Assembly: GCA_016200495.1 (NCBI GenBank)
Contig: JACQES010000051.1
Coordinates: forward strand, 1-53,996
Direction: 5' to 3'
DNA from: Gemmatimonadota bacterium
GTDB taxonomy: Bacteria > Gemmatimonadota > Gemmatimonadetes > Gemmatimonadales > Gemmatimonadaceae
DNA length: 53,996 bases
Below are positions 1 through 53,996 of the stretch, piece after piece. The position numbers were made by a program, and so were the translations under genes. Below the pieces are notes generated by a model. It made no database searches. It saw only the letters and a list, made by a program, of their open reading frames with translations, and was not told the DNA's origin. Position 1 is the first letter of the stretch; each line of letters starts with the position of its first letter.

Positions 1-559
1 CGAGGCGATGCGCGCGCTGGCGCGGAACCCCCGCGACGCACGGGCGATCGCGACGCTGTCGAGCGACAAGGCGTACAACTCGCAGCTGCGCACGACCTGC
101 GTGGCGACGATGCTCGAGGGCGGGCATGCCCCCAACGCGCTGCCGCAGCGCGCGCGGGCCAACGTGAACTGCCGCATGCTCCCCACCGACCCGCCCGATT
201 CGGTGCGCGCGACCCTCGTGCGCGTGATCGGCAATCCCAAGGTGGCGGTGACGCCGCAGATGGAGGCGCGCAGCTCACCGCCGTCGATCATCCCGGCGCC
301 CCTCATGGCGGAGCTCGAGGCGGTGACGAAGGAGATGTGGCCCGGCGTGCCGGTGATCCCGACGATGAGCACGGGGGCGACCGACGGCGCGTACCTGCGC
401 AACGTCGGGATGCCGGTGTACGGCGTGAGCGGGTTCTTCTACAAGGAGACCTTCGCGCACGGGATGAACGAGCGGATCCCGCAGAAGGGGTGGTACGACG
501 GGCTCGAGTTCACGTACCGGATCGTGAAGCGGCTGACGTCGAAGGCGCCGGTGAGCTGA
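1..559 (+). CDS. M20-family metallopeptidase, C-terminal part (5' end outside window)
   Basis: Frame open from the window edge; ARANVNCRMLPTDPPDSVRATL, STGATDGAYLRNVGMPVYGVSG and HGMNERIP are typical of the M20 dimerisation domain and C-terminal catalytic motifs. Confidence 0.85.
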   Translation, partial: EAMRALARNPRDARAIATLSSDKAYNSQLRTTCVATMLEGGHAPNALPQRARANVNCRMLPTDPPDSVRATLVRVIGNPKVAVTPQMEARSSPPSIIPAPLMAELEAVTKEMWPGVPVIPTMSTGATDGAYLRNVGMPVYGVSGFFYKETFAHGMNERIPQKGWYDGLEFTYRIVKRLTSKAPVS

Positions 560-571
560 GCGCGGCGCGCG

Positions 572-1831
572 CTACGGCGTCGCCTCGCGCAGCTGCCGTG
601 CGAGGCGCCCGGGCACGCCGTCGGTGAGGGGCGCCGGGGCGAGGCCGAGCCGCTCGGTGATGTAGCAGGCCACGTCCACGTTCTGCACGATGCCCGTGCG
701 GCGCGGACCCGCCGCCGAGGGGCGCCAGCTCACGAACACCGCACGCATCTCGGGATTGGACGGCGCCCAGCCGTGCGTGGCGCCCGAGCGTCGCGGCGCG
801 AACTGCGCCGTGCCGACCTGCCACGGCAGGTCCATCACCAGCACGAGATCGCCGATGCGCGGGCTCTCGCGGTAGTGCAGCTCGGCGGGCACGTCGGCGC
901 GGAGGTACGCGCGTCCGTGCGCCATGCGGCGGTTGATCGAATCGCGGAGCACGACGGCGCGGTCGCGGCCGCCGGCGACGAACAGCACCGCGCCCGGCCC
1001 GCTGTCGGGAATGCGCACCCCCGCGAGGTCGATCACCGTGTCGAGTTCGACGTACTGCGCGCGCTCGGACCAGGCCATGCCGTGATCGGCGACGATGAGC
1101 AGCTCGACGCCGCCGGGCCCCGCGTCGAGGCGCTCGAGCCCGTCGAGCAGGCGGCCGAGCGCGGCGTCCACCATGCGCACCGCGGCGCCCGTCTGCGCGG
1201 CGTCGGGGCCGTAGCGGTGCCCCGTGTCGTCGGTGGTGCTGAAGTACATCGTGACGAGGTGCGGGCGCGCCTCCGCCGGCAGGTCGAGCCAGGCGAGCAC
1301 CGTGTCCACGCGCTCGCCGATCGGCACCTTGCCGTCGTACGCCTTGGTGCGCGAGGGGCGGATGCCACCGATGGCGGCCTCGGAGCCGGGCCAGAAGTAC
1401 GACGCGGCCACCATCCCCTGCCGCTCGGCCGTCACCCACACGGGCTCGCCCAGGTACCAGGAGCCGTCGCGTACGGCGCTCGAGTCGGCCATGCCGTAGC
1501 CCGCGTTGCGCTCGGGATCCCAGTAGCGGTTGGCGACGAGGCCGTGGTGCTCGGTGTAGAGCCCGGTGACCAGCGTGTAGTGGTTGGGAAAGGTCTTGGA
1601 CGGATACGCGGGCACGAGCCCCTCGGCGCGGACGCCATGGGCGAGCAGGCGCGCGAAGTTGGGCGCGGGGAAGCGGTCGAGGTAGTCGGACCGGAAGCCG
1701 TCGATGGAGAGCATGACGATGACCGGCGCGTTCGCGTGGCGCGGCGCGTTGTGGCCCGCGGAGCCGCGTGGGGCGTCCTGGGATCGCGCGAGGCTGGCCG
1801 CGGCGGCGAGGGCGAGGCAGGCGAGGCGCAT
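572..1831 (-). CDS. Alkaline phosphatase family protein / ectonucleotide pyrophosphatase-phosphodiesterase, secreted
   Basis: Signal peptide; VIVMLSIDGFRSDYLDRF, YPSKTFPNHYTLVTGLYTEHHG, STTDDTGHRYGP and IVADHGMA metal-site motifs. Confidence 0.9.
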   Translation of the reverse strand: MRLACLALAAAASLARSQDAPRGSAGHNAPRHANAPVIVMLSIDGFRSDYLDRFPAPNFARLLAHGVRAEGLVPAYPSKTFPNHYTLVTGLYTEHHGLVANRYWDPERNAGYGMADSSAVRDGSWYLGEPVWVTAERQGMVAASYFWPGSEAAIGGIRPSRTKAYDGKVPIGERVDTVLAWLDLPAEARPHLVTMYFSTTDDTGHRYGPDAAQTGAAVRMVDAALGRLLDGLERLDAGPGGVELLIVADHGMAWSERAQYVELDTVIDLAGVRIPDSGPGAVLFVAGGRDRAVVLRDSINRRMAHGRAYLRADVPAELHYRESPRIGDLVLVMDLPWQVGTAQFAPRRSGATHGWAPSNPEMRAVFVSWRPSAAGPRRTGIVQNVDVACYITERLGLAPAPLTDGVPGRLARQLREATP

Positions 1832-1897
1832 GGCGTCAGGCCGAGCCGGCGAGAGCGAGGCAGGCGAGGCGCATGGCGTCAGGCCGAGCCGATGAGG
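1812..1897. repeat. 43-bp tandem duplication (37 bp identical) spanning the phosphodiesterase start codon
   Basis: gcgaggcaggcgaggcgcatggcgtcaggccgagccg at 1812-1848 and again at 1855-1891. Confidence 0.9.
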
Positions 1898-1921
1898 GCG
1901 AGACAGTCCGTGCGCATCACC

Positions 1922-2431
1922 TCAAGCGTGGTCGGCAGGGTCAAGCGCGCGCTCGTAGCAGAACGTGTCGGGAATCTGGTCGGGCTTGTAGCGCGGAATG
2001 CGGTGGAAGCCGAACCCCTCGTACATCCGCTGCGCCGCCAGGAGCTCGGGCGCCGTGTCGAGGCGCATGGTGGTGAAGCCGAGGGCCACGGCCTCGCGCA
2101 TGAGCGCCTGCGTGAGCTCGGCGCCCACGTGGTGACCGCGCGCGGCGGGGCGCACGTAGACGCGCTTGAGCTCGCAGATGGCGGGCGGGTCGAGCGCGAT
2201 CACGCCGCCGCACCCCACGGGCTCGTCATCGAGGAAGGCGACGAGGAAGCACCCCGTAGGCGGCAGGAACGGCACGGGCAGCCGCGCGACGTCCTGCGCC
2301 ACGGTCATCCAGCGCCCGTCGATGTGCGGCATGGCGCCGTATTCGGCCATGAGGGTGCGCGCGTGCGCGAGGAGCGCCGCCTCGCTCCCAGCGGACAGGC
2401 GCTCGAGGCGCAGCGCGGGGGCCACGCTCAC
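1922..2431 (-). CDS. GNAT family N-acetyltransferase
   Basis: CELKRVYVRPAARGHHVGAELTQALMREA...LDTAPELLAAQRMYEGFGFHRI; GTG start overlaps the upstream DinB stop (GTGA). Confidence 0.88.
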   Translation of the reverse strand: MSVAPALRLERLSAGSEAALLAHARTLMAEYGAMPHIDGRWMTVAQDVARLPVPFLPPTGCFLVAFLDDEPVGCGGVIALDPPAICELKRVYVRPAARGHHVGAELTQALMREAVALGFTTMRLDTAPELLAAQRMYEGFGFHRIPRYKPDQIPDTFCYERALDPADHA

Positions 2432-2913
2432 GCCACGGCGAACAGCACGTAGTCGGTGTTGCCGGGCACGACGCCGAGCGCGCGCAGGAGGAGCGCGACC
2501 TGCCCGCGATGGTGGATGCCGTGCAGCGCCCCCTGCGCCATGAGGTCGCCCAGGGCGCCCCGCTGCGTGGGGCCGCCGAGCGAGAACTCGATGACGCGGG
2601 CGGTGTCGGCGTCGGTGAGCGGCGCGAGGAAGGCGCGCACCTGCGCCTCGGACGTCGTCCACCGCTCGACGAGCGCGGAGACGGTGGGGAACTGGTGCGG
2701 CTCGAACTTGGGTCCGCGCGCCGGACCGCCGCATCGTTCCAGCCAGCCCGCTTCGGCGCTCAGCATGTGCACGAGCGTGTTGCGCACGGAGCCGTAGCTG
2801 CCCGAGACGTCCCGGGTGAACTGGTCGGAAGTGAGCTGGGCGACGACCGCGAGCTGCGCGCGATTGGCCCAGTAGTGGTAGTCGTAGAGGCGGCGGAGGT
2901 CGTCGGCGTGCAT
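2428..2913 (-). CDS. DinB family protein
   Basis: YDYHYWANRAQL N-terminus, NTLVHMLSAEAGWLER, GALHGIHHRGQVALLLRALG. Confidence 0.88.
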   Translation of the reverse strand: MHADDLRRLYDYHYWANRAQLAVVAQLTSDQFTRDVSGSYGSVRNTLVHMLSAEAGWLERCGGPARGPKFEPHQFPTVSALVERWTTSEAQVRAFLAPLTDADTARVIEFSLGGPTQRGALGDLMAQGALHGIHHRGQVALLLRALGVVPGNTDYVLFAVA

Positions 2914-3120
2914 GGCGCGTCGCGTAGGGGGACGGTGACGGCGTAAGGTGGCCACAGTGAGCAATCGTGGGCAACAACGGTGCGAAATGGAGCAAATGTT
3001 TGTGACCTTGTGGGGTACGATCCGGGCGCCGCACCCCTGACGTGCGGCGGCCGAGACCCCCGCCAGCGGGGTAACTTTCCCGGGCTCCACGCGACCGCTT
3101 CCCACTCCACGAGTTCCGTC

Positions 3121-4281
3121 ATGCGCATGCTCGTTCTCGGCGCGGGCCTCCAGGGCTCCGCCTGTGCCTTCGACCTCCTGCAGCGTCCCGAGGTCAGCGA
3201 AGTCGTCCTGGCCGACAAGGCCCTCGATCACCTGCCGCCCTTCCTGGCTCCGTACCTGGGGGGCCGGCTCAAGACGCTGGCGCTCGACGTGCGCGACCAG
3301 GCGGCCGTGCTCGCCGCGATGCGCGGCGCGGCGGCGGTGATGTCGGCGATTCCGTACTACTTCAACCTCGACCTCGCGCGGGCGGCGGTCGAAGCGGGGG
3401 TCCACTTCAGCGACCTCGGGGGGAACACCGAGATCGTCTTCCAGCAGAAGAAGCTCCACGAGGAAGCCAAGCGGAAGGGGCTCTCGATCATGCCGGACTG
3501 CGGCGTGGCGCCGGGGATGGTGAACATCCTCGCGCAGCAGGGGATCGAGGCGATGGAGACGGTGGACGCGGTGCGGATCTTCGTGGGCGGGCTGCCGCAG
3601 CATCCGGAGCCGCCGCTCAACTACCAGATCGTGTACTCGCTCGAGGGGGTGCTCGACTACTACACGACACTCTCGTGGGTGCTGCGCGGCGGCAAGCGCA
3701 CGCAGGTGACGGCGCTCTCCGAGCGCGTGTCGGTGGACTTCCCGGCGCCGGTGGGCACGCTCGAGGCGTTCCACACCGCGGGCGGGCTCTCGACGATGGC
3801 GTTCCGCTACGAGGGGAAGATCCCGGTGATGGAGTACAAGACGCTCCGCTACCCCGGGCACGCGGCCATCATGGAAGCGATGCGCACGCTGGGGCTGCTC
3901 GACCTCGAGGCGGTGACCACCAAGGACGGCACGCAGGTGGCGCCGCGCGACGTGTTCGTGGCCACCGTGGGGCCGCGCCTCACCAAGCCGAACTCGCCCG
4001 ACCTCGTGGCGCTCCGCGTGGTGGTGGAAGGGAAGAAGAACGGCGTGAAGGCCGCGTGGGCGCGCGAGCTGATCGACCGGCACGACGCCACGCACGGGGT
4101 CAGCGCGATGATGCGCTGCACCGGCTACTCGCTGGCGATCACGGGCTTGTTCCAGGCGACGAAGCAGGTGACCGCGCACGGCGTGACGACGCCCGACGAG
4201 GCGATGCCCGCCGAGGCGTACGTGGCGGCGCTGGCCGAGCGCGGCGTGAAGATCCAGGAGCTCGCGGGCGCGACGGTGTAG
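3121..4281 (+). CDS. Saccharopine dehydrogenase family protein
   Basis: MRMLVLGAGLQGSACAFDLLQRPEVSEVVLAD Rossmann start; GVAPGMVNILAQQ; GTLEAFHTAGG. Confidence 0.88.
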   Translation: MRMLVLGAGLQGSACAFDLLQRPEVSEVVLADKALDHLPPFLAPYLGGRLKTLALDVRDQAAVLAAMRGAAAVMSAIPYYFNLDLARAAVEAGVHFSDLGGNTEIVFQQKKLHEEAKRKGLSIMPDCGVAPGMVNILAQQGIEAMETVDAVRIFVGGLPQHPEPPLNYQIVYSLEGVLDYYTTLSWVLRGGKRTQVTALSERVSVDFPAPVGTLEAFHTAGGLSTMAFRYEGKIPVMEYKTLRYPGHAAIMEAMRTLGLLDLEAVTTKDGTQVAPRDVFVATVGPRLTKPNSPDLVALRVVVEGKKNGVKAAWARELIDRHDATHGVSAMMRCTGYSLAITGLFQATKQVTAHGVTTPDEAMPAEAYVAALAERGVKIQELAGATV

Positions 4282-4350
4282 CGACCGCTCGACCGGCCGG
4301 CCTGTGATGGGCGCGCCGGCCCCACCCCCTCAAGACGGGAACCCCCACGC

Positions 4351-6393
4351 ATGATGCCCTGCGTCCGTCGTTCGATGCCCTGGTCGCCCGCGGCGGCCCT
4401 CCTCATCGCGCTGCTTGCGGGTGCGCCCGCGAGCGGCCACGCCCAGGCGCCGCGCCGGCCGCTGCAGCCGAGCGACGTGTACCGCCTCAAGGGAGTGAGC
4501 GACCCGCAGGTCTCGCCTGACGGCGAGTGGGTGGCGTACGTGGTGTCCACGGTGGACTCGGCGTCGAACAAGTCGGACACCGACGTCTGGATGGTGTCGT
4601 GGGACGGCACGCGCCGGATCCGCATGACGGCGACGAACGAGAACGAGTCGCGGCCGCGCTGGAGCCCGGACGGCAAGCAGCTCGCGTTCACCTCGGCGCG
4701 GCAGGGGGCCAAGGGAGCGCAGGTGTGGCTACTCGACCGGGCCGGCGGCGAGGCGGTCAAGCTCACGAGCATCAAGGGCGGGATCGGCGAATACGCGTGG
4801 AGCCCGGACGGGAAGAAGTTCGTGTTCGGGCTGCTCGACCCCGATCCCGACGAGGCGGACACGACGAAGAAGGCGCCACCCAAGCCGATCGTGGTGGACC
4901 GGCTGCGCTTCAAGCGCGACATCGAGGGGTACTTGGGCCACCGCCGGAATCACCTCTACCTGTACGACATCGCGTCCGGCGCGCTCGACACGCTGACGCG
5001 CGGCGACTTCGACGACGAGCGGCCGTCGTGGTCGCCGGACGGGACCCAGATCCTGTTCCAGTCGAACCGGCGGCCCGACGCGGACCGCCTCGACCAGACG
5101 GACCTGTTCGTGATCGAGGCGCGCGCCGGGGCCACGCCGCGCCAGCTGACCACGTTCGACGGGCGCGACAACATCGGCGGGCGGCTGTCGTGGAGCCCCG
5201 ACGCGCGCTCGATCGCGTTCATGGTCGGGACCGACGTGGGGTCGCTCGCGTACGACCAGTACCGGCTCGCGGTGGTGCCGGTGGAGGGCGGCGCGCCGCG
5301 CGTGCTCACCGCCGCGCTCGATCGCGGCGTGTCGCAGCCCTCGTGGACCGAGGACGGTCGCGCGATCCAGCTGCTCGTGACCGACGACCGCGAGCAGTAC
5401 GTGGCGCGCGTGGACGCGCAGACGGGCGCGGTCACGCGCGTGACGCGCGAGCGCAACGAGGTGACGCAGCTCGCGCCGGGGCCGCGCGGCCGCTGGGCGG
5501 TGCTCGCCACCGATCCCGCGACGCCGTCGGAGGTGTACGCCCTCGAGAACGGCGCGCTGCGGCGGCTCACGCACCACAATGACGCGTTCATCGCGACGAT
5601 CGAGCTGGGGAACGTCGAGGGGCTCACGAGCAAGGGGAAGGACGGCGCGGAGACGCACTCGATGCTGATCCGTCCGCCGGGCAAGGCGCTGGCGCGGGGG
5701 CTGCCGACGATCCTGTGGATCCACGGGGGCCCGAAGGCGCAGGACGGGTTCGGGTTCGACTTCACGCGGCAGGTGCTCGCGGCGCGCGGGTTCGCGGTGG
5801 TGGGGGTGAACTACCGCGGGTCGGACGGCCGCGGGCACGCCTGGCAGCGCGCGATCTACGCCGACTGGGGCAACAAGGAAGTCGTGGACATCCTCGGCGT
5901 GGCCGACGAGGTGGTGAAGATGGGCGTGGCCGACCCGGCGCGGCTCGGGATCGGCGGGTGGAGCTACGGCGGCATCCTGACCGACTACGTGACGGCCACG
6001 GATCCGCGGTTCAAGGCGGCGTCGAGCGGCGCGGGGAGCGCGCTCCAGCTCTCGATGTGGGGCACCGATCAGTACATCGTGCAGTACGAGAACGAGCTGG
6101 GGAGCCCGTGGAAGAACCCGCAGCTGTGGATGAAGCTCAGCTACCCGTTCTTCAAGGCGGACAAGATCAAGACGCCGACGCTGTACATGTCCGGTGACCG
6201 CGACTTCAACGTGCCGACGTCGGGGACCGAACAGATGTACCAGGCGCTCAAGGTCAACGGGGTCGAGGCGGAGATGGTGATCTACCCGAACCAGTTCCAC
6301 GGGCTGACGATGCCGAACTTCCTCGTGGACCGGCTGGACCGGTACCAGCGGTGGTTCGGCGCGCACCTGCAGGCCCCGGCGGTCCAGCCGTAG
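4351..6393 (+). CDS. S9 family peptidase (prolyl oligopeptidase/acylaminoacyl-peptidase-like)
   Basis: WD40-like PD40 repeats (SPDG), IGGWSYGGILTDY nucleophile elbow, MSGDRDFNVPTSGTEQMYQALK, FHGLTMPNFLVDRLDRYQRWF. Confidence 0.93.
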   Translation: MMPCVRRSMPWSPAAALLIALLAGAPASGHAQAPRRPLQPSDVYRLKGVSDPQVSPDGEWVAYVVSTVDSASNKSDTDVWMVSWDGTRRIRMTATNENESRPRWSPDGKQLAFTSARQGAKGAQVWLLDRAGGEAVKLTSIKGGIGEYAWSPDGKKFVFGLLDPDPDEADTTKKAPPKPIVVDRLRFKRDIEGYLGHRRNHLYLYDIASGALDTLTRGDFDDERPSWSPDGTQILFQSNRRPDADRLDQTDLFVIEARAGATPRQLTTFDGRDNIGGRLSWSPDARSIAFMVGTDVGSLAYDQYRLAVVPVEGGAPRVLTAALDRGVSQPSWTEDGRAIQLLVTDDREQYVARVDAQTGAVTRVTRERNEVTQLAPGPRGRWAVLATDPATPSEVYALENGALRRLTHHNDAFIATIELGNVEGLTSKGKDGAETHSMLIRPPGKALARGLPTILWIHGGPKAQDGFGFDFTRQVLAARGFAVVGVNYRGSDGRGHAWQRAIYADWGNKEVVDILGVADEVVKMGVADPARLGIGGWSYGGILTDYVTATDPRFKAASSGAGSALQLSMWGTDQYIVQYENELGSPWKNPQLWMKLSYPFFKADKIKTPTLYMSGDRDFNVPTSGTEQMYQALKVNGVEAEMVIYPNQFHGLTMPNFLVDRLDRYQRWFGAHLQAPAVQP

Positions 6394-6435
6394 CGCGGCT
6401 GACATGGAGCGCGAGACGATGCACGACGCGCACGC

Positions 6436-8067
6436 CTAGCGAAGGGTCTTGGCGAGCCAGTCGGCCATGGCGCCCAGCACCTCGGGCCGCACGTGCGCGT
6501 TCCTGAGCGACGCGCAGCCGGCAGGATCGCCGGACGGATCGTCGAGGAAGAGATGGTTGGTGGCCGCGAAGGTCCGTACGGTCACCGTCGTGTTGCCTCC
6601 GGCCCGAAAGGCCGCGGCCAGCGTGTCGGCCTGTTCGGGCGTGACCTGCGCATCGGTGAGTCCCTGCAGCACCAGCATCGGCTGCCGCACCGTCTTCGCG
6701 AGCGCCACCGGGTCGTGCGTGAGCCAGAAGCCGAGCCAGGCGTTGGCCTTTCCGGCGGAATCGAGTCGTGATGGCACGCTGGCCAAGATCGGATCGCGCT
6801 GCGCCCGCGTGAGCCCAGGCGTCGCGTCCACCGACTGCCGGTTCTGGAACAACGAGACCCGCAGGCCCGTGTACGCCGGGCCTGCGAGCAGCACGATTGC
6901 CTTGATGCCGGGATCGGTTGACGCCACCATCGGGGCGATCACGCCCCCCTCGCTGTGGCCGGCCAGCGCGATGCGCGCGCCGTCGAGATCGGTGCGTGCG
7001 CGAAGCCAGACGACGATCGCGCGCACATCGTCAGCGAAGCCAGCCGTCGTCATCGTGGACGCCGTCTCGAGGCCACCCGAACCGCCCACGCCGCGATCGT
7101 CGAAGCGCAAGACGGCGATGCCGCGCCGGCCGAGCGTATCGGCGATCTCGCGGAAGATCGCGTAGCCCGGCAGGATGGCCAGGCGCGAATCGCGCTCCTG
7201 CGGCCCGCTGCCGCTGATGGTGATCACCACCGGCATCTTCGACACGCCGTGCGGCCTGGTGAGCGTCGCCGCGAGGTCGTAACCGCGTCCCGTCGGAATG
7301 CGCACGTGTTCCGCGGCATAGGGAGCACCAGCGGGAGCATCGTAGCCGGGCATCGGTGCGGACATCGCGGGGAGCGCCACCGCACCGCTTGCGCGCACCA
7401 CCCGCAGGTTCCGCGAGGTCGTGATGCGCGACGGCATGCCGTCCGCCGCATCGAACACGGCCCGCACCTCGTTGCCGGCCACCACCACGCGCAGGGTGTC
7501 GCCCGCCTGCGCCACGGCCGCGGTGATCGTTTGCGCGCCCTGCATGAGGAACAGCGCCATGGACGACTGGCTCCGCATCGCCGTGAGGCGAGCGAGCAGG
7601 ACTTCCTGCAACACCGAGGCATCGAGCAGCGGCAGGGCACCGGCTATGGTGGGAAAGGCGCGCGTCGTGGCGACGGATCCCGCGCGCATCTCGGCCATGG
7701 CGCTGTCGCCGACGAGGCGCAGGCGCACGCGCTGCGTCGGTGCGGCACCGGCGGGCGCGTCCGCGGCAAACATCGTCAGGGACAGGGTGCCGAGTTCGTG
7801 GCCCGCGCCCTCCTGCCGCCATTCGATGCGCGGCTGACTCCGGTAGCGCAGCACGCCGGCGACGCCATTGGACGCTTGGGCTATCGTCTCGGTGGCGATC
7901 GTGTCCTTGCCCATGATGTACAGATAGGCCACCGCCGGTGGCGCCACCTGCGCGTGGCAATCGCTCGGCCGCATCAGGCAAGCGGAGGTGGCGCCGATCA
8001 TCGCGATGACGATGCGCGGCAACGCCCAACCCGGTCGCCTCGAACGAAGCAACGCGCTGCGAAACAT
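6436..8067 (-). CDS. Alpha/beta hydrolase (acyl-CoA thioester hydrolase/BAAT-like), exported
   Basis: ITISGSGPQERDSR, VLRFDDRGVGGSGG, IALAGHSEGGVIAPM, LVLQGLTDAQVTPEQADTLA, TNHLF. Confidence 0.85.
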   Translation of the reverse strand: MFRSALLRSRRPGWALPRIVIAMIGATSACLMRPSDCHAQVAPPAVAYLYIMGKDTIATETIAQASNGVAGVLRYRSQPRIEWRQEGAGHELGTLSLTMFAADAPAGAAPTQRVRLRLVGDSAMAEMRAGSVATTRAFPTIAGALPLLDASVLQEVLLARLTAMRSQSSMALFLMQGAQTITAAVAQAGDTLRVVVAGNEVRAVFDAADGMPSRITTSRNLRVVRASGAVALPAMSAPMPGYDAPAGAPYAAEHVRIPTGRGYDLAATLTRPHGVSKMPVVITISGSGPQERDSRLAILPGYAIFREIADTLGRRGIAVLRFDDRGVGGSGGLETASTMTTAGFADDVRAIVVWLRARTDLDGARIALAGHSEGGVIAPMVASTDPGIKAIVLLAGPAYTGLRVSLFQNRQSVDATPGLTRAQRDPILASVPSRLDSAGKANAWLGFWLTHDPVALAKTVRQPMLVLQGLTDAQVTPEQADTLAAAFRAGGNTTVTVRTFAATNHLFLDDPSGDPAGCASLRNAHVRPEVLGAMADWLAKTLR

Positions 8068-8090
8068 GGAGCGGGGTGCGCGAGGCGCGC

Positions 8091-8483
8091 TCAGCGCGAC
8101 GTGAACAGGAGCATGGCGCCGGGAACGAGGAACAGGAGGAAGGTGGGGTCGGGCCTGATCAGGACGAGCCCCGCGGCTCCGAACAGCAGGTACGCGATCG
8201 CGACCACGCGAACGGGCATCAACAGCGCCGCCTCTCCCCGGACCGCCCTGAGAACGCACAGCACCGCGAGGGCACCCAGCGTCACCATGGCGACGCCGGC
8301 GAAATGCCACGGCACGGCCAGCCCGGCGACGGCCGGGGCGTCCGCGTTGCGTAGCGCCGCCTGCACTGCTGGCCACCCCAAGACGGAGTGCGCGAGGCCG
8401 CTGGCGACCATCACTCCGCCGGCCGTGAAGCCGACGAGGGATCGCAGCCGGGACATCATGGGTACGTGGTCTTCTGTCGACAT
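8091..8483 (-). CDS. Small multi-pass membrane protein, unknown function
   Basis: MSTEDHVPMMSRLRSLVGFTAGGVMVASGLAHSVLGW...; several hydrophobic segments; GTGGAG Shine-Dalgarno-like element upstream. Confidence 0.65.
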   Translation of the reverse strand: MSTEDHVPMMSRLRSLVGFTAGGVMVASGLAHSVLGWPAVQAALRNADAPAVAGLAVPWHFAGVAMVTLGALAVLCVLRAVRGEAALLMPVRVVAIAYLLFGAAGLVLIRPDPTFLLFLVPGAMLLFTSR

Positions 8484-8586
8484 GTGCGGCTCCACTGGAT
8501 GGTTCAGCAGGCGACGACGTACCCGATGGGCAGGGCGGACGGCGGCGTCAATGTGAGGCGGGGATCGAGGACCGGACTCCGGTGGA

Positions 8587-9075
8587 TCAGAGCGCCTGGC
8601 CGAAGCCGAGCACGTGGCCGTCTGGGTCGCGGATCGCAAACTCGAGCATGTTGTAGTACGATTGCACCACGGGGCCATACACGGTCCTGGCTCCACGCTG
8701 CGCGAGGGCTGCGTGCAGTCCGGTGGCGTCATCGACCCAGAAGAAGGCGTCCCACGTGCCCCCCTGCGCCTCAACGGGCACGATGCGCCCGGGATCAGCA
8801 ACGCGACGAAGCATCACCGCGCAGCCGTCACGCGCGACGATGGCAAATTCCGGCGGAGCCCCTGCCTCGTATGTCACCACGAATCCGAGGGTCTCGCGGT
8901 AGAAGCGCACCGTGGCCGCGACATCAGCGACGGGAAGGTAGGGTGCAACGCGCAGGGCTATCGGCATCGGCGGTGGGGGTGCGGCGGGGGGACGGTCGTG
9001 CATCGTGCCCGGGAGATGACCGGCGGGAGGCAGCGACGCGTGCTTCGCATGGCTCCTCGCGTCTGACGGGTGCAC
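8587..9075 (-). CDS. VOC family (glyoxalase/bleomycin-resistance-like) protein; start could be 9003
   Basis: LRVAPYLPVADVAATVRFYRETLGFVVTYE...FAIRDPDGHVLGFGQ. Confidence 0.85.
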   Translation of the reverse strand: MHPSDARSHAKHASLPPAGHLPGTMHDRPPAAPPPPMPIALRVAPYLPVADVAATVRFYRETLGFVVTYEAGAPPEFAIVARDGCAVMLRRVADPGRIVPVEAQGGTWDAFFWVDDATGLHAALAQRGARTVYGPVVQSYYNMLEFAIRDPDGHVLGFGQAL

Positions 9076-9084
9076 CTGAAGGGG

Positions 9085-9444
9085 CTACCCTTCGCTCACG
9101 GCGACGACGGCGCCGTCCGGGTCGGCGTAGTGCGCGATGCGCCGGCCGAAGACCAGCTCGGGTGCCCGCAGGCATCGTGCACCGCCCGCCGTCAGGCGCG
9201 CGTGCAGCGCCGTGAGGTCGGCCACGCGAAAGCCGGGCACGCACCTGCCGGCGCGCATGGGGGCGTCGCTCGCTCGCCCGCGTTCGGCGGCTGCGGCCAG
9301 GTGCAGCGCGAGGCGCGCGCCTTCCGTCGCGAACTCCGACCACTCGGCAGACTCGAACGCAACGGGCAGGCCCAGCGCGTCCCGATAGAAGGCGACGGAG
9401 CGCGCCATCTCCGTCACGTAGATGATCGCGTAGGTGAGCTGCAC
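9085..9444 (-). CDS. VOC family protein
   Basis: VQLTYAIIYVTEMARSVAFYRDALGLPVAFES...AHYADPDGAVVAVSEG; GTG start assumed. Confidence 0.83.
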   Translation of the reverse strand: MQLTYAIIYVTEMARSVAFYRDALGLPVAFESAEWSEFATEGARLALHLAAAAERGRASDAPMRAGRCVPGFRVADLTALHARLTAGGARCLRAPELVFGRRIAHYADPDGAVVAVSEG

Positions 9445-9463
9445 CGTGGGCTCCACAGGTTGG

Positions 9464-10471
9464 TTACCCGATGTCGGGGTCGCCGCGCGAGATCCGGACC
9501 ACGTATCGCCCCTGCTCTCGCTCGCCGACGCGCCACTGCAGCACCGAGGCGGCCGCCCAGGCCGGACTGGTCGGCCGGAGGAGCAGGGTGTCGGCATCCC
9601 ACGCGGCCGCATCTCCGACGAGGACCTCCTCGACGGCGTCGAGATGGGCGGCGAAGCGACCCACGTGGCGGGCATCGAACGCGCCCGACCAGGGCACCGG
9701 CGGCGAGAACGCGAGACGGAAGGTGTGCCCGATGCAGTGATGCGCCACCTCACGCAGGCCACGGGCGCCGTCGTACTCGACGGCGGCCGCCTGCGCGAAT
9801 CCGGGCAGGCGACCCCGCAACCGGGCGGTGCCGTCCCACGTGAATCGATCGGATCCGCCGCGGACCAGCGCGTCCGCCTCCTCCCGGACCTCCCAGTGAC
9901 CGCACAGGATCGATGCCACGAGGATGTCGAAGCTGTACGCGGCGACGAACGGTTCGGTGCCCGTGCCAGTCACGCCGACCGTGCGCCCGCCAACGGAGAG
10001 TCGCGAGTCTGCGGTGCGAACGCCGAGTCGCCGGAAGAAGAGGAGGAGGAACCGCGAGGCCTCGTGACCGCGCTGGTCGGTCAGCCCCGCAGCCTCGAGG
10101 TGATCGTGCGGATCGACGCGAAGACGCCAATCAACCGCGTCGCCGTTCCCGTCGGCGAACGCGAGATCGAGGCCCCGCGGGGCGCCGAACGCTCCCGACG
10201 CCACGTAGTGCATCTCGCGGAAGTGTGCACCCGCGCCGCCCCACGTCGCGGCGAGGTCGGCGCGGTTGACGTAGTGCACCTGACGTTTCGGTGTCGTGCG
10301 CTCCGTGAAGAAGGCCCAGACCAGCGGCCGGCCGGCCGCACCGGGCGATTCGATGCTCATCACCTCGAACGACTCGTGGTCGGGGTGGCCGGGCGTCCAT
10401 GCGAACCAGTGGTGGTCCCAGTGGTGAAACACGGTACGCCCGAAGAGCAGGGGGAGCGATGTCGAGGTCAC
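9464..10471 (-). CDS. Hypothetical protein
   Basis: 335-aa ORF translationally coupled (GTGA) to the upstream hydrolase; no family recognised. Confidence 0.6.
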   Translation of the reverse strand: MTSTSLPLLFGRTVFHHWDHHWFAWTPGHPDHESFEVMSIESPGAAGRPLVWAFFTERTTPKRQVHYVNRADLAATWGGAGAHFREMHYVASGAFGAPRGLDLAFADGNGDAVDWRLRVDPHDHLEAAGLTDQRGHEASRFLLLFFRRLGVRTADSRLSVGGRTVGVTGTGTEPFVAAYSFDILVASILCGHWEVREEADALVRGGSDRFTWDGTARLRGRLPGFAQAAAVEYDGARGLREVAHHCIGHTFRLAFSPPVPWSGAFDARHVGRFAAHLDAVEEVLVGDAAAWDADTLLLRPTSPAWAAASVLQWRVGEREQGRYVVRISRGDPDIG

Positions 10472-11511
10472 GGGGCCCCCGCCGCCATGCGGTCGATCGC
10501 GTCACGGACGATGTCGGGCTGATCGATGGTGACGAACAGGTGCGAGCCCCGGGCGACGCTGAGGCGAATGCGCGGGTTCGCCTCGGTCGCGCCGTTCCAC
10601 GCGTCAAGGAAGAACGGCGTGGCGTAGGACTGGGTCGAGTCGGCGAGCACCGTCGCATTGAAATCCGGCAGCAGCGCCGTGACGGGCCTCGTGAGGCGGG
10701 AATACTCGGTGCGAAGGTCGGAGGCGAGATATTCGCAGAGGTAGCGCACCATCACGGGGAGCGGCACGTCGGCGGATCGGCGCCACAGCGCCGCGGCCGT
10801 CGCGGCGTCCCGCGAGTATTGCGCGGCGGCGTAGTTGCGCGCGTTCCATGTCGCACGCGTCACGGTCCGGAACCAGCGCGGCGCGAGGTACGCGTCGACG
10901 CCGCGCACGCGTTCGTCCATCGTCGCCGGGGTCCGGCCCGTGGTGTCGCGCCTGGAGGGCGTGTATCGCACGGGTTCTCCTCCGACGATGACCACGCCAC
11001 CGACCAGGTCGGGATGGTCCAGGGCGAGCCGGAGCGCCAGCTGGGTTCCGACGAGGAAGTGGCCGACGACCACCGGATGCCGGAGTCCTTCGGCACGAAT
11101 CGTCCGGGCGATTCCTTCCTCCGCGGCGCGCGTCCAGGTCTGCTCCGCGTAGCTCGTGCCCGTCGGTGGCATCGGCGGCGCGGCCGTGCGACCGAAGCCC
11201 GGCACGGTGAGGGCGACCATCCGGTACCGGTGCGCGTTCGCCTTCATGAACCCGGCGAACACGTCGGCGGAGAAGCCCCAGCCGGGAATCAGCACGACGT
11301 CCACCGGACCGTCACCGACGCGGACGATGTCGTCGATCGTGCCTGGTGCCGCCGTCCGGTAGTCCGCGGCGTGACGCAGGTTGTCGAGCGTCGAGTCCTG
11401 CAGCGGGGCGGCCGGTGCCTGGGCGCGTGCGCGGGGTGCCGTCGGCGGCAGCACGAGCAGTGCGGCGGCGAGCGCCGCGTGCGCCGCTGCGATCGGGAGG
11501 TCGTGGAGCAT
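10468..11511 (-). CDS. Alpha/beta hydrolase fold protein, exported; canonical nucleophile Ser absent
   Basis: VVLIPGWGFSADVFAGFM, MVALTVPGFG, VVVGHFLVGTQLALRLALDHPDLVGGVVIVGG. Confidence 0.8.
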   Translation of the reverse strand: MLHDLPIAAAHAALAAALLVLPPTAPRARAQAPAAPLQDSTLDNLRHAADYRTAAPGTIDDIVRVGDGPVDVVLIPGWGFSADVFAGFMKANAHRYRMVALTVPGFGRTAAPPMPPTGTSYAEQTWTRAAEEGIARTIRAEGLRHPVVVGHFLVGTQLALRLALDHPDLVGGVVIVGGEPVRYTPSRRDTTGRTPATMDERVRGVDAYLAPRWFRTVTRATWNARNYAAAQYSRDAATAAALWRRSADVPLPVMVRYLCEYLASDLRTEYSRLTRPVTALLPDFNATVLADSTQSYATPFFLDAWNGATEANPRIRLSVARGSHLFVTIDQPDIVRDAIDRMAAGAP

Positions 11512-11565
11512 GTGCAATGCGTAGCGCCTCGTGTGCGTCGCGGCAATCGTCGCAGGGCGCGGAGT

Positions 11566-11610
11566 GGGGCACGCGGGTGCCCCGGCCGGTGCGGGGCACC
11601 GCGCTGCCCC
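11566..11610. promoter_or_regulatory. Two tandem 18-bp dyads GGGGCA-N6-TGCCCC separated by 9 bp; operator candidate
   Basis: GGGGCAcgcgggTGCCCC (11566-11583) and GGGGCAccgcgcTGCCCC (11593-11610) in a divergent intergenic region. Confidence 0.6.
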
Positions 11611-11628
11611 ACTGGCGCCGCCGCGTCG

Positions 11629-11657
11629 TTGTGGCGCCACGACCGGGCGCCTATCAT
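11629..11657 (+). promoter_or_regulatory. Sigma70-like promoter for the HTH gene
   Basis: TTGTGG (11629-11634), 17-nt spacer, TATCAT (11652-11657). Confidence 0.5.
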
Positions 11658-11686
11658 CGGGCGACCTTCACTGCGGGCAGGCACGC

Positions 11687-12484
11687 ATGACCGGCGCCAT
11701 CGATCCGGACATTCTCGAGCACAGCGGCGACATGCGGGCGTTTCTCCGGGAGACGCTCGCGGCTCGATGCGCGCGGAACCCGCGCTATTCGCTGCGCGCG
11801 TTCGCGCGACAGCTGGGGACCGATCATTCGACGCTCTCGCAGATCCTGCGCGGCCGCCGCCCGCTGGCGGTGCGCACGATCGCGCGCTTCAGCGAGAAGC
11901 TGCGCCTGCCCGACTCGGCCCGGGACCGGTTCATTGTGGCGGAGCGCACGCAGCGTCGCCACGCGGCGTCCGCTCCGGCGCGCCTCGAACGGCTGGGACG
12001 CGAGCTCTCCACGCTGCTGTCGGATTGGCGGCACTTCGCGATCCTCGAACTCACCCGGCTCGACGCGTTCACGCCGGACAGCCGCTGGATCGCGCGCGTG
12101 CTGGGCTCCACCGTCGACGACACCAACGTTGCCGTCCAGCGCCTGCTGCGCTTCGGATTGCTGCAGATGACGAGCGCCAGCAGCTGGACGGCGATCTCGC
12201 CCGTCGTGCCGGTGAGCCTCGACGGCTTCCTCGAAGCCGTCGCCGCTCGCCTGCCCGCGTTGCACGCCGTCGACGGTCGCCCGCAGCCGGCGCGGGGCGA
12301 TGTCCGCCCTGGCGACCGCGCCGAGACGACGATCGCGGTCGACTCGCGGCGCGTCGACCAGGCGATCGAGCTGATGGACCGGTGTCGCACGGACGTCATC
12401 CGGCTCCTCACGACCGGTGACCGCAAGGACGATGTCTACCGGCTCTCGATCAGCCTGGTGCCGGTCACCACCACGAAACCCTAG
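11687..12484 (+). CDS. TIGR02147/DUF4423-like transcriptional regulator
   Basis: MRAFLRETLAARCARNPRYSLRAFARQLGTDHSTLSQILRGRRPLAVRTIARFSEKL HTH; LTRLDAFTPDSRWIARVLG...VQRLLRFGLLQ; C-terminal RVDQAIELMDRCRTDV. Confidence 0.75.
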   Translation: MTGAIDPDILEHSGDMRAFLRETLAARCARNPRYSLRAFARQLGTDHSTLSQILRGRRPLAVRTIARFSEKLRLPDSARDRFIVAERTQRRHAASAPARLERLGRELSTLLSDWRHFAILELTRLDAFTPDSRWIARVLGSTVDDTNVAVQRLLRFGLLQMTSASSWTAISPVVPVSLDGFLEAVAARLPALHAVDGRPQPARGDVRPGDRAETTIAVDSRRVDQAIELMDRCRTDVIRLLTTGDRKDDVYRLSISLVPVTTTKP

Positions 12485-12495
12485 CTGGAGCATCC

Positions 12496-12870
12496 ATGGG
12501 AAACCCCGTTGCACACTGGCAGATCCTCGCCAAGAAGCCCGACGAGGCCGCGGCCTTCTATCAGGCCCTGTTCGGCTGGAGCGTCCACACCGCCAACCGG
12601 CTCGGCTATCGCGAAGTCGACACGAACGCCGACGGCGGCATCGATGGCGGGATCTGGCCGTCTCCCCCGGAGGGCAACGCGATGGTGACGCTCTACGTCG
12701 AGGTGGACGACGTCGCGCGGTACGTGAAGAAGGCCACCACCCTCGGCGCCAAGGTCGTCATGCCGCCGCAGCAGCTGCCCGACGGGGACGAGATGGCGGT
12801 CATCCTGGATGTCGAGGGGATCCCGTTCGGCATCATGCGGCGCCGCGCGTCGCGACGGGGGACCGCATGA
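12496..12870 (+). CDS. VOC family protein
   Basis: MGNPVAHWQILAKKPDEAAAFYQALFGWSV...VDDVARYVKKATTLGAKVVMPPQQLPDGDEMAVILDVEGIPFGIMRR. Confidence 0.9.
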   Translation: MGNPVAHWQILAKKPDEAAAFYQALFGWSVHTANRLGYREVDTNADGGIDGGIWPSPPEGNAMVTLYVEVDDVARYVKKATTLGAKVVMPPQQLPDGDEMAVILDVEGIPFGIMRRRASRRGTA

Positions 12871-13472
12871 TGCACGGTGGCGTGTTCGCGACGCTCGTCG
12901 CGCTGGCGGTCGCGGCGGGCAGCGAGGCGTCAGCGGCGCAGGCGGCCCGGGCGCCGGAGTCGGCGCGCGTCCCGGACGAGCAGATCCGCGTCGAGCAGGT
13001 GTCCGGTGGCACGATACTCATCCGTGACGTGACCGGAAGCTACGCGCAGCATCCGCGCCTCTTCGCGGAGATGATGGCGGTGCGCGATCGACTCTTCACC
13101 TCCGTGTGCGCGTGCTTCGGCATCTACCCGCTCGATCCCGATGCCGTGGAACGGCCCGCTGACCTGCGCTGGCAGATCGGGGTGCGCGTGTCGGCCGCGC
13201 AGGGCCGGCAGTCCCTCGCTCGCCCGCCCAAGCCGTACCGCCTGGTCGCGCTCGGGCCGACGGAGGCCGCCGTGCTCGAGACCGACGTGCAGCACGCGGG
13301 GACCGACGGACTCGCGATGTACCGGTGGATGGCGGAGCATGGTTACGTGCAGACGGCGCCGACGCGCCTCGAGTACCTGTCCCATGACGGCAGCCCCATG
13401 TTGCTGCCGGCCAGGATCATCGTGCCCGTCCGGAAGCGGCCGTCCGGACTGGTGCTCCCCGCGCGGCGATGA
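12867..13472 (+). CDS. Exported GyrI-like/effector-binding-domain protein
   Basis: Signal peptide, then EQVSGGTILIRDVTGSYAQHPRLFAEMMAVRDRLF...WQIGVRV; ATGA overlap with the VOC gene. Confidence 0.55.
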   Translation: MMHGGVFATLVALAVAAGSEASAAQAARAPESARVPDEQIRVEQVSGGTILIRDVTGSYAQHPRLFAEMMAVRDRLFTSVCACFGIYPLDPDAVERPADLRWQIGVRVSAAQGRQSLARPPKPYRLVALGPTEAAVLETDVQHAGTDGLAMYRWMAEHGYVQTAPTRLEYLSHDGSPMLLPARIIVPVRKRPSGLVLPARR

Positions 13473-13544
13473 GGCTGACGATGAGGGGGCATCGCGCCGC
13501 ATCCGGGACCGCGGATCGCGACGCGCACGGAGGTCGCGGCTCCC

Positions 13545-14078
13545 ATGCATGACGCGCGACGCGTGCTGGCGATGGCGGGCGTGAGGTGGGGCGCGATGCT
13601 GGGCGTCGGCGTCTGCGCCTGGACCATGGTCGTGCACCTGTTGGGGTGGTATTCGACCGACATCGCCGCCGGCAAGAAGGCGGACCAGACGGCGCTGGTG
13701 CTGCCCGTCGTGGCGCTCTTCCTGGCCATCCGCGAGACGCGCCGCCGTCAGGGCGGACGGCTGACGATCCCGCAGGGAATCGCCACGGGGCTGGTGGCCG
13801 GTCTCGCGTCGCTGCCGATCGCGGCCCCATTCCTGTGGGCCTATCATCACTGGATCAATCCGCACTGGAACGACTACCTCATCGCCTACGAGCGCGCGCG
13901 ACTCGCGGCGAACGGTGCGGCCCCGTCCGCCATCGCCCAGCACGTCGAGGCCCTGCGACGACTTGGCGAGGATGGCGCGCAGGTGCGCGGCGCGCTGACC
14001 GGGACGCTGCTGCTGTCGCTGGGGCTCTCGACGTTGTTCGCCGTGCTGCTCCGCCGTCGCGGTGGCGCCGATGCGTAG
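13545..14078 (+). CDS. DUF4199-like membrane protein, copy A
   Basis: Multi-pass hydrophobic protein closely similar to the ORF at 36978-37502. Confidence 0.65.
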   Translation: MHDARRVLAMAGVRWGAMLGVGVCAWTMVVHLLGWYSTDIAAGKKADQTALVLPVVALFLAIRETRRRQGGRLTIPQGIATGLVAGLASLPIAAPFLWAYHHWINPHWNDYLIAYERARLAANGAAPSAIAQHVEALRRLGEDGAQVRGALTGTLLLSLGLSTLFAVLLRRRGGADA

Positions 14079-14754
14079 GCGCGACGGCGCGCATGCGCCC
14101 GACCGCACCGTCCTCGAGGAGAACATGCGGCGGACCTTCCGCTACATCATGACCGGAGGCGCATTCCTCGGCTATCGCCTGAAGTTCGACGCGGACGGCG
14201 ACGGCAGGATCAGTCGCGCCGAATTCGAGGCCGACCCTACCGGCTACCGCCGGCGGGGGTTGCAGGCGACCCCGTTCTCGGCCTTCGACCACGACGGGGA
14301 CGGCTTCTTCACGGAGGACGAGATGTCGTTCCTGACGCGACCGTACCTCGACGCCATCGATCGCGAGAACTTCGCGCTGCTGGACCGATGGGCGGCAACC
14401 GCCGCCGCCGTTTCGACGCCCGCCGGCTGGTTCGCGGATCACTTCGCCCATCAGGAGCTGTGGAGCTACCTGGCCACGCTCACCGTCCCGGTGGGCGTCT
14501 TCCAGGGCGGCATGGACGCGATGGTCTCGATCGACGCCCTGCGCCGGCTCCAACAGCGCGCTCGCGCCGCGGGCCGGACCAACATCGCGTTTCGATACTA
14601 CCCCCGGCTCGACCACACCCTCGACATCGGGCTGTACTTCGTGCGTAGCCAGTTGCCGCAGGGACACGCGGACATCTTCGCCTACATCGACTCCATTGCC
14701 GTTGGTGTCGAGCGCGCCGGTGAGCGGTCGACGACGGGGAGGGTTCCCAGATGA
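14062..14754 (+). CDS. EF-hand protein fused to the C-terminal half of an alpha/beta hydrolase
   Basis: EF loops DADGDGRISRAEFE and DHDGDGFFTEDEM; VPVGVFQGGMDAMVSIDALRRLQQRA...RLDHTLD resembles the Asp/His part of a hydrolase. Confidence 0.6.
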   Translation: MAPMRRRDGAHAPDRTVLEENMRRTFRYIMTGGAFLGYRLKFDADGDGRISRAEFEADPTGYRRRGLQATPFSAFDHDGDGFFTEDEMSFLTRPYLDAIDRENFALLDRWAATAAAVSTPAGWFADHFAHQELWSYLATLTVPVGVFQGGMDAMVSIDALRRLQQRARAAGRTNIAFRYYPRLDHTLDIGLYFVRSQLPQGHADIFAYIDSIAVGVERAGERSTTGRVPR

Positions 14755-15269
14755 TCCGCCACGCGTCGTTCGTGGTCGCCCTGCTCGCGGGGCTGGCCGG
14801 ACCGTGCGCGCCGCCCTCCCGCACTGCGGACGCGTCGGTGGCCGATGTCGCGCGGGACAGCACGGCCATCGAGGCCCTTCATCGCGCCGATGAACGCGCC
14901 GTCGTCGCGGGGGACACCACGACGCTGATGCACCTCTGGACGGACGATGTGGTCGCCCTGCTGCCGAGCGGCGCGGTGATGCAGGGACGAACCGCGAACG
15001 CGGCGGTGCTGCGACGGGACGTCGAGGGACTTCGGGTGCTGACCTACGAGCTCAAGGCCAGCGAGATCAAGGTGCTGGGCGCCCATGCCTACGAGTGGGG
15101 ACGCTGGGCCGGCACCTTTCGTGCGGGGAACGCACCCGTGGCCCGCGCCAGCGGTTCGTTCTTCCGTGTGCTTCGGCGCTCCGACGCCGGAACCTGGCTG
15201 ATCGCCCGGACGATGTTCGCGTATGACAGTGCGGCGCCGCAGTCCGTGGACCGGGGGCCAGCACGGTGA
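14751..15269 (+). CDS. SnoaL/NTF2-like (DUF4440-type) exported protein
   Basis: DSTAIEALHRADERAVVAGDTTTLMHLWTDDVVALLPSGAVMQGR. Confidence 0.72.
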   Translation: MIRHASFVVALLAGLAGPCAPPSRTADASVADVARDSTAIEALHRADERAVVAGDTTTLMHLWTDDVVALLPSGAVMQGRTANAAVLRRDVEGLRVLTYELKASEIKVLGAHAYEWGRWAGTFRAGNAPVARASGSFFRVLRRSDAGTWLIARTMFAYDSAAPQSVDRGPAR

Positions 15270-15427
15270 CGGAGGGTCGAGGAAGGCGCCGACGGCTGAT
15301 CGTGGTGCTCCCCGCCCGGCGCCCCGGGGACCAGGCCCCCCGCGCGCGCGACGGCGCGCGGCCGGAAGCGGCGCGCACCTCTCGCACCGCCCGCACGACA
15401 CCCCGTAACCCGAGACAGCGAGTCCAG

Positions 15428-15628
15428 ATGAAGCAACCGACGTCCCAACCGCTCACCGAGGGCGCGCAGGTGCGCGTCGTCGGCGGCACGCACGCCGGCA
15501 AGGCCGGCTCGGTGCACGACATCAAGACCGGCAAGACCGGCCACGTGTCGGTCACCGTGCGACAAGCGAACGGCGTGCGGTTCAAGACGCTTGCACGGAA
15601 TGTCACGCCCGTGAAGCGGGTCGATTGA
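15428..15628 (+). CDS. KOW-motif mini-protein, copy A
   Basis: MKQPTSQPLTEGAQVRVVGGTHAGKAGSVHDIKTGKTGHVSVTVRQANGVRFKTLARNVTPV; paralogue at 35574. Confidence 0.7.
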   Translation: MKQPTSQPLTEGAQVRVVGGTHAGKAGSVHDIKTGKTGHVSVTVRQANGVRFKTLARNVTPVKRVD

Positions 15629-15654
15629 CGGGCGTGCGAACGGTCGTTGTGCCT

Positions 15655-15914
15655 CCACGACCGATCGTGACGGCGAGCCGGATCCAGCGCCCCACGCTGG
15701 CCCGGTGGGGCGACCGGGCCGACGCCGTGCCGACGGCGGAGACCGAACAGATGTAGTGGGCGCGCAACGTGAACGGCGTCGAGGCGGGTCTGGCCATCCA
15801 ACCCGCGCCGTTTCACGGGCTCAGGTAGCCGGACGTCCTCGTCTGCCGGCGGGATCGGTACCCGGGCGGAATCGGCGCGCACCAGCGAGGGCAGTCGTCC
15901 AGCCGTAGCGCGGC
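15655..15914 (+). pseudogene. Decayed 3' fragment of an S9 peptidase gene
   Basis: Frame from 15673: ASRIQRPTLARWGDRADAVPTAETEQM*WARNVNGVEAGLAIQPAPFHGLR*, versus ADKIKTPTLYMSGDRDFNVPTSGTEQMYQALKVNGVEAEMVIYPNQFHGLT in the gene at 4351-6393; gtccagccgtagcgcggc is shared across the ancestral stop codon. Confidence 0.88.
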
Positions 15915-15998
15915 GCCGCCCCCCGGGGCAACATCCCGGGGCGCGTCGGTGTCTCACGGGGAAACGCTCGCGCGCGCCCGTGCGTATGCGAAGGGCAC

Positions 15999-18335
15999 GT
16001 GAACGGCGCCCCAGTCGCCCCCTCCGAGGTGCCGCACCCGCCCGTGGACGCGCTCGCCGAGTTCCTGTTCAAGTACCGTCCGGCCGCGTTCGCGCGCGGC
16101 GCGCTGGGGGCCGATCCAGTCGTGCCGGTGCTGCTCGTGGTCGCGCTCGCGAGCGCGGTGGCCGGGCTCGGCCTGTGGGCGCTGGCGCGACAGGCGTCGC
16201 ACGAGGCGCCGCGCATCCGCGGCACGCTGGGCGGGCTCCGCGTGGCGGCCATCGCGCTCCTCGCCTGGTGCCTGTGCCGGCCGGTGCTGGTGGTGGCGGA
16301 GTCGGTGGCGCAGCGCAACGTGGTCGCGGTGCTCGTGGACGACTCGCGCAGCATGCGCATCGCCGATGTCGGCGGTCAGACGCGCGCGCAGGCCGCGCTC
16401 CGGCTCGCGGGGGGCGCGGACAGCGCGCTCCTGCGGGCGCTGGGCGACCGCTACCAGGTGCGCGTATATCGCACGAGCGCGCCGGGGCGCGTGACGGAGC
16501 CGGCCGCGCTTCCATTCGATGGTGCGCGCACGCGGCTCCTGGGCGCGGTGACGCGCGTGGAGGACGAACTCGCAGGGGCGCCGCTCGCGGGGGTGGTGGT
16601 GCTGACCGACGGCGCGGACAACGGCGCGCGCGACGCCGGCGCGAGCGGGATGACGGAGCAGCTCTCGACGCTGCGCGCGCGCGGCGTGCCGGTGTACCCG
16701 GTGGGACTCGGGAGCGCCCGGTTCGCCAAGGACATCGAGGTGGCGCAGCTCGAGGTGCCGCGCGCGGCGTTGCGCAACGCGACCGTGCTGGTGGACGTGC
16801 TCGTGTCACACCGCGGCTTCGGCGGCGCGACGCTGCCGGTGATCGCCGAGGACGGCGGGCGGATCGTGGCGCAGGGCACGGTGACGCTGGCGCGCGAGGG
16901 CGAGGCGGCGTCGGTGCGGCTGCGCGTGCCGGTGACCGAGGCGGGGGCGCGCGTGCTGCGCGTGCGGGTGCCGCCGCAGCCCGGCGAGCTGGTGACGGAG
17001 AACAACGAGCGCCGCGTGCTGATCACCGTGCGCGACCGCAAGGAGAAGGTGCTGTTCGTGGACGGCGAGCCGCGCCCCGAGATCAAGTTCGCGCGGCGTG
17101 CGGTGAGCGGCGACCAGCAGCTGCAGCTGGTGACGCTGCTCCGGTCGGCCAAGGACAAGTACCTGCGCCTGGGCGTGGACGACTCGCTCGAGCTGGTGAA
17201 CGGGTTCCCGACGACTCGCGCGCAGCTGTTCGCGTACCGCGCGATCGTGCTCGGGTCGATCGAGGCGAACTTCTTCACCGCCGACCAGCTGCGCATGCTG
17301 GCCGACTTCGTGAGCGAGCGCGGCGGCGGGCTGCTCGCGCTCGGCGGGCGCGCGAGCTTCGGCGAGGGTGGGTGGGCGGGAACGCCGCTCGCCGACGTGC
17401 TGCCGGTGGAGCTCGGCGTGATGGCGCGCGGCGACTCGCTCCACGCGGTGGAGATCAAGGCGGGGCTCACGCCGGCCGGACTCCGGCACCCGGCACTGCA
17501 GGTGATGCCGACCGACTCGACGGTGGCCGAGCGGTGGCGGACGCTGCCGCCGCTCACGACCGTGAATGCGCTGCCGCGCGCCAAGAGCGGCGCCACGGTG
17601 CTGCTCGAGGGAACGCTGGGCGACCGGACGGTGCGGCCGTTGCTCGCGATGCAGCGCTACGGCAAGGGGCGCGTGCTCGCGCTGGGCGCGCAGGACGACT
17701 GGCTCTGGCAGATGCACGCGGAGATGGCGGTGGAGGACTCGACGCACGAGCGGCTCTGGCGGCAGATGCTGCGGTGGCTGGTGAGCGAGGTGCCGGACCG
17801 GGCGGAGCTGGCGCCGATCGGGGAGGCGGCGCGCGGCGAGGCGGTGTCGCTGCGGGCGCTGGTGCGCGACTCGGTGTTTCTCGGGCGCAACGGCGCGTCG
17901 GTGAGCGCCACGGTGACGGCGCCGGGCGGCAAGGCGCAGGAGGTGGCGTTCGACTGGGCGGTGGACCGCGACGGAGAGTACGCCGCGTCGTTCGTGCCCG
18001 ACTCGGACGGGGTGCACGAGGTGCGCGTGCGCGCCGTGAGCGGTCGCGACACGACGCTGGCCGCGAGCGCGTACGTGCTGGTGGCAGACCCGACGGACGA
18101 GTATTTCGGGGCGGAGCGGCGCGACGCGCTGCTCGCACAGTTGGCGAACGAGACGGGCGGCCACGGGTATGACGCCGACCACGCGACCGACGTGGCGCGC
18201 GACCTCGTGTACAGTCCGAGCGGGGCCACGCAGGTGCGCCGACTGGACCTGTGGGACATGCCGGTGGTGTTCGTGGTGCTGACGATGCTCCTGGGCGGGG
18301 AATGGTGGCTGCGGCGACGGCGGGGGTTGGCGTGA
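15999..18335 (+). CDS. VWA / glutamine-amidotransferase-like membrane protein
   Basis: N-terminal TM segments; NVVAVLVDDSRSMRI MIDAS; VLFVDGEPRPEIKF; FVSERGGGLLALGGRASFGEGG; C-terminal TM. Confidence 0.82.
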   Translation: MNGAPVAPSEVPHPPVDALAEFLFKYRPAAFARGALGADPVVPVLLVVALASAVAGLGLWALARQASHEAPRIRGTLGGLRVAAIALLAWCLCRPVLVVAESVAQRNVVAVLVDDSRSMRIADVGGQTRAQAALRLAGGADSALLRALGDRYQVRVYRTSAPGRVTEPAALPFDGARTRLLGAVTRVEDELAGAPLAGVVVLTDGADNGARDAGASGMTEQLSTLRARGVPVYPVGLGSARFAKDIEVAQLEVPRAALRNATVLVDVLVSHRGFGGATLPVIAEDGGRIVAQGTVTLAREGEAASVRLRVPVTEAGARVLRVRVPPQPGELVTENNERRVLITVRDRKEKVLFVDGEPRPEIKFARRAVSGDQQLQLVTLLRSAKDKYLRLGVDDSLELVNGFPTTRAQLFAYRAIVLGSIEANFFTADQLRMLADFVSERGGGLLALGGRASFGEGGWAGTPLADVLPVELGVMARGDSLHAVEIKAGLTPAGLRHPALQVMPTDSTVAERWRTLPPLTTVNALPRAKSGATVLLEGTLGDRTVRPLLAMQRYGKGRVLALGAQDDWLWQMHAEMAVEDSTHERLWRQMLRWLVSEVPDRAELAPIGEAARGEAVSLRALVRDSVFLGRNGASVSATVTAPGGKAQEVAFDWAVDRDGEYAASFVPDSDGVHEVRVRAVSGRDTTLAASAYVLVADPTDEYFGAERRDALLAQLANETGGHGYDADHATDVARDLVYSPSGATQVRRLDLWDMPVVFVVLTMLLGGEWWLRRRRGLA

Positions 18336-19297
18336 GGGTCTCGACCCTGGCGGTGATCGTCGCGGCGGCCCTCGCGGCGCCGGCGGTGCCCGCGCGTGCG
18401 CAGGGCGCGACGCACCTCGTGATCATCACCGGCGTGAGCGGCGAGCCGCGCATCGCCGAGGCGTGGCAGGGGCAGGCGCTGGCACTCTGGACCGCGGCCA
18501 CGACGCGCTTCGGCATTCCGGCGGCGCAGGTGACCGTCCTGGCCGAAGACAGCACCAAGGATCGCGTGCACGTGGCCGGGCGCTCGACGCGTGCGACGAT
18601 CGAGCGGGTGCTGGGCGCGCTGGCGGCGAAGCTCACGGCGGATGACCGGCTCGTGGTGGTGCTGTTCGCGCACGGCAGTTCCTTGGGCGACGGCGTGAAG
18701 GTGAACCTGCCGGGCCCCGACATGTCGGCCGACGATTTCAAGAAACTGCTCGCGCCGGCGACGGCGCCGATGGTCGCGTTCATCCACACGGGGAGCGCGA
18801 GCGCCGACTTCGCGCCGGCGCTCATGGGGCCCCGGCGCATCGTGATCACGGCGACAAAGACGGCGCGCGAGCAGAACGAGACCCTCTTTCCCGGCTACTT
18901 CGTGCAGGCGCTCACCACCGACGTGGCCGACACCGACAAGGACGGCCGCACGTCGCTGCTCGAGGCGTTCGCGTACGCGACGCACGAGGTCGAGCGCGTG
19001 TTCTCGCAGGGGAACCGCCTGCCGACGGAGCATCCGCAGCTGGCCGACGGGTCGGACGGCGGGCGCGCGCGCTCGTTCTACCTCACGCAGGCGGGGGGCG
19101 GGTCGGTGGCCGCCAATCCGGTGGCGGCGACGCTGCTGCGCGAGCGAGCGGAGGTGCAGGCGCGCGTGGACGCGCTGCGCGCGAAGAAGACGGACATGAG
19201 CGAGGACGCGTACCAGCGCGCGCTCGAGCCGTTGATGATCGAGCTGGCGGAGAAGTCGCGCGCGCTGCGGGCGCTGGGCGCCGGAGGAAAGCCGTGA
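18332..19297 (+). CDS. Caspase/C13-like (clan CD) fold protein, exported, no cysteine
   Basis: ATHLVIITGVSGEP, VVVLFAHGSSLGDGVKVNLPGPDMSADDF, MVAFIHTGSASADF at the Cys position, DTDKDGRTSLLEAFAYA; GTGA overlap with the upstream gene. Confidence 0.68.
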   Translation: MRVSTLAVIVAAALAAPAVPARAQGATHLVIITGVSGEPRIAEAWQGQALALWTAATTRFGIPAAQVTVLAEDSTKDRVHVAGRSTRATIERVLGALAAKLTADDRLVVVLFAHGSSLGDGVKVNLPGPDMSADDFKKLLAPATAPMVAFIHTGSASADFAPALMGPRRIVITATKTAREQNETLFPGYFVQALTTDVADTDKDGRTSLLEAFAYATHEVERVFSQGNRLPTEHPQLADGSDGGRARSFYLTQAGGGSVAANPVAATLLRERAEVQARVDALRAKKTDMSEDAYQRALEPLMIELAEKSRALRALGAGGKP

Positions 19298-22014
19298 GCG
19301 TCCGCGAGCCGCGCGCTGCGCGCCGCGATGCCCCGCGCGCTCGCGGGCAACGCGCGCGCGGCCTGATGCCGCGGTGCATGACCCGGCTGCTGGCCCGCGC
19401 GGTGACGGTGGCGTGGCTGCCGAGCGCGCTCCTGGCCCAGGGCGCCGGGCGCGCGGCAACTCCCATGGTGCCCGCGGCGAAGATCGCGGCGGCCGCGAAC
19501 ACGCCGGCCGGCGCCTACGCGCGCGGCGCGTACGACGACGCCGTGAAGTTCGCCGACGCGGCGCTCGCGGCCGATTCGAACGCGACCGACGCGGCCAACG
19601 TGCTGGTGCGGGCGCTCGCCGACCAGGGACGCTTCGACGACGCCCTCGCGCGCGGCGCGCGGTTCCGCGCGCAGCCCGCCGTCGCGCTCGCGATCGCCGG
19701 CGTGCTCGAGGGGCTGGGCCAACTCGGCGAGGCCGACGCCGCGCTGGCGACGGCGGAGCGTGGCCCCGACTCGCTCCGCGCCACGGTCGAGCGCGCTCGG
19801 CTCCAGCGCGAGCGCGGGGCCACCGACAGCGCCACGCTCCGGCTGCGCCGGGTCGCATCGGCGAGCATCGCGAGCGCGCGCACCGCGACCGACCTCGGCG
19901 CGATCGCCGCCGCCAACCGGATGCTCGGCCGCGACGACCCATCGCGCCTCCGCGACGCGCTGCGCCTCTACGACCAGGCGATCGCGCGCGATCCCGCGCG
20001 GCACGACCTGCGCGCCGAGCTCGCGACGATGCTGCTCGAGAAGTTCAACTTCCCCGATGCGCGCTCGGCGCTCGACGCGGCGCTCGCGATCAACCCGCGC
20101 GAGCCGCGCGTGCTGCTCGCGACGGTGCGGCTCGACAATGCCGAGGGGCAGCGGCCGCGCGGCGACCCGCTCGGACGGCTCCTGGCGCTCGATCCCGCGC
20201 ATCCGGCGGGGCGCGCGCTCGCGGCGCGGCGTCTGCTCGACGCCGAGCGCTACGCCGATGCGGAAGCCGAGGCGCGGCGCGGCCTCGTGCGCGACTCGAC
20301 GGCCCCGGCACCGTGGGTGGCGATCGCGGCCTCGCGCTACCTCGCGGGCGACAGCGCGAACTACCGTGCCGCGCTCGAGCGGGCGCACCGGCGGCTCGCG
20401 CGATCGGCGCAGGCCGAGGTCGAGATCGCGGAGCTGGCGGCGCGCGTAAGGCTGTACCGGAACGCGGTGCTGTCGGGCCGCGCGGGACTCGCGCGCGACC
20501 CGCGCGACGCGCGCGCGCTCGCGATCGTGGGCGTGAACGAGCTGCGGCTCGGGCACGTGGATTCGTCGCGCGCGGCGCTCACGCGCGCCTTCGCGCTCGA
20601 CCCGTTCGACCCGTGGGTCAAGAACACGCTCGACCTGCTCGACACGTTCGCGGGGTACGCCACGGTGCGCACCCCGCACTTCGCGCTCGTGATGGAGCAG
20701 GGGGACGCGGAGGTGCTCGCGCTCTACGCCGAGCCGTTGGCCGAGGAGGCGTACGCGACGCTCTCGGCCCGCTACGGCTGGACGCCGCCGGCGCCGGTGC
20801 GGATGGAGTTCTTCCGCAGTCACGCCGACTTCTCGGTGCGCGCGGTGGGGCTCGCGGGACTGGGCGCGCTCGGCGTCGCCTTCGGCAACGTCGTGGCGCT
20901 CGACGCGCCGCCGGCGCGGGCGCGCGGCGAGTTCAACTGGGAGGCGGTGCTCTGGCACGAGTTCGCCCACGTGATCACGCTGGGCATGACCGACAACCGG
21001 GTGCCGCGCTGGGTGTCGGAGGGGCTGTCGGTGTACGAGGAGCGGCGCGCGCGCCCGGCATGGGGCGGCGGGATCACGCCGACGCTGGTGGCCGCGTACA
21101 AGGTCGGCCGCCTGCGCCCGCCGAGCGTCCTCAACGACGGGTTCGTGCACCCGCGCTACGACGAGGAAGTGGTGCTGTCGTACGCGCTGTCGGCGTTCGT
21201 GTTCGAGATGCTGGAGGAGCGGAAGGGGATCGCGGGGCTGCGCGCGCTGCTGGCCGGGTACCGCGACGGCGGGAGCACGCCGCAGCTGATGCTGCGCACC
21301 TTCGCGCTCGCGCCGGCCGAGCTCGACTCGACGTTCGACCGGTGGTTCCGCGCCAAGTTCGCGCGCGAGTTCCAGGCGGTGGAGCTGCGCACGACGGTGA
21401 ACGGGCGCGGCGACACCGCGGTCGAGGCGTCGGGCTCGCTGCGGAGCGCGCTCGCCGAGGCGGCGCGGGCGCAGCGCGACCAGCAGTGGGACGCCGCGAT
21501 CGCGGCGGCCAACCGCGCGATCGCGCTCTTCCCGGCGTTCGCCGAGCAGGGGAGCGGCTACCACTACCTCGTCGCCGCGTACACGGCACGCAAGGACAAC
21601 GCCGCAGCGCGCCAGGCGCTCGGCAAGATCGCGACGCTCAACGAGGCCGCGGTGGACGAGAACGTCGTGCTCGGCGGGTTGCTCGCGCAGGCGGGCGACA
21701 CGCTCGGCGCGCTCGGCGCCTGGAGCCGCGCGGCGGCGCTCCAGCCGTTCGACGCGCCGCTGCAGGCGCAGCTGGCCGACTTGGCGCGCGCGGCGCGCAA
21801 CCGGCCGGCCGAGATCCGCGCGCGCCGCGCCGTGGTGGCGCTCAATCCGGCCGACCGCGCGGGGGCGCACTACCAGCTGGCGCGCGCGTACGCGTCGGCG
21901 GGCGACACGACGCTCGCGCGTCGCGAGGTGCTGCGCGCCCTCGACCTCGCCCCCAGTTTCGAGCAGGCGCAGGAGCTGCTGCTCTCCCTCCAACCGACCC
22001 GGAAGGCCCCATGA
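19294..22014 (+). CDS. TPR-repeat protein with gluzincin (peptidase MA-like) domain; start could be 19366
   Basis: Repeated TPR-like helices; WHEFAHVITLGMTDNRVPRWVSEGLSVYEERR (HEFAH plus downstream E). Confidence 0.83.
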   Translation: MSVREPRAARRDAPRARGQRARGLMPRCMTRLLARAVTVAWLPSALLAQGAGRAATPMVPAAKIAAAANTPAGAYARGAYDDAVKFADAALAADSNATDAANVLVRALADQGRFDDALARGARFRAQPAVALAIAGVLEGLGQLGEADAALATAERGPDSLRATVERARLQRERGATDSATLRLRRVASASIASARTATDLGAIAAANRMLGRDDPSRLRDALRLYDQAIARDPARHDLRAELATMLLEKFNFPDARSALDAALAINPREPRVLLATVRLDNAEGQRPRGDPLGRLLALDPAHPAGRALAARRLLDAERYADAEAEARRGLVRDSTAPAPWVAIAASRYLAGDSANYRAALERAHRRLARSAQAEVEIAELAARVRLYRNAVLSGRAGLARDPRDARALAIVGVNELRLGHVDSSRAALTRAFALDPFDPWVKNTLDLLDTFAGYATVRTPHFALVMEQGDAEVLALYAEPLAEEAYATLSARYGWTPPAPVRMEFFRSHADFSVRAVGLAGLGALGVAFGNVVALDAPPARARGEFNWEAVLWHEFAHVITLGMTDNRVPRWVSEGLSVYEERRARPAWGGGITPTLVAAYKVGRLRPPSVLNDGFVHPRYDEEVVLSYALSAFVFEMLEERKGIAGLRALLAGYRDGGSTPQLMLRTFALAPAELDSTFDRWFRAKFAREFQAVELRTTVNGRGDTAVEASGSLRSALAEAARAQRDQQWDAAIAAANRAIALFPAFAEQGSGYHYLVAAYTARKDNAAARQALGKIATLNEAAVDENVVLGGLLAQAGDTLGALGAWSRAAALQPFDAPLQAQLADLARAARNRPAEIRARRAVVALNPADRAGAHYQLARAYASAGDTTLARREVLRALDLAPSFEQAQELLLSLQPTRKAP

Positions 22015-22760
22015 CGCGACGCCGCTGGACGATGTTCGCGCTCGTGCTCCTCGTGCCGGCCCTGGCTGTCGGCGCGCAGCGCTTCTCGCGCACCGCCCCC
22101 GGGGAGCACCCGAACCCGAACGCCGAGTACGACGGGCGCTTCACCTTCATCCGGGTGAAGTTCACGCCGCTCAACACGGGGTGGGACCTCAAGTGGGACC
22201 ATGACTATCCCGTGGCGGAGACGCACCTGCTCAAGATCATGGAGGAGGTGTCGACCGTGCGGTCGCACCTGCCGGAGACGAGCATCTACGGCTTCAGCGA
22301 CGCGGAGCTGTTCAAGTACCCGGTGGCGTACGTGTCGGAGCCGGGCTTCTGGACGATGAACGAGGCGGAGCTCGCCGGCATCCGCGCGTACGTGAACAAG
22401 GGCGGCTTCATCATCTTCGACGACTTCTCGTCGCGGCACTGGATCAACTTCGAGGACAAGTGGCGGCGGGCGTTTCCCAACCTGGCGCTCGTGAAGCTCG
22501 ACATCACGCACCCGATCTTCGACGCGTTCTACCGGATCAAGACGCTCGACATGACGCATCCGTACTTCGGGCTCACGTCGGAGTTCTGGGGCGCGTACGA
22601 GGACAACGACCCGTCGAAGCGCCTGGTGATGATCGCCAACTACAACAACGACATCGGTGACTACATGGAGTGGTCCGACTCCAACCTGCTGCCCGTGCCG
22701 CTCACCAACGAGGCGTACAAGCTCGCGGTGAACTACGTCGTGTACGCCCTCACCCACTGA
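22011..22760 (+). CDS. DUF4159 domain protein
   Basis: FTFIRVKFTPLNTGWDLKWDHDYPVAETHLLKIMEEVS...YVNKGGFIIFDDF...LVMIANYNNDIGDYMEWSD. Confidence 0.85.
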   Translation: MTRRRWTMFALVLLVPALAVGAQRFSRTAPGEHPNPNAEYDGRFTFIRVKFTPLNTGWDLKWDHDYPVAETHLLKIMEEVSTVRSHLPETSIYGFSDAELFKYPVAYVSEPGFWTMNEAELAGIRAYVNKGGFIIFDDFSSRHWINFEDKWRRAFPNLALVKLDITHPIFDAFYRIKTLDMTHPYFGLTSEFWGAYEDNDPSKRLVMIANYNNDIGDYMEWSDSNLLPVPLTNEAYKLAVNYVVYALTH

Positions 22761-22763
22761 CCG

Positions 22764-23801
22764 ATGCCGACCCAGCCCCCCGCCACCGCCCTCGAGGCGG
22801 CCGACGACCTCGCCCTCGCCGACCGCCTGCGCGACGCGCGGGCCGGCGTGCTCACCGAGCTCCGCAAGGTCATCGTCGGGCAGGACGACGTGGTCGAGCA
22901 GGCGCTCACCGCGCTCTTCGCCGGCGGCCACTGCCTGATCGTCGGCGTGCCCGGCCTCGCCAAGACGCTCCTCGTGCACACGCTCGCGCAGGTGCTCGAC
23001 CTGAACTTCGCGCGCGTGCAGTTCACGCCCGACCTGATGCCGTCGGACATCACCGGCACCGACATCATCCAGGAGGACGCCGACACGGGACGCCGCCGGA
23101 TGGCGTTCGTGCGCGGGCCCGTGTTCACGAACATCCTGCTCGCCGACGAGGTCAACCGCACGCCGCCCAAGACGCAGGCGGCGCTCCTCGAGGCGATGCA
23201 GGAGAAGCGCGTGACGGTGCAGGGACGCACCTACGTGCTCGAGCCGCCGTTCTTCGTCTTCGCGACGCAGAACCCGATCGAGCTCGAGGGCACGTACCCG
23301 CTCCCCGAGGCGCAGCTCGACCGGTTCATGTTCCAGGTCGTGATCAGATACCTCTCGGAGGACGACGAGCTGTCGGTCGTGCAGCAGACCACCGCCGTGC
23401 AGGAGCACGACCTCAAGCGCGCGATGAGCGCGGCCGAGATCGTGGCTTTCCAGCGGCTGGTGCGGCGCGTGCCGGTGGCGGAGGCGGTGGCGCGCTACGC
23501 CGTGCACCTCGTGCGGGCGACGCGCCCCGACTCGCCGCTCGCCCCCGATGCGGTCAAGCAGTGGGTGACGTACGGCGCGTCGGTGCGCGCGGCGCAGTAC
23601 CTCGTGCTGGGCGGCAAGGCGCGCGCCCTGATGCACGGCCGCTACCACGTGAGCTTCGACGACATCGCCGCGCTCGCCGCCCCGATCCTCCGCCACCGGA
23701 TCCTGCTCAACTTCCACGCGCAGGCGGAGAAGGTCACGACCGACACGGTGGTGGAGAAGCTGCTCGCCGCCGTGGCGCGGCCCAGGGCGAACCTCGCGTG
23801 A
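22764..23801 (+). CDS. MoxR-family AAA+ ATPase
   Basis: VIVGQDDVVEQALTALFAGGHCLIVGVPGLAKTLLVHTLAQVL, ILLADEVNRTPPKTQAALLEAMQEKRVTV, FATQNPIELEGTYPLPEAQLDRFMF. Confidence 0.95.
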   Translation: MPTQPPATALEAADDLALADRLRDARAGVLTELRKVIVGQDDVVEQALTALFAGGHCLIVGVPGLAKTLLVHTLAQVLDLNFARVQFTPDLMPSDITGTDIIQEDADTGRRRMAFVRGPVFTNILLADEVNRTPPKTQAALLEAMQEKRVTVQGRTYVLEPPFFVFATQNPIELEGTYPLPEAQLDRFMFQVVIRYLSEDDELSVVQQTTAVQEHDLKRAMSAAEIVAFQRLVRRVPVAEAVARYAVHLVRATRPDSPLAPDAVKQWVTYGASVRAAQYLVLGGKARALMHGRYHVSFDDIAALAAPILRHRILLNFHAQAEKVTTDTVVEKLLAAVARPRANLA

Positions 23802-24373
23802 CGGCGCCCGCCATTCCCGATCCCGCGGTGCTCGCGCGCATCGGCGACCTCGAACTGGTCGCCCGCTGGGTCGTGGAAGGGTTCCTCTCCGGGCTGCACT
23901 CGGCGCGCCACCTGCCGCACCTGCTCCACGTGCTCGCGCGCGCCATCGCGGCGGGGAAGGGCAATCTGGCGGGCGCGGTGGCGCAGGTGGCCGCGCGCCA
24001 GCGGCGACGCGGCTTCTTCATGCTCGTCTCCGACCTCTACGAGCCTGCCACCGACGTCGTGAACGCCATCGCGCCGCTCACCGGCGCGGGGCACGACGTG
24101 ATCGTCGTGCAGGTGCTCGACCCGGCCGAGCGCACCTTCCCGTTCGAGGACGCGACCACCTTCCGCGACCTCGAGAGCGGCGCCCGCATGCCGGTGACGC
24201 CGGGCAAGGTGCGCACCGCGTACCGCGCCCGCATGGGCGCGCACCTCGAGGCCATGCGCGCGCGCCTCACCGCCCACCGCGCCGACTACCTGCTCGCCGA
24301 CACGAGCGAGCCGCTCGACCGCGTGCTGTTCGACTACCTGCTCCGGCGCGAGTTCCTGCGCACCGCGAACTGA
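23798..24373 (+). CDS. DUF58 protein with apparent in-frame deletion of the core
   Basis: IPDPAVLARIGDLELVARWVVEGFLSGLHS (DUF58 N-terminus) runs directly into ARHLPHLLHVLARAIAAGKGNLAGAV...RRRGFFMLVSDLYEP (DUF58 C-terminal part). Confidence 0.75.
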   Translation: MTAPAIPDPAVLARIGDLELVARWVVEGFLSGLHSARHLPHLLHVLARAIAAGKGNLAGAVAQVAARQRRRGFFMLVSDLYEPATDVVNAIAPLTGAGHDVIVVQVLDPAERTFPFEDATTFRDLESGARMPVTPGKVRTAYRARMGAHLEAMRARLTAHRADYLLADTSEPLDRVLFDYLLRREFLRTAN

Positions 24374-26442
24374 TGCCCGCGCTCCTCGCCCCGCTCTTCC
24401 TGCTGGGAGTGGCCGCGGTCGCGTGGCCGCTCATCGCGCACCTGGCCGAGCGCGAGCGACCGGACGCGGTCGGGTTTCCGTCGCTCGCGTTCCTCGAGCG
24501 CACGCCGGCGCCGCTCACGTCGCGGCGGCAACTGCGCGATCCGCTCCTCTTCGCGCTCAGGGCGCTGGCGATCGCGGCGCTCGCCTTCGCGTTCGCGCGC
24601 CCCGTGATCGCGCCGCGCGGCGCGGCCGCGCTCGCCGCCACGCAGCGCCGCGACGTGGTCGTGCTGCTCGACCGCTCCTTCAGCATGCGCGTGGGAGACC
24701 GGTGGGCGCGCGCCCGCGCCGCCGTCGAGAAGGAAATCGGCGCGCTCACCCTCGGCGACCGGATCACCCTCGTCGCCTTCGACCGGCAGGCGCACGCGGT
24801 GACGCTCACGACCGGCGACGCCGCGGCGCTCAAGGCCGGGCTCGACTCGCTCGCGCCGACGGACGCGCCGACGCGCCTCGCCCCCGCCATCGCGCTCGCG
24901 CAGCAGCGCCTCGCCGCGAGCGACGCGCCGAGGAAGGCGGTGGTCGTGATCAGCGACTTCCACCGCAGCATGTGGGACCTCGCCGCCGACGCGCGCCTCG
25001 CCCCGGGCACCGCGCTCACGACCGTGGACGTCGGGTCGGGCGGCCCGATCGTCAACCATGGCGTGCGCGCGGTCGAGGTCAAGCGCGATCGCGCGGGCAA
25101 CGGCGAGCGCATCGTGGTGGGGGCGCGGCTTGCGAACGCCGGGCCGGCCATCACCGGCGTCCGCGTGCGCCTCGACGTCGCGGGTCGGCAGGTCGAGGAG
25201 AAGCGCGTGGACCTGCCGAAGGACGGCGGCGCGACGATCGCGTTCGCGCCGGTCGTGGTCCCACCCGACCCGGTGCAGGCGCGCGTGAGCCTCGACGCCG
25301 ATGCGCTGGCCGGCGACGACGCGTATCACGTCGTGCTCACGCGCGCGCCGGTGGTGCCGGTGCTGCTCGTCGCCGCGCGCGAATCGCCCTTCCTCCCGCG
25401 CGCACTCGCCGTCGGCGACGATCCCGCGTTCGAGGTCATCACGCGCGCCCCCGACGCGGTCGGGCCCGCCGACCTCGCCAAGGTGCGCGTCGTGATCCTG
25501 GCCGACGGCGCGCTGCCGCGCGCGCTCGCGCCCCGCCTCCTCGCGTTCGTCGAGCAGGGCGGCGGCCTCATCACCGCGCTCGGCGAGCGCGCCATGCCCG
25601 GCACCTGGCCGTCCGCGGCGCGTGCCTTGCTGCCGGGATCACTGCGCGCCACCACCGAGCGCATCGCGCAGGGCGGCGCCGTGCTCGGCGGCGTGGATCG
25701 CCAGCACCCGGCGCTGTCGGTGTTCGCCGGCGCGCACGCGGGCGACCTGGGCGCGCCGCGCTTCTACCGCTACCGCCCGATCGACACGACGGCCGGTATC
25801 CTCGCGCGCTTCGACGACGGCGGCGTCGCGCTCACGGAGCACCAGGTCGTCGGCGGGCACGTGATCACCTTCGCGTCCACCTTCGACGGGCTCTGGAACG
25901 ACCTGCCGCGGCAACCGGTCTTCGTGCCGCTCATGCACCAACTCGTGCGCTTCGCCGCGCGTTACCGCGCCGTGCCGCGCGCGTACGCGGTGGGCAGCGC
26001 GCTGCTCCCGGCCGAGCTCGCCGGCGTGCCGCGCGACGCGGCCGCGCGCTGGAGCGTGATCGCGCCCGGCGGCGAGCGGTGGAGCGTCGGCGGTGCGGCG
26101 CTGAGCCCCACGCTCGACCTCGTGCATGCCGGCATCCACGAACTGCGCCCGGGCGGCAACCCGGCCGCGCGCCCGGTGCTCGTGGCCGCGAACATCGATC
26201 CCGGGGAACTCGACTTCACCCCGTTCGATCCCGCGCGACTCGTGAACGCGCTCCTGCCGCCGGGCGCCGCCCCGGTGGCCGCATCGACCGCCACCGCACA
26301 GGCGGCGGAGCTCGCGACCCTCGCCGAGCGCGAGGCCAGGCAGTCCACGTGGTGGTACCTGCTGGCCGCCGTCGCCCTCCTGCTCGCAGCCGAAACGTGG
26401 TTGGCATGGCGCACGCGCGCCGTGCGCGCTACGGTGGAGTAG
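24373..26442 (+). CDS. BatA-like N-terminal membrane domain plus VWA domain protein
   Basis: MPALLAPLFLLGVAAVAWPLIAHLAERERPDAVGFPSLAFL; DVVVLLDRSFSMRVGDRW MIDAS; C-terminal TM. Confidence 0.88.
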   Translation: MPALLAPLFLLGVAAVAWPLIAHLAERERPDAVGFPSLAFLERTPAPLTSRRQLRDPLLFALRALAIAALAFAFARPVIAPRGAAALAATQRRDVVVLLDRSFSMRVGDRWARARAAVEKEIGALTLGDRITLVAFDRQAHAVTLTTGDAAALKAGLDSLAPTDAPTRLAPAIALAQQRLAASDAPRKAVVVISDFHRSMWDLAADARLAPGTALTTVDVGSGGPIVNHGVRAVEVKRDRAGNGERIVVGARLANAGPAITGVRVRLDVAGRQVEEKRVDLPKDGGATIAFAPVVVPPDPVQARVSLDADALAGDDAYHVVLTRAPVVPVLLVAARESPFLPRALAVGDDPAFEVITRAPDAVGPADLAKVRVVILADGALPRALAPRLLAFVEQGGGLITALGERAMPGTWPSAARALLPGSLRATTERIAQGGAVLGGVDRQHPALSVFAGAHAGDLGAPRFYRYRPIDTTAGILARFDDGGVALTEHQVVGGHVITFASTFDGLWNDLPRQPVFVPLMHQLVRFAARYRAVPRAYAVGSALLPAELAGVPRDAAARWSVIAPGGERWSVGGAALSPTLDLVHAGIHELRPGGNPAARPVLVAANIDPGELDFTPFDPARLVNALLPPGAAPVAASTATAQAAELATLAEREARQSTWWYLLAAVALLLAAETWLAWRTRAVRATVE

Positions 26443-26446
26443 AGTC

Positions 26447-29400
26447 ATGACCGCCCCACGCGCCGCCCTCGATCCGCTCGCTCCCGCCCTCGCCCTCGCT
26501 CGGCGCCGTTGGCGCCTGCGCCACCTCGCGGCGGGCGCGGCCATCACGGTGGGTGCCGCGGCGCTCGTCGTGCTGCTCGCGTCGTGGGCGCTCGAGTCGC
26601 TGCACTTCACGGCCGAGGCTGTCACCACGGCGCGCGTGATTCTCGCGGTGGTCACGCTGGTCGTGGCGGGGCGCTTCGTCGCGTGGCCGCTGCTGCGCCG
26701 CCTCTCCGACGAGCGGCTTGCGCTCTACCTCGAGGAAAAGGTCCCCGCCCTCGAGGGCGCGGTGCTCACCGCGGTCGCCATGCGCGCGCCCGCGGCGGCG
26801 CAGGCGCATTCGCCGCTGCTCGCGCGCGGGCTCGAGACCGACGCGGTGCGCCGCCTCGCGCGCCAGGCGGAGGTGCCCGCACTCGAGCGCCCGGGCACGC
26901 AGCGCGCGCTGATGCTGCTCGCGGCCGTCACCGGGGTCGCCGCGCTGCTGTTCACCACGGGCCCCGCGTGGGTGCGCACGGGCGCGTCGCTTCTGCTTGC
27001 GCCCTGGCGCCACGACCTCGCGGCCCCCGTGTACGCGATCGGCCTCGAGCCGCGCACCGTCACGGTGGCGCGCGGCGCCGACGTGCAGCTCAACGCGCAG
27101 CTCGCGGGCTTCCAGAGCGAACTCGTGGAACTCGTCGTGCGGCGCGGCGCGCGGGCCGAGTGGGAGCGGGTGCCCATGGGCGCCGGCACGGCCGCGGGGA
27201 GCTACAGCGCGCGGCTCTTCGACATGAACGAGGACGCCGACTTCTTCGTCGAGGCCTCCGGCGTGCGCTCGGCCACCGGCCACGTATCGGTGCGCGACCT
27301 CCCGGGTGTCGCGCGCGTCGGCGTCGAACTGCGCTTCCCCGCGTACATGAACCTGCCCGCGGAGGTCACCGACGACGGCGGCGACATCGCCGCTCCCGAG
27401 GGCACCACCGCGATCCTCCGCGTCCACGCGACGCGCGCGGTCAAGGGCGGCGTGCTCCGCTTCGACGGCGGCGCCGTGGTGCCGCTCGCGCGCGCCGACG
27501 ACTCCACGCTCACCGCGCGGCTCGTGGTGCAGCACGACGGCTTCTACCGCGTCGAGCTCGAGGCCGAGGACGGCACGCGGGTGCCCGGCACCGTCGAGTA
27601 CGTCGTGGACGCGCTTGACGACGCGCCGCCCGTGGTGCGCATCCGGAAGCCGGGGCGCGACCTCCGCCCCACCAACGTGGACGAGATCCTCGTCGAGGCC
27701 GAGGCGACCGACGACTACGGCGTGAGCGCGCTCGAACTCGTCTATCGCGTGAACGGCGGGCCCGAGAAGACGATCGCCCTGGGCGGCGACGGCAAGCCCG
27801 TGGCGCACGCGCGCGACCTGGTCGCGTCGCACACGCTCTTCCTCGAGGAGATGGCGCTCACCGCCGGCGACGTGGTGAGCTACTACGCGCGCGCGCGCGA
27901 CAACGACGCGATCCACGGCCCCAAGGTCGGCGCGAGCGACATCCAGTTCCTCACGATCCGGCCGTTCAACCGCGAGTACAAGCAGAACCAGCAGGGCGGC
28001 GGCGGGGGCGGCGGCGACGACGTGAACCCCGGCACCCTCGTGCAGCGGCAGCGCGACATCGTGGCCGGCACCTTCAAGGTCGAGCGCGATCGCGCCCGCA
28101 CCGCGGCCGCGACGCTCCGCACCGACGTGAGTACGCTCCACCTCGCGCAGGGGCGCCTGCGCGAGGACCTGAGCGACGTGCTCACGCGCGTGAGCCGGCC
28201 CGCCGTGCAGGCCGCCGACTCGGGGTTCCGCGTGCTCGCCGAGGTGCTCCCCAAGGCCCGCGACGAGATGAAGGCCGCCGAGGAGCTCCTCGTGCAGGGC
28301 AAGACCAGCGACGCGCTCGCCCCCGAACAGCGCGCCCTCCAGTGGCTCGAGAAGGCCGAGGCGGCCTTCCGCGAAGTGCAGATCAGCATGCAGCAGCAGT
28401 CACAGGGCGGGGGCGGCAACGCGGCGGCGAAGGCCTCCGACCTGGCCGACCTCCTCGAGCTCGAGACCGACAAGCTCCGCAACCAGTACCAGGAGGTCGA
28501 GCGCAGTCGCGAGCAGCAGGGCGCCAAGGCCATGGACGAGCTGGCCGAGCGACTCAAGCGCCTCGCCGCGCGCCAGCAGCAGGAACTCTCGCGCCAGCGC
28601 GAGCGCGCGCAGCGCGGCAACGGCGGTGGCGGCGCGGGCGGCGGCAACCAGCGCCAGCTGGCCGACGAGACGGAGAAGGCCGCGCGCGAGCTCGAGCGCC
28701 TCGCGCGCGAGCAGCAGTCGACCGAGATGGCCGAGACGGCACGCCAGCTGCGCGACGCGGCCGAACAGATGCGCCGCTCCGCTGCGGGCGGTCCGGGTGC
28801 CGCCCAGGCCGCCGCCGACCGCCTCGCGAACGCGCAGAAGGCGCTCGCCGACAAGCGCGACGCGCAGGCGAGCGACCAGCTGGGCGAGGCCGCGAAGCGC
28901 GCCGCCTCGCTCGCGCAGGAGGAGCGCGACGTGGCCGACGACGTCGCCAGGCTCGGGCCGCCGAGCGCCGAGCGCGCCGAGCGCCAGCGCCGCATCGACG
29001 AGCGGAAGCAGGGGATGACCGACCGCGTCGAGGGGCTCGCCAAGGACCTCGATCGCCTCGCGCGCGAGAACCGGCGCACGCAGCCGGGTGCCGCGCGCGC
29101 GGCCGAAGGCGCCGCGAGCGCCATCCGCGACGCGCGCATCGCCGACAAGATCCGCTTCTCGCGCCAGGCGCTGCGCACCGCGAGCCCCGAGTACGCGAAG
29201 AACATCGAGGCGATGATCCAGGGCGACCTCGACTCGCTTGCGCAGCGCGTCGCCAACGCGTCGCGTTCGGCGGCGGCGGGGCGCGACACGTCGCAGCGTG
29301 CGTCGCGCGCACTCGCGCAGGCGCGCGACCTGGTGCGCGGGATGTCGTCGCTCGAGGAGCGGCTCCGCGACCGGCAGGAGCGCGGACAGGGCGGCGCGGC

Positions 29401-30088
29401 GGGGCAGCAAGGTCAGGGGAGCGCGCAGGGGCAGGGCCAGCAAGGGCAGGGCAACGCGCAGGGGCAGGCCGGCCAGGGCAGCGCGCAGGGGCAGAGGAGT
29501 CAGGGCGCCGGGCAGGGCCAGCAAGGGCAGGGCGGTGGACAAGGCCAACAGGGCCAAGGCCAGCAAGGCCAGGGCGCGCAGGGCCAAGGCCAGGGCCAGG
29601 GCGGTGGCCAGGGCCGCGGCCAGCAGCAGGGCCAGCAACAGGCCCAGGGCGGAGGCGGCCAGGGCGGCCGCGGCAGCAACACCCCCGGCGGCTCGGGCCA
29701 AGGCGGACCCAGCGGCATGGGCGGCGGCCAGGCCAACGTCACCGCCGAGGAAATGCGCCAGCTCGCACGCGAGCTCCGGGCCGATCGTGACGCCGCGCAG
29801 GAACTCCGGCGTTCGGCCGCCGCCGCTGGCGCGAACACGGCCGAACTCGACAAGCTGATCCAGCGCATGGCGCAGCTCGACGCCGGCAAGATCCTCGGCG
29901 ATCCGGCCGCGCTCGAGCAGATGCGGACGGCGGTCGTGGAGGACCTCAAGGCGTGGGAGTTCGCCCTGCGGCGGCAGCTCGGTGCCACCGAAACCGCCGG
30001 TCCCGCCCTCGGCGGCAGCGACAACGTGCCGCCCGCCTACCGCGAACTCGTGAGCGAGTACTTCAAGTCGCTGGCGAAGAAGCCCTGA
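26447..30088 (+). CDS. DUF4175-like long membrane/coiled-coil protein
   Basis: N-terminal TM pairs, VVRIRKPGRDLRPTNVDEILVEAEATDDYGVSALELVYRVNGG, long Q/R/E-rich coiled coil, G/Q-rich tail. Confidence 0.75.
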   Translation: MTAPRAALDPLAPALALARRRWRLRHLAAGAAITVGAAALVVLLASWALESLHFTAEAVTTARVILAVVTLVVAGRFVAWPLLRRLSDERLALYLEEKVPALEGAVLTAVAMRAPAAAQAHSPLLARGLETDAVRRLARQAEVPALERPGTQRALMLLAAVTGVAALLFTTGPAWVRTGASLLLAPWRHDLAAPVYAIGLEPRTVTVARGADVQLNAQLAGFQSELVELVVRRGARAEWERVPMGAGTAAGSYSARLFDMNEDADFFVEASGVRSATGHVSVRDLPGVARVGVELRFPAYMNLPAEVTDDGGDIAAPEGTTAILRVHATRAVKGGVLRFDGGAVVPLARADDSTLTARLVVQHDGFYRVELEAEDGTRVPGTVEYVVDALDDAPPVVRIRKPGRDLRPTNVDEILVEAEATDDYGVSALELVYRVNGGPEKTIALGGDGKPVAHARDLVASHTLFLEEMALTAGDVVSYYARARDNDAIHGPKVGASDIQFLTIRPFNREYKQNQQGGGGGGGDDVNPGTLVQRQRDIVAGTFKVERDRARTAAATLRTDVSTLHLAQGRLREDLSDVLTRVSRPAVQAADSGFRVLAEVLPKARDEMKAAEELLVQGKTSDALAPEQRALQWLEKAEAAFREVQISMQQQSQGGGGNAAAKASDLADLLELETDKLRNQYQEVERSREQQGAKAMDELAERLKRLAARQQQELSRQRERAQRGNGGGGAGGGNQRQLADETEKAARELERLAREQQSTEMAETARQLRDAAEQMRRSAAGGPGAAQAAADRLANAQKALADKRDAQASDQLGEAAKRAASLAQEERDVADDVARLGPPSAERAERQRRIDERKQGMTDRVEGLAKDLDRLARENRRTQPGAARAAEGAASAIRDARIADKIRFSRQALRTASPEYAKNIEAMIQGDLDSLAQRVANASRSAAAGRDTSQRASRALAQARDLVRGMSSLEERLRDRQERGQGGAAGQQGQGSAQGQGQQGQGNAQGQAGQGSAQGQRSQGAGQGQQGQGGGQGQQGQGQQGQGAQGQGQGQGGGQGRGQQQGQQQAQGGGGQGGRGSNTPGGSGQGGPSGMGGGQANVTAEEMRQLARELRADRDAAQELRRSAAAAGANTAELDKLIQRMAQLDAGKILGDPAALEQMRTAVVEDLKAWEFALRRQLGATETAGPALGGSDNVPPAYRELVSEYFKSLAKKP
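29386..29720 (+). repeat. Low-complexity Gly/Gln (GQGQQGQG-type) coding repeat inside the DUF4175-like gene
   Basis: Translated QGGAAGQQGQGSAQGQGQQGQGNAQGQAGQGSAQGQ...; many cagggccagcaagggcag variants. Confidence 0.85.
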
Positions 30089-30348
30089 GCCGATCGTGCG
30101 CGCGCTGCGGCGCATCGCCAGGCGCGCGCCGGCTGCCGTCGAAGCCCTGACCACTCCGCGTGACAGCCCTGTCCTCGGGGGGCGACACCAAGCGCGCGAC
30201 GTTCGCCTTCCCCTCCGGGCACGGTTACGCTTGAATCAAGGAGGAACCCGCGCCAGGCACACGCTCGACGGCACGGGGTAGGAGGTGGTGCACGCGTTAA
30301 CGATGCCGTGCGCGCGTGCGTCGAACGAAGCACAGGAAGGGTGCCCTC

Positions 30349-31113
30349 ATGCGCTCGCATCACACCCTCGTACGACTCGCCCTCGTCGTTGCTGCCGGTG
30401 CCTCGGTCGCGACGACGCTGCGCGCGCAATCGCGCTACGGCGGCCCCGGCTACCTCTTTGGCGAACCGTTCGCGAACGTCACCGTGCGCGTCGGATACGC
30501 GCAGTCGCAGGCCAGCAGCGACATCTTCGGCTACTCGACCAGCCTGTTCACGCTTTCGAAGAAGGACTTCGCGGCGGCCGAGTTCGGCGTGGATCTCGCG
30601 TTCCCGGCCGGCGACCACCTCGAGTGGGTCTTCTCGCTCGACGCGGCGCAGCGCACGGCCAACTCCGAATATCGCGACTGGACCGGCAGCGACGGTCTTC
30701 CGATCGCGCAGAAGACGACGCTCACCCGCGTGCCGCTGCTCGCGGGCGCACGCTGGTGGCTGCGACCGCAGGGGCGCCGCATCGGGTCGCTCGCGTGGGT
30801 GCCGTCGCGCTGGGCGCCGTTCGTGTCGCTGCAGGGCGGCCTCATGTACCATGAGTTCAAGCAGGAAGGCGATTTCGTGAACTTCAGCGCCGGCAACAGC
30901 GTCTTCGCCGGTAACTTGTCGTCGTCCGGGTGGGCCCCCACGGCCGCAGCCGCGGCGGGACTCTCGGTCAATCTCAGCCCGAACCTCGCGCTGCTCACCC
31001 AGGCGCGGTACGTGTACGCCCGCAAGTCGCTCAGCAGCGACTTCCAGGGCTTCCAGCCCATCGATCTCTCCGGCCTGTCCATCACGGCCGGCCTGACCTT
31101 CCGGCTCCGTTAG
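30349..31113 (+). CDS. Outer-membrane beta-barrel-like protein
   Basis: Signal peptide ...LRAQS; alternating pattern; C-terminus LSGLSITAGLTFRLR typical of a last beta-strand. Confidence 0.68.
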   Translation: MRSHHTLVRLALVVAAGASVATTLRAQSRYGGPGYLFGEPFANVTVRVGYAQSQASSDIFGYSTSLFTLSKKDFAAAEFGVDLAFPAGDHLEWVFSLDAAQRTANSEYRDWTGSDGLPIAQKTTLTRVPLLAGARWWLRPQGRRIGSLAWVPSRWAPFVSLQGGLMYHEFKQEGDFVNFSAGNSVFAGNLSSSGWAPTAAAAAGLSVNLSPNLALLTQARYVYARKSLSSDFQGFQPIDLSGLSITAGLTFRLR

Positions 31114-31121
31114 GAGACGCC

Positions 31122-32402
31122 ATGCGCCGCCTCATCGCTTCCTTCCTCCTCCTGGCCGTGGCCGCCGTGCCGCGCGCCGGGGCGCAGTCCGGCGCGTGGC
31201 CCGCCTACGCGGGCTGCTGGTCGCCGGGCGATCCGGGTAGCGTGGCCGCGTCCACCGCGGCGGCCGCGACGGGCCTCGTGCGCTGCATCCTTCCCGGCGC
31301 GAGCGCCGACCGCGCCACCATCCTCACCGTGCAGGGCGCGAAGGTGCTCGACCGGCAGGAGGTCATCGCCGACGGGGCCGAACACGTGGTGGATCGCGAC
31401 GGCTGCCAGGGCACCGAGCGCGCGACGTGGACGGGTGGCGGCGCGCGCCTGATCGTGCGGGGCGCGCTGCGCTGCGCCAGCGGTCCGAGCGGCACGACGA
31501 CGTCCATCTTCGACATCGTCTCGCCCGGGGGCTGGGTGCAGGTGGCCGGCGTCCGGAGCGGCGCGAGCACCGAGGCGCGTCCCCAGTGGTATCGCCGCGC
31601 CGGCACCGATTCGACCTGGCCCGCCGAGGTGCGCGACGTGGTCGCGCGCAACGGCATCGCCGGCGACCTCGCGCGCGTGTCGGCCTCGGCCGATCCCGAC
31701 CTCACGGAGCTCGCGCGCATCGCGACCACGACCGATGAGTCGGTCGTGCGCGCGTGGCTCGTGTCCCGCGCCGAGGCTGGACGCCGCGGCATGCCCATGA
31801 ACGGCGAAACGCTGGTGAAGCTGGCCGACGCCGGCGTGAGCGGCACCATCACCGACGCGCTCGTGGCCCTCGCCAACCCGGACGAGTTCGAGTTCCGGAG
31901 CGGCACCGACCAGCCGGGGGTCATTCCGGCGGGCGGCGTGCCGAACATGCCGCGCCGCATGGGCTACTCCTGGGCCAACGATCCGTCGTGCATGAGCCCG
32001 TGGAGTCCGTCGGCGTGGATGTACTACAGCCCGTCGTACGGCGGCTACTTCCCGATGGACGCGTGGGGCGGGTGCGCCGGGCGCTACGCGTTCGGCTACG
32101 CGCCGTTTGGTCGCGGCTGGTCGCTCGGGCTCGCGTACGGCTACCCGTACGGCTCGCCGTACCTCGGCTACGGTGGCGGCTGGTTCTGGACGCCGGTGAG
32201 CGCCTTCAACCCGGTGCCGCGCGTGGACACGCGCACCACGCTGAGCCGCACCGGCGGCTACGTGCCGCGCGGGAACGGGCAGGACGGTGGCCGCACCGCA
32301 ACGCCGCATCCGGTGAGCACGTCGGGCACCGGCAGCTCCACGACCACTTCGAGCGGCACGACGTCGTCGGGCGGCGGGCGCACGGCGGTCAAGAAGCCGT
32401 AG
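31122..32402 (+). CDS. Hypothetical secreted protein
   Basis: Signal peptide MRRLIASFLLLAVAAVPRAGAQS; Gly/Tyr-rich then Ser/Thr-rich C-terminus. Confidence 0.65.
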   Translation: MRRLIASFLLLAVAAVPRAGAQSGAWPAYAGCWSPGDPGSVAASTAAAATGLVRCILPGASADRATILTVQGAKVLDRQEVIADGAEHVVDRDGCQGTERATWTGGGARLIVRGALRCASGPSGTTTSIFDIVSPGGWVQVAGVRSGASTEARPQWYRRAGTDSTWPAEVRDVVARNGIAGDLARVSASADPDLTELARIATTTDESVVRAWLVSRAEAGRRGMPMNGETLVKLADAGVSGTITDALVALANPDEFEFRSGTDQPGVIPAGGVPNMPRRMGYSWANDPSCMSPWSPSAWMYYSPSYGGYFPMDAWGGCAGRYAFGYAPFGRGWSLGLAYGYPYGSPYLGYGGGWFWTPVSAFNPVPRVDTRTTLSRTGGYVPRGNGQDGGRTATPHPVSTSGTGSSTTTSSGTTSSGGGRTAVKKP

Positions 32403-32492
32403 CGCGGTCGCATCGGTGCCGCCCCTCGGCACCCGCCGTGCGGGCTGGGCGGGCGTCTGGCGCGACCGCTCGTTCGCGCGCATGATCCCGGC

Positions 32493-32918
32493 ATGAAAGC
32501 GTCCACACTCTACCGGATCGCGGCGGTGCTGCTCGTGCTCTTCGCGCTCGGCCACACCCTGGGCTATCGCGAGACCGATCCTGCGTGGGGCCTCGACGCG
32601 ACGCTCGCGTCCATGCGGTCCATCCACTTCGAGATCCAGGGCGTCACGCGCACCTACTGGGACTTCTTCACGGCCCCGGGCTTCACCGTCGGCGTCTTCT
32701 ACCTCTTCTCGGCCGTGCTGGCGTGGCAACTCGGTGGGCTGGGCGCCGCGACCCTCGCGCAGCTGCGCACGACGGCGTGGGCGTTCGCGCTCACGTTCGC
32801 CGCGGTGACGGTGCTGTCGGCGCTCTACCTGTTCGCCATCCCCATCGTGTTGTCCGCCGCCACGACCATCTGCCTCGCGGCCGCGGCGTGGGTGTCGGCC
32901 GCCCCCCGGGACGCCTGA
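32493..32918 (+). CDS. Small multi-pass membrane protein
   Basis: MKASTLYRIAAVLLVLFALGHTLGY...; several TM segments. Confidence 0.7.
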   Translation: MKASTLYRIAAVLLVLFALGHTLGYRETDPAWGLDATLASMRSIHFEIQGVTRTYWDFFTAPGFTVGVFYLFSAVLAWQLGGLGAATLAQLRTTAWAFALTFAAVTVLSALYLFAIPIVLSAATTICLAAAAWVSAAPRDA

Positions 32919-32977
32919 GGGGCGCACGCCGGCGCCGGGCGTAATGGACGCGCGCGCGAACCGCTAAGGAGCAGTGA

Positions 32978-33391
32978 CGGGAGCACGACTCCCGGGCGTC
33001 GCGCCTCATTGGCGCGGCGCAGGCGCTGCGCCCGTCGCCCGCCGCCACCGCCGACCCGATCGACGCGATCTTCGCCGGCAACAAGGCGGCGCTCCGTCCC
33101 ATCTATGACGCCCTCGTGCGCACGGTGCGCGGCTTCGGGTCCGACATCACCCTCGACCCCAAGAAGGGCTACGTGAGCGTGCGGCGCGCCAAGCAGATCG
33201 CCACCTTCCACGCCTCGACGGCCACGCGGCTCGACGTCGGACTCAAGCTGCGCACCACCCCGGCCACGGCGCGGCTGGAGGCCGCCGGATCGTGGAACGG
33301 CATGGTCACCCACCGCGTGCGCCTCGCCGACGTGGCCGGCGTCGATCGCGAGCTGGTCGCGTGGCTGCGCGCCGCGTACGACGAGGGCTGA
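32978..33391 (+). CDS. DUF5655-like protein; no convincing start codon, possibly truncated
   Basis: DPIDAIFAGNKAALRPIYDALVRTVRGFGSDITLDPKKGYVSVRRAKQIATFHASTATRLDVGL...GSWNGMVTHRVRL; in-frame TGA at 32975, first GTG only at 33116 inside the domain. Confidence 0.6.
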   Translation, partial: REHDSRASRLIGAAQALRPSPAATADPIDAIFAGNKAALRPIYDALVRTVRGFGSDITLDPKKGYVSVRRAKQIATFHASTATRLDVGLKLRTTPATARLEAAGSWNGMVTHRVRLADVAGVDRELVAWLRAAYDEG

Positions 33392-33446
33392 GGTGCGGCC
33401 AGCGGCGCCCCTTGTTGCCCGTCCCGTGAACGGGCAGGTTAGGCGC

Positions 33447-34148
33447 GTGTCCCTCTTTCCGTCGACGCGCCTCTCGCTGGTGCACGCGCTGGCCAGCGAC
33501 GATGCGCACGTCCGCGCGATCGCCTTCGAGCGCGTGGTGCGCATCTACCGCACCCCGGTGATCGAGGTGGTGCGCCGCCAGTGGCAGCTCGAGCCCGCCG
33601 ACGCCGAGGACCTCGCCCACGACTTCTTCCTCGTGGCGCTCGACCGCGACTGGATGCAGCGCTTCGATCCCGCGCGCGGCCGCTTCCGCACCTTCCTGCG
33701 CGCGTGCGTGCGGGACTTCGCGAACGCGGAGCATCGCCGCGCGCACGCGCTCAAGCGCGGCGGCTTCGCGCGCGCCGTGCCCGTCGAGGACGCGGACCTC
33801 GCCGCCGCAGATGCCGACGCCGATTCCACGTTCGATCACGAGTGGGCGCGCAGCGTGCTCGATGCCGCGCTCGACGCGCTCGAGGCGGAGTGCCGCGCGG
33901 CGGGGCGTGAGCGCGCGTACCAGGTCTTCCGCGCGTACGACGTGGAAGGCGCCGACCTGCGCGAGCCGCCGACCTACGCCGCGCTGGCCGAGGCCTTCGG
34001 GCTGCCCGTGACGCAGGTGGCCAACCACCTGCACTGGACGCGCCAGCGCTTCCGGCACGCCGTGCTCGAGACGCTGCGGTCGCTCACCGCGAGCGACGCC
34101 GAATTCCGGGGCGAGGTACGCGCCCTGCTGGGGCACGACCTGCCATGA
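33447..34148 (+). CDS. ECF-type RNA polymerase sigma factor
   Basis: DAEDLAHDFFLVALDRDWMQRFDPARGRFRTFLRACVRDFANAEHR (sigma2-like); TYAALAEAFGLPVTQVANHLHWTRQRFR (sigma4-like). Confidence 0.82.
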   Translation: MSLFPSTRLSLVHALASDDAHVRAIAFERVVRIYRTPVIEVVRRQWQLEPADAEDLAHDFFLVALDRDWMQRFDPARGRFRTFLRACVRDFANAEHRRAHALKRGGFARAVPVEDADLAAADADADSTFDHEWARSVLDAALDALEAECRAAGRERAYQVFRAYDVEGADLREPPTYAALAEAFGLPVTQVANHLHWTRQRFRHAVLETLRSLTASDAEFRGEVRALLGHDLP

Positions 34149-35050
34149 GCCCGCTCTCCAACAAGGCAATGCTGCGCCTGCGCGAGACGCTCGACTTCCC
34201 CGAGCTCGGTCCGCGCTACGACGTGCGCGAGCTGGTCGGCCGCGGTGGCATGGGCAGCGTCTTCCGCGTGTTCGACGACGTCCTCGCGCGCGAGGTGGCG
34301 GTCAAGGTGCTGTCCATCGAGGCCGAGTCGTCGGTCGCGGCGGGGATGCTCACCGCCGAGGCGCGCGCGCTCGCGGCGCTCGACCATGCGGGGATCGTCG
34401 CCGTGCACGACGCCGGCACCCTCGACGACGGCCGCCCGTACTACGTGATGCGCTTCGTGCGCGGCGCGCGCCTCGGCGTGTGGGCGCGGACCGCGACGCT
34501 GCGCGACCTCCTGCGCGCCTTCACCCAGGTGTGCGACGCCGTCGCGTCCGCGCACGCGCGCGGCGTCATCCATCGCGACCTCACGCCGTCGAACATCATG
34601 GTGGGCGAGTACGGCGAGGTGGTGGTGCTCGACTGGGGCCTCGCCGTCCGCGCATCGGAACCCGGCGGTCGCGTTCCCGCCGGCACCCCGGGCTTCCAGG
34701 CGCCGGAGCAGGTCGTGGGGGAGCCCAGCGCCATCGATGCGCGCACCGACGTCTTCGGGCTCGGCGCCGTGCTCGTCGCGCTGCTGGCCGGGCAGTCCGT
34801 CCCGGTGCCGCGACCGGTGCGCGCCATCACCGCCCGCGCCACCGCGATGGACCCCGCGGCGCGCTACCAGTCCGTCGTGGCGCTGGCGGACGACGTGCGC
34901 CGCTGGATGGACGCCGAGCCGGTATCCGCGTACCGGGAGCCCGTGTTCGAGCGCATCGGCCGGTTGTACCAGCGGCACCAGGTCGTGGTCCTGCTGCTCG
35001 TGGCGTACGTCGGCGTGCGTCTCCTGATGTTCTGGCTCCAGCGACGATAA
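34145..35050 (+). CDS. Ser/Thr protein kinase with C-terminal TM helix
   Basis: VGRGGMGSVFRVFDDVLAREVAVKVL, GVIHRDLTPSNIMVGEYGEVVVLDWGLA, GTPGFQAPEQV; ATGA overlap with the sigma gene. Confidence 0.92.
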   Translation: MSPLSNKAMLRLRETLDFPELGPRYDVRELVGRGGMGSVFRVFDDVLAREVAVKVLSIEAESSVAAGMLTAEARALAALDHAGIVAVHDAGTLDDGRPYYVMRFVRGARLGVWARTATLRDLLRAFTQVCDAVASAHARGVIHRDLTPSNIMVGEYGEVVVLDWGLAVRASEPGGRVPAGTPGFQAPEQVVGEPSAIDARTDVFGLGAVLVALLAGQSVPVPRPVRAITARATAMDPAARYQSVVALADDVRRWMDAEPVSAYREPVFERIGRLYQRHQVVVLLLVAYVGVRLLMFWLQRR

Positions 35051-35131
35051 TGACGGCCCCTCGCGATAGCTAACAGGGTTGGGCACGACGTTCGTGACCG
35101 CCTTCCTGCCTCCCCCAACGCTGGAGTCCCG

Positions 35132-35512
35132 GTGAACAAGCCGCTGCTCGGCCTGCTGGCCGGTGCCACCCTCGGCGCCCTCGATGGCCTCAGTGCCCTC
35201 ATCTCCGCGCCCGCCGTGGCGCCCGAAATCATGGGCATCGTCCTCGGCTCCATGGCCAAGGGGCTGGTGGCGGGCCTCCTCAGCGGCCTCTTCTCCCGCA
35301 AGGTTGACAACGTGCCGCTTGGCGTGCTCGTGGGGCTCGCGCTCGGCGCGCTGTTCGCGCTGCCGTTCGCCCTGGGCAGGGACGCGCTCACCGGCCAGGT
35401 GTACTTCTGGGAGATCCTGATTCCCGGCTCCATGGTGGGGCTGATCGTGGGCTTCCTGACCCAGCGCTACGGCACGCGTCCGTCGCGCGTGGGCAGCGGT
35501 GCGCGCGGCTGA
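35132..35512 (+). CDS. Small Gly-rich membrane protein
   Basis: LLGLLAGATLGALDGLSAL...GLVAGLLSGLF...PLGVLVGLALGALFALPFALG. Confidence 0.65.
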   Translation: MNKPLLGLLAGATLGALDGLSALISAPAVAPEIMGIVLGSMAKGLVAGLLSGLFSRKVDNVPLGVLVGLALGALFALPFALGRDALTGQVYFWEILIPGSMVGLIVGFLTQRYGTRPSRVGSGARG

Positions 35513-35573
35513 ACCGGCGCGGGAGCAGCGGGCTCCCGCGCCCTCACACGCTGGACTCGACGATGGAACTCAC

Positions 35574-35774
35574 GTGAAGCCTCCGACGAAGCACCAGCTG
35601 ACCGACGGCGCGCACGTGCGCGTCATCGAAGGCACGCACGCCGGCAAGGCTGGTACCGTGCACGACATCAAGACGGGCAAGACTGGCCACGTCTCGATCA
35701 CCGTGCGCCAGGCCAACGGCGTGCGCTTCAAGACGCTCGCACGCAACGTCGAGCCCGTGACGGGAACCAGGTGA
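35574..35774 (+). CDS. KOW-motif mini-protein, copy B
   Basis: VKPPTKHQLTDGAHVRVIEGTHAGKAGTVHDIKTGKTGHVSITVRQANGVRFKTLARNVEPV. Confidence 0.7.
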   Translation: MKPPTKHQLTDGAHVRVIEGTHAGKAGTVHDIKTGKTGHVSITVRQANGVRFKTLARNVEPVTGTR

Positions 35775-35801
35775 TCTCGGATCACCTGCGAGCGTAGGGC
35801 G

Positions 35802-36938
35802 ATGCCCGCGTCGCTCCTCGTCGCCTCGATGCTCGCCCTCGCCTCCGGCACGTCGCGAGCGCGTGCGGCGCCGTGCGACGCGATCATGCGACAGGCCGAC
35901 ATCGGCGAGGTGGTGGCGGCCCTCGACCGGGCCGCGGCCGTCGAGCCGGTGTGGGGCGCGTACACGATCGCCAACCACCCCGTGGTGCTGCTGTCCCAGA
36001 CGGCCGACAGCACGGGGCCCCGTTGCGCCGCCATCTGGCGATACCGGCAGCCGCTCGCGATGCACGACGTGCCCGCGCCGGTGCGCCTCGCCACCCCGCT
36101 CTACGGCATGTGGAATGGCGACGCCGTGGGACCGAAGCCGGCCGCCGGCGCCGAGGCGATCACGCGGACCTTCTCCGTCCTCCCCGAAGGGCTGGTGCGC
36201 GCCCTGCGTCAGGCGGGCGACGCGCGCGCGGTGATCCTGCGAGCGCCCCTGCGATTGTCGGAGCTGGGCGCGCTGGGCAAGGCGCTCGCCGCGATGGGCG
36301 TCGTCCCCGCGAACATGCTGACGCAGCTCGCCATCCACGAGGGTTACCACCTGCACGTGCAGATGCCGAGCTGGCTCGACCAGCGGCGACGCTACGCGTG
36401 GCCGGCGTGGGACGTGCAGCCGGACCGCCCGACCCTCGTCGCGCGCTGCTACGGCGCGCGCGACAGCGCCGGGACGAGCGTGACGGAGGAGTTGCGCGCC
36501 CTGCTCGCTGCCTGGGACGCGGTGCGCCCGGGCCCGGCCGCCACCGACGTCGAGGCGTCGCGCTCGGCGCTGCGCCGCTACGTCGCGCTGCGGCGAGCGC
36601 GCTACGCCGCACGCGACTCCGTGCGCGTGCCGACGCCAGCCGGATCGCTCTCGTGCGAAGCAGCCGAGACGGTGATGGAGCTCGAGGAGGGGGTGCCGCA
36701 GTGGATCGCGTACGAGACCGCGATCCGCGCGGGCCTCATGCGTCCCGCCGATGCGGGCCGTGCCTCGAATGACGCCTTCTACGTCTCCACGCCATTCCAG
36801 CTGTGGATCATGGGGCGCCTCGGCGCGCCCGACGAACTGCACCGCCTGGGCGAGCGGCTGCTCCATCTCCCACGGACCGACGCGCCGGAGGCGTCGATCT
36901 TCCGGGCCTTCGAAGCGCTCGTGCAGGCGAGCCGATAG
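35802..36938 (+). CDS. Hypothetical exported protein with HEXXH motif
   Basis: Signal-like N-terminus; NMLTQLAIHEGYHLHVQMPSW contains HEGYH. Confidence 0.62.
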   Translation: MPASLLVASMLALASGTSRARAAPCDAIMRQADIGEVVAALDRAAAVEPVWGAYTIANHPVVLLSQTADSTGPRCAAIWRYRQPLAMHDVPAPVRLATPLYGMWNGDAVGPKPAAGAEAITRTFSVLPEGLVRALRQAGDARAVILRAPLRLSELGALGKALAAMGVVPANMLTQLAIHEGYHLHVQMPSWLDQRRRYAWPAWDVQPDRPTLVARCYGARDSAGTSVTEELRALLAAWDAVRPGPAATDVEASRSALRRYVALRRARYAARDSVRVPTPAGSLSCEAAETVMELEEGVPQWIAYETAIRAGLMRPADAGRASNDAFYVSTPFQLWIMGRLGAPDELHRLGERLLHLPRTDAPEASIFRAFEALVQASR

Positions 36939-36977
36939 CCACGTGAACCGAGCCTGCACCTCCGGGGTATTCGCGGC

Positions 36978-37502
36978 ATGAGCGAGGATCGACGCACCAT
37001 CCTGCGGGTCGGCGTCACGTGGGGTGTGGCGCTTGGCGCCGCCGTGTGCGTCTGGACGATGGCGGTCCACCTGCTGGGGTGGTATACCACCAACCTTGGC
37101 GCCGGCAAGCAGGCCGACGTGGCGGCGCTGGTGCTGCCGGTGGTCATCCTCTTCCTTGCCATTCGCGACGCACGCCGCCGACTGGGCGGCAACCTGTCCG
37201 TGCTGCAGGGCGTCGCGACGGGCGTCGTCGCCGGCCTCGCGTCGACGCCCATCGCCACCGGTTTCCTGTGGTACTATCACCACGGGATCAACCCGCGCTG
37301 GACCGAGTACCTGGTTGCCTACGAGCGCGCGCGGCTCGTCGCGGCCGGCGCGTCGCCGTCGGACGTCGCGAAGCAGCTCGATGCGCTGCGACGCCTCAGC
37401 GAGGACGGCGCGCAGCTGCGCGGCGCCCTCACCGGCACATTCGTGCTCTCGCTCCTGCTCTCGACGATCTTCGCCGTCGTGCTCCGGCGCCGACGCCCGT
37501 AG
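36978..37502 (+). CDS. DUF4199-like membrane protein, copy B
   Basis: Shares VHLLGWY, ALVLPVV, FLAIR, GLAS, YERARL, ALRRL.EDGAQ.RGALTGT with 13545-14078. Confidence 0.67.
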   Translation: MSEDRRTILRVGVTWGVALGAAVCVWTMAVHLLGWYTTNLGAGKQADVAALVLPVVILFLAIRDARRRLGGNLSVLQGVATGVVAGLASTPIATGFLWYYHHGINPRWTEYLVAYERARLVAAGASPSDVAKQLDALRRLSEDGAQLRGALTGTFVLSLLLSTIFAVVLRRRRP

Positions 37503-37508
37503 GCTCCG

Positions 37509-38807
37509 CTACTGCAGCGCCGCCGCCGCCTGGAAGCGGAGCACGCGACGGTTCGAGTAGTCCGTGATCCAGAGCTTCCCCGTCGAGCTCTGCACCGTGA
37601 CGCCGTACGGCTGGCCGACGTTGGTCGACAGCGCCGACGTGGTGGAGATGTCGGTGAACGAGCTCTTGCCCAGGACTACGTCGGCATTGGCGCCGTTCGC
37701 CTTGCTCGCCGCGTTGTAGAACACCATCACGCGGTTGAACACGCCGTCCGCGACGTAGAGCGTCCCCTTGCCGTCCACCGTCATCGCGTATGGGCCGTAG
37801 ATGTTGGCCTGCGTGCCCACGCTCGCGGTGATCGTGCCCGTCACCAGGTCGGGCTGCCCCAGCACCTTGTCCGCCGCGGCGCCGTTGGCCTTGGCCGCGG
37901 CGTTGAGGAAGATCAGCACGCGGTGGTTCGAGTTCTCCCCAACGTACAGGTTCCCCGCGCCGTCCACCGCCACGCTGGCGGGGTTGTTCATCGTGCTCGC
38001 CGTGGTGCCGGTCGTGTTCGTGGTGAACGACGCCTGCCCGAGCACGCCGTCGGCGGCCGCGAAATTCGCCTTGGCCGCGGCGTTGTCGTAGCGCAGCACG
38101 CGGTGGTTCGACTGGTCCACCACCCACAGGTGGCCCGTCGCGTCGGTCGCGACGCTCCGCACCGCGAAGTAGCGCTGCGACGTCGTGCCGAAGCCGACGT
38201 TGCTGATCAGGTCGGCCTGGCCGAGCACGCCGTCGGCACTCGCGCCATTCGCCTTGGTCGCGGCTGCGTTCCAGCGCATCACGCGCGTGTTCCCGGCATC
38301 GGTCACGTACAGGTTGCCCGACGCGTCCACCGCGAGCCCCTCCGACGAGCCGATTCCCTCGGGGCGCGCGGTGCTTCCCGCGAACCCGGCGTTGTAGACG
38401 CCCGACGTGAAATTGAGCTGCCCCAGCACGCCGTCGGCACTCGCGGCGGTCGCCTTGGAGTTCGCGTTGTCGAAGCGGAGCACGCGGTACGCGCCCTTGT
38501 CCTCCACGTACAGCGTGCCACTCGGCGTGACGCTCAGCGCGCCTGGCCCGACGAACGTGGACTGCGTGATGCCGCCGGTGCCCGTGTTGGAGACCGACGG
38601 CGCACCCAGCACGGCTTCGGCGGCCTGGCCGGTGGTCCAGGCGGGGGTGACGCTTCCGCCGCCGCCCGGGGTCACGGGATCGCTGCCGCCGCCGCACGCG
38701 CCGAGCGCCGCGAGCATCAGCACGGCGAACCGTGCACCGGAGCGCGCGGCATCGCGCACGACCGGTCGATGAATGCGTTCAACGTGCCCGAGCTCATGGA
38801 ACGACAT
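37509..38807 (-). CDS. NHL-repeat lipoprotein
   Basis: Lipobox-like LAALGACGGGSDP; five KA(N/T)xAxADxVLGQ/K units separated by NLYVxDxxNxRVM/L blocks. Confidence 0.85.
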   Translation of the reverse strand: MSFHELGHVERIHRPVVRDAARSGARFAVLMLAALGACGGGSDPVTPGGGGSVTPAWTTGQAAEAVLGAPSVSNTGTGGITQSTFVGPGALSVTPSGTLYVEDKGAYRVLRFDNANSKATAASADGVLGQLNFTSGVYNAGFAGSTARPEGIGSSEGLAVDASGNLYVTDAGNTRVMRWNAAATKANGASADGVLGQADLISNVGFGTTSQRYFAVRSVATDATGHLWVVDQSNHRVLRYDNAAAKANFAAADGVLGQASFTTNTTGTTASTMNNPASVAVDGAGNLYVGENSNHRVLIFLNAAAKANGAAADKVLGQPDLVTGTITASVGTQANIYGPYAMTVDGKGTLYVADGVFNRVMVFYNAASKANGANADVVLGKSSFTDISTTSALSTNVGQPYGVTVQSSTGKLWITDYSNRRVLRFQAAAALQ

Positions 38808-39045
38808 GTGGACCTCCAGGTGGGGTGACAGCTCGTCCAATCCAACAGCGGCCCGGAAGGTCCGGCAAGAGGGCCGCTCGGCGCGATGTAGGGGTTTGAG
38901 GAGTCAAGCGCCATCCGGCGCTGACTGCCCCAGGACAGCGCACCCGGCTGTCTCGCGTGTGGCGCCGCTCGGTCGGGCATCGCCATGCGCGCGCGACGCT
39001 GCGCATGCGATGCGACAGGTGCGCGCGGCGAACCTCCCGCGCGCC

Positions 39046-40731
39046 CTACTCCCGCGTGAACGCCGCCAGCGTCGCGCCGACGCGGTCGATGCGCTCGCGC
39101 GCCCGCCACTTGTCGTGGCCGTTGTACACCATCGCGAACGCGAGCAGCTCGCCGTTCTTCGCCGTCACGTAGCCCGCGAGCGACACCACGTCGTTCGTCG
39201 TCCCGGTCTTGGCATGCAGGTTGCCCTGCGCCGGCGTGCGGCGCATCCGGTGGCGCAGCGTCTCGCTCTCGCCGGCCACGGGCAGCGACGCGTGGTACTC
39301 CGCCGACCACGGCGCGCGGTGTCCGTACGCGAGGAGCTTGACCAGCGAGCGGGCCGTCACGCGGTCGAGGATCGAGAGCCCGCTCCCGTCGCTCGCGTTC
39401 ACCGCGCCCGAGTCCACCCCCACCTTGCCGCTCAAGAACCGCTCGAGTGCGTTGTTGGCCGTGACCGCGTTGCCGACCCCCGCGCGCGCGGGGCCGCGGG
39501 CCGAACTCCGGAAGAGGAGCTCCGCGAACAGGTTGATGGACTCGCCGTTCATCGCCGCGACGATCTCCTTGAGCGGCGGCGAGGCGAGCACCGCGAGCCT
39601 GGGCGCCACCGGCGACGCGCGCCCCGCGCGCACCTTGCCCGCCACGTTCACCCCCAGCGCCTCGAGTTGTGCGTGCAGCGCCCCGGCGGCGAAGAGCGCC
39701 GGATCCTCCACCACGAGCGACCACCGCCGCTCGCTCGCCGCCGCGCCGATCGAGCCCTTCACCTTGATGCTGCCGTCGGGCCGCCGCCACGCCGAAATCC
39801 GGCCGCCGCGCCCCGGCACCACCCGCACCTCGCTCTCGATCGGCAGCCCCGCCGTCGGCGGATCGGTCGTGACCGAGGCGCCCTTGGCGCCGGGCTTCAC
39901 CACGATCCAGATCAGGTTCTCGTTGAGCGAGAGCGCGGAGACGCGCGCGGCGTATGCGGCGCCCAGGTACCGCTTGCGCCACCCCTCGGGAATCTTGCTG
40001 TCGTCGAACGCCGAGCCGTCGGCGATCACGTCACCCGTGACGCGCTTGACGCCGGCCGCGGCGATGTCGCGCGCGAGCCGCGCCATCGGGTCGCCGGGGG
40101 CGCCGCCCAGCAGGCGCGGCGACAGGCTCGGGTCGCCGTCACCGCGCAGCACGAGGTTGCCGCGCAGCGTGCCATCGGGTGCGAGCACGCCGTCGCGCAG
40201 CACCTCGGTGGCGAACCGGTGCTGCGGTCCGAGCACCTCGAGCGCGAGCGCGCTCGTGAACAGCTTCATCGTCGACGCGGGCATGACCGGCGTGCCGGCC
40301 GCGTGCGCGAACAGCGTGTCGCCGCGCGAGAGCGAGACGACCATCGCGCTGAATGTCCCGGTGACCGGCCCGGGAATCGTCGTCGCGAGCATGTCGGTGA
40401 GCGCGGCGGCGCCGACGGGATTGGCCCACGCGCCCCTGGACGGGATGGGCGCCGGCCCGCGCGCCTTCCGGCCGCGGCGCGTCTTAGGGCCCGGCTTCGC
40501 CTTCGGTCGGGCGCCGGCCTTCGTCGCGGAAGCGCTCGGCGTCCCCTTGGTCGCGGCGGCGCCAGGCTCCGGCGCCTTCGCGGCTCCGGTCGCCTTCGGC
40601 TGCGGCGTCGGCGCCGCCGGCAGCGGGTCCCGCGGTGATTCCTGCGCGAGCGCGCGCACCGGGGGCGATGCGGCCAGGCATCCGAGGATGAGGAGCGCCG
40701 CGAGCGGGCGGATCAGACTTTCAGGTACCAC
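39046..40731 (-). CDS. dacB: D-alanyl-D-alanine carboxypeptidase/endopeptidase (PBP4/DacB family)
   Basis: GTPVMPASTMKLFTSALALEVLGPQHRFATEVL (SxxK), NASDGSGLSILDR (SxN-like), GNLHAKTGTTNDVVSLAGYV (KTG). Confidence 0.93.
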   Translation of the reverse strand: MVPESLIRPLAALLILGCLAASPPVRALAQESPRDPLPAAPTPQPKATGAAKAPEPGAAATKGTPSASATKAGARPKAKPGPKTRRGRKARGPAPIPSRGAWANPVGAAALTDMLATTIPGPVTGTFSAMVVSLSRGDTLFAHAAGTPVMPASTMKLFTSALALEVLGPQHRFATEVLRDGVLAPDGTLRGNLVLRGDGDPSLSPRLLGGAPGDPMARLARDIAAAGVKRVTGDVIADGSAFDDSKIPEGWRKRYLGAAYAARVSALSLNENLIWIVVKPGAKGASVTTDPPTAGLPIESEVRVVPGRGGRISAWRRPDGSIKVKGSIGAAASERRWSLVVEDPALFAAGALHAQLEALGVNVAGKVRAGRASPVAPRLAVLASPPLKEIVAAMNGESINLFAELLFRSSARGPARAGVGNAVTANNALERFLSGKVGVDSGAVNASDGSGLSILDRVTARSLVKLLAYGHRAPWSAEYHASLPVAGESETLRHRMRRTPAQGNLHAKTGTTNDVVSLAGYVTAKNGELLAFAMVYNGHDKWRARERIDRVGATLAAFTRE

Positions 40732-41975
40732 CGCTTGCGATGAAGAATGGAGAGGATGCCGAGCCACGTGAGGACGAACGTGGCCGCGAAGAGCAACGAC
40801 GCATCCTTGGGCGGCAGGAGCGGCGCGAACCAGGTCTCGAAGATGACGCGCTGCACCGGCACGACCTTGCCCTGCCACGTCGAGGTGAAGATGGTGTAGA
40901 GGCAGCGCGCCATGAGCCCCGAGCCCACGAACGCCACGATCGGGTTCATCCCGAACGGAATGAACGGGCGCGCACACGCCGTGACGTCGAGCTCCTCGAT
41001 GAGCCACATGCACGTCGCGAGCGACATCGCGGCCATCCCCGACATGAACACCACGTACGACGGCGTCCACAGGTTCTTGTTGATCGGCAGCGACCAGTGC
41101 CAGCAGAGCCCGACCACCGCCGTGATCGCCCCGGCGCCGAAGAGCCCCGCCACCCGCTCGATCAGCGGCCGCTCGCGGCTCGCGATCCACCGCCCCGCGA
41201 GCACCCCCGTGATCACGCTCGCCACCGCGCCCAGCGTCGACAGGATCCCCTCGGGGTCGTACGTCTTCGTGCCCGCGAAGATGTGGTTGAGCCCCAGCAC
41301 GCGCTGGTCGATCCACGCCTGGAGCGTCAGCGCTCCGACGTCGATCTCCCCCGTGATCCCCGTCCCGGGCGTCGGCACGAGCGTGAGGATCGCCCAGTAA
41401 CCGAAGAGGAGCGCCACCAGCAGCCCCACCGTGCGCTTGAGCGGCGCCTGCAGCGTCAGCAGCGCCGCGATCAGGTAGCTCCACCCGATGCGCTGCAGCA
41501 CCCCCATGATGCGGAGGTGCTCGACGCGCCATGCGATCCGGTCCCAAGCGCTCGGGCTCGGGTTGCCGGGAATCGCGTTCCACTGGAAGAACGGGAAGGC
41601 GCTCAGCGCCGTGCCGATCAGCACGATCAGGAGCCCGCGCCGGATCACCTGCCGGCGTAGCGCCGCGAGGTCGTCGCCGCGCGCCGCGCGCTCCGTGAGC
41701 GACAGGTGCGTCGTGATCCCGACGATGAACAGGAAGAACGGGAAGATCAGGTCGGTCGGCGTCCACCCGTGCCACGGCGCATGCTCGAACGGCTCGTGGA
41801 TCGCTCCCCACGAGCCCGGGTTGTTCACGAGCAGCATCCCCGCCACCGTCATCCCGCGGAACACGTCCAGCGAGAGGAGCCGCTCCCGTGGCCGCGGCTT
41901 GGGCGCGGCCGCCACGACCGGTTCGCCCGCATCGCGCGCGGGAGCCGGACTCGGGGGGGCGAGGGTCGTGGCCAT
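40713..41975 (-). CDS. DUF5009/heparan-alpha-glucosaminide N-acetyltransferase-like membrane protein
   Basis: RLLSLDVFRGMTVAGMLLVNNPGSWGAIHEPFEHAPWHGWTPTDLIFPFFLFIVGITTHLS; multi-TM. Confidence 0.9.
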   Translation of the reverse strand: MATTLAPPSPAPARDAGEPVVAAAPKPRPRERLLSLDVFRGMTVAGMLLVNNPGSWGAIHEPFEHAPWHGWTPTDLIFPFFLFIVGITTHLSLTERAARGDDLAALRRQVIRRGLLIVLIGTALSAFPFFQWNAIPGNPSPSAWDRIAWRVEHLRIMGVLQRIGWSYLIAALLTLQAPLKRTVGLLVALLFGYWAILTLVPTPGTGITGEIDVGALTLQAWIDQRVLGLNHIFAGTKTYDPEGILSTLGAVASVITGVLAGRWIASRERPLIERVAGLFGAGAITAVVGLCWHWSLPINKNLWTPSYVVFMSGMAAMSLATCMWLIEELDVTACARPFIPFGMNPIVAFVGSGLMARCLYTIFTSTWQGKVVPVQRVIFETWFAPLLPPKDASLLFAATFVLTWLGILSILHRKRWYLKV

Positions 41976-42134
41976 GTCTCCTATACGTACTCCGGGGCCC
42001 GGGGGCTGTCGAGGGAGCCGCCGGTTCCGTCAGTCCGCAGCGTGCCCGCACCGCGCCCACGGTGGCCCGCGTCCCCCGCCGGCCGTGCTAACTTTCCCGC
42101 GCGTCCGAATCGACCGCAACGCCCCAGCCGACCC

Positions 42135-43160
42135 ATGACGACCACCGCCGCTCCCGCCGCGCCCGCGCGCGCCCCCTGGTCCCCCACGCGCGGGGCCGTC
42201 TCCAGCTTCATCAAGCACCACTACCGCCACTTCAACGCCGCCGCGCTCGTGGACGCCACCGAGGCGTACATGGCGCACCTCGACGGGGGCGGCAAGATGT
42301 TCGTCACCCTCGCCGGCGCCATGAGCACCGCCGAGCTCGGCCTCTCGCTCGCCGAGATGATCCGGCAGGACAAGATCCACGGCATCTCGTGCACCGGTGC
42401 CAACCTCGAGGAGGACGTCTTCAACCTCGTCGCGCACGACTACTACGTGCGCGTGCCGCACTACCGCGACCTGACCCCGGCCGACGAGCAGGCGCTCCTC
42501 GAGAAGCACATGAACCGCGTCACCGACACCTGCATCCCCGAGATGGAGGCGATGCGCCGCATCGAGGCGGTCGTGCTCGAGGAATGGCAGAAGGCCGACG
42601 CGGCCGGTGAGCGCCTCTTCCCGCACGAGTTCATGTACCGCATCCTGCTGGGCGGCAAGCTCAAGGGCTCCTACCAGATCGACCCGAAGAACTCGTGGCT
42701 CCTCGCGGCGGCCGAGAAGAACCTGCCGATCTTCGTCCCCGGCTGGGAGGACGCGACGCTCGCCAACATGTACGCCGGCCACTGCATGGAGGGGCACGTC
42801 AAGAACGTGCACACCGTGAAGACGGGCATCGAGTACATGATGAAGCTCGCCGACTGGTACACGGACCTCACCGCCAGGCACTCGCTCGGCTTCTACCAGA
42901 TCGGCGGCGGCATCGCCGGCGACTTCCCGATCTGCGTCGTCCCCATGCTGCACCAGGACCTGCAGCGCGACCACGTGCCGCTCTGGGGCTACTTCTGCCA
43001 GATCTCCGACTCGACCACGAGCTACGGCTCGTACTCGGGCGCGGTGCCGAACGAGAAGATCACCTGGGGCAAGCTCGGCATCGACACCCCGAAGTTCATC
43101 ATCGAGTCCGACGCGAGCATCGTCGCGCCGCTGATGTTCGCGATGATCCTGGGCTGGTAG
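42135..43160 (+). CDS. Deoxyhypusine synthase-like protein
   Basis: FVTLAGAMSTAELGLSLAEMIRQDKIHGISCTGANLEEDVFN, GFYQIGGGIAGDFPI, NEKITWGKLGIDTPKFIIESDASIVAPLM (conserved WGK). Confidence 0.93.
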   Translation: MTTTAAPAAPARAPWSPTRGAVSSFIKHHYRHFNAAALVDATEAYMAHLDGGGKMFVTLAGAMSTAELGLSLAEMIRQDKIHGISCTGANLEEDVFNLVAHDYYVRVPHYRDLTPADEQALLEKHMNRVTDTCIPEMEAMRRIEAVVLEEWQKADAAGERLFPHEFMYRILLGGKLKGSYQIDPKNSWLLAAAEKNLPIFVPGWEDATLANMYAGHCMEGHVKNVHTVKTGIEYMMKLADWYTDLTARHSLGFYQIGGGIAGDFPICVVPMLHQDLQRDHVPLWGYFCQISDSTTSYGSYSGAVPNEKITWGKLGIDTPKFIIESDASIVAPLMFAMILGW

Positions 43161-43345
43161 CTGGACCAGCCCGAGGCTGCAGGTTCGGGTCCGGCCGGGG
43201 CGCATCCGGCCCATGCGGCCGGGTGGCATGGTGGGAAGGGCCGCGGGATCGGGGCGGACGAAGGTTGTCCACGAGCGTCAAAACGCTGGGCCCGGCGGCG
43301 GTGTCCAACCGGCGGCACCCGGTCTCCCCCGATCCCACCCCCACC

Positions 43346-44875
43346 TTGAACCGCCTCTCCCGCTCGCTCGCGCTCGTCGTCACGCTGGTCCTCGCCGCGC
43401 GCGCGACCGCGCAGCCGGCCGCCACGTCGTCCGCGCGCGCACCGCAAGCCGGCGCGCCAGCCGCCGACACGCCGCCGGGACTGCAGCTCCTCCCGGTCGC
43501 CGACGCGCAGGCGGACCTCGATGCCCTGCGCGCGGCCGTCTTCGAGTCGCACGGCGCGCCGTTCCGGTTCGTGCCGAAGGCCGAGCTCGAGCGCCGCTGG
43601 AACGCGTATCGCGCCGCGATCACCGCGCCGGTGACCCAGTTCCAGCTGCTGGCCGCCGCGACGCGCATGATGACCGACCTCGGCGACGGCCATGCGCGCG
43701 TCGGTCCCGACACCGCGAGCGCGCGCCGCATCGCGCTCCTGCCGCTCTTCCCGCTGCGCGTGCGCATCGAGGACGGCAACCGGATGTTCGTCGTGCGCAA
43801 CGAGACCCCCGACGACACCGTCGCGCGCCCCGGGAGCGAAGTGCTGAGCATCAACGGCCGGGCGGTGCGCGAGATCATCGCGCAGCTGGGCCCGCTCGCC
43901 CCGATCGACGGGCAGATCGTGACCGGTCGCGCCGCGCGCATCAGCCGGTCGTTCCCCAACATGTACCACTATTTCATCGACCAGCGCGGCGAGTTCGACC
44001 TCGCCCTGCGCGACCTCGCGGGGCATGACCGGCGCGTGCGCCTCGCCGGCGTGAGCGACGCCGTGCGCGAGAAGGTCAACAATCCGGTCAACGCCGACTA
44101 CGCCGCCCGGGCCGCCGCGCTCGACGGCGCGCCGGTGAACATCAGCATCCGCTTCCCCGACGACGGGATGGTGGCCGTGCTGCGCGTCCACGGCTTTGGC
44201 GGCGAGCGGTTCGTCAACGAACTCGACTCGGTCTTCGCGATCGCGCGATCGCGCGGCACGCTCGCGATGGTGCTCGACCTGCGCGGCAACGGCGGCGGCG
44301 TGGACATGGATGGCGCCAACCTGGTCGGGCGGTTCGCGCGCGGGCCGTTCCGCTACTTCGACCACATTCACATCAGCACGCTGCGGCCGAGCTACACGAC
44401 CTTCCCGCCGGCGACCTACGCGGGTCTCGACACGGGCACCGTGCCCGATCCGGCCGGTGGCTACATCGTGCGGCCGGTGCTGCACCCCGGCGTGGCCGAG
44501 CAGCCGCCCGCCGCGGAGCCGTTCGTGGGGCCGCTCGTCGTGCTCGAGGACGGCTTCACCTTCTCCACCGCCGCCGACGTCACGGCCACGCTGCGCGGGC
44601 TGGGCCGCGCCACCTTCGTCGGCGAGGAGAGTGGCGGCGCGTACGAGGGCAACACCTCGGGGATGAGCGCGCTCCTGTACCTGCCGCGCTCCGGCATTCG
44701 CGTCGCGATGCAGATGTACGGCTACGTGAACGCGGCGCCGCCGCCCCGCCTCAGGGCGCGCGGCACGCTCGCCGACGTCGAGGTGCCGATCCATGTCGCC
44801 GATATCGCACGGGGACAGGACCCGGGCATGGTGCGCGCGCTTGCCATCGCGCGGGAGCGCGCGGGGATCCGGTAG
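43346..44875 (+). CDS. S41 family peptidase, exported (start uncertain, TTG assumed)
   Basis: Signal peptide; TRMMTDLGDGHARVGP; LAMVLDLRGNGGGVDMDGANLVGRF; VVLEDGFTFSTAADVTATLRGLGRATFVGEESGGAYEGNTSG. Confidence 0.82.
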   Translation: MNRLSRSLALVVTLVLAARATAQPAATSSARAPQAGAPAADTPPGLQLLPVADAQADLDALRAAVFESHGAPFRFVPKAELERRWNAYRAAITAPVTQFQLLAAATRMMTDLGDGHARVGPDTASARRIALLPLFPLRVRIEDGNRMFVVRNETPDDTVARPGSEVLSINGRAVREIIAQLGPLAPIDGQIVTGRAARISRSFPNMYHYFIDQRGEFDLALRDLAGHDRRVRLAGVSDAVREKVNNPVNADYAARAAALDGAPVNISIRFPDDGMVAVLRVHGFGGERFVNELDSVFAIARSRGTLAMVLDLRGNGGGVDMDGANLVGRFARGPFRYFDHIHISTLRPSYTTFPPATYAGLDTGTVPDPAGGYIVRPVLHPGVAEQPPAAEPFVGPLVVLEDGFTFSTAADVTATLRGLGRATFVGEESGGAYEGNTSGMSALLYLPRSGIRVAMQMYGYVNAAPPPRLRARGTLADVEVPIHVADIARGQDPGMVRALAIARERAGIR

Positions 44876-45234
44876 GCGGCCGCCACGGGCCCGGTGAGTT
44901 CCAGGCTCGTTTGACGACGGCAAGGCGCCCAAGTCGGTCAGGCGCAAACCAAGCGGCGCGGGATCAACCCGTCAGGGTTCCCCGCAGGGCGCGCGGCCGT
45001 CGCTGGTGCGTAACCTCTTTTCCGAAAACGCGTTAGGTGCCGCCGCCTTCGAAGCTGGGCGTCGGCGCGGTCGGGCATTAAGGTGCCGTCGACCTGCCCG
45101 GAGGGGTGGGGCGCGGAAAACCGGTGCGCCGTACCGTGAGCGTCTTGAGGACACGCCCGGGGTGACTGCGGGCGGCCGATTCCCCCCTGTCGGATCCCCC
45201 AGCTCGCGGCACCAAGCCGCACAGGAGGCATTGC

Positions 45235-45732
45235 ATGAACGCCAAGGGCTCGTGGACGCGCGAGGGCGTCATCGCCGGCATCATCGGTGCCGCGGTGGTC
45301 GCGATCTGGTTCCTCATCGTCGACCTTGTCGCCGGCCACCCGTTCTACACGCCGGCGCTGCTCGGCAACGCGCTCTTCTCGTTCTTCGGCCCGACGACAG
45401 GCGAGAGCACCACGCTCCACGTCGCGGGCTACACCGTCTTCCACGTCCTCGCCTTCATGGGCATCGGCTTCGTCGCCTCGGCGCTCATCAACGCGTCGCG
45501 CAAGGCGCCGGCGATGCTGGCCGGGCTGCTCATCCTCTTCGTCGCCTTCCAGGTCATCTTCTACGGCGTGACCGAGGTGCTGGCGATGAACGCGCTGCTG
45601 GGCGGGCTCGCGTGGTGGTCGATCGGCGTGGCGAACCTGCTGGCCGCGTTCAGCATGGGGCGCTACCTGTACCGTGAACACCCCGAGCTCAAGGTGACGC
45701 TCGAGCATGCGCTCGCGGGGGCCGAGGCCTGA
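45235..45732 (+). CDS. Four-TM membrane protein, unknown
   Basis: VIAGIIGAAVVAIWFLIVDLV...HVLAFMGIGFVASALI...AGLLILFVAFQVIFYGV...WWSIGVANLLAAFSMG. Confidence 0.78.
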   Translation: MNAKGSWTREGVIAGIIGAAVVAIWFLIVDLVAGHPFYTPALLGNALFSFFGPTTGESTTLHVAGYTVFHVLAFMGIGFVASALINASRKAPAMLAGLLILFVAFQVIFYGVTEVLAMNALLGGLAWWSIGVANLLAAFSMGRYLYREHPELKVTLEHALAGAEA

Positions 45733-45743
45733 GTCGCTTCCGA

Positions 45744-45834
45744 GCGGTGCACCACAGCGGTTCACCACAGCGGTTCGCCGGAGCGGTTCACCACGGCGGT
45801 TCACCACAGCCGTTCACCACGGCGGTTCACCACA
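45744..45834. repeat. Seven tandem copies of a 13-bp unit, gcggttcaccac(a/g)
   Basis: Units at 45744, 45757, 45770, 45783, 45796, 45809 and 45822. Confidence 0.92.
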
Positions 45835-45863
45835 GAGGCACGGGGGCACGGAGAACCGCGAGC

Positions 45864-45895
45864 ACTGCAACGACTGCAACGACTGCAACGACTGC
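45864..45895. repeat. 9-bp tandem repeat actgcaacg, about 3.5 copies
   Basis: actgcaacg at 45864, 45873 and 45882, then actgc. Confidence 0.9.
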
Positions 45896-45945
45896 GGGCT
45901 CGATGCGAAGCGCGAAGGAATCGTGAGAGCGTAGCTCGAAAAGAC

Positions 45946-45982
45946 AGGGGCCCGTTCGCCGAGTCGTGGCGAACGGGCCCCT
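45946..45982. terminator. Strong hairpin between convergent transcription units (probable bidirectional terminator)
   Basis: aggggcccgttcgcc-gagtcgt-ggcgaacgggcccct: perfect 15-bp stem, 7-nt loop; a T-rich tract (gtctttt) follows it on the minus strand. Confidence 0.75.
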
Positions 45983-46046
45983 TCATTCATGTCCTTCTCG
46001 CCGTCCTTCGTGCCTCTGTGCCTCTGTGGTAGAAGATCAGGGACGG

Positions 46047-46106
46047 AGGCTCAGAGACAGAGGCTCAGAGACAGAGGCCCAGAGACAGAGGCCCAGAGAC
46101 AGAGGC
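46047..46106. repeat. 14-bp tandem repeat aggc(t/c)cagagacag, four copies plus partial
   Basis: Units at 46047, 46061, 46075 and 46089. Confidence 0.92.
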
Positions 46107-46119
46107 GCCGGCCAGCCGC

Positions 46120-46479
46120 TCAGCCCGCTCCCAGCCCCAGCCGGATCGCGAGCTTGCCGAACAGGAACATCAACCCGAACAGCGTCCCGATCGCGATCAG
46201 GAGCGGCCCGGTGAAGAGGGCCCGGAACAGCTTGTGGTCGTACTTGAGGTGCATGTAGAACATGACGACGATCGCGAACTTGACCGCGCTCATGATCAGG
46301 AGCGACGGCACGAACAGCTTGCTCGCGACGAACGACGGGATGTAGTAGATCCAGACCTCCACCACCGTGATCGCGGTCAGGACGACCGCCACCTTCCAGT
46401 ACGTGGACCACTGCGGGTGAAAGTGGTCGTCGGCGTGGGCGCCGTGCGCGTCGGCCGCGTGGGCGACTTCGTTGGCCAT
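46120..46479 (-). CDS. ctaF: Cytochrome c oxidase subunit IV (caa3-type)
   Basis: HFHPQWSTYWKVAVVLTAITVVEVWIYYIP...SAVKFAIVVMFYMHLKYDHKLFRALFTGPL; position in oxidase operon. Confidence 0.88.
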   Translation of the reverse strand: MANEVAHAADAHGAHADDHFHPQWSTYWKVAVVLTAITVVEVWIYYIPSFVASKLFVPSLLIMSAVKFAIVVMFYMHLKYDHKLFRALFTGPLLIAIGTLFGLMFLFGKLAIRLGLGAG

Positions 46480-46489
46480 GAGGGGCGTC

Positions 46490-47224
46490 CTACTGGATGA
46501 GGTAGATGAGCGTGAAGATCGCGATCCAGACCACGTCGACGAAGTGCCAGTACAGGGCCGCGATGTCCACGTTGAGCGCGTCGGCGGGCTTGAGCCCGCG
46601 CTTGTAGTCGATCCCGAGCAGCGCCAGCAGCCAGAGCACGCCCACCGTCACGTGCGCGCCGTGGAAGCCGGTCAGGGTGAAGAAGCTCGACCCGAACAGG
46701 TTCGTGCGGATCGTCAGCCCCTCGTGCACGAACGAGGTGAACTCGTACGCCTGGAAGCCGAGGAAGGTCGTGCCGAGGATCGCCGTCATCCAGAGCCACG
46801 TCTTCGACGAGCGGAGGATCCGGTCCCACGCGCCCGACGGCATCGGCAGGTCGGCGTTCTCGACCGCCGCGAGGGCGAGCACCATCGCCAGCGACGACAT
46901 CAGCAGCACGAACGTCGACGCCGACGTGACGGGGATGTTGAGGATCGGCTTGAACGTCTCGGCCGGCGCGCACTGCCCCAGCTCGGCCGCCGACTTGGCG
47001 ATCGTGTTGGTCGCGCGGCACCACCACTCGTGCGGGTACGGCCCGGCGAGCGACTTCCCCTTGTAGATCAGGTAGGTCGAGATGAGCGAGACGAAGAGCA
47101 TGCACTCCGAGCCGATGAAGGCCCAGACGGCGATCTTGCGGTGGTTGAGCCCGGTGGACGTCGGCGGGTGCGCGTGAGGCGCGTCGCCGGCGTGGTGCGG
47201 GTCGGTCTTTGCGACAGAAGCCAC
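46490..47224 (-). CDS. ctaE: Cytochrome c oxidase subunit III
   Basis: IAVWAFIGSECMLFVSLISTYLIYKG...LTGFHGAHVTVGVLWLLAL...YWHFVDVVWIAIFTLIYLIQ. Confidence 0.95.
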   Translation of the reverse strand: MASVAKTDPHHAGDAPHAHPPTSTGLNHRKIAVWAFIGSECMLFVSLISTYLIYKGKSLAGPYPHEWWCRATNTIAKSAAELGQCAPAETFKPILNIPVTSASTFVLLMSSLAMVLALAAVENADLPMPSGAWDRILRSSKTWLWMTAILGTTFLGFQAYEFTSFVHEGLTIRTNLFGSSFFTLTGFHGAHVTVGVLWLLALLGIDYKRGLKPADALNVDIAALYWHFVDVVWIAIFTLIYLIQ

Positions 47225-47255
47225 GGGAACTCCGGTGGGGTCTGGGTGGGGAGGG

Positions 47256-49124
47256 CTACTCGAGCGGGCTCGTCAGCCAGCTGACGAGCGTGAACGCGAG
47301 GCCGAGGAAGGAGCCGATGCCGATCGTCATCGCGAGCGGGAGGTTCCCGGCGTGGATGAAGAGCACCGAGCAGAGCATCGTGCTCATGAGCAGCGCGGCG
47401 ATGAGCGGCCGGATCGTCGGGAAGGGCATCGGGATCCCGAGCTCCTTCGCCGTCTTGAGCCGCCCGCCCACCGTCGTCTCGGCCTCCGACTTCACCAGCT
47501 CGTCCGCCTTCTGGTCCCACAGCGGGTAGCGCGAGGTGATGGTCGGGATGTGCGCGAAGTTGTAGTCCGGCACGGGCGACGGCAGCGCCCACTCGAGCGT
47601 CGGCGCGCCCCACGGGTTGTTCCCCGCGACCGGGCCCGAGCGCCAGCTCTTGATGAAGTTGTAGAGGAAGACCAGCATGCCCACGCCCTGCAGGATCACG
47701 CCGGCGGTGGACAGCTTGTTGAAGAGCTCCCAGCCCTGGCCCGCGTCGTACGTGTAGATGCGGCGCGGCATGCCGTAGAGCCCGGCGAAGTGCATCGGGA
47801 AGAACGTCAGGTTCATCGCGATGAAGAAGGTCCAGAAATGGATCTTCCCCAGCGTCTCGTCGAGCATCCGCCCGGTCATCTTCGGGAAGTAGTAGTAGAT
47901 GCCCGCCATGATGCCGAACACCGCGCCCCCGAAGAGCACGTAGTGGAAGTGCGCGACGACGAAGTACGAGTCGGTCTGCTGCAGGTCGGCCGGGGCCGAC
48001 GAGTGCATGATCCCCGAGATGCCCCCGATCGTGAACAGGCCGACGAGCGCGATGCCGAACAGCATGGACGTCGTGAAGCGGATGTTGCCGCCCCACATCG
48101 TCGAGATCCAGTTGAGGATCTTCACCCCCGTCGGGATCGCGATCAGCATCGTCGTCAGCGAGAAGACCGAGTCCGCCACCGGCCCCATGCCGACCGAGAA
48201 CATGTGGTGGGCCCACACGCCGAAGCCGAGGAAGCCGATCAGCATGCCCGAGTACACCATCACGGGGTAGCCGAACAGCGGCTTCTTGGAGAAGGTCGGG
48301 AGGACCTCGCTCACCAGGCCGAACGCCGGCAGGATGAGGATGTAGACCTCGGGGTGGCCGAAGATCCAGAACAGGTGCTGCCAGAGGAGCGGGTCGGCGC
48401 CCGCCGCGATCGTGTAGAAGTTCGTGCCGAAGAACCGGTCGAACATCAGGAAGACCAGCGCCACCGTGATCGCCGGGAAGGCGAGGATCACGAGGAACTG
48501 CACCACGAACGACATCCAGGTGAAGATCGGCATGCGCATCAGGTGCATGCCGGGCGCCCGCATGTTGATGATCGTCGTGATGAAGTTGAACGCGGCCGCA
48601 AGCGACGCGACGCCGAGGATCTGCAGCCCCAGCACCCAGTAGTCGATGTTGTAGCCGGTCGCGTACGCCTTGGTGGTCAGCGGCGCGTAGCCGAACCACC
48701 CGCCGTTGGGCGCCAGGCCGAACAGGATCGGCAGCGTGATCACCAGGCCGCCGAAGAGGAAGACCCAGTAGCTGAACGCGTTCAGCCGCGGGAAGGCGAC
48801 GTCGCGCGCCCCGATCTGGAGCGGGATCAGGAAGTTGAAGAAGGCCGACGACAGCGGCATGACGACGAGGAACACCATCGTCGTGCCGTGCATCGTGAAG
48901 AGCTGGTTGTACATGTCCGCGGACACGAGGCCCATGTTCGGGCCCGCCAGCTGGAGGCGGATGACCAGCGCCTCGAGCCCGCCCCAGACGAAGAAGAACA
49001 TCGCCGAGACGAGGTACAGGATGCCGATCCGCTTGTGGTCGACGGTCGTCAGCCAGCTCCAGATGCCGCTGGGGGACGAGCTCTCGGCGTGCACGCCGGA
49101 GACGGGGGCTGCCATGGTGGCCAT
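47256..49124 (-). CDS. ctaD: Cytochrome c oxidase subunit I
   Basis: WLTTVDHKRIGILYL, FWIFGHPEVYILILPAFGLVSEVL, VWAHHMFSVGMG, YFVVAHFHYVLFGGAVFG. Confidence 0.97.
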   Translation of the reverse strand: MATMAAPVSGVHAESSSPSGIWSWLTTVDHKRIGILYLVSAMFFFVWGGLEALVIRLQLAGPNMGLVSADMYNQLFTMHGTTMVFLVVMPLSSAFFNFLIPLQIGARDVAFPRLNAFSYWVFLFGGLVITLPILFGLAPNGGWFGYAPLTTKAYATGYNIDYWVLGLQILGVASLAAAFNFITTIINMRAPGMHLMRMPIFTWMSFVVQFLVILAFPAITVALVFLMFDRFFGTNFYTIAAGADPLLWQHLFWIFGHPEVYILILPAFGLVSEVLPTFSKKPLFGYPVMVYSGMLIGFLGFGVWAHHMFSVGMGPVADSVFSLTTMLIAIPTGVKILNWISTMWGGNIRFTTSMLFGIALVGLFTIGGISGIMHSSAPADLQQTDSYFVVAHFHYVLFGGAVFGIMAGIYYYFPKMTGRMLDETLGKIHFWTFFIAMNLTFFPMHFAGLYGMPRRIYTYDAGQGWELFNKLSTAGVILQGVGMLVFLYNFIKSWRSGPVAGNNPWGAPTLEWALPSPVPDYNFAHIPTITSRYPLWDQKADELVKSEAETTVGGRLKTAKELGIPMPFPTIRPLIAALLMSTMLCSVLFIHAGNLPLAMTIGIGSFLGLAFTLVSWLTSPLE

Positions 49125-49149
49125 TGTCGGTTCTCTCGGGTGCCCGCGG

Positions 49150-50430
49150 TTACTTGAGCGCGCGCAGGTACGCCACCACGTCGGCGATCTGCGCGTCGGT
49201 CAGGCCACCGGTGGTGACCTTCATCTTCATCATCGGATCCCACATCTCCATGCCGAGCGTCGGCATGAGCGATCCGGGCTTCATGGCGCGGGCGTTCTTG
49301 ATCCACGCCGAGAGGTGCTTCGCGTCGTTCGGGTACAGCCCCGCCGCCATCGTGTGCCGCGAGGCGAGGTGCGTCAGGTTCGGCCCGATGATCCCCATCG
49401 ACATCGGGTTGCCGCTGATCGCGTGGCAGCCGATGCAGGTCGAGCGCGAGTAGATCGCCTTGCCCGAATCCGCGTTGCCCTTGGCGAGCGTCGCGTCATC
49501 GAGGGCGAGCCCCGCCGGGAGCGGCGTCTGCGGGATCACGTGCGCTGGCAGCTTGTCGGCCGGGAAGACGTAGCCCGTCGGGGCCGCCGCCGGCGTCGTG
49601 TCCGCCAGCGCGACCTCGCCCGAGGCGGCGCCCTTCCTGGCGGGCGCCTTGCCGGGCGCCGCGGCCGGGGCCGGCGCCGCCACCGGGGCCACGCCGAAGA
49701 CCGCCTCACCCTTCTGGTGCGCGGCCCACGACTCGAAGTCGGCCGCCTTCACCACGTACACGCGGAACTTCATGTTCGCGTGGCTGTCGCCGCAGTACTC
49801 CGCACACTGCCCGTTCGACGCCACCGCCGTGATCGTGTCGTTCGGCGTGAACCAGAGGTAGTTGGTCCGGTTCGAGATCAGGTCGCGCTTGCCGCCGAAG
49901 TTCGGGATCCAGAACGAGTGGAGCACGTCCTTGGTCTTGAGGGCGAAGCTCGCCGTGCGCCCCGCCGGCAGGTACAGCTCGTTGGCCGTCACGACGCCGT
50001 ACTGCGGGTAGCGGAACTCCCACCACCACTGGTGCCCGATCACCTCGACCTCGATCGCCCCCGCCGGCGCCTTCGCCTGCGTCTTGAACACCGTGCGGAT
50101 GGTGGGGATCGCGATGAACACGAGGATGATCGCCGGGATCACCGTCCAGGTGATTTCGAGCGTCGTGTTCCCGTGCGTCTGCTTGGGCTCCGCCGCCCCG
50201 GGCCGCGCCCGGAACCGGAAGATCGTGTAGATCAGCACCGCCTCGACGAGCACGAAGACGATCGTGCCCCACAAGAGCAGGCGATCCCACAGGAAGTCGA
50301 TGTCCGAGGCGAACTCCGACCAGTGCAGGAAGGTCGAGTTCGGGTACTGCCCGCCGCAGGCGGCTAGGCTCACGGCAAGAATCGCCAGGAGGGCGCCCGC
50401 GCGCAGGCGCGGACGTGGGAACCGGGTCAT
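49150..50430 (-). CDS. ctaC: Cytochrome c oxidase subunit II with fused C-terminal cytochrome c domain
   Basis: VIGHQWWWEFRYPQYGV, NGQCAEYCGDSHANMKFRVYV (CuA), then STCIGCHAISG haem c motif. Confidence 0.96.
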   Translation of the reverse strand: MTRFPRPRLRAGALLAILAVSLAACGGQYPNSTFLHWSEFASDIDFLWDRLLLWGTIVFVLVEAVLIYTIFRFRARPGAAEPKQTHGNTTLEITWTVIPAIILVFIAIPTIRTVFKTQAKAPAGAIEVEVIGHQWWWEFRYPQYGVVTANELYLPAGRTASFALKTKDVLHSFWIPNFGGKRDLISNRTNYLWFTPNDTITAVASNGQCAEYCGDSHANMKFRVYVVKAADFESWAAHQKGEAVFGVAPVAAPAPAAAPGKAPARKGAASGEVALADTTPAAAPTGYVFPADKLPAHVIPQTPLPAGLALDDATLAKGNADSGKAIYSRSTCIGCHAISGNPMSMGIIGPNLTHLASRHTMAAGLYPNDAKHLSAWIKNARAMKPGSLMPTLGMEMWDPMMKMKVTTGGLTDAQIADVVAYLRALK

Positions 50431-50502
50431 GTCGAGGTCTCGGGAAACGGCGGTATGCGCACGACGCGTGACACGACGGTCGTGCATGGTACGGCGACGG
50501 GC

Positions 50503-50531
50503 AACCTACCCATTGGGGCAGGGTCAGACAA
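50503..50531 (-). promoter_or_regulatory. Sigma70-like promoter candidate for the cox operon
   Basis: On minus strand TTGTCT, 17-nt spacer, TAGGTT, then ~70 nt to the ctaC start. Confidence 0.45.
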
Positions 50532-50615
50532 CAGGAGAATTAGGACCGCAAGTACAAGCGCCGTAAACTCTTGCGCTCCTGCGAGGATTCCCCGACAAGA
50601 CGCGCGGGCCCCCCC

Positions 50616-51011
50616 TCAAGTCTCGGCCGTTCCGGCCGCCGGCTTCTCGTCGTGCGCGGCGTGCTTCTCCTTCACATGCGCCACCGCGATCTCGAGCTGC
50701 ACCTTGATCTGGGCCACCCCCTCCCGCATCGCCCGCACCTTGAGCACGTCCCCGCCCCCCGGGCGCGAGATGTTCAGGATCGTCGTCGCCACGATGTCGG
50801 CGATCATCCCGAACTGCCCCTTGAGCTTCCCCACCAGCGGCGTCGCGCTCCGCTTGAACGCCATCACGAACGTCGCCGTGTTCTTCTGGTTCGACTTGAC
50901 CGCCTGCGCCATCCGCTCGGCGTGTGCGTTGAGCGTCGCCGCGATGTGCAGCGCCTCCTCGAGCGTGGCCATCTTCACCTGGCCTGCCCCGTCCAGCTTG
51001 AGTCCCGCCAT
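50616..51011 (-). CDS. Hypothetical protein, helical
   Basis: MAGLKLDGAGQVKMATLEEALHIAATLNAHAERMAQAV...; no family recognised. Confidence 0.65.
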   Translation of the reverse strand: MAGLKLDGAGQVKMATLEEALHIAATLNAHAERMAQAVKSNQKNTATFVMAFKRSATPLVGKLKGQFGMIADIVATTILNISRPGGGDVLKVRAMREGVAQIKVQLEIAVAHVKEKHAAHDEKPAAGTAET

Positions 51012-51032
51012 CGGCCGTCCCTCCCGTGGGTC

Positions 51033-52898
51033 CTAGGGGCGCGTGCCGGCCATCCGGGCCGGGTCGAGGAGCTCGGAGAGCTTCTCGCGCGTCAACAGCT
51101 GCCGCTCCAGCACCAGCTCGAACACCCCGCGCCCGCTCGCCAGCGCGTCCCGCGCGATCTCCGTGGCCTTCTCGTAGCCGATCGCCGGCACCAGCGCCGT
51201 CACGATCCCGATCGAGTGCTCCACGAAGTAGCGGAGCCGGTCGGGGTTGGCCGTGATCCCCGCCACGCACTTCTCGCGCAGCACGATGCACGCGTTCCGG
51301 AGCGACGCCATGCCGCGCAGCAGCCGGAAGGCGATCACCGGCTCGAAGACGTTGAGCTGGAGCTGCCCCCCTTCGGCCGCCATCGTGACGGTCACGTCGC
51401 CGCCGATGATGTCATAGCAGACCTGGTTCACCACCTCGGGGATCACCGGGTTCACCTTGCCCGGCATGATGCTCGACCCGGGCTGGAGCGCCGGCAGGTT
51501 GATCTCGCCGAACCCGGCCCGGGGGCCCGAGGAGAGCAGCCGCAGGTCGTTGCACGTCTTGGACAGCTTGACCGCGCACCGCTTGAGCACCCCCGAAAGC
51601 TGCACCAGGCCGCCCGTGTCGGCCGTCGCCTCGACCAGGTCCGGGGCGGTCACGAGCGGCACGCCGCTGATGCGCGCCAGGTGGCGGCGCACCGCCTCGG
51701 CGTAGCCGGGGGGCGTGTTGATCCCCGTGCCGACGGCGGTCGCCCCCATGTTGATCTCGCGGAGGAGCGCCTGCGCCTCGGTGAGCCGGTCCACGTCCTC
51801 GAGCATCGTGACGCCGAACGCCGTGAACTCCTGGCCGAGCGTCATCGGCACGGCGTCCTGCAGCTGCGTGCGCCCCATCTTGAGCAGCGGCGCGAATTCG
51901 CGGCCCTTGGTCAGGAACTCCTGCGCGAGCGGGCGCATCGCCGCCTGCAGCGCGTCCACCGCCGTGGCGAGCGCGAGGCGCACCGCGGTCGGATACACGT
52001 CGTTGGTGGACTGGCTCAGGTTGACGTGCGAGTTGGGCGAGAGGAACGCGTAGTCGCCCCGCGGCCGGCCGGCGAGCTCGAGGGCGCGATTCGCGATCAC
52101 CTCGTTGGCGTTCATGTTGGTGCTGGTGCCCGCGCCCCCCTGGATCATGTCCACGAGGAAGTGCTCGTGGTGGCGCCCGCTCGCGACCTCGCGCGCCGCG
52201 CGCACGATCAGCCCGTGGCGCTCGGCGTCGAGGAGCCCGAGCTCCGCGTTCGCCTCGGCCGCCGCCTCCTTCACCTGCGCCAGCGCGACGATGAGCGCCG
52301 GGAACTCGCGCAGCGTGACCCCCGAAATGGGGAAGTTCTCCATCGCCCGCAGCGTCTGCACGCCATAGAGCGCGTCGGCGGGCACCTGGCGCTCGCCGAG
52401 GAGGTCGTGCTCGGTGCGCATGCGGCCGCCGCCGAAGCCCAGGGCGCGCCCGCGGCCGACGAGCGTCGCGTCCACGCGCGAGAGACGGCGCGAGATGGCG
52501 CGCGCGGCGCGCCCGACGAGCGCGGCGTAGATGCCCGGCGCCTCCTTGAGGAGCTGCGCGAGCGCGGCCTTGTCGTACACGAACGCCTGCACCGGCGCGA
52601 TCACGCGCGCGGTGGTGCCGTGCGCCTCGTCGTCGAGGAGGATCCCCTCCCCCACTGCCTCGCCGGGGCCCAGGGTGGTCATGCGCGTCACGATCCCGTC
52701 GAGCCCCTTCTCGATGGCGACGGCGCCCTCGACGAGGATCGCCATGCGCTGCCGGGGCTCGCCCTCGAGGAAGAGCGTGGCGTCCACGGGCAGCTCGGTG
52801 AGGGTGCCGGTGCGCGCGAGTTGCCAGACGTGCTGGTCGGGGAGCCCCTCGACGAAGGAGCAGGCGCGGAGGATGTCGGTGGAGGACTGCTTGCTCAT
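51033..52898 (-). CDS. aspA: Aspartate ammonia-lyase with N-terminal cyclic-nucleotide-binding-like domain
   Basis: N-terminus LPVDATLFLEGEPRQRMAILVEGAVAIEKG...GEGILLDDEAHGTTARVIAPVQAFVYDKAAL (Crp-like sensor); then RTEHDLLGERQVPADALYGVQTLRAMENFPIS and GSSIMPGKVNPVIPEVVNQV. Confidence 0.93.
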   Translation of the reverse strand: MSKQSSTDILRACSFVEGLPDQHVWQLARTGTLTELPVDATLFLEGEPRQRMAILVEGAVAIEKGLDGIVTRMTTLGPGEAVGEGILLDDEAHGTTARVIAPVQAFVYDKAALAQLLKEAPGIYAALVGRAARAISRRLSRVDATLVGRGRALGFGGGRMRTEHDLLGERQVPADALYGVQTLRAMENFPISGVTLREFPALIVALAQVKEAAAEANAELGLLDAERHGLIVRAAREVASGRHHEHFLVDMIQGGAGTSTNMNANEVIANRALELAGRPRGDYAFLSPNSHVNLSQSTNDVYPTAVRLALATAVDALQAAMRPLAQEFLTKGREFAPLLKMGRTQLQDAVPMTLGQEFTAFGVTMLEDVDRLTEAQALLREINMGATAVGTGINTPPGYAEAVRRHLARISGVPLVTAPDLVEATADTGGLVQLSGVLKRCAVKLSKTCNDLRLLSSGPRAGFGEINLPALQPGSSIMPGKVNPVIPEVVNQVCYDIIGGDVTVTMAAEGGQLQLNVFEPVIAFRLLRGMASLRNACIVLREKCVAGITANPDRLRYFVEHSIGIVTALVPAIGYEKATEIARDALASGRGVFELVLERQLLTREKLSELLDPARMAGTRP

Positions 52899-53021
52899 GC
52901 GGGGGAAGCTAGGGCGCGCGCCGGTGGGGGCACCAGCGGGACGCCGGGTACGGGCCCCTCACCGCGTCACGCGCGCGCGCGTAGCTTGCCCCCCAAGGCC
53001 CCAAAACGAGGAGACAGGCCG

Positions 53022-53996
53022 GTGAGCACGTCGCGTCGGGACTTCATTGGAGTGGGGGCGGCCGCGGCCGCCGGACTGCTGGTGGGGACGCCGGGCACCG
53101 CGGACGGCGCGCCACCGGACGGGTCGAGGCCTGGCGCCGTCCCGCGCGAGGCGCGCCGGAGCGAGCCCGTGGCGGGCCGTCCCGCGATCGTCTCCAGCGC
53201 CAACGGCATCCGCGGCGTGCGCAAGGCGCACGACCTGATCACGCAGGGGCTCGACCCGCTCGACGCGATCATCGCCGGCGTCAACATCCAGGAGCTCGAC
53301 CCCGAGGACGATTCGGTGGGACTCGGCGGGCTGCCCAACGAGGAAGGGGTCGTGCAGCTCGATGCGAGCGTGATGCACGGGCCCACCAGGCGCGCGGGGG
53401 CCGTGGCCTGCATCGAGGAGATCGCGACGCCGAGCCTCGTGGCCAAGGCGGTGATGGACTACACCGACCACACGATCCTCGTCGGCGAGGGAGCGAAGAA
53501 GTTCGCGCTCCGCATGGGGTTCAAGCCGCAGAACCTGCTGACGGAGAAGAGCCGCCAGAACTGGCTGCGCTGGCGGGCGAACCTCAACCCCGACGACTTC
53601 TGGCTCGACCACCAGGAGGACGTCAAGATCCGCTTCACGTCGGGGACGATCAACATGAACGCGGTGAACGCCGCGGGCGACATCGCGAGCTGCACGACGA
53701 CGAGCGGCTACTCGTACAAGATTCCCGGCCGCATCGGCGACTCGCCGATCATCGGGGCGGGGCAGTACTGCGACAACACCGTGGGCGCGGCCGGCGCCAC
53801 GGGGCGCGGCGAGGCGTGCATCAAGGTGTGCGGCGCCTTCTCGGTCGTGGACGAGATGCGGCGCGGCGCGACGCCCGAGCAGGCGTGCCTCACGGTGCTC
53901 CAGCGCGTGGTGGCCATGACCGAGAAGCGGCTCCTCGACCCCAACGGCCGCCCCAGGTTCGGGCTCCAGTTCTACGCGGTGGCCAAGGACGGGCGC
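53022..53996 (+). CDS. N4-(beta-N-acetylglucosaminyl)-L-asparaginase-family Ntn hydrolase, Tat-exported, 3' end outside window
   Basis: STSRRDFIGVGAAAAAGLLVG Tat signal; VSSANGIRGVRKAHDLITQGLDPLDAIIAGV; GTINMNAVNAAGDIASCTTTSGYSYKIPGRIGDSPIIGAGQYCDNTVGAAGATGRGEA. Confidence 0.88.
   Translation, partial: MSTSRRDFIGVGAAAAAGLLVGTPGTADGAPPDGSRPGAVPREARRSEPVAGRPAIVSSANGIRGVRKAHDLITQGLDPLDAIIAGVNIQELDPEDDSVGLGGLPNEEGVVQLDASVMHGPTRRAGAVACIEEIATPSLVAKAVMDYTDHTILVGEGAKKFALRMGFKPQNLLTEKSRQNWLRWRANLNPDDFWLDHQEDVKIRFTSGTINMNAVNAAGDIASCTTTSGYSYKIPGRIGDSPIIGAGQYCDNTVGAAGATGRGEACIKVCGAFSVVDEMRRGATPEQACLTVLQRVVAMTEKRLLDPNGRPRFGLQFYAVAKDGR

Follow-up and report, generated by a model that had tools for sequence, protein, structure and literature searches.

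Arms of a dispersed intergenic repeat family also enclose the single GxxExxY gene of a Gemmatimonadota genome

Introduction

Short repeats that are dispersed between genes, and that appear to depend on an enzyme encoded elsewhere, are known from the REPIN/RAYT systems (Bertels and Rainey, 2011; PMC3116915). The repeat family examined here, named A, was met in an intergenic island within a window of 53,996 nucleotides (the whole stretch of DNA that was analysed) from a bacterium of the Gemmatimonadota, probably a member of the Gemmatimonadaceae, and it resembles those systems in that inverted doublets forming hairpins are spread over intergenic DNA as non-autonomous copies, with one enzyme gene linked to them in each genome or lineage and with repeats private to it. 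The hairpin doublet of a REPIN is found in A, which has 16 inverted pairs and whose arms pair in the DNA fold of the island copy. A REP sequence, in contrast, is palindromic with a GTAG/CGTC head, whereas the A arms read TTCACCACAGAGGCACGG, each a run of 8-bp units with neither head nor palindrome; the island had been called REP/MITE-like in the original prediction, and membership of A in the REP class fails on arm sequence. The linked enzymes also differ, the RAYT being an HUH tyrosine transposase and the protein found here a PD-(D/E)XK protein.

Three further systems invite comparison. MITEs, like A, are non-coding, AT- or GC-rich, of small size and bounded by terminal inverted repeats; they occur in many copies and share with A occupied and empty sites and ends common to a longer coding element; however, the coding element of A carries GxxExxY (PDDEXK_3) and no known transposase, and no target duplication was seen. 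The 23S rRNA intervening sequences with the S23 protein (PMC4990558) likewise have one small gene between inverted repeats, measure ~430 bp and are suspected to be mobile. They reside in rRNA genes and encode a four-helix-bundle protein (PF05635), whereas the A site lies between protein genes; PF05635 had no match in the genome under study. Cyanobacterial STRRs are heptamer short tandem repeats. Heptamer STRRs (for TAACTGA heptamer repeats, see PMC4679880) are similar to A in consisting of short tandem units, dispersed in intergenic DNA and nested, but they form direct arrays of 7-bp units, whereas the units here are of 8 bp (A) or 9 bp (a second family, B), stand in inverted pairs and are linked to GxxExxY.

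Results

A composite repeat island fills the gap between two convergent genes

The island (45743–46106) occupies the gap between two genes that are convergent, as predicted, starting 10 bp past the end of the upstream gene and stopping 13 bp short of the end of cox4 (Table 1). Every part named when the locus was first described as a composite of short repeats was found, far above chance: none of 1000 first-order Markov shuffles reached either the arrays or the inverted repeat. The copy numbers originally given for the 13-bp and 9-bp arrays (7 and 3.5) agree with those measured; the 14-bp array is there too, with five copies instead of four. Similarly, the imperfect inverted repeat is present and encloses the perfect 15-bp-stem hairpin as described, but its arms are 34 nt long (45829–45862 and 45997–46030, 85% complementary) and not 21 bp. 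Both the 13-bp and the 14-bp array are located outside the arm pair. As single-stranded DNA, the 210-nt element folds at -70.9 kcal/mol (z = -8.8) with the arms paired. No Rfam family matched the island. The open reading frames across it are short and repeat-derived, in line with the earlier view that no coding explanation is convincing, and a chance origin is ruled out by the shuffles and by the genome-wide family described below.

Table 1. Positions in the window of the parts of the island and of the two neighbouring genes
Feature	Positions	Strand	Remarks
Upstream neighbour, 165-aa membrane-like protein	45235–45732	+	Context only; order kept in G052 and G025
13-bp tandem array, AGCGGTTCACCAC x7.2	45743–45835	+	TRF score 137; 0/1000 shuffles; terminus GGTTCACCACAG repeated
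A-element left arm, TTCACCACAGAGGCACGGGGGCACGGAGAACCGCGAG, 8-bp units	45826–45862	+	Inverted repeat; arm recurs at ~28 genome places
9-bp tandem array, ACTGCAACG x3.6, in the arm-hairpin interval	45864–45895	+	TRF 100% matches; 0/1000 shuffles
GC-rich hairpin, perfect 15-bp stem, 7-nt loop	45946–45982	.	Terminator-like on the - strand, tail GTCTTTTCGA
A-element right arm (reverse complement ACCACAGAGGCACAGAGGCACGAAGGACGGCGAG)	45997–46030	-	85% complementary to left arm
14-bp tandem array, TCAGAGACAGAGGC x5.0, arm-like units	46037–46106	-	TRF score 112; 0/1000 shuffles
Convergent neighbour, cytochrome c oxidase subunit IV (cox4)	46120–46479	-	Context only; PF03626, 2.2e-12

Because its unit AGCGGTTCACCAC is the terminus GGTTCACCACAG repeated, the 13-bp array seems to be a later extension of the element's end; the same terminus is present in other A copies. 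One or two extra terminus copies (CACCAC... or ...GTGGTGA), resembling the focal 13-bp array, were also noted just outside the arm at three other loci of this genome (L072:600-700, L079:2480-2560 and L073:4380-4430). Among the A copies compared, the 9-bp array ACTGCAACG was found in the focal copy only. The protein of the upstream neighbour had no Pfam match. Elsewhere in the window (29387–29674) lies a long degenerate array of CAGGGC/CAAGGC type, for which TRF gave numerous overlapping rows; it does not appear to be connected with the element.

The arms belong to a family dispersed over the genome

In the assembly of this genome (G000; 4.14 Mb, 431 contigs, 85.7% complete), the A arm occurs at ~28 places, 16 of them inverted pairs. 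The locus is thus not single-copy, the case that would have refuted the original prediction, and the non-autonomous, MITE-like nature first proposed for it holds, also with regard to the orthologous sites of a sister species, which are often empty (see below). The arms (TTCACCACAGAGGCACGGAGGCACGGAG...) are built of 8-bp units and often enclose a GC-rich hairpin, the consensus being TTCACCACAGAGGCACGGAGGCACGGAGGACTGCGAG ... GGGGCCCGNNCGCC-GAGTGAT hairpin (in about half of the copies) ... CTCGCAGTCCTCCGTGCCTCCGTGCCTCTGTGGTGAA. Matches to the hairpin plus right arm of the focal copy were found elsewhere in the genome with E-values down to 2e-14. Where neighbours could be called by the GC3 rule, the copies were intergenic and lay mostly no more than ~60 bp from a gene end, between gene pairs of which 9 were convergent, 9 tandem and 3 divergent. 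A transposase was encoded by none of the 30 neighbouring genes scanned, and those with a profile match are ordinary genes (transporters, ThiC, SufBD, NifU, GreA etc.).

Nested and one-armed A copies exist, and several copies are without the hairpin. A second arm family, B (TTCACCACCGAGCACACCGGGCACACCGAG), consists of 9-bp units and is often nested around or inside A, as B[A..A]B at C302, C312 and C332 and as A[B..B]A at C235 and C247. Among the places read, B had no gene of its own. Concentric nesting of B with A was also noted at loci L068, L071, L072, L075, L077, L078, L080 and others of this genome.

Orthologous sites are often empty in a sister species

G052 is a sister species of the same genus, with a cox4 protein 95% identical. 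The flanks of ~20 A copies were placed in it using one concatenated query, and at least seven gaps were much shorter there than in G000 (C290a, 251 vs 5 bp; C298, 123 vs 16 bp; C247, 459 vs 52 bp; C332, 373 vs 76 bp; C290b, 265 vs 67 bp; C186, 259 vs 89 bp; and C41, 506 vs 62 bp, where the G000 gap also contains other sequence), an occupied/empty polymorphism of the kind that the original prediction had proposed to look for. Since the A expansion is private to G000, we infer gain in G000 and not loss in G052; the A query had no match in G052 at E ≤ 0.01 and one weak match in the relative G025. No target duplication was readable at the G000–G052 sites, where the intergenic flanks have diverged to 84–90% identity.

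At the focal site itself, G052 has a degenerate single arm and a hairpin; G025 lacks A arms there and carries a hairpin of another kind and a different repeat. Other repeats occupy some of the corresponding gaps of G052: an unrelated palindromic repeat, CGTCCTGAGCGAAGCGAAGGACCTGC, at C42 and C337, and the arm type of G052 itself at C90. A different palindromic repeat, of the type CCTGAGCGAAGCGAAGGACCTGC, was noted in the relatives where G000 has A copies (L207 and L213 in G052; L091, the focal site, in G025), so that several repeat families appear to be attracted by the same gaps.

The hairpin appears to be part of the element

In an alignment of six hairpin copies the 14-bp stem is conserved, three of its pairs having undergone compensatory changes; none of 500 shuffles reached the covariation score of this set, which is small, its six members having been chosen, oriented and trimmed by hand. 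Perfect hairpins outside the elements, in 174 kb of loci from G000, were few and different. The island had been seen as an insertion at a host terminator. However, the hairpin seems to accompany the element and is probably not the host's own terminator, because related hairpins recur between arms elsewhere and the empty site C290b of G052 has none; moreover, in G109, a genome of another genus, a GGGGGTCCGC hairpin occurs once in 400 kb, beside arms. As the focal hairpin is terminator-like on the - strand, it may plausibly end the cox transcript as a side effect.

A arms stand on both sides of the genome's only GxxExxY gene

Our main point, which was beyond the means of the original prediction, is that the island arms match the ends around the only GxxExxY gene. 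The assembly contains exactly one PF13366 gene, C311:7667-8011(-), and it stands between A arms, 20–22 bp from each. Its protein scored 137.5 bits with TIGR04256 (cut-off 35) and 134.6 bits with PF13366 (PDDEXK_3; cut-off 22). In a 21-sequence alignment, D61, E71 and K73, the PD-(D/E)XK catalytic residues of this predicted nuclease, occupy conserved columns. G052 (by alignment of the flanks) and G025 (by the shared end of the upstream gene) each have a GxxExxY gene at the corresponding place, in each case with a different arm variant. Movement of the gene itself was not seen, because it has one orthologous place in G000, G052 and G025.

To our knowledge, GxxExxY proteins, although annotated in many bacteria of many phyla, have no assigned function. 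A literature search confined mainly to openly accessible published papers, which is weak evidence of novelty, found no paper tying GxxExxY, PF13366 or TIGR04256 to repeats; the few papers printing such arm strings were all animal studies.

Gene and repeats match privately in three lineages

The same relation was found in three lineages, each with one GxxExxY gene and many gene-less copies, the arm sequence being common to both and having few matches, or none, in the other genomes searched. The GxxExxY arm of G052, GAGACACAGARCACACAGAGG, had 19 matches in G052, 0 in G000, 2 in G025 and 4 in G013, and the gene copy has ~70 bp in common with the gene-less copies. G109, a single contig with one GxxExxY gene, has the arm ACGAAGGCACGAAGACACGAAGG, with 41 matches in that genome, mostly as inverted pairs (reversed control, 0); the same arm had no match in G000, G052, G025, G013 or the congener G070, and one in G023. 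Gene-less copies in G109 follow the same design, with a TTCACCAC end, 8-bp units and, in several, a central GC hairpin. We estimate that chance placement of a single gene inside an arm pair would be rare, since arm pairs cover a few kb of several Mb in these genomes.

As read from its sequence, one longer arm pair of G109 (~1.1 kb) encloses an IS481-like insertion with its own, different ends (L255:1550-2600). A CTAG duplication is possible at this insertion.

Inverted arms are frequent at GxxExxY genes of the phylum

Arms were scored as an inverted repeat of score ≥ 30 in 250-bp flanks. They were present at 30 of 56 GxxExxY genes of the phylum, a set made up of the best-scoring family matches plus chosen complete genomes and not a random sample. 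In comparison, 4/202 random pairs taken from these loci had arms, and 0/30 cox4 genes did. By this measure, roughly half of the GxxExxY genes lacked arms. Among named cases, arms were present on one plasmid each of Bacteroides finegoldii (arms TTCACCACAGAGG), Bernardetia and Gemmatirosa kalamazoonensis (plasmid 1), in an Acidobacteria record and on a viral contig. Outside the phylum, the breadth is judged from a small number of plasmid records, the one Acidobacteria record and the one viral contig, the scan of viral contigs having given one relative. The GxxExxY genes of Treponema, Sphingomonas and Persicobacter had no arms.

In a separate observation, genes for PF05635 four-helix-bundle (23S IVP) proteins in genomes of the same bacterial family (L148–L177) had inverted arms at 27/30 loci, often built from 7-bp tandem repeats (7 was the best lag at 21/27), vs 8–9 bp at GxxExxY genes. 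These PF05635 loci look like a parallel element class.

Discussion

On balance, and judging from sequence comparison, A is probably a REPIN/MITE-like family mobilised by a small PD-(D/E)XK protein, which its full-length member encodes in place of a known transposase. The full-length element would measure ~450 bp, with inverted arms of short tandem units around one GxxExxY gene; in the gene-less form the arms would be kept, often with a GC-rich hairpin in place of the gene, and the focal island would be such a copy. The association of gene and arms is itself shown, and from it we infer the mobilising role of GxxExxY, its action on the arms, and the route and intermediate of movement. The arms would pair as a hairpin or cruciform, which the GxxExxY protein would bind or cut, and copies would enter intergenic gaps just past stop codons via host repair. 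Copies without the gene may depend on the protein acting in trans, in the way proposed for REPINs and RAYTs. Slippage would later have added repeats in the focal copy, giving the 13-bp array from the terminus and the 14-bp array from an arm-like unit.

That the elements are moved by some other enzyme of a known kind (RAYT or insertion-sequence transposase), with GxxExxY a passenger captured between the arms or a host protein acting on them for another reason, seems to us unlikely but deserves weight, as REPIN-RAYT systems closely resemble the A family, the GxxExxY gene is fixed in place in three species, and one G109 copy contains an IS481-like element. However, that insertion has its own ends, and no transposase was encoded among the neighbours scanned. 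Nor would a passenger be expected to show the private match of arms to a single GxxExxY gene in three lineages, or the excess of arms at GxxExxY genes (30/56).

We find it distinctly improbable that the copies are functional intergenic structures, such as bidirectional terminators or stabilisers of RNA 3' ends, that were spread by recombination and gene conversion and kept by selection with no mobile-element enzyme. Their position in intergenic gaps, often between convergent genes, and a hairpin that is strong, terminator-like on one strand and marked by compensatory changes would fit such a role, but a terminator role might be incidental, the hairpin is absent from several copies, and the nested and one-armed copies, the private arm sequences of each genome and the GxxExxY gene between the same arms would be left unexplained. 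That the island is a single-locus composite made by slippage alone is hardly credible: it is refuted for the arms and hairpin, which recur at many places in inverted pairs (E-values to 2e-14), and stands for the three arrays only, which do look like slippage products, the 9-bp one being confined to the focal copy.

Returning to mobilisation by GxxExxY, a wider generalisation can be offered tentatively. GxxExxY may be the one enzyme used by a class of very small transposable elements, each made of one gene and inverted arrays of 8–9-bp units, in which a PD-(D/E)XK nuclease acts on arm hairpins without a classical transposase. The PF05635 genes between inverted 7-bp arrays would then represent a second class in parallel, and the dispersed repeats without a gene that many environmental genomes contain would be REPIN-like derivatives of such elements.

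We know of no cause assigned to dispersed repeats of the CACAGAGG type. The private match of GxxExxY flanks to the dispersed repeats of the same genome links the protein family to such repeats. Were GxxExxY only a passenger, its association with the arms would still need explaining; if our reading is true, it would account for one class of the dispersed repeats seen across several phyla and would add a stand-alone PD-(D/E)XK protein to the types of enzyme that move DNA.
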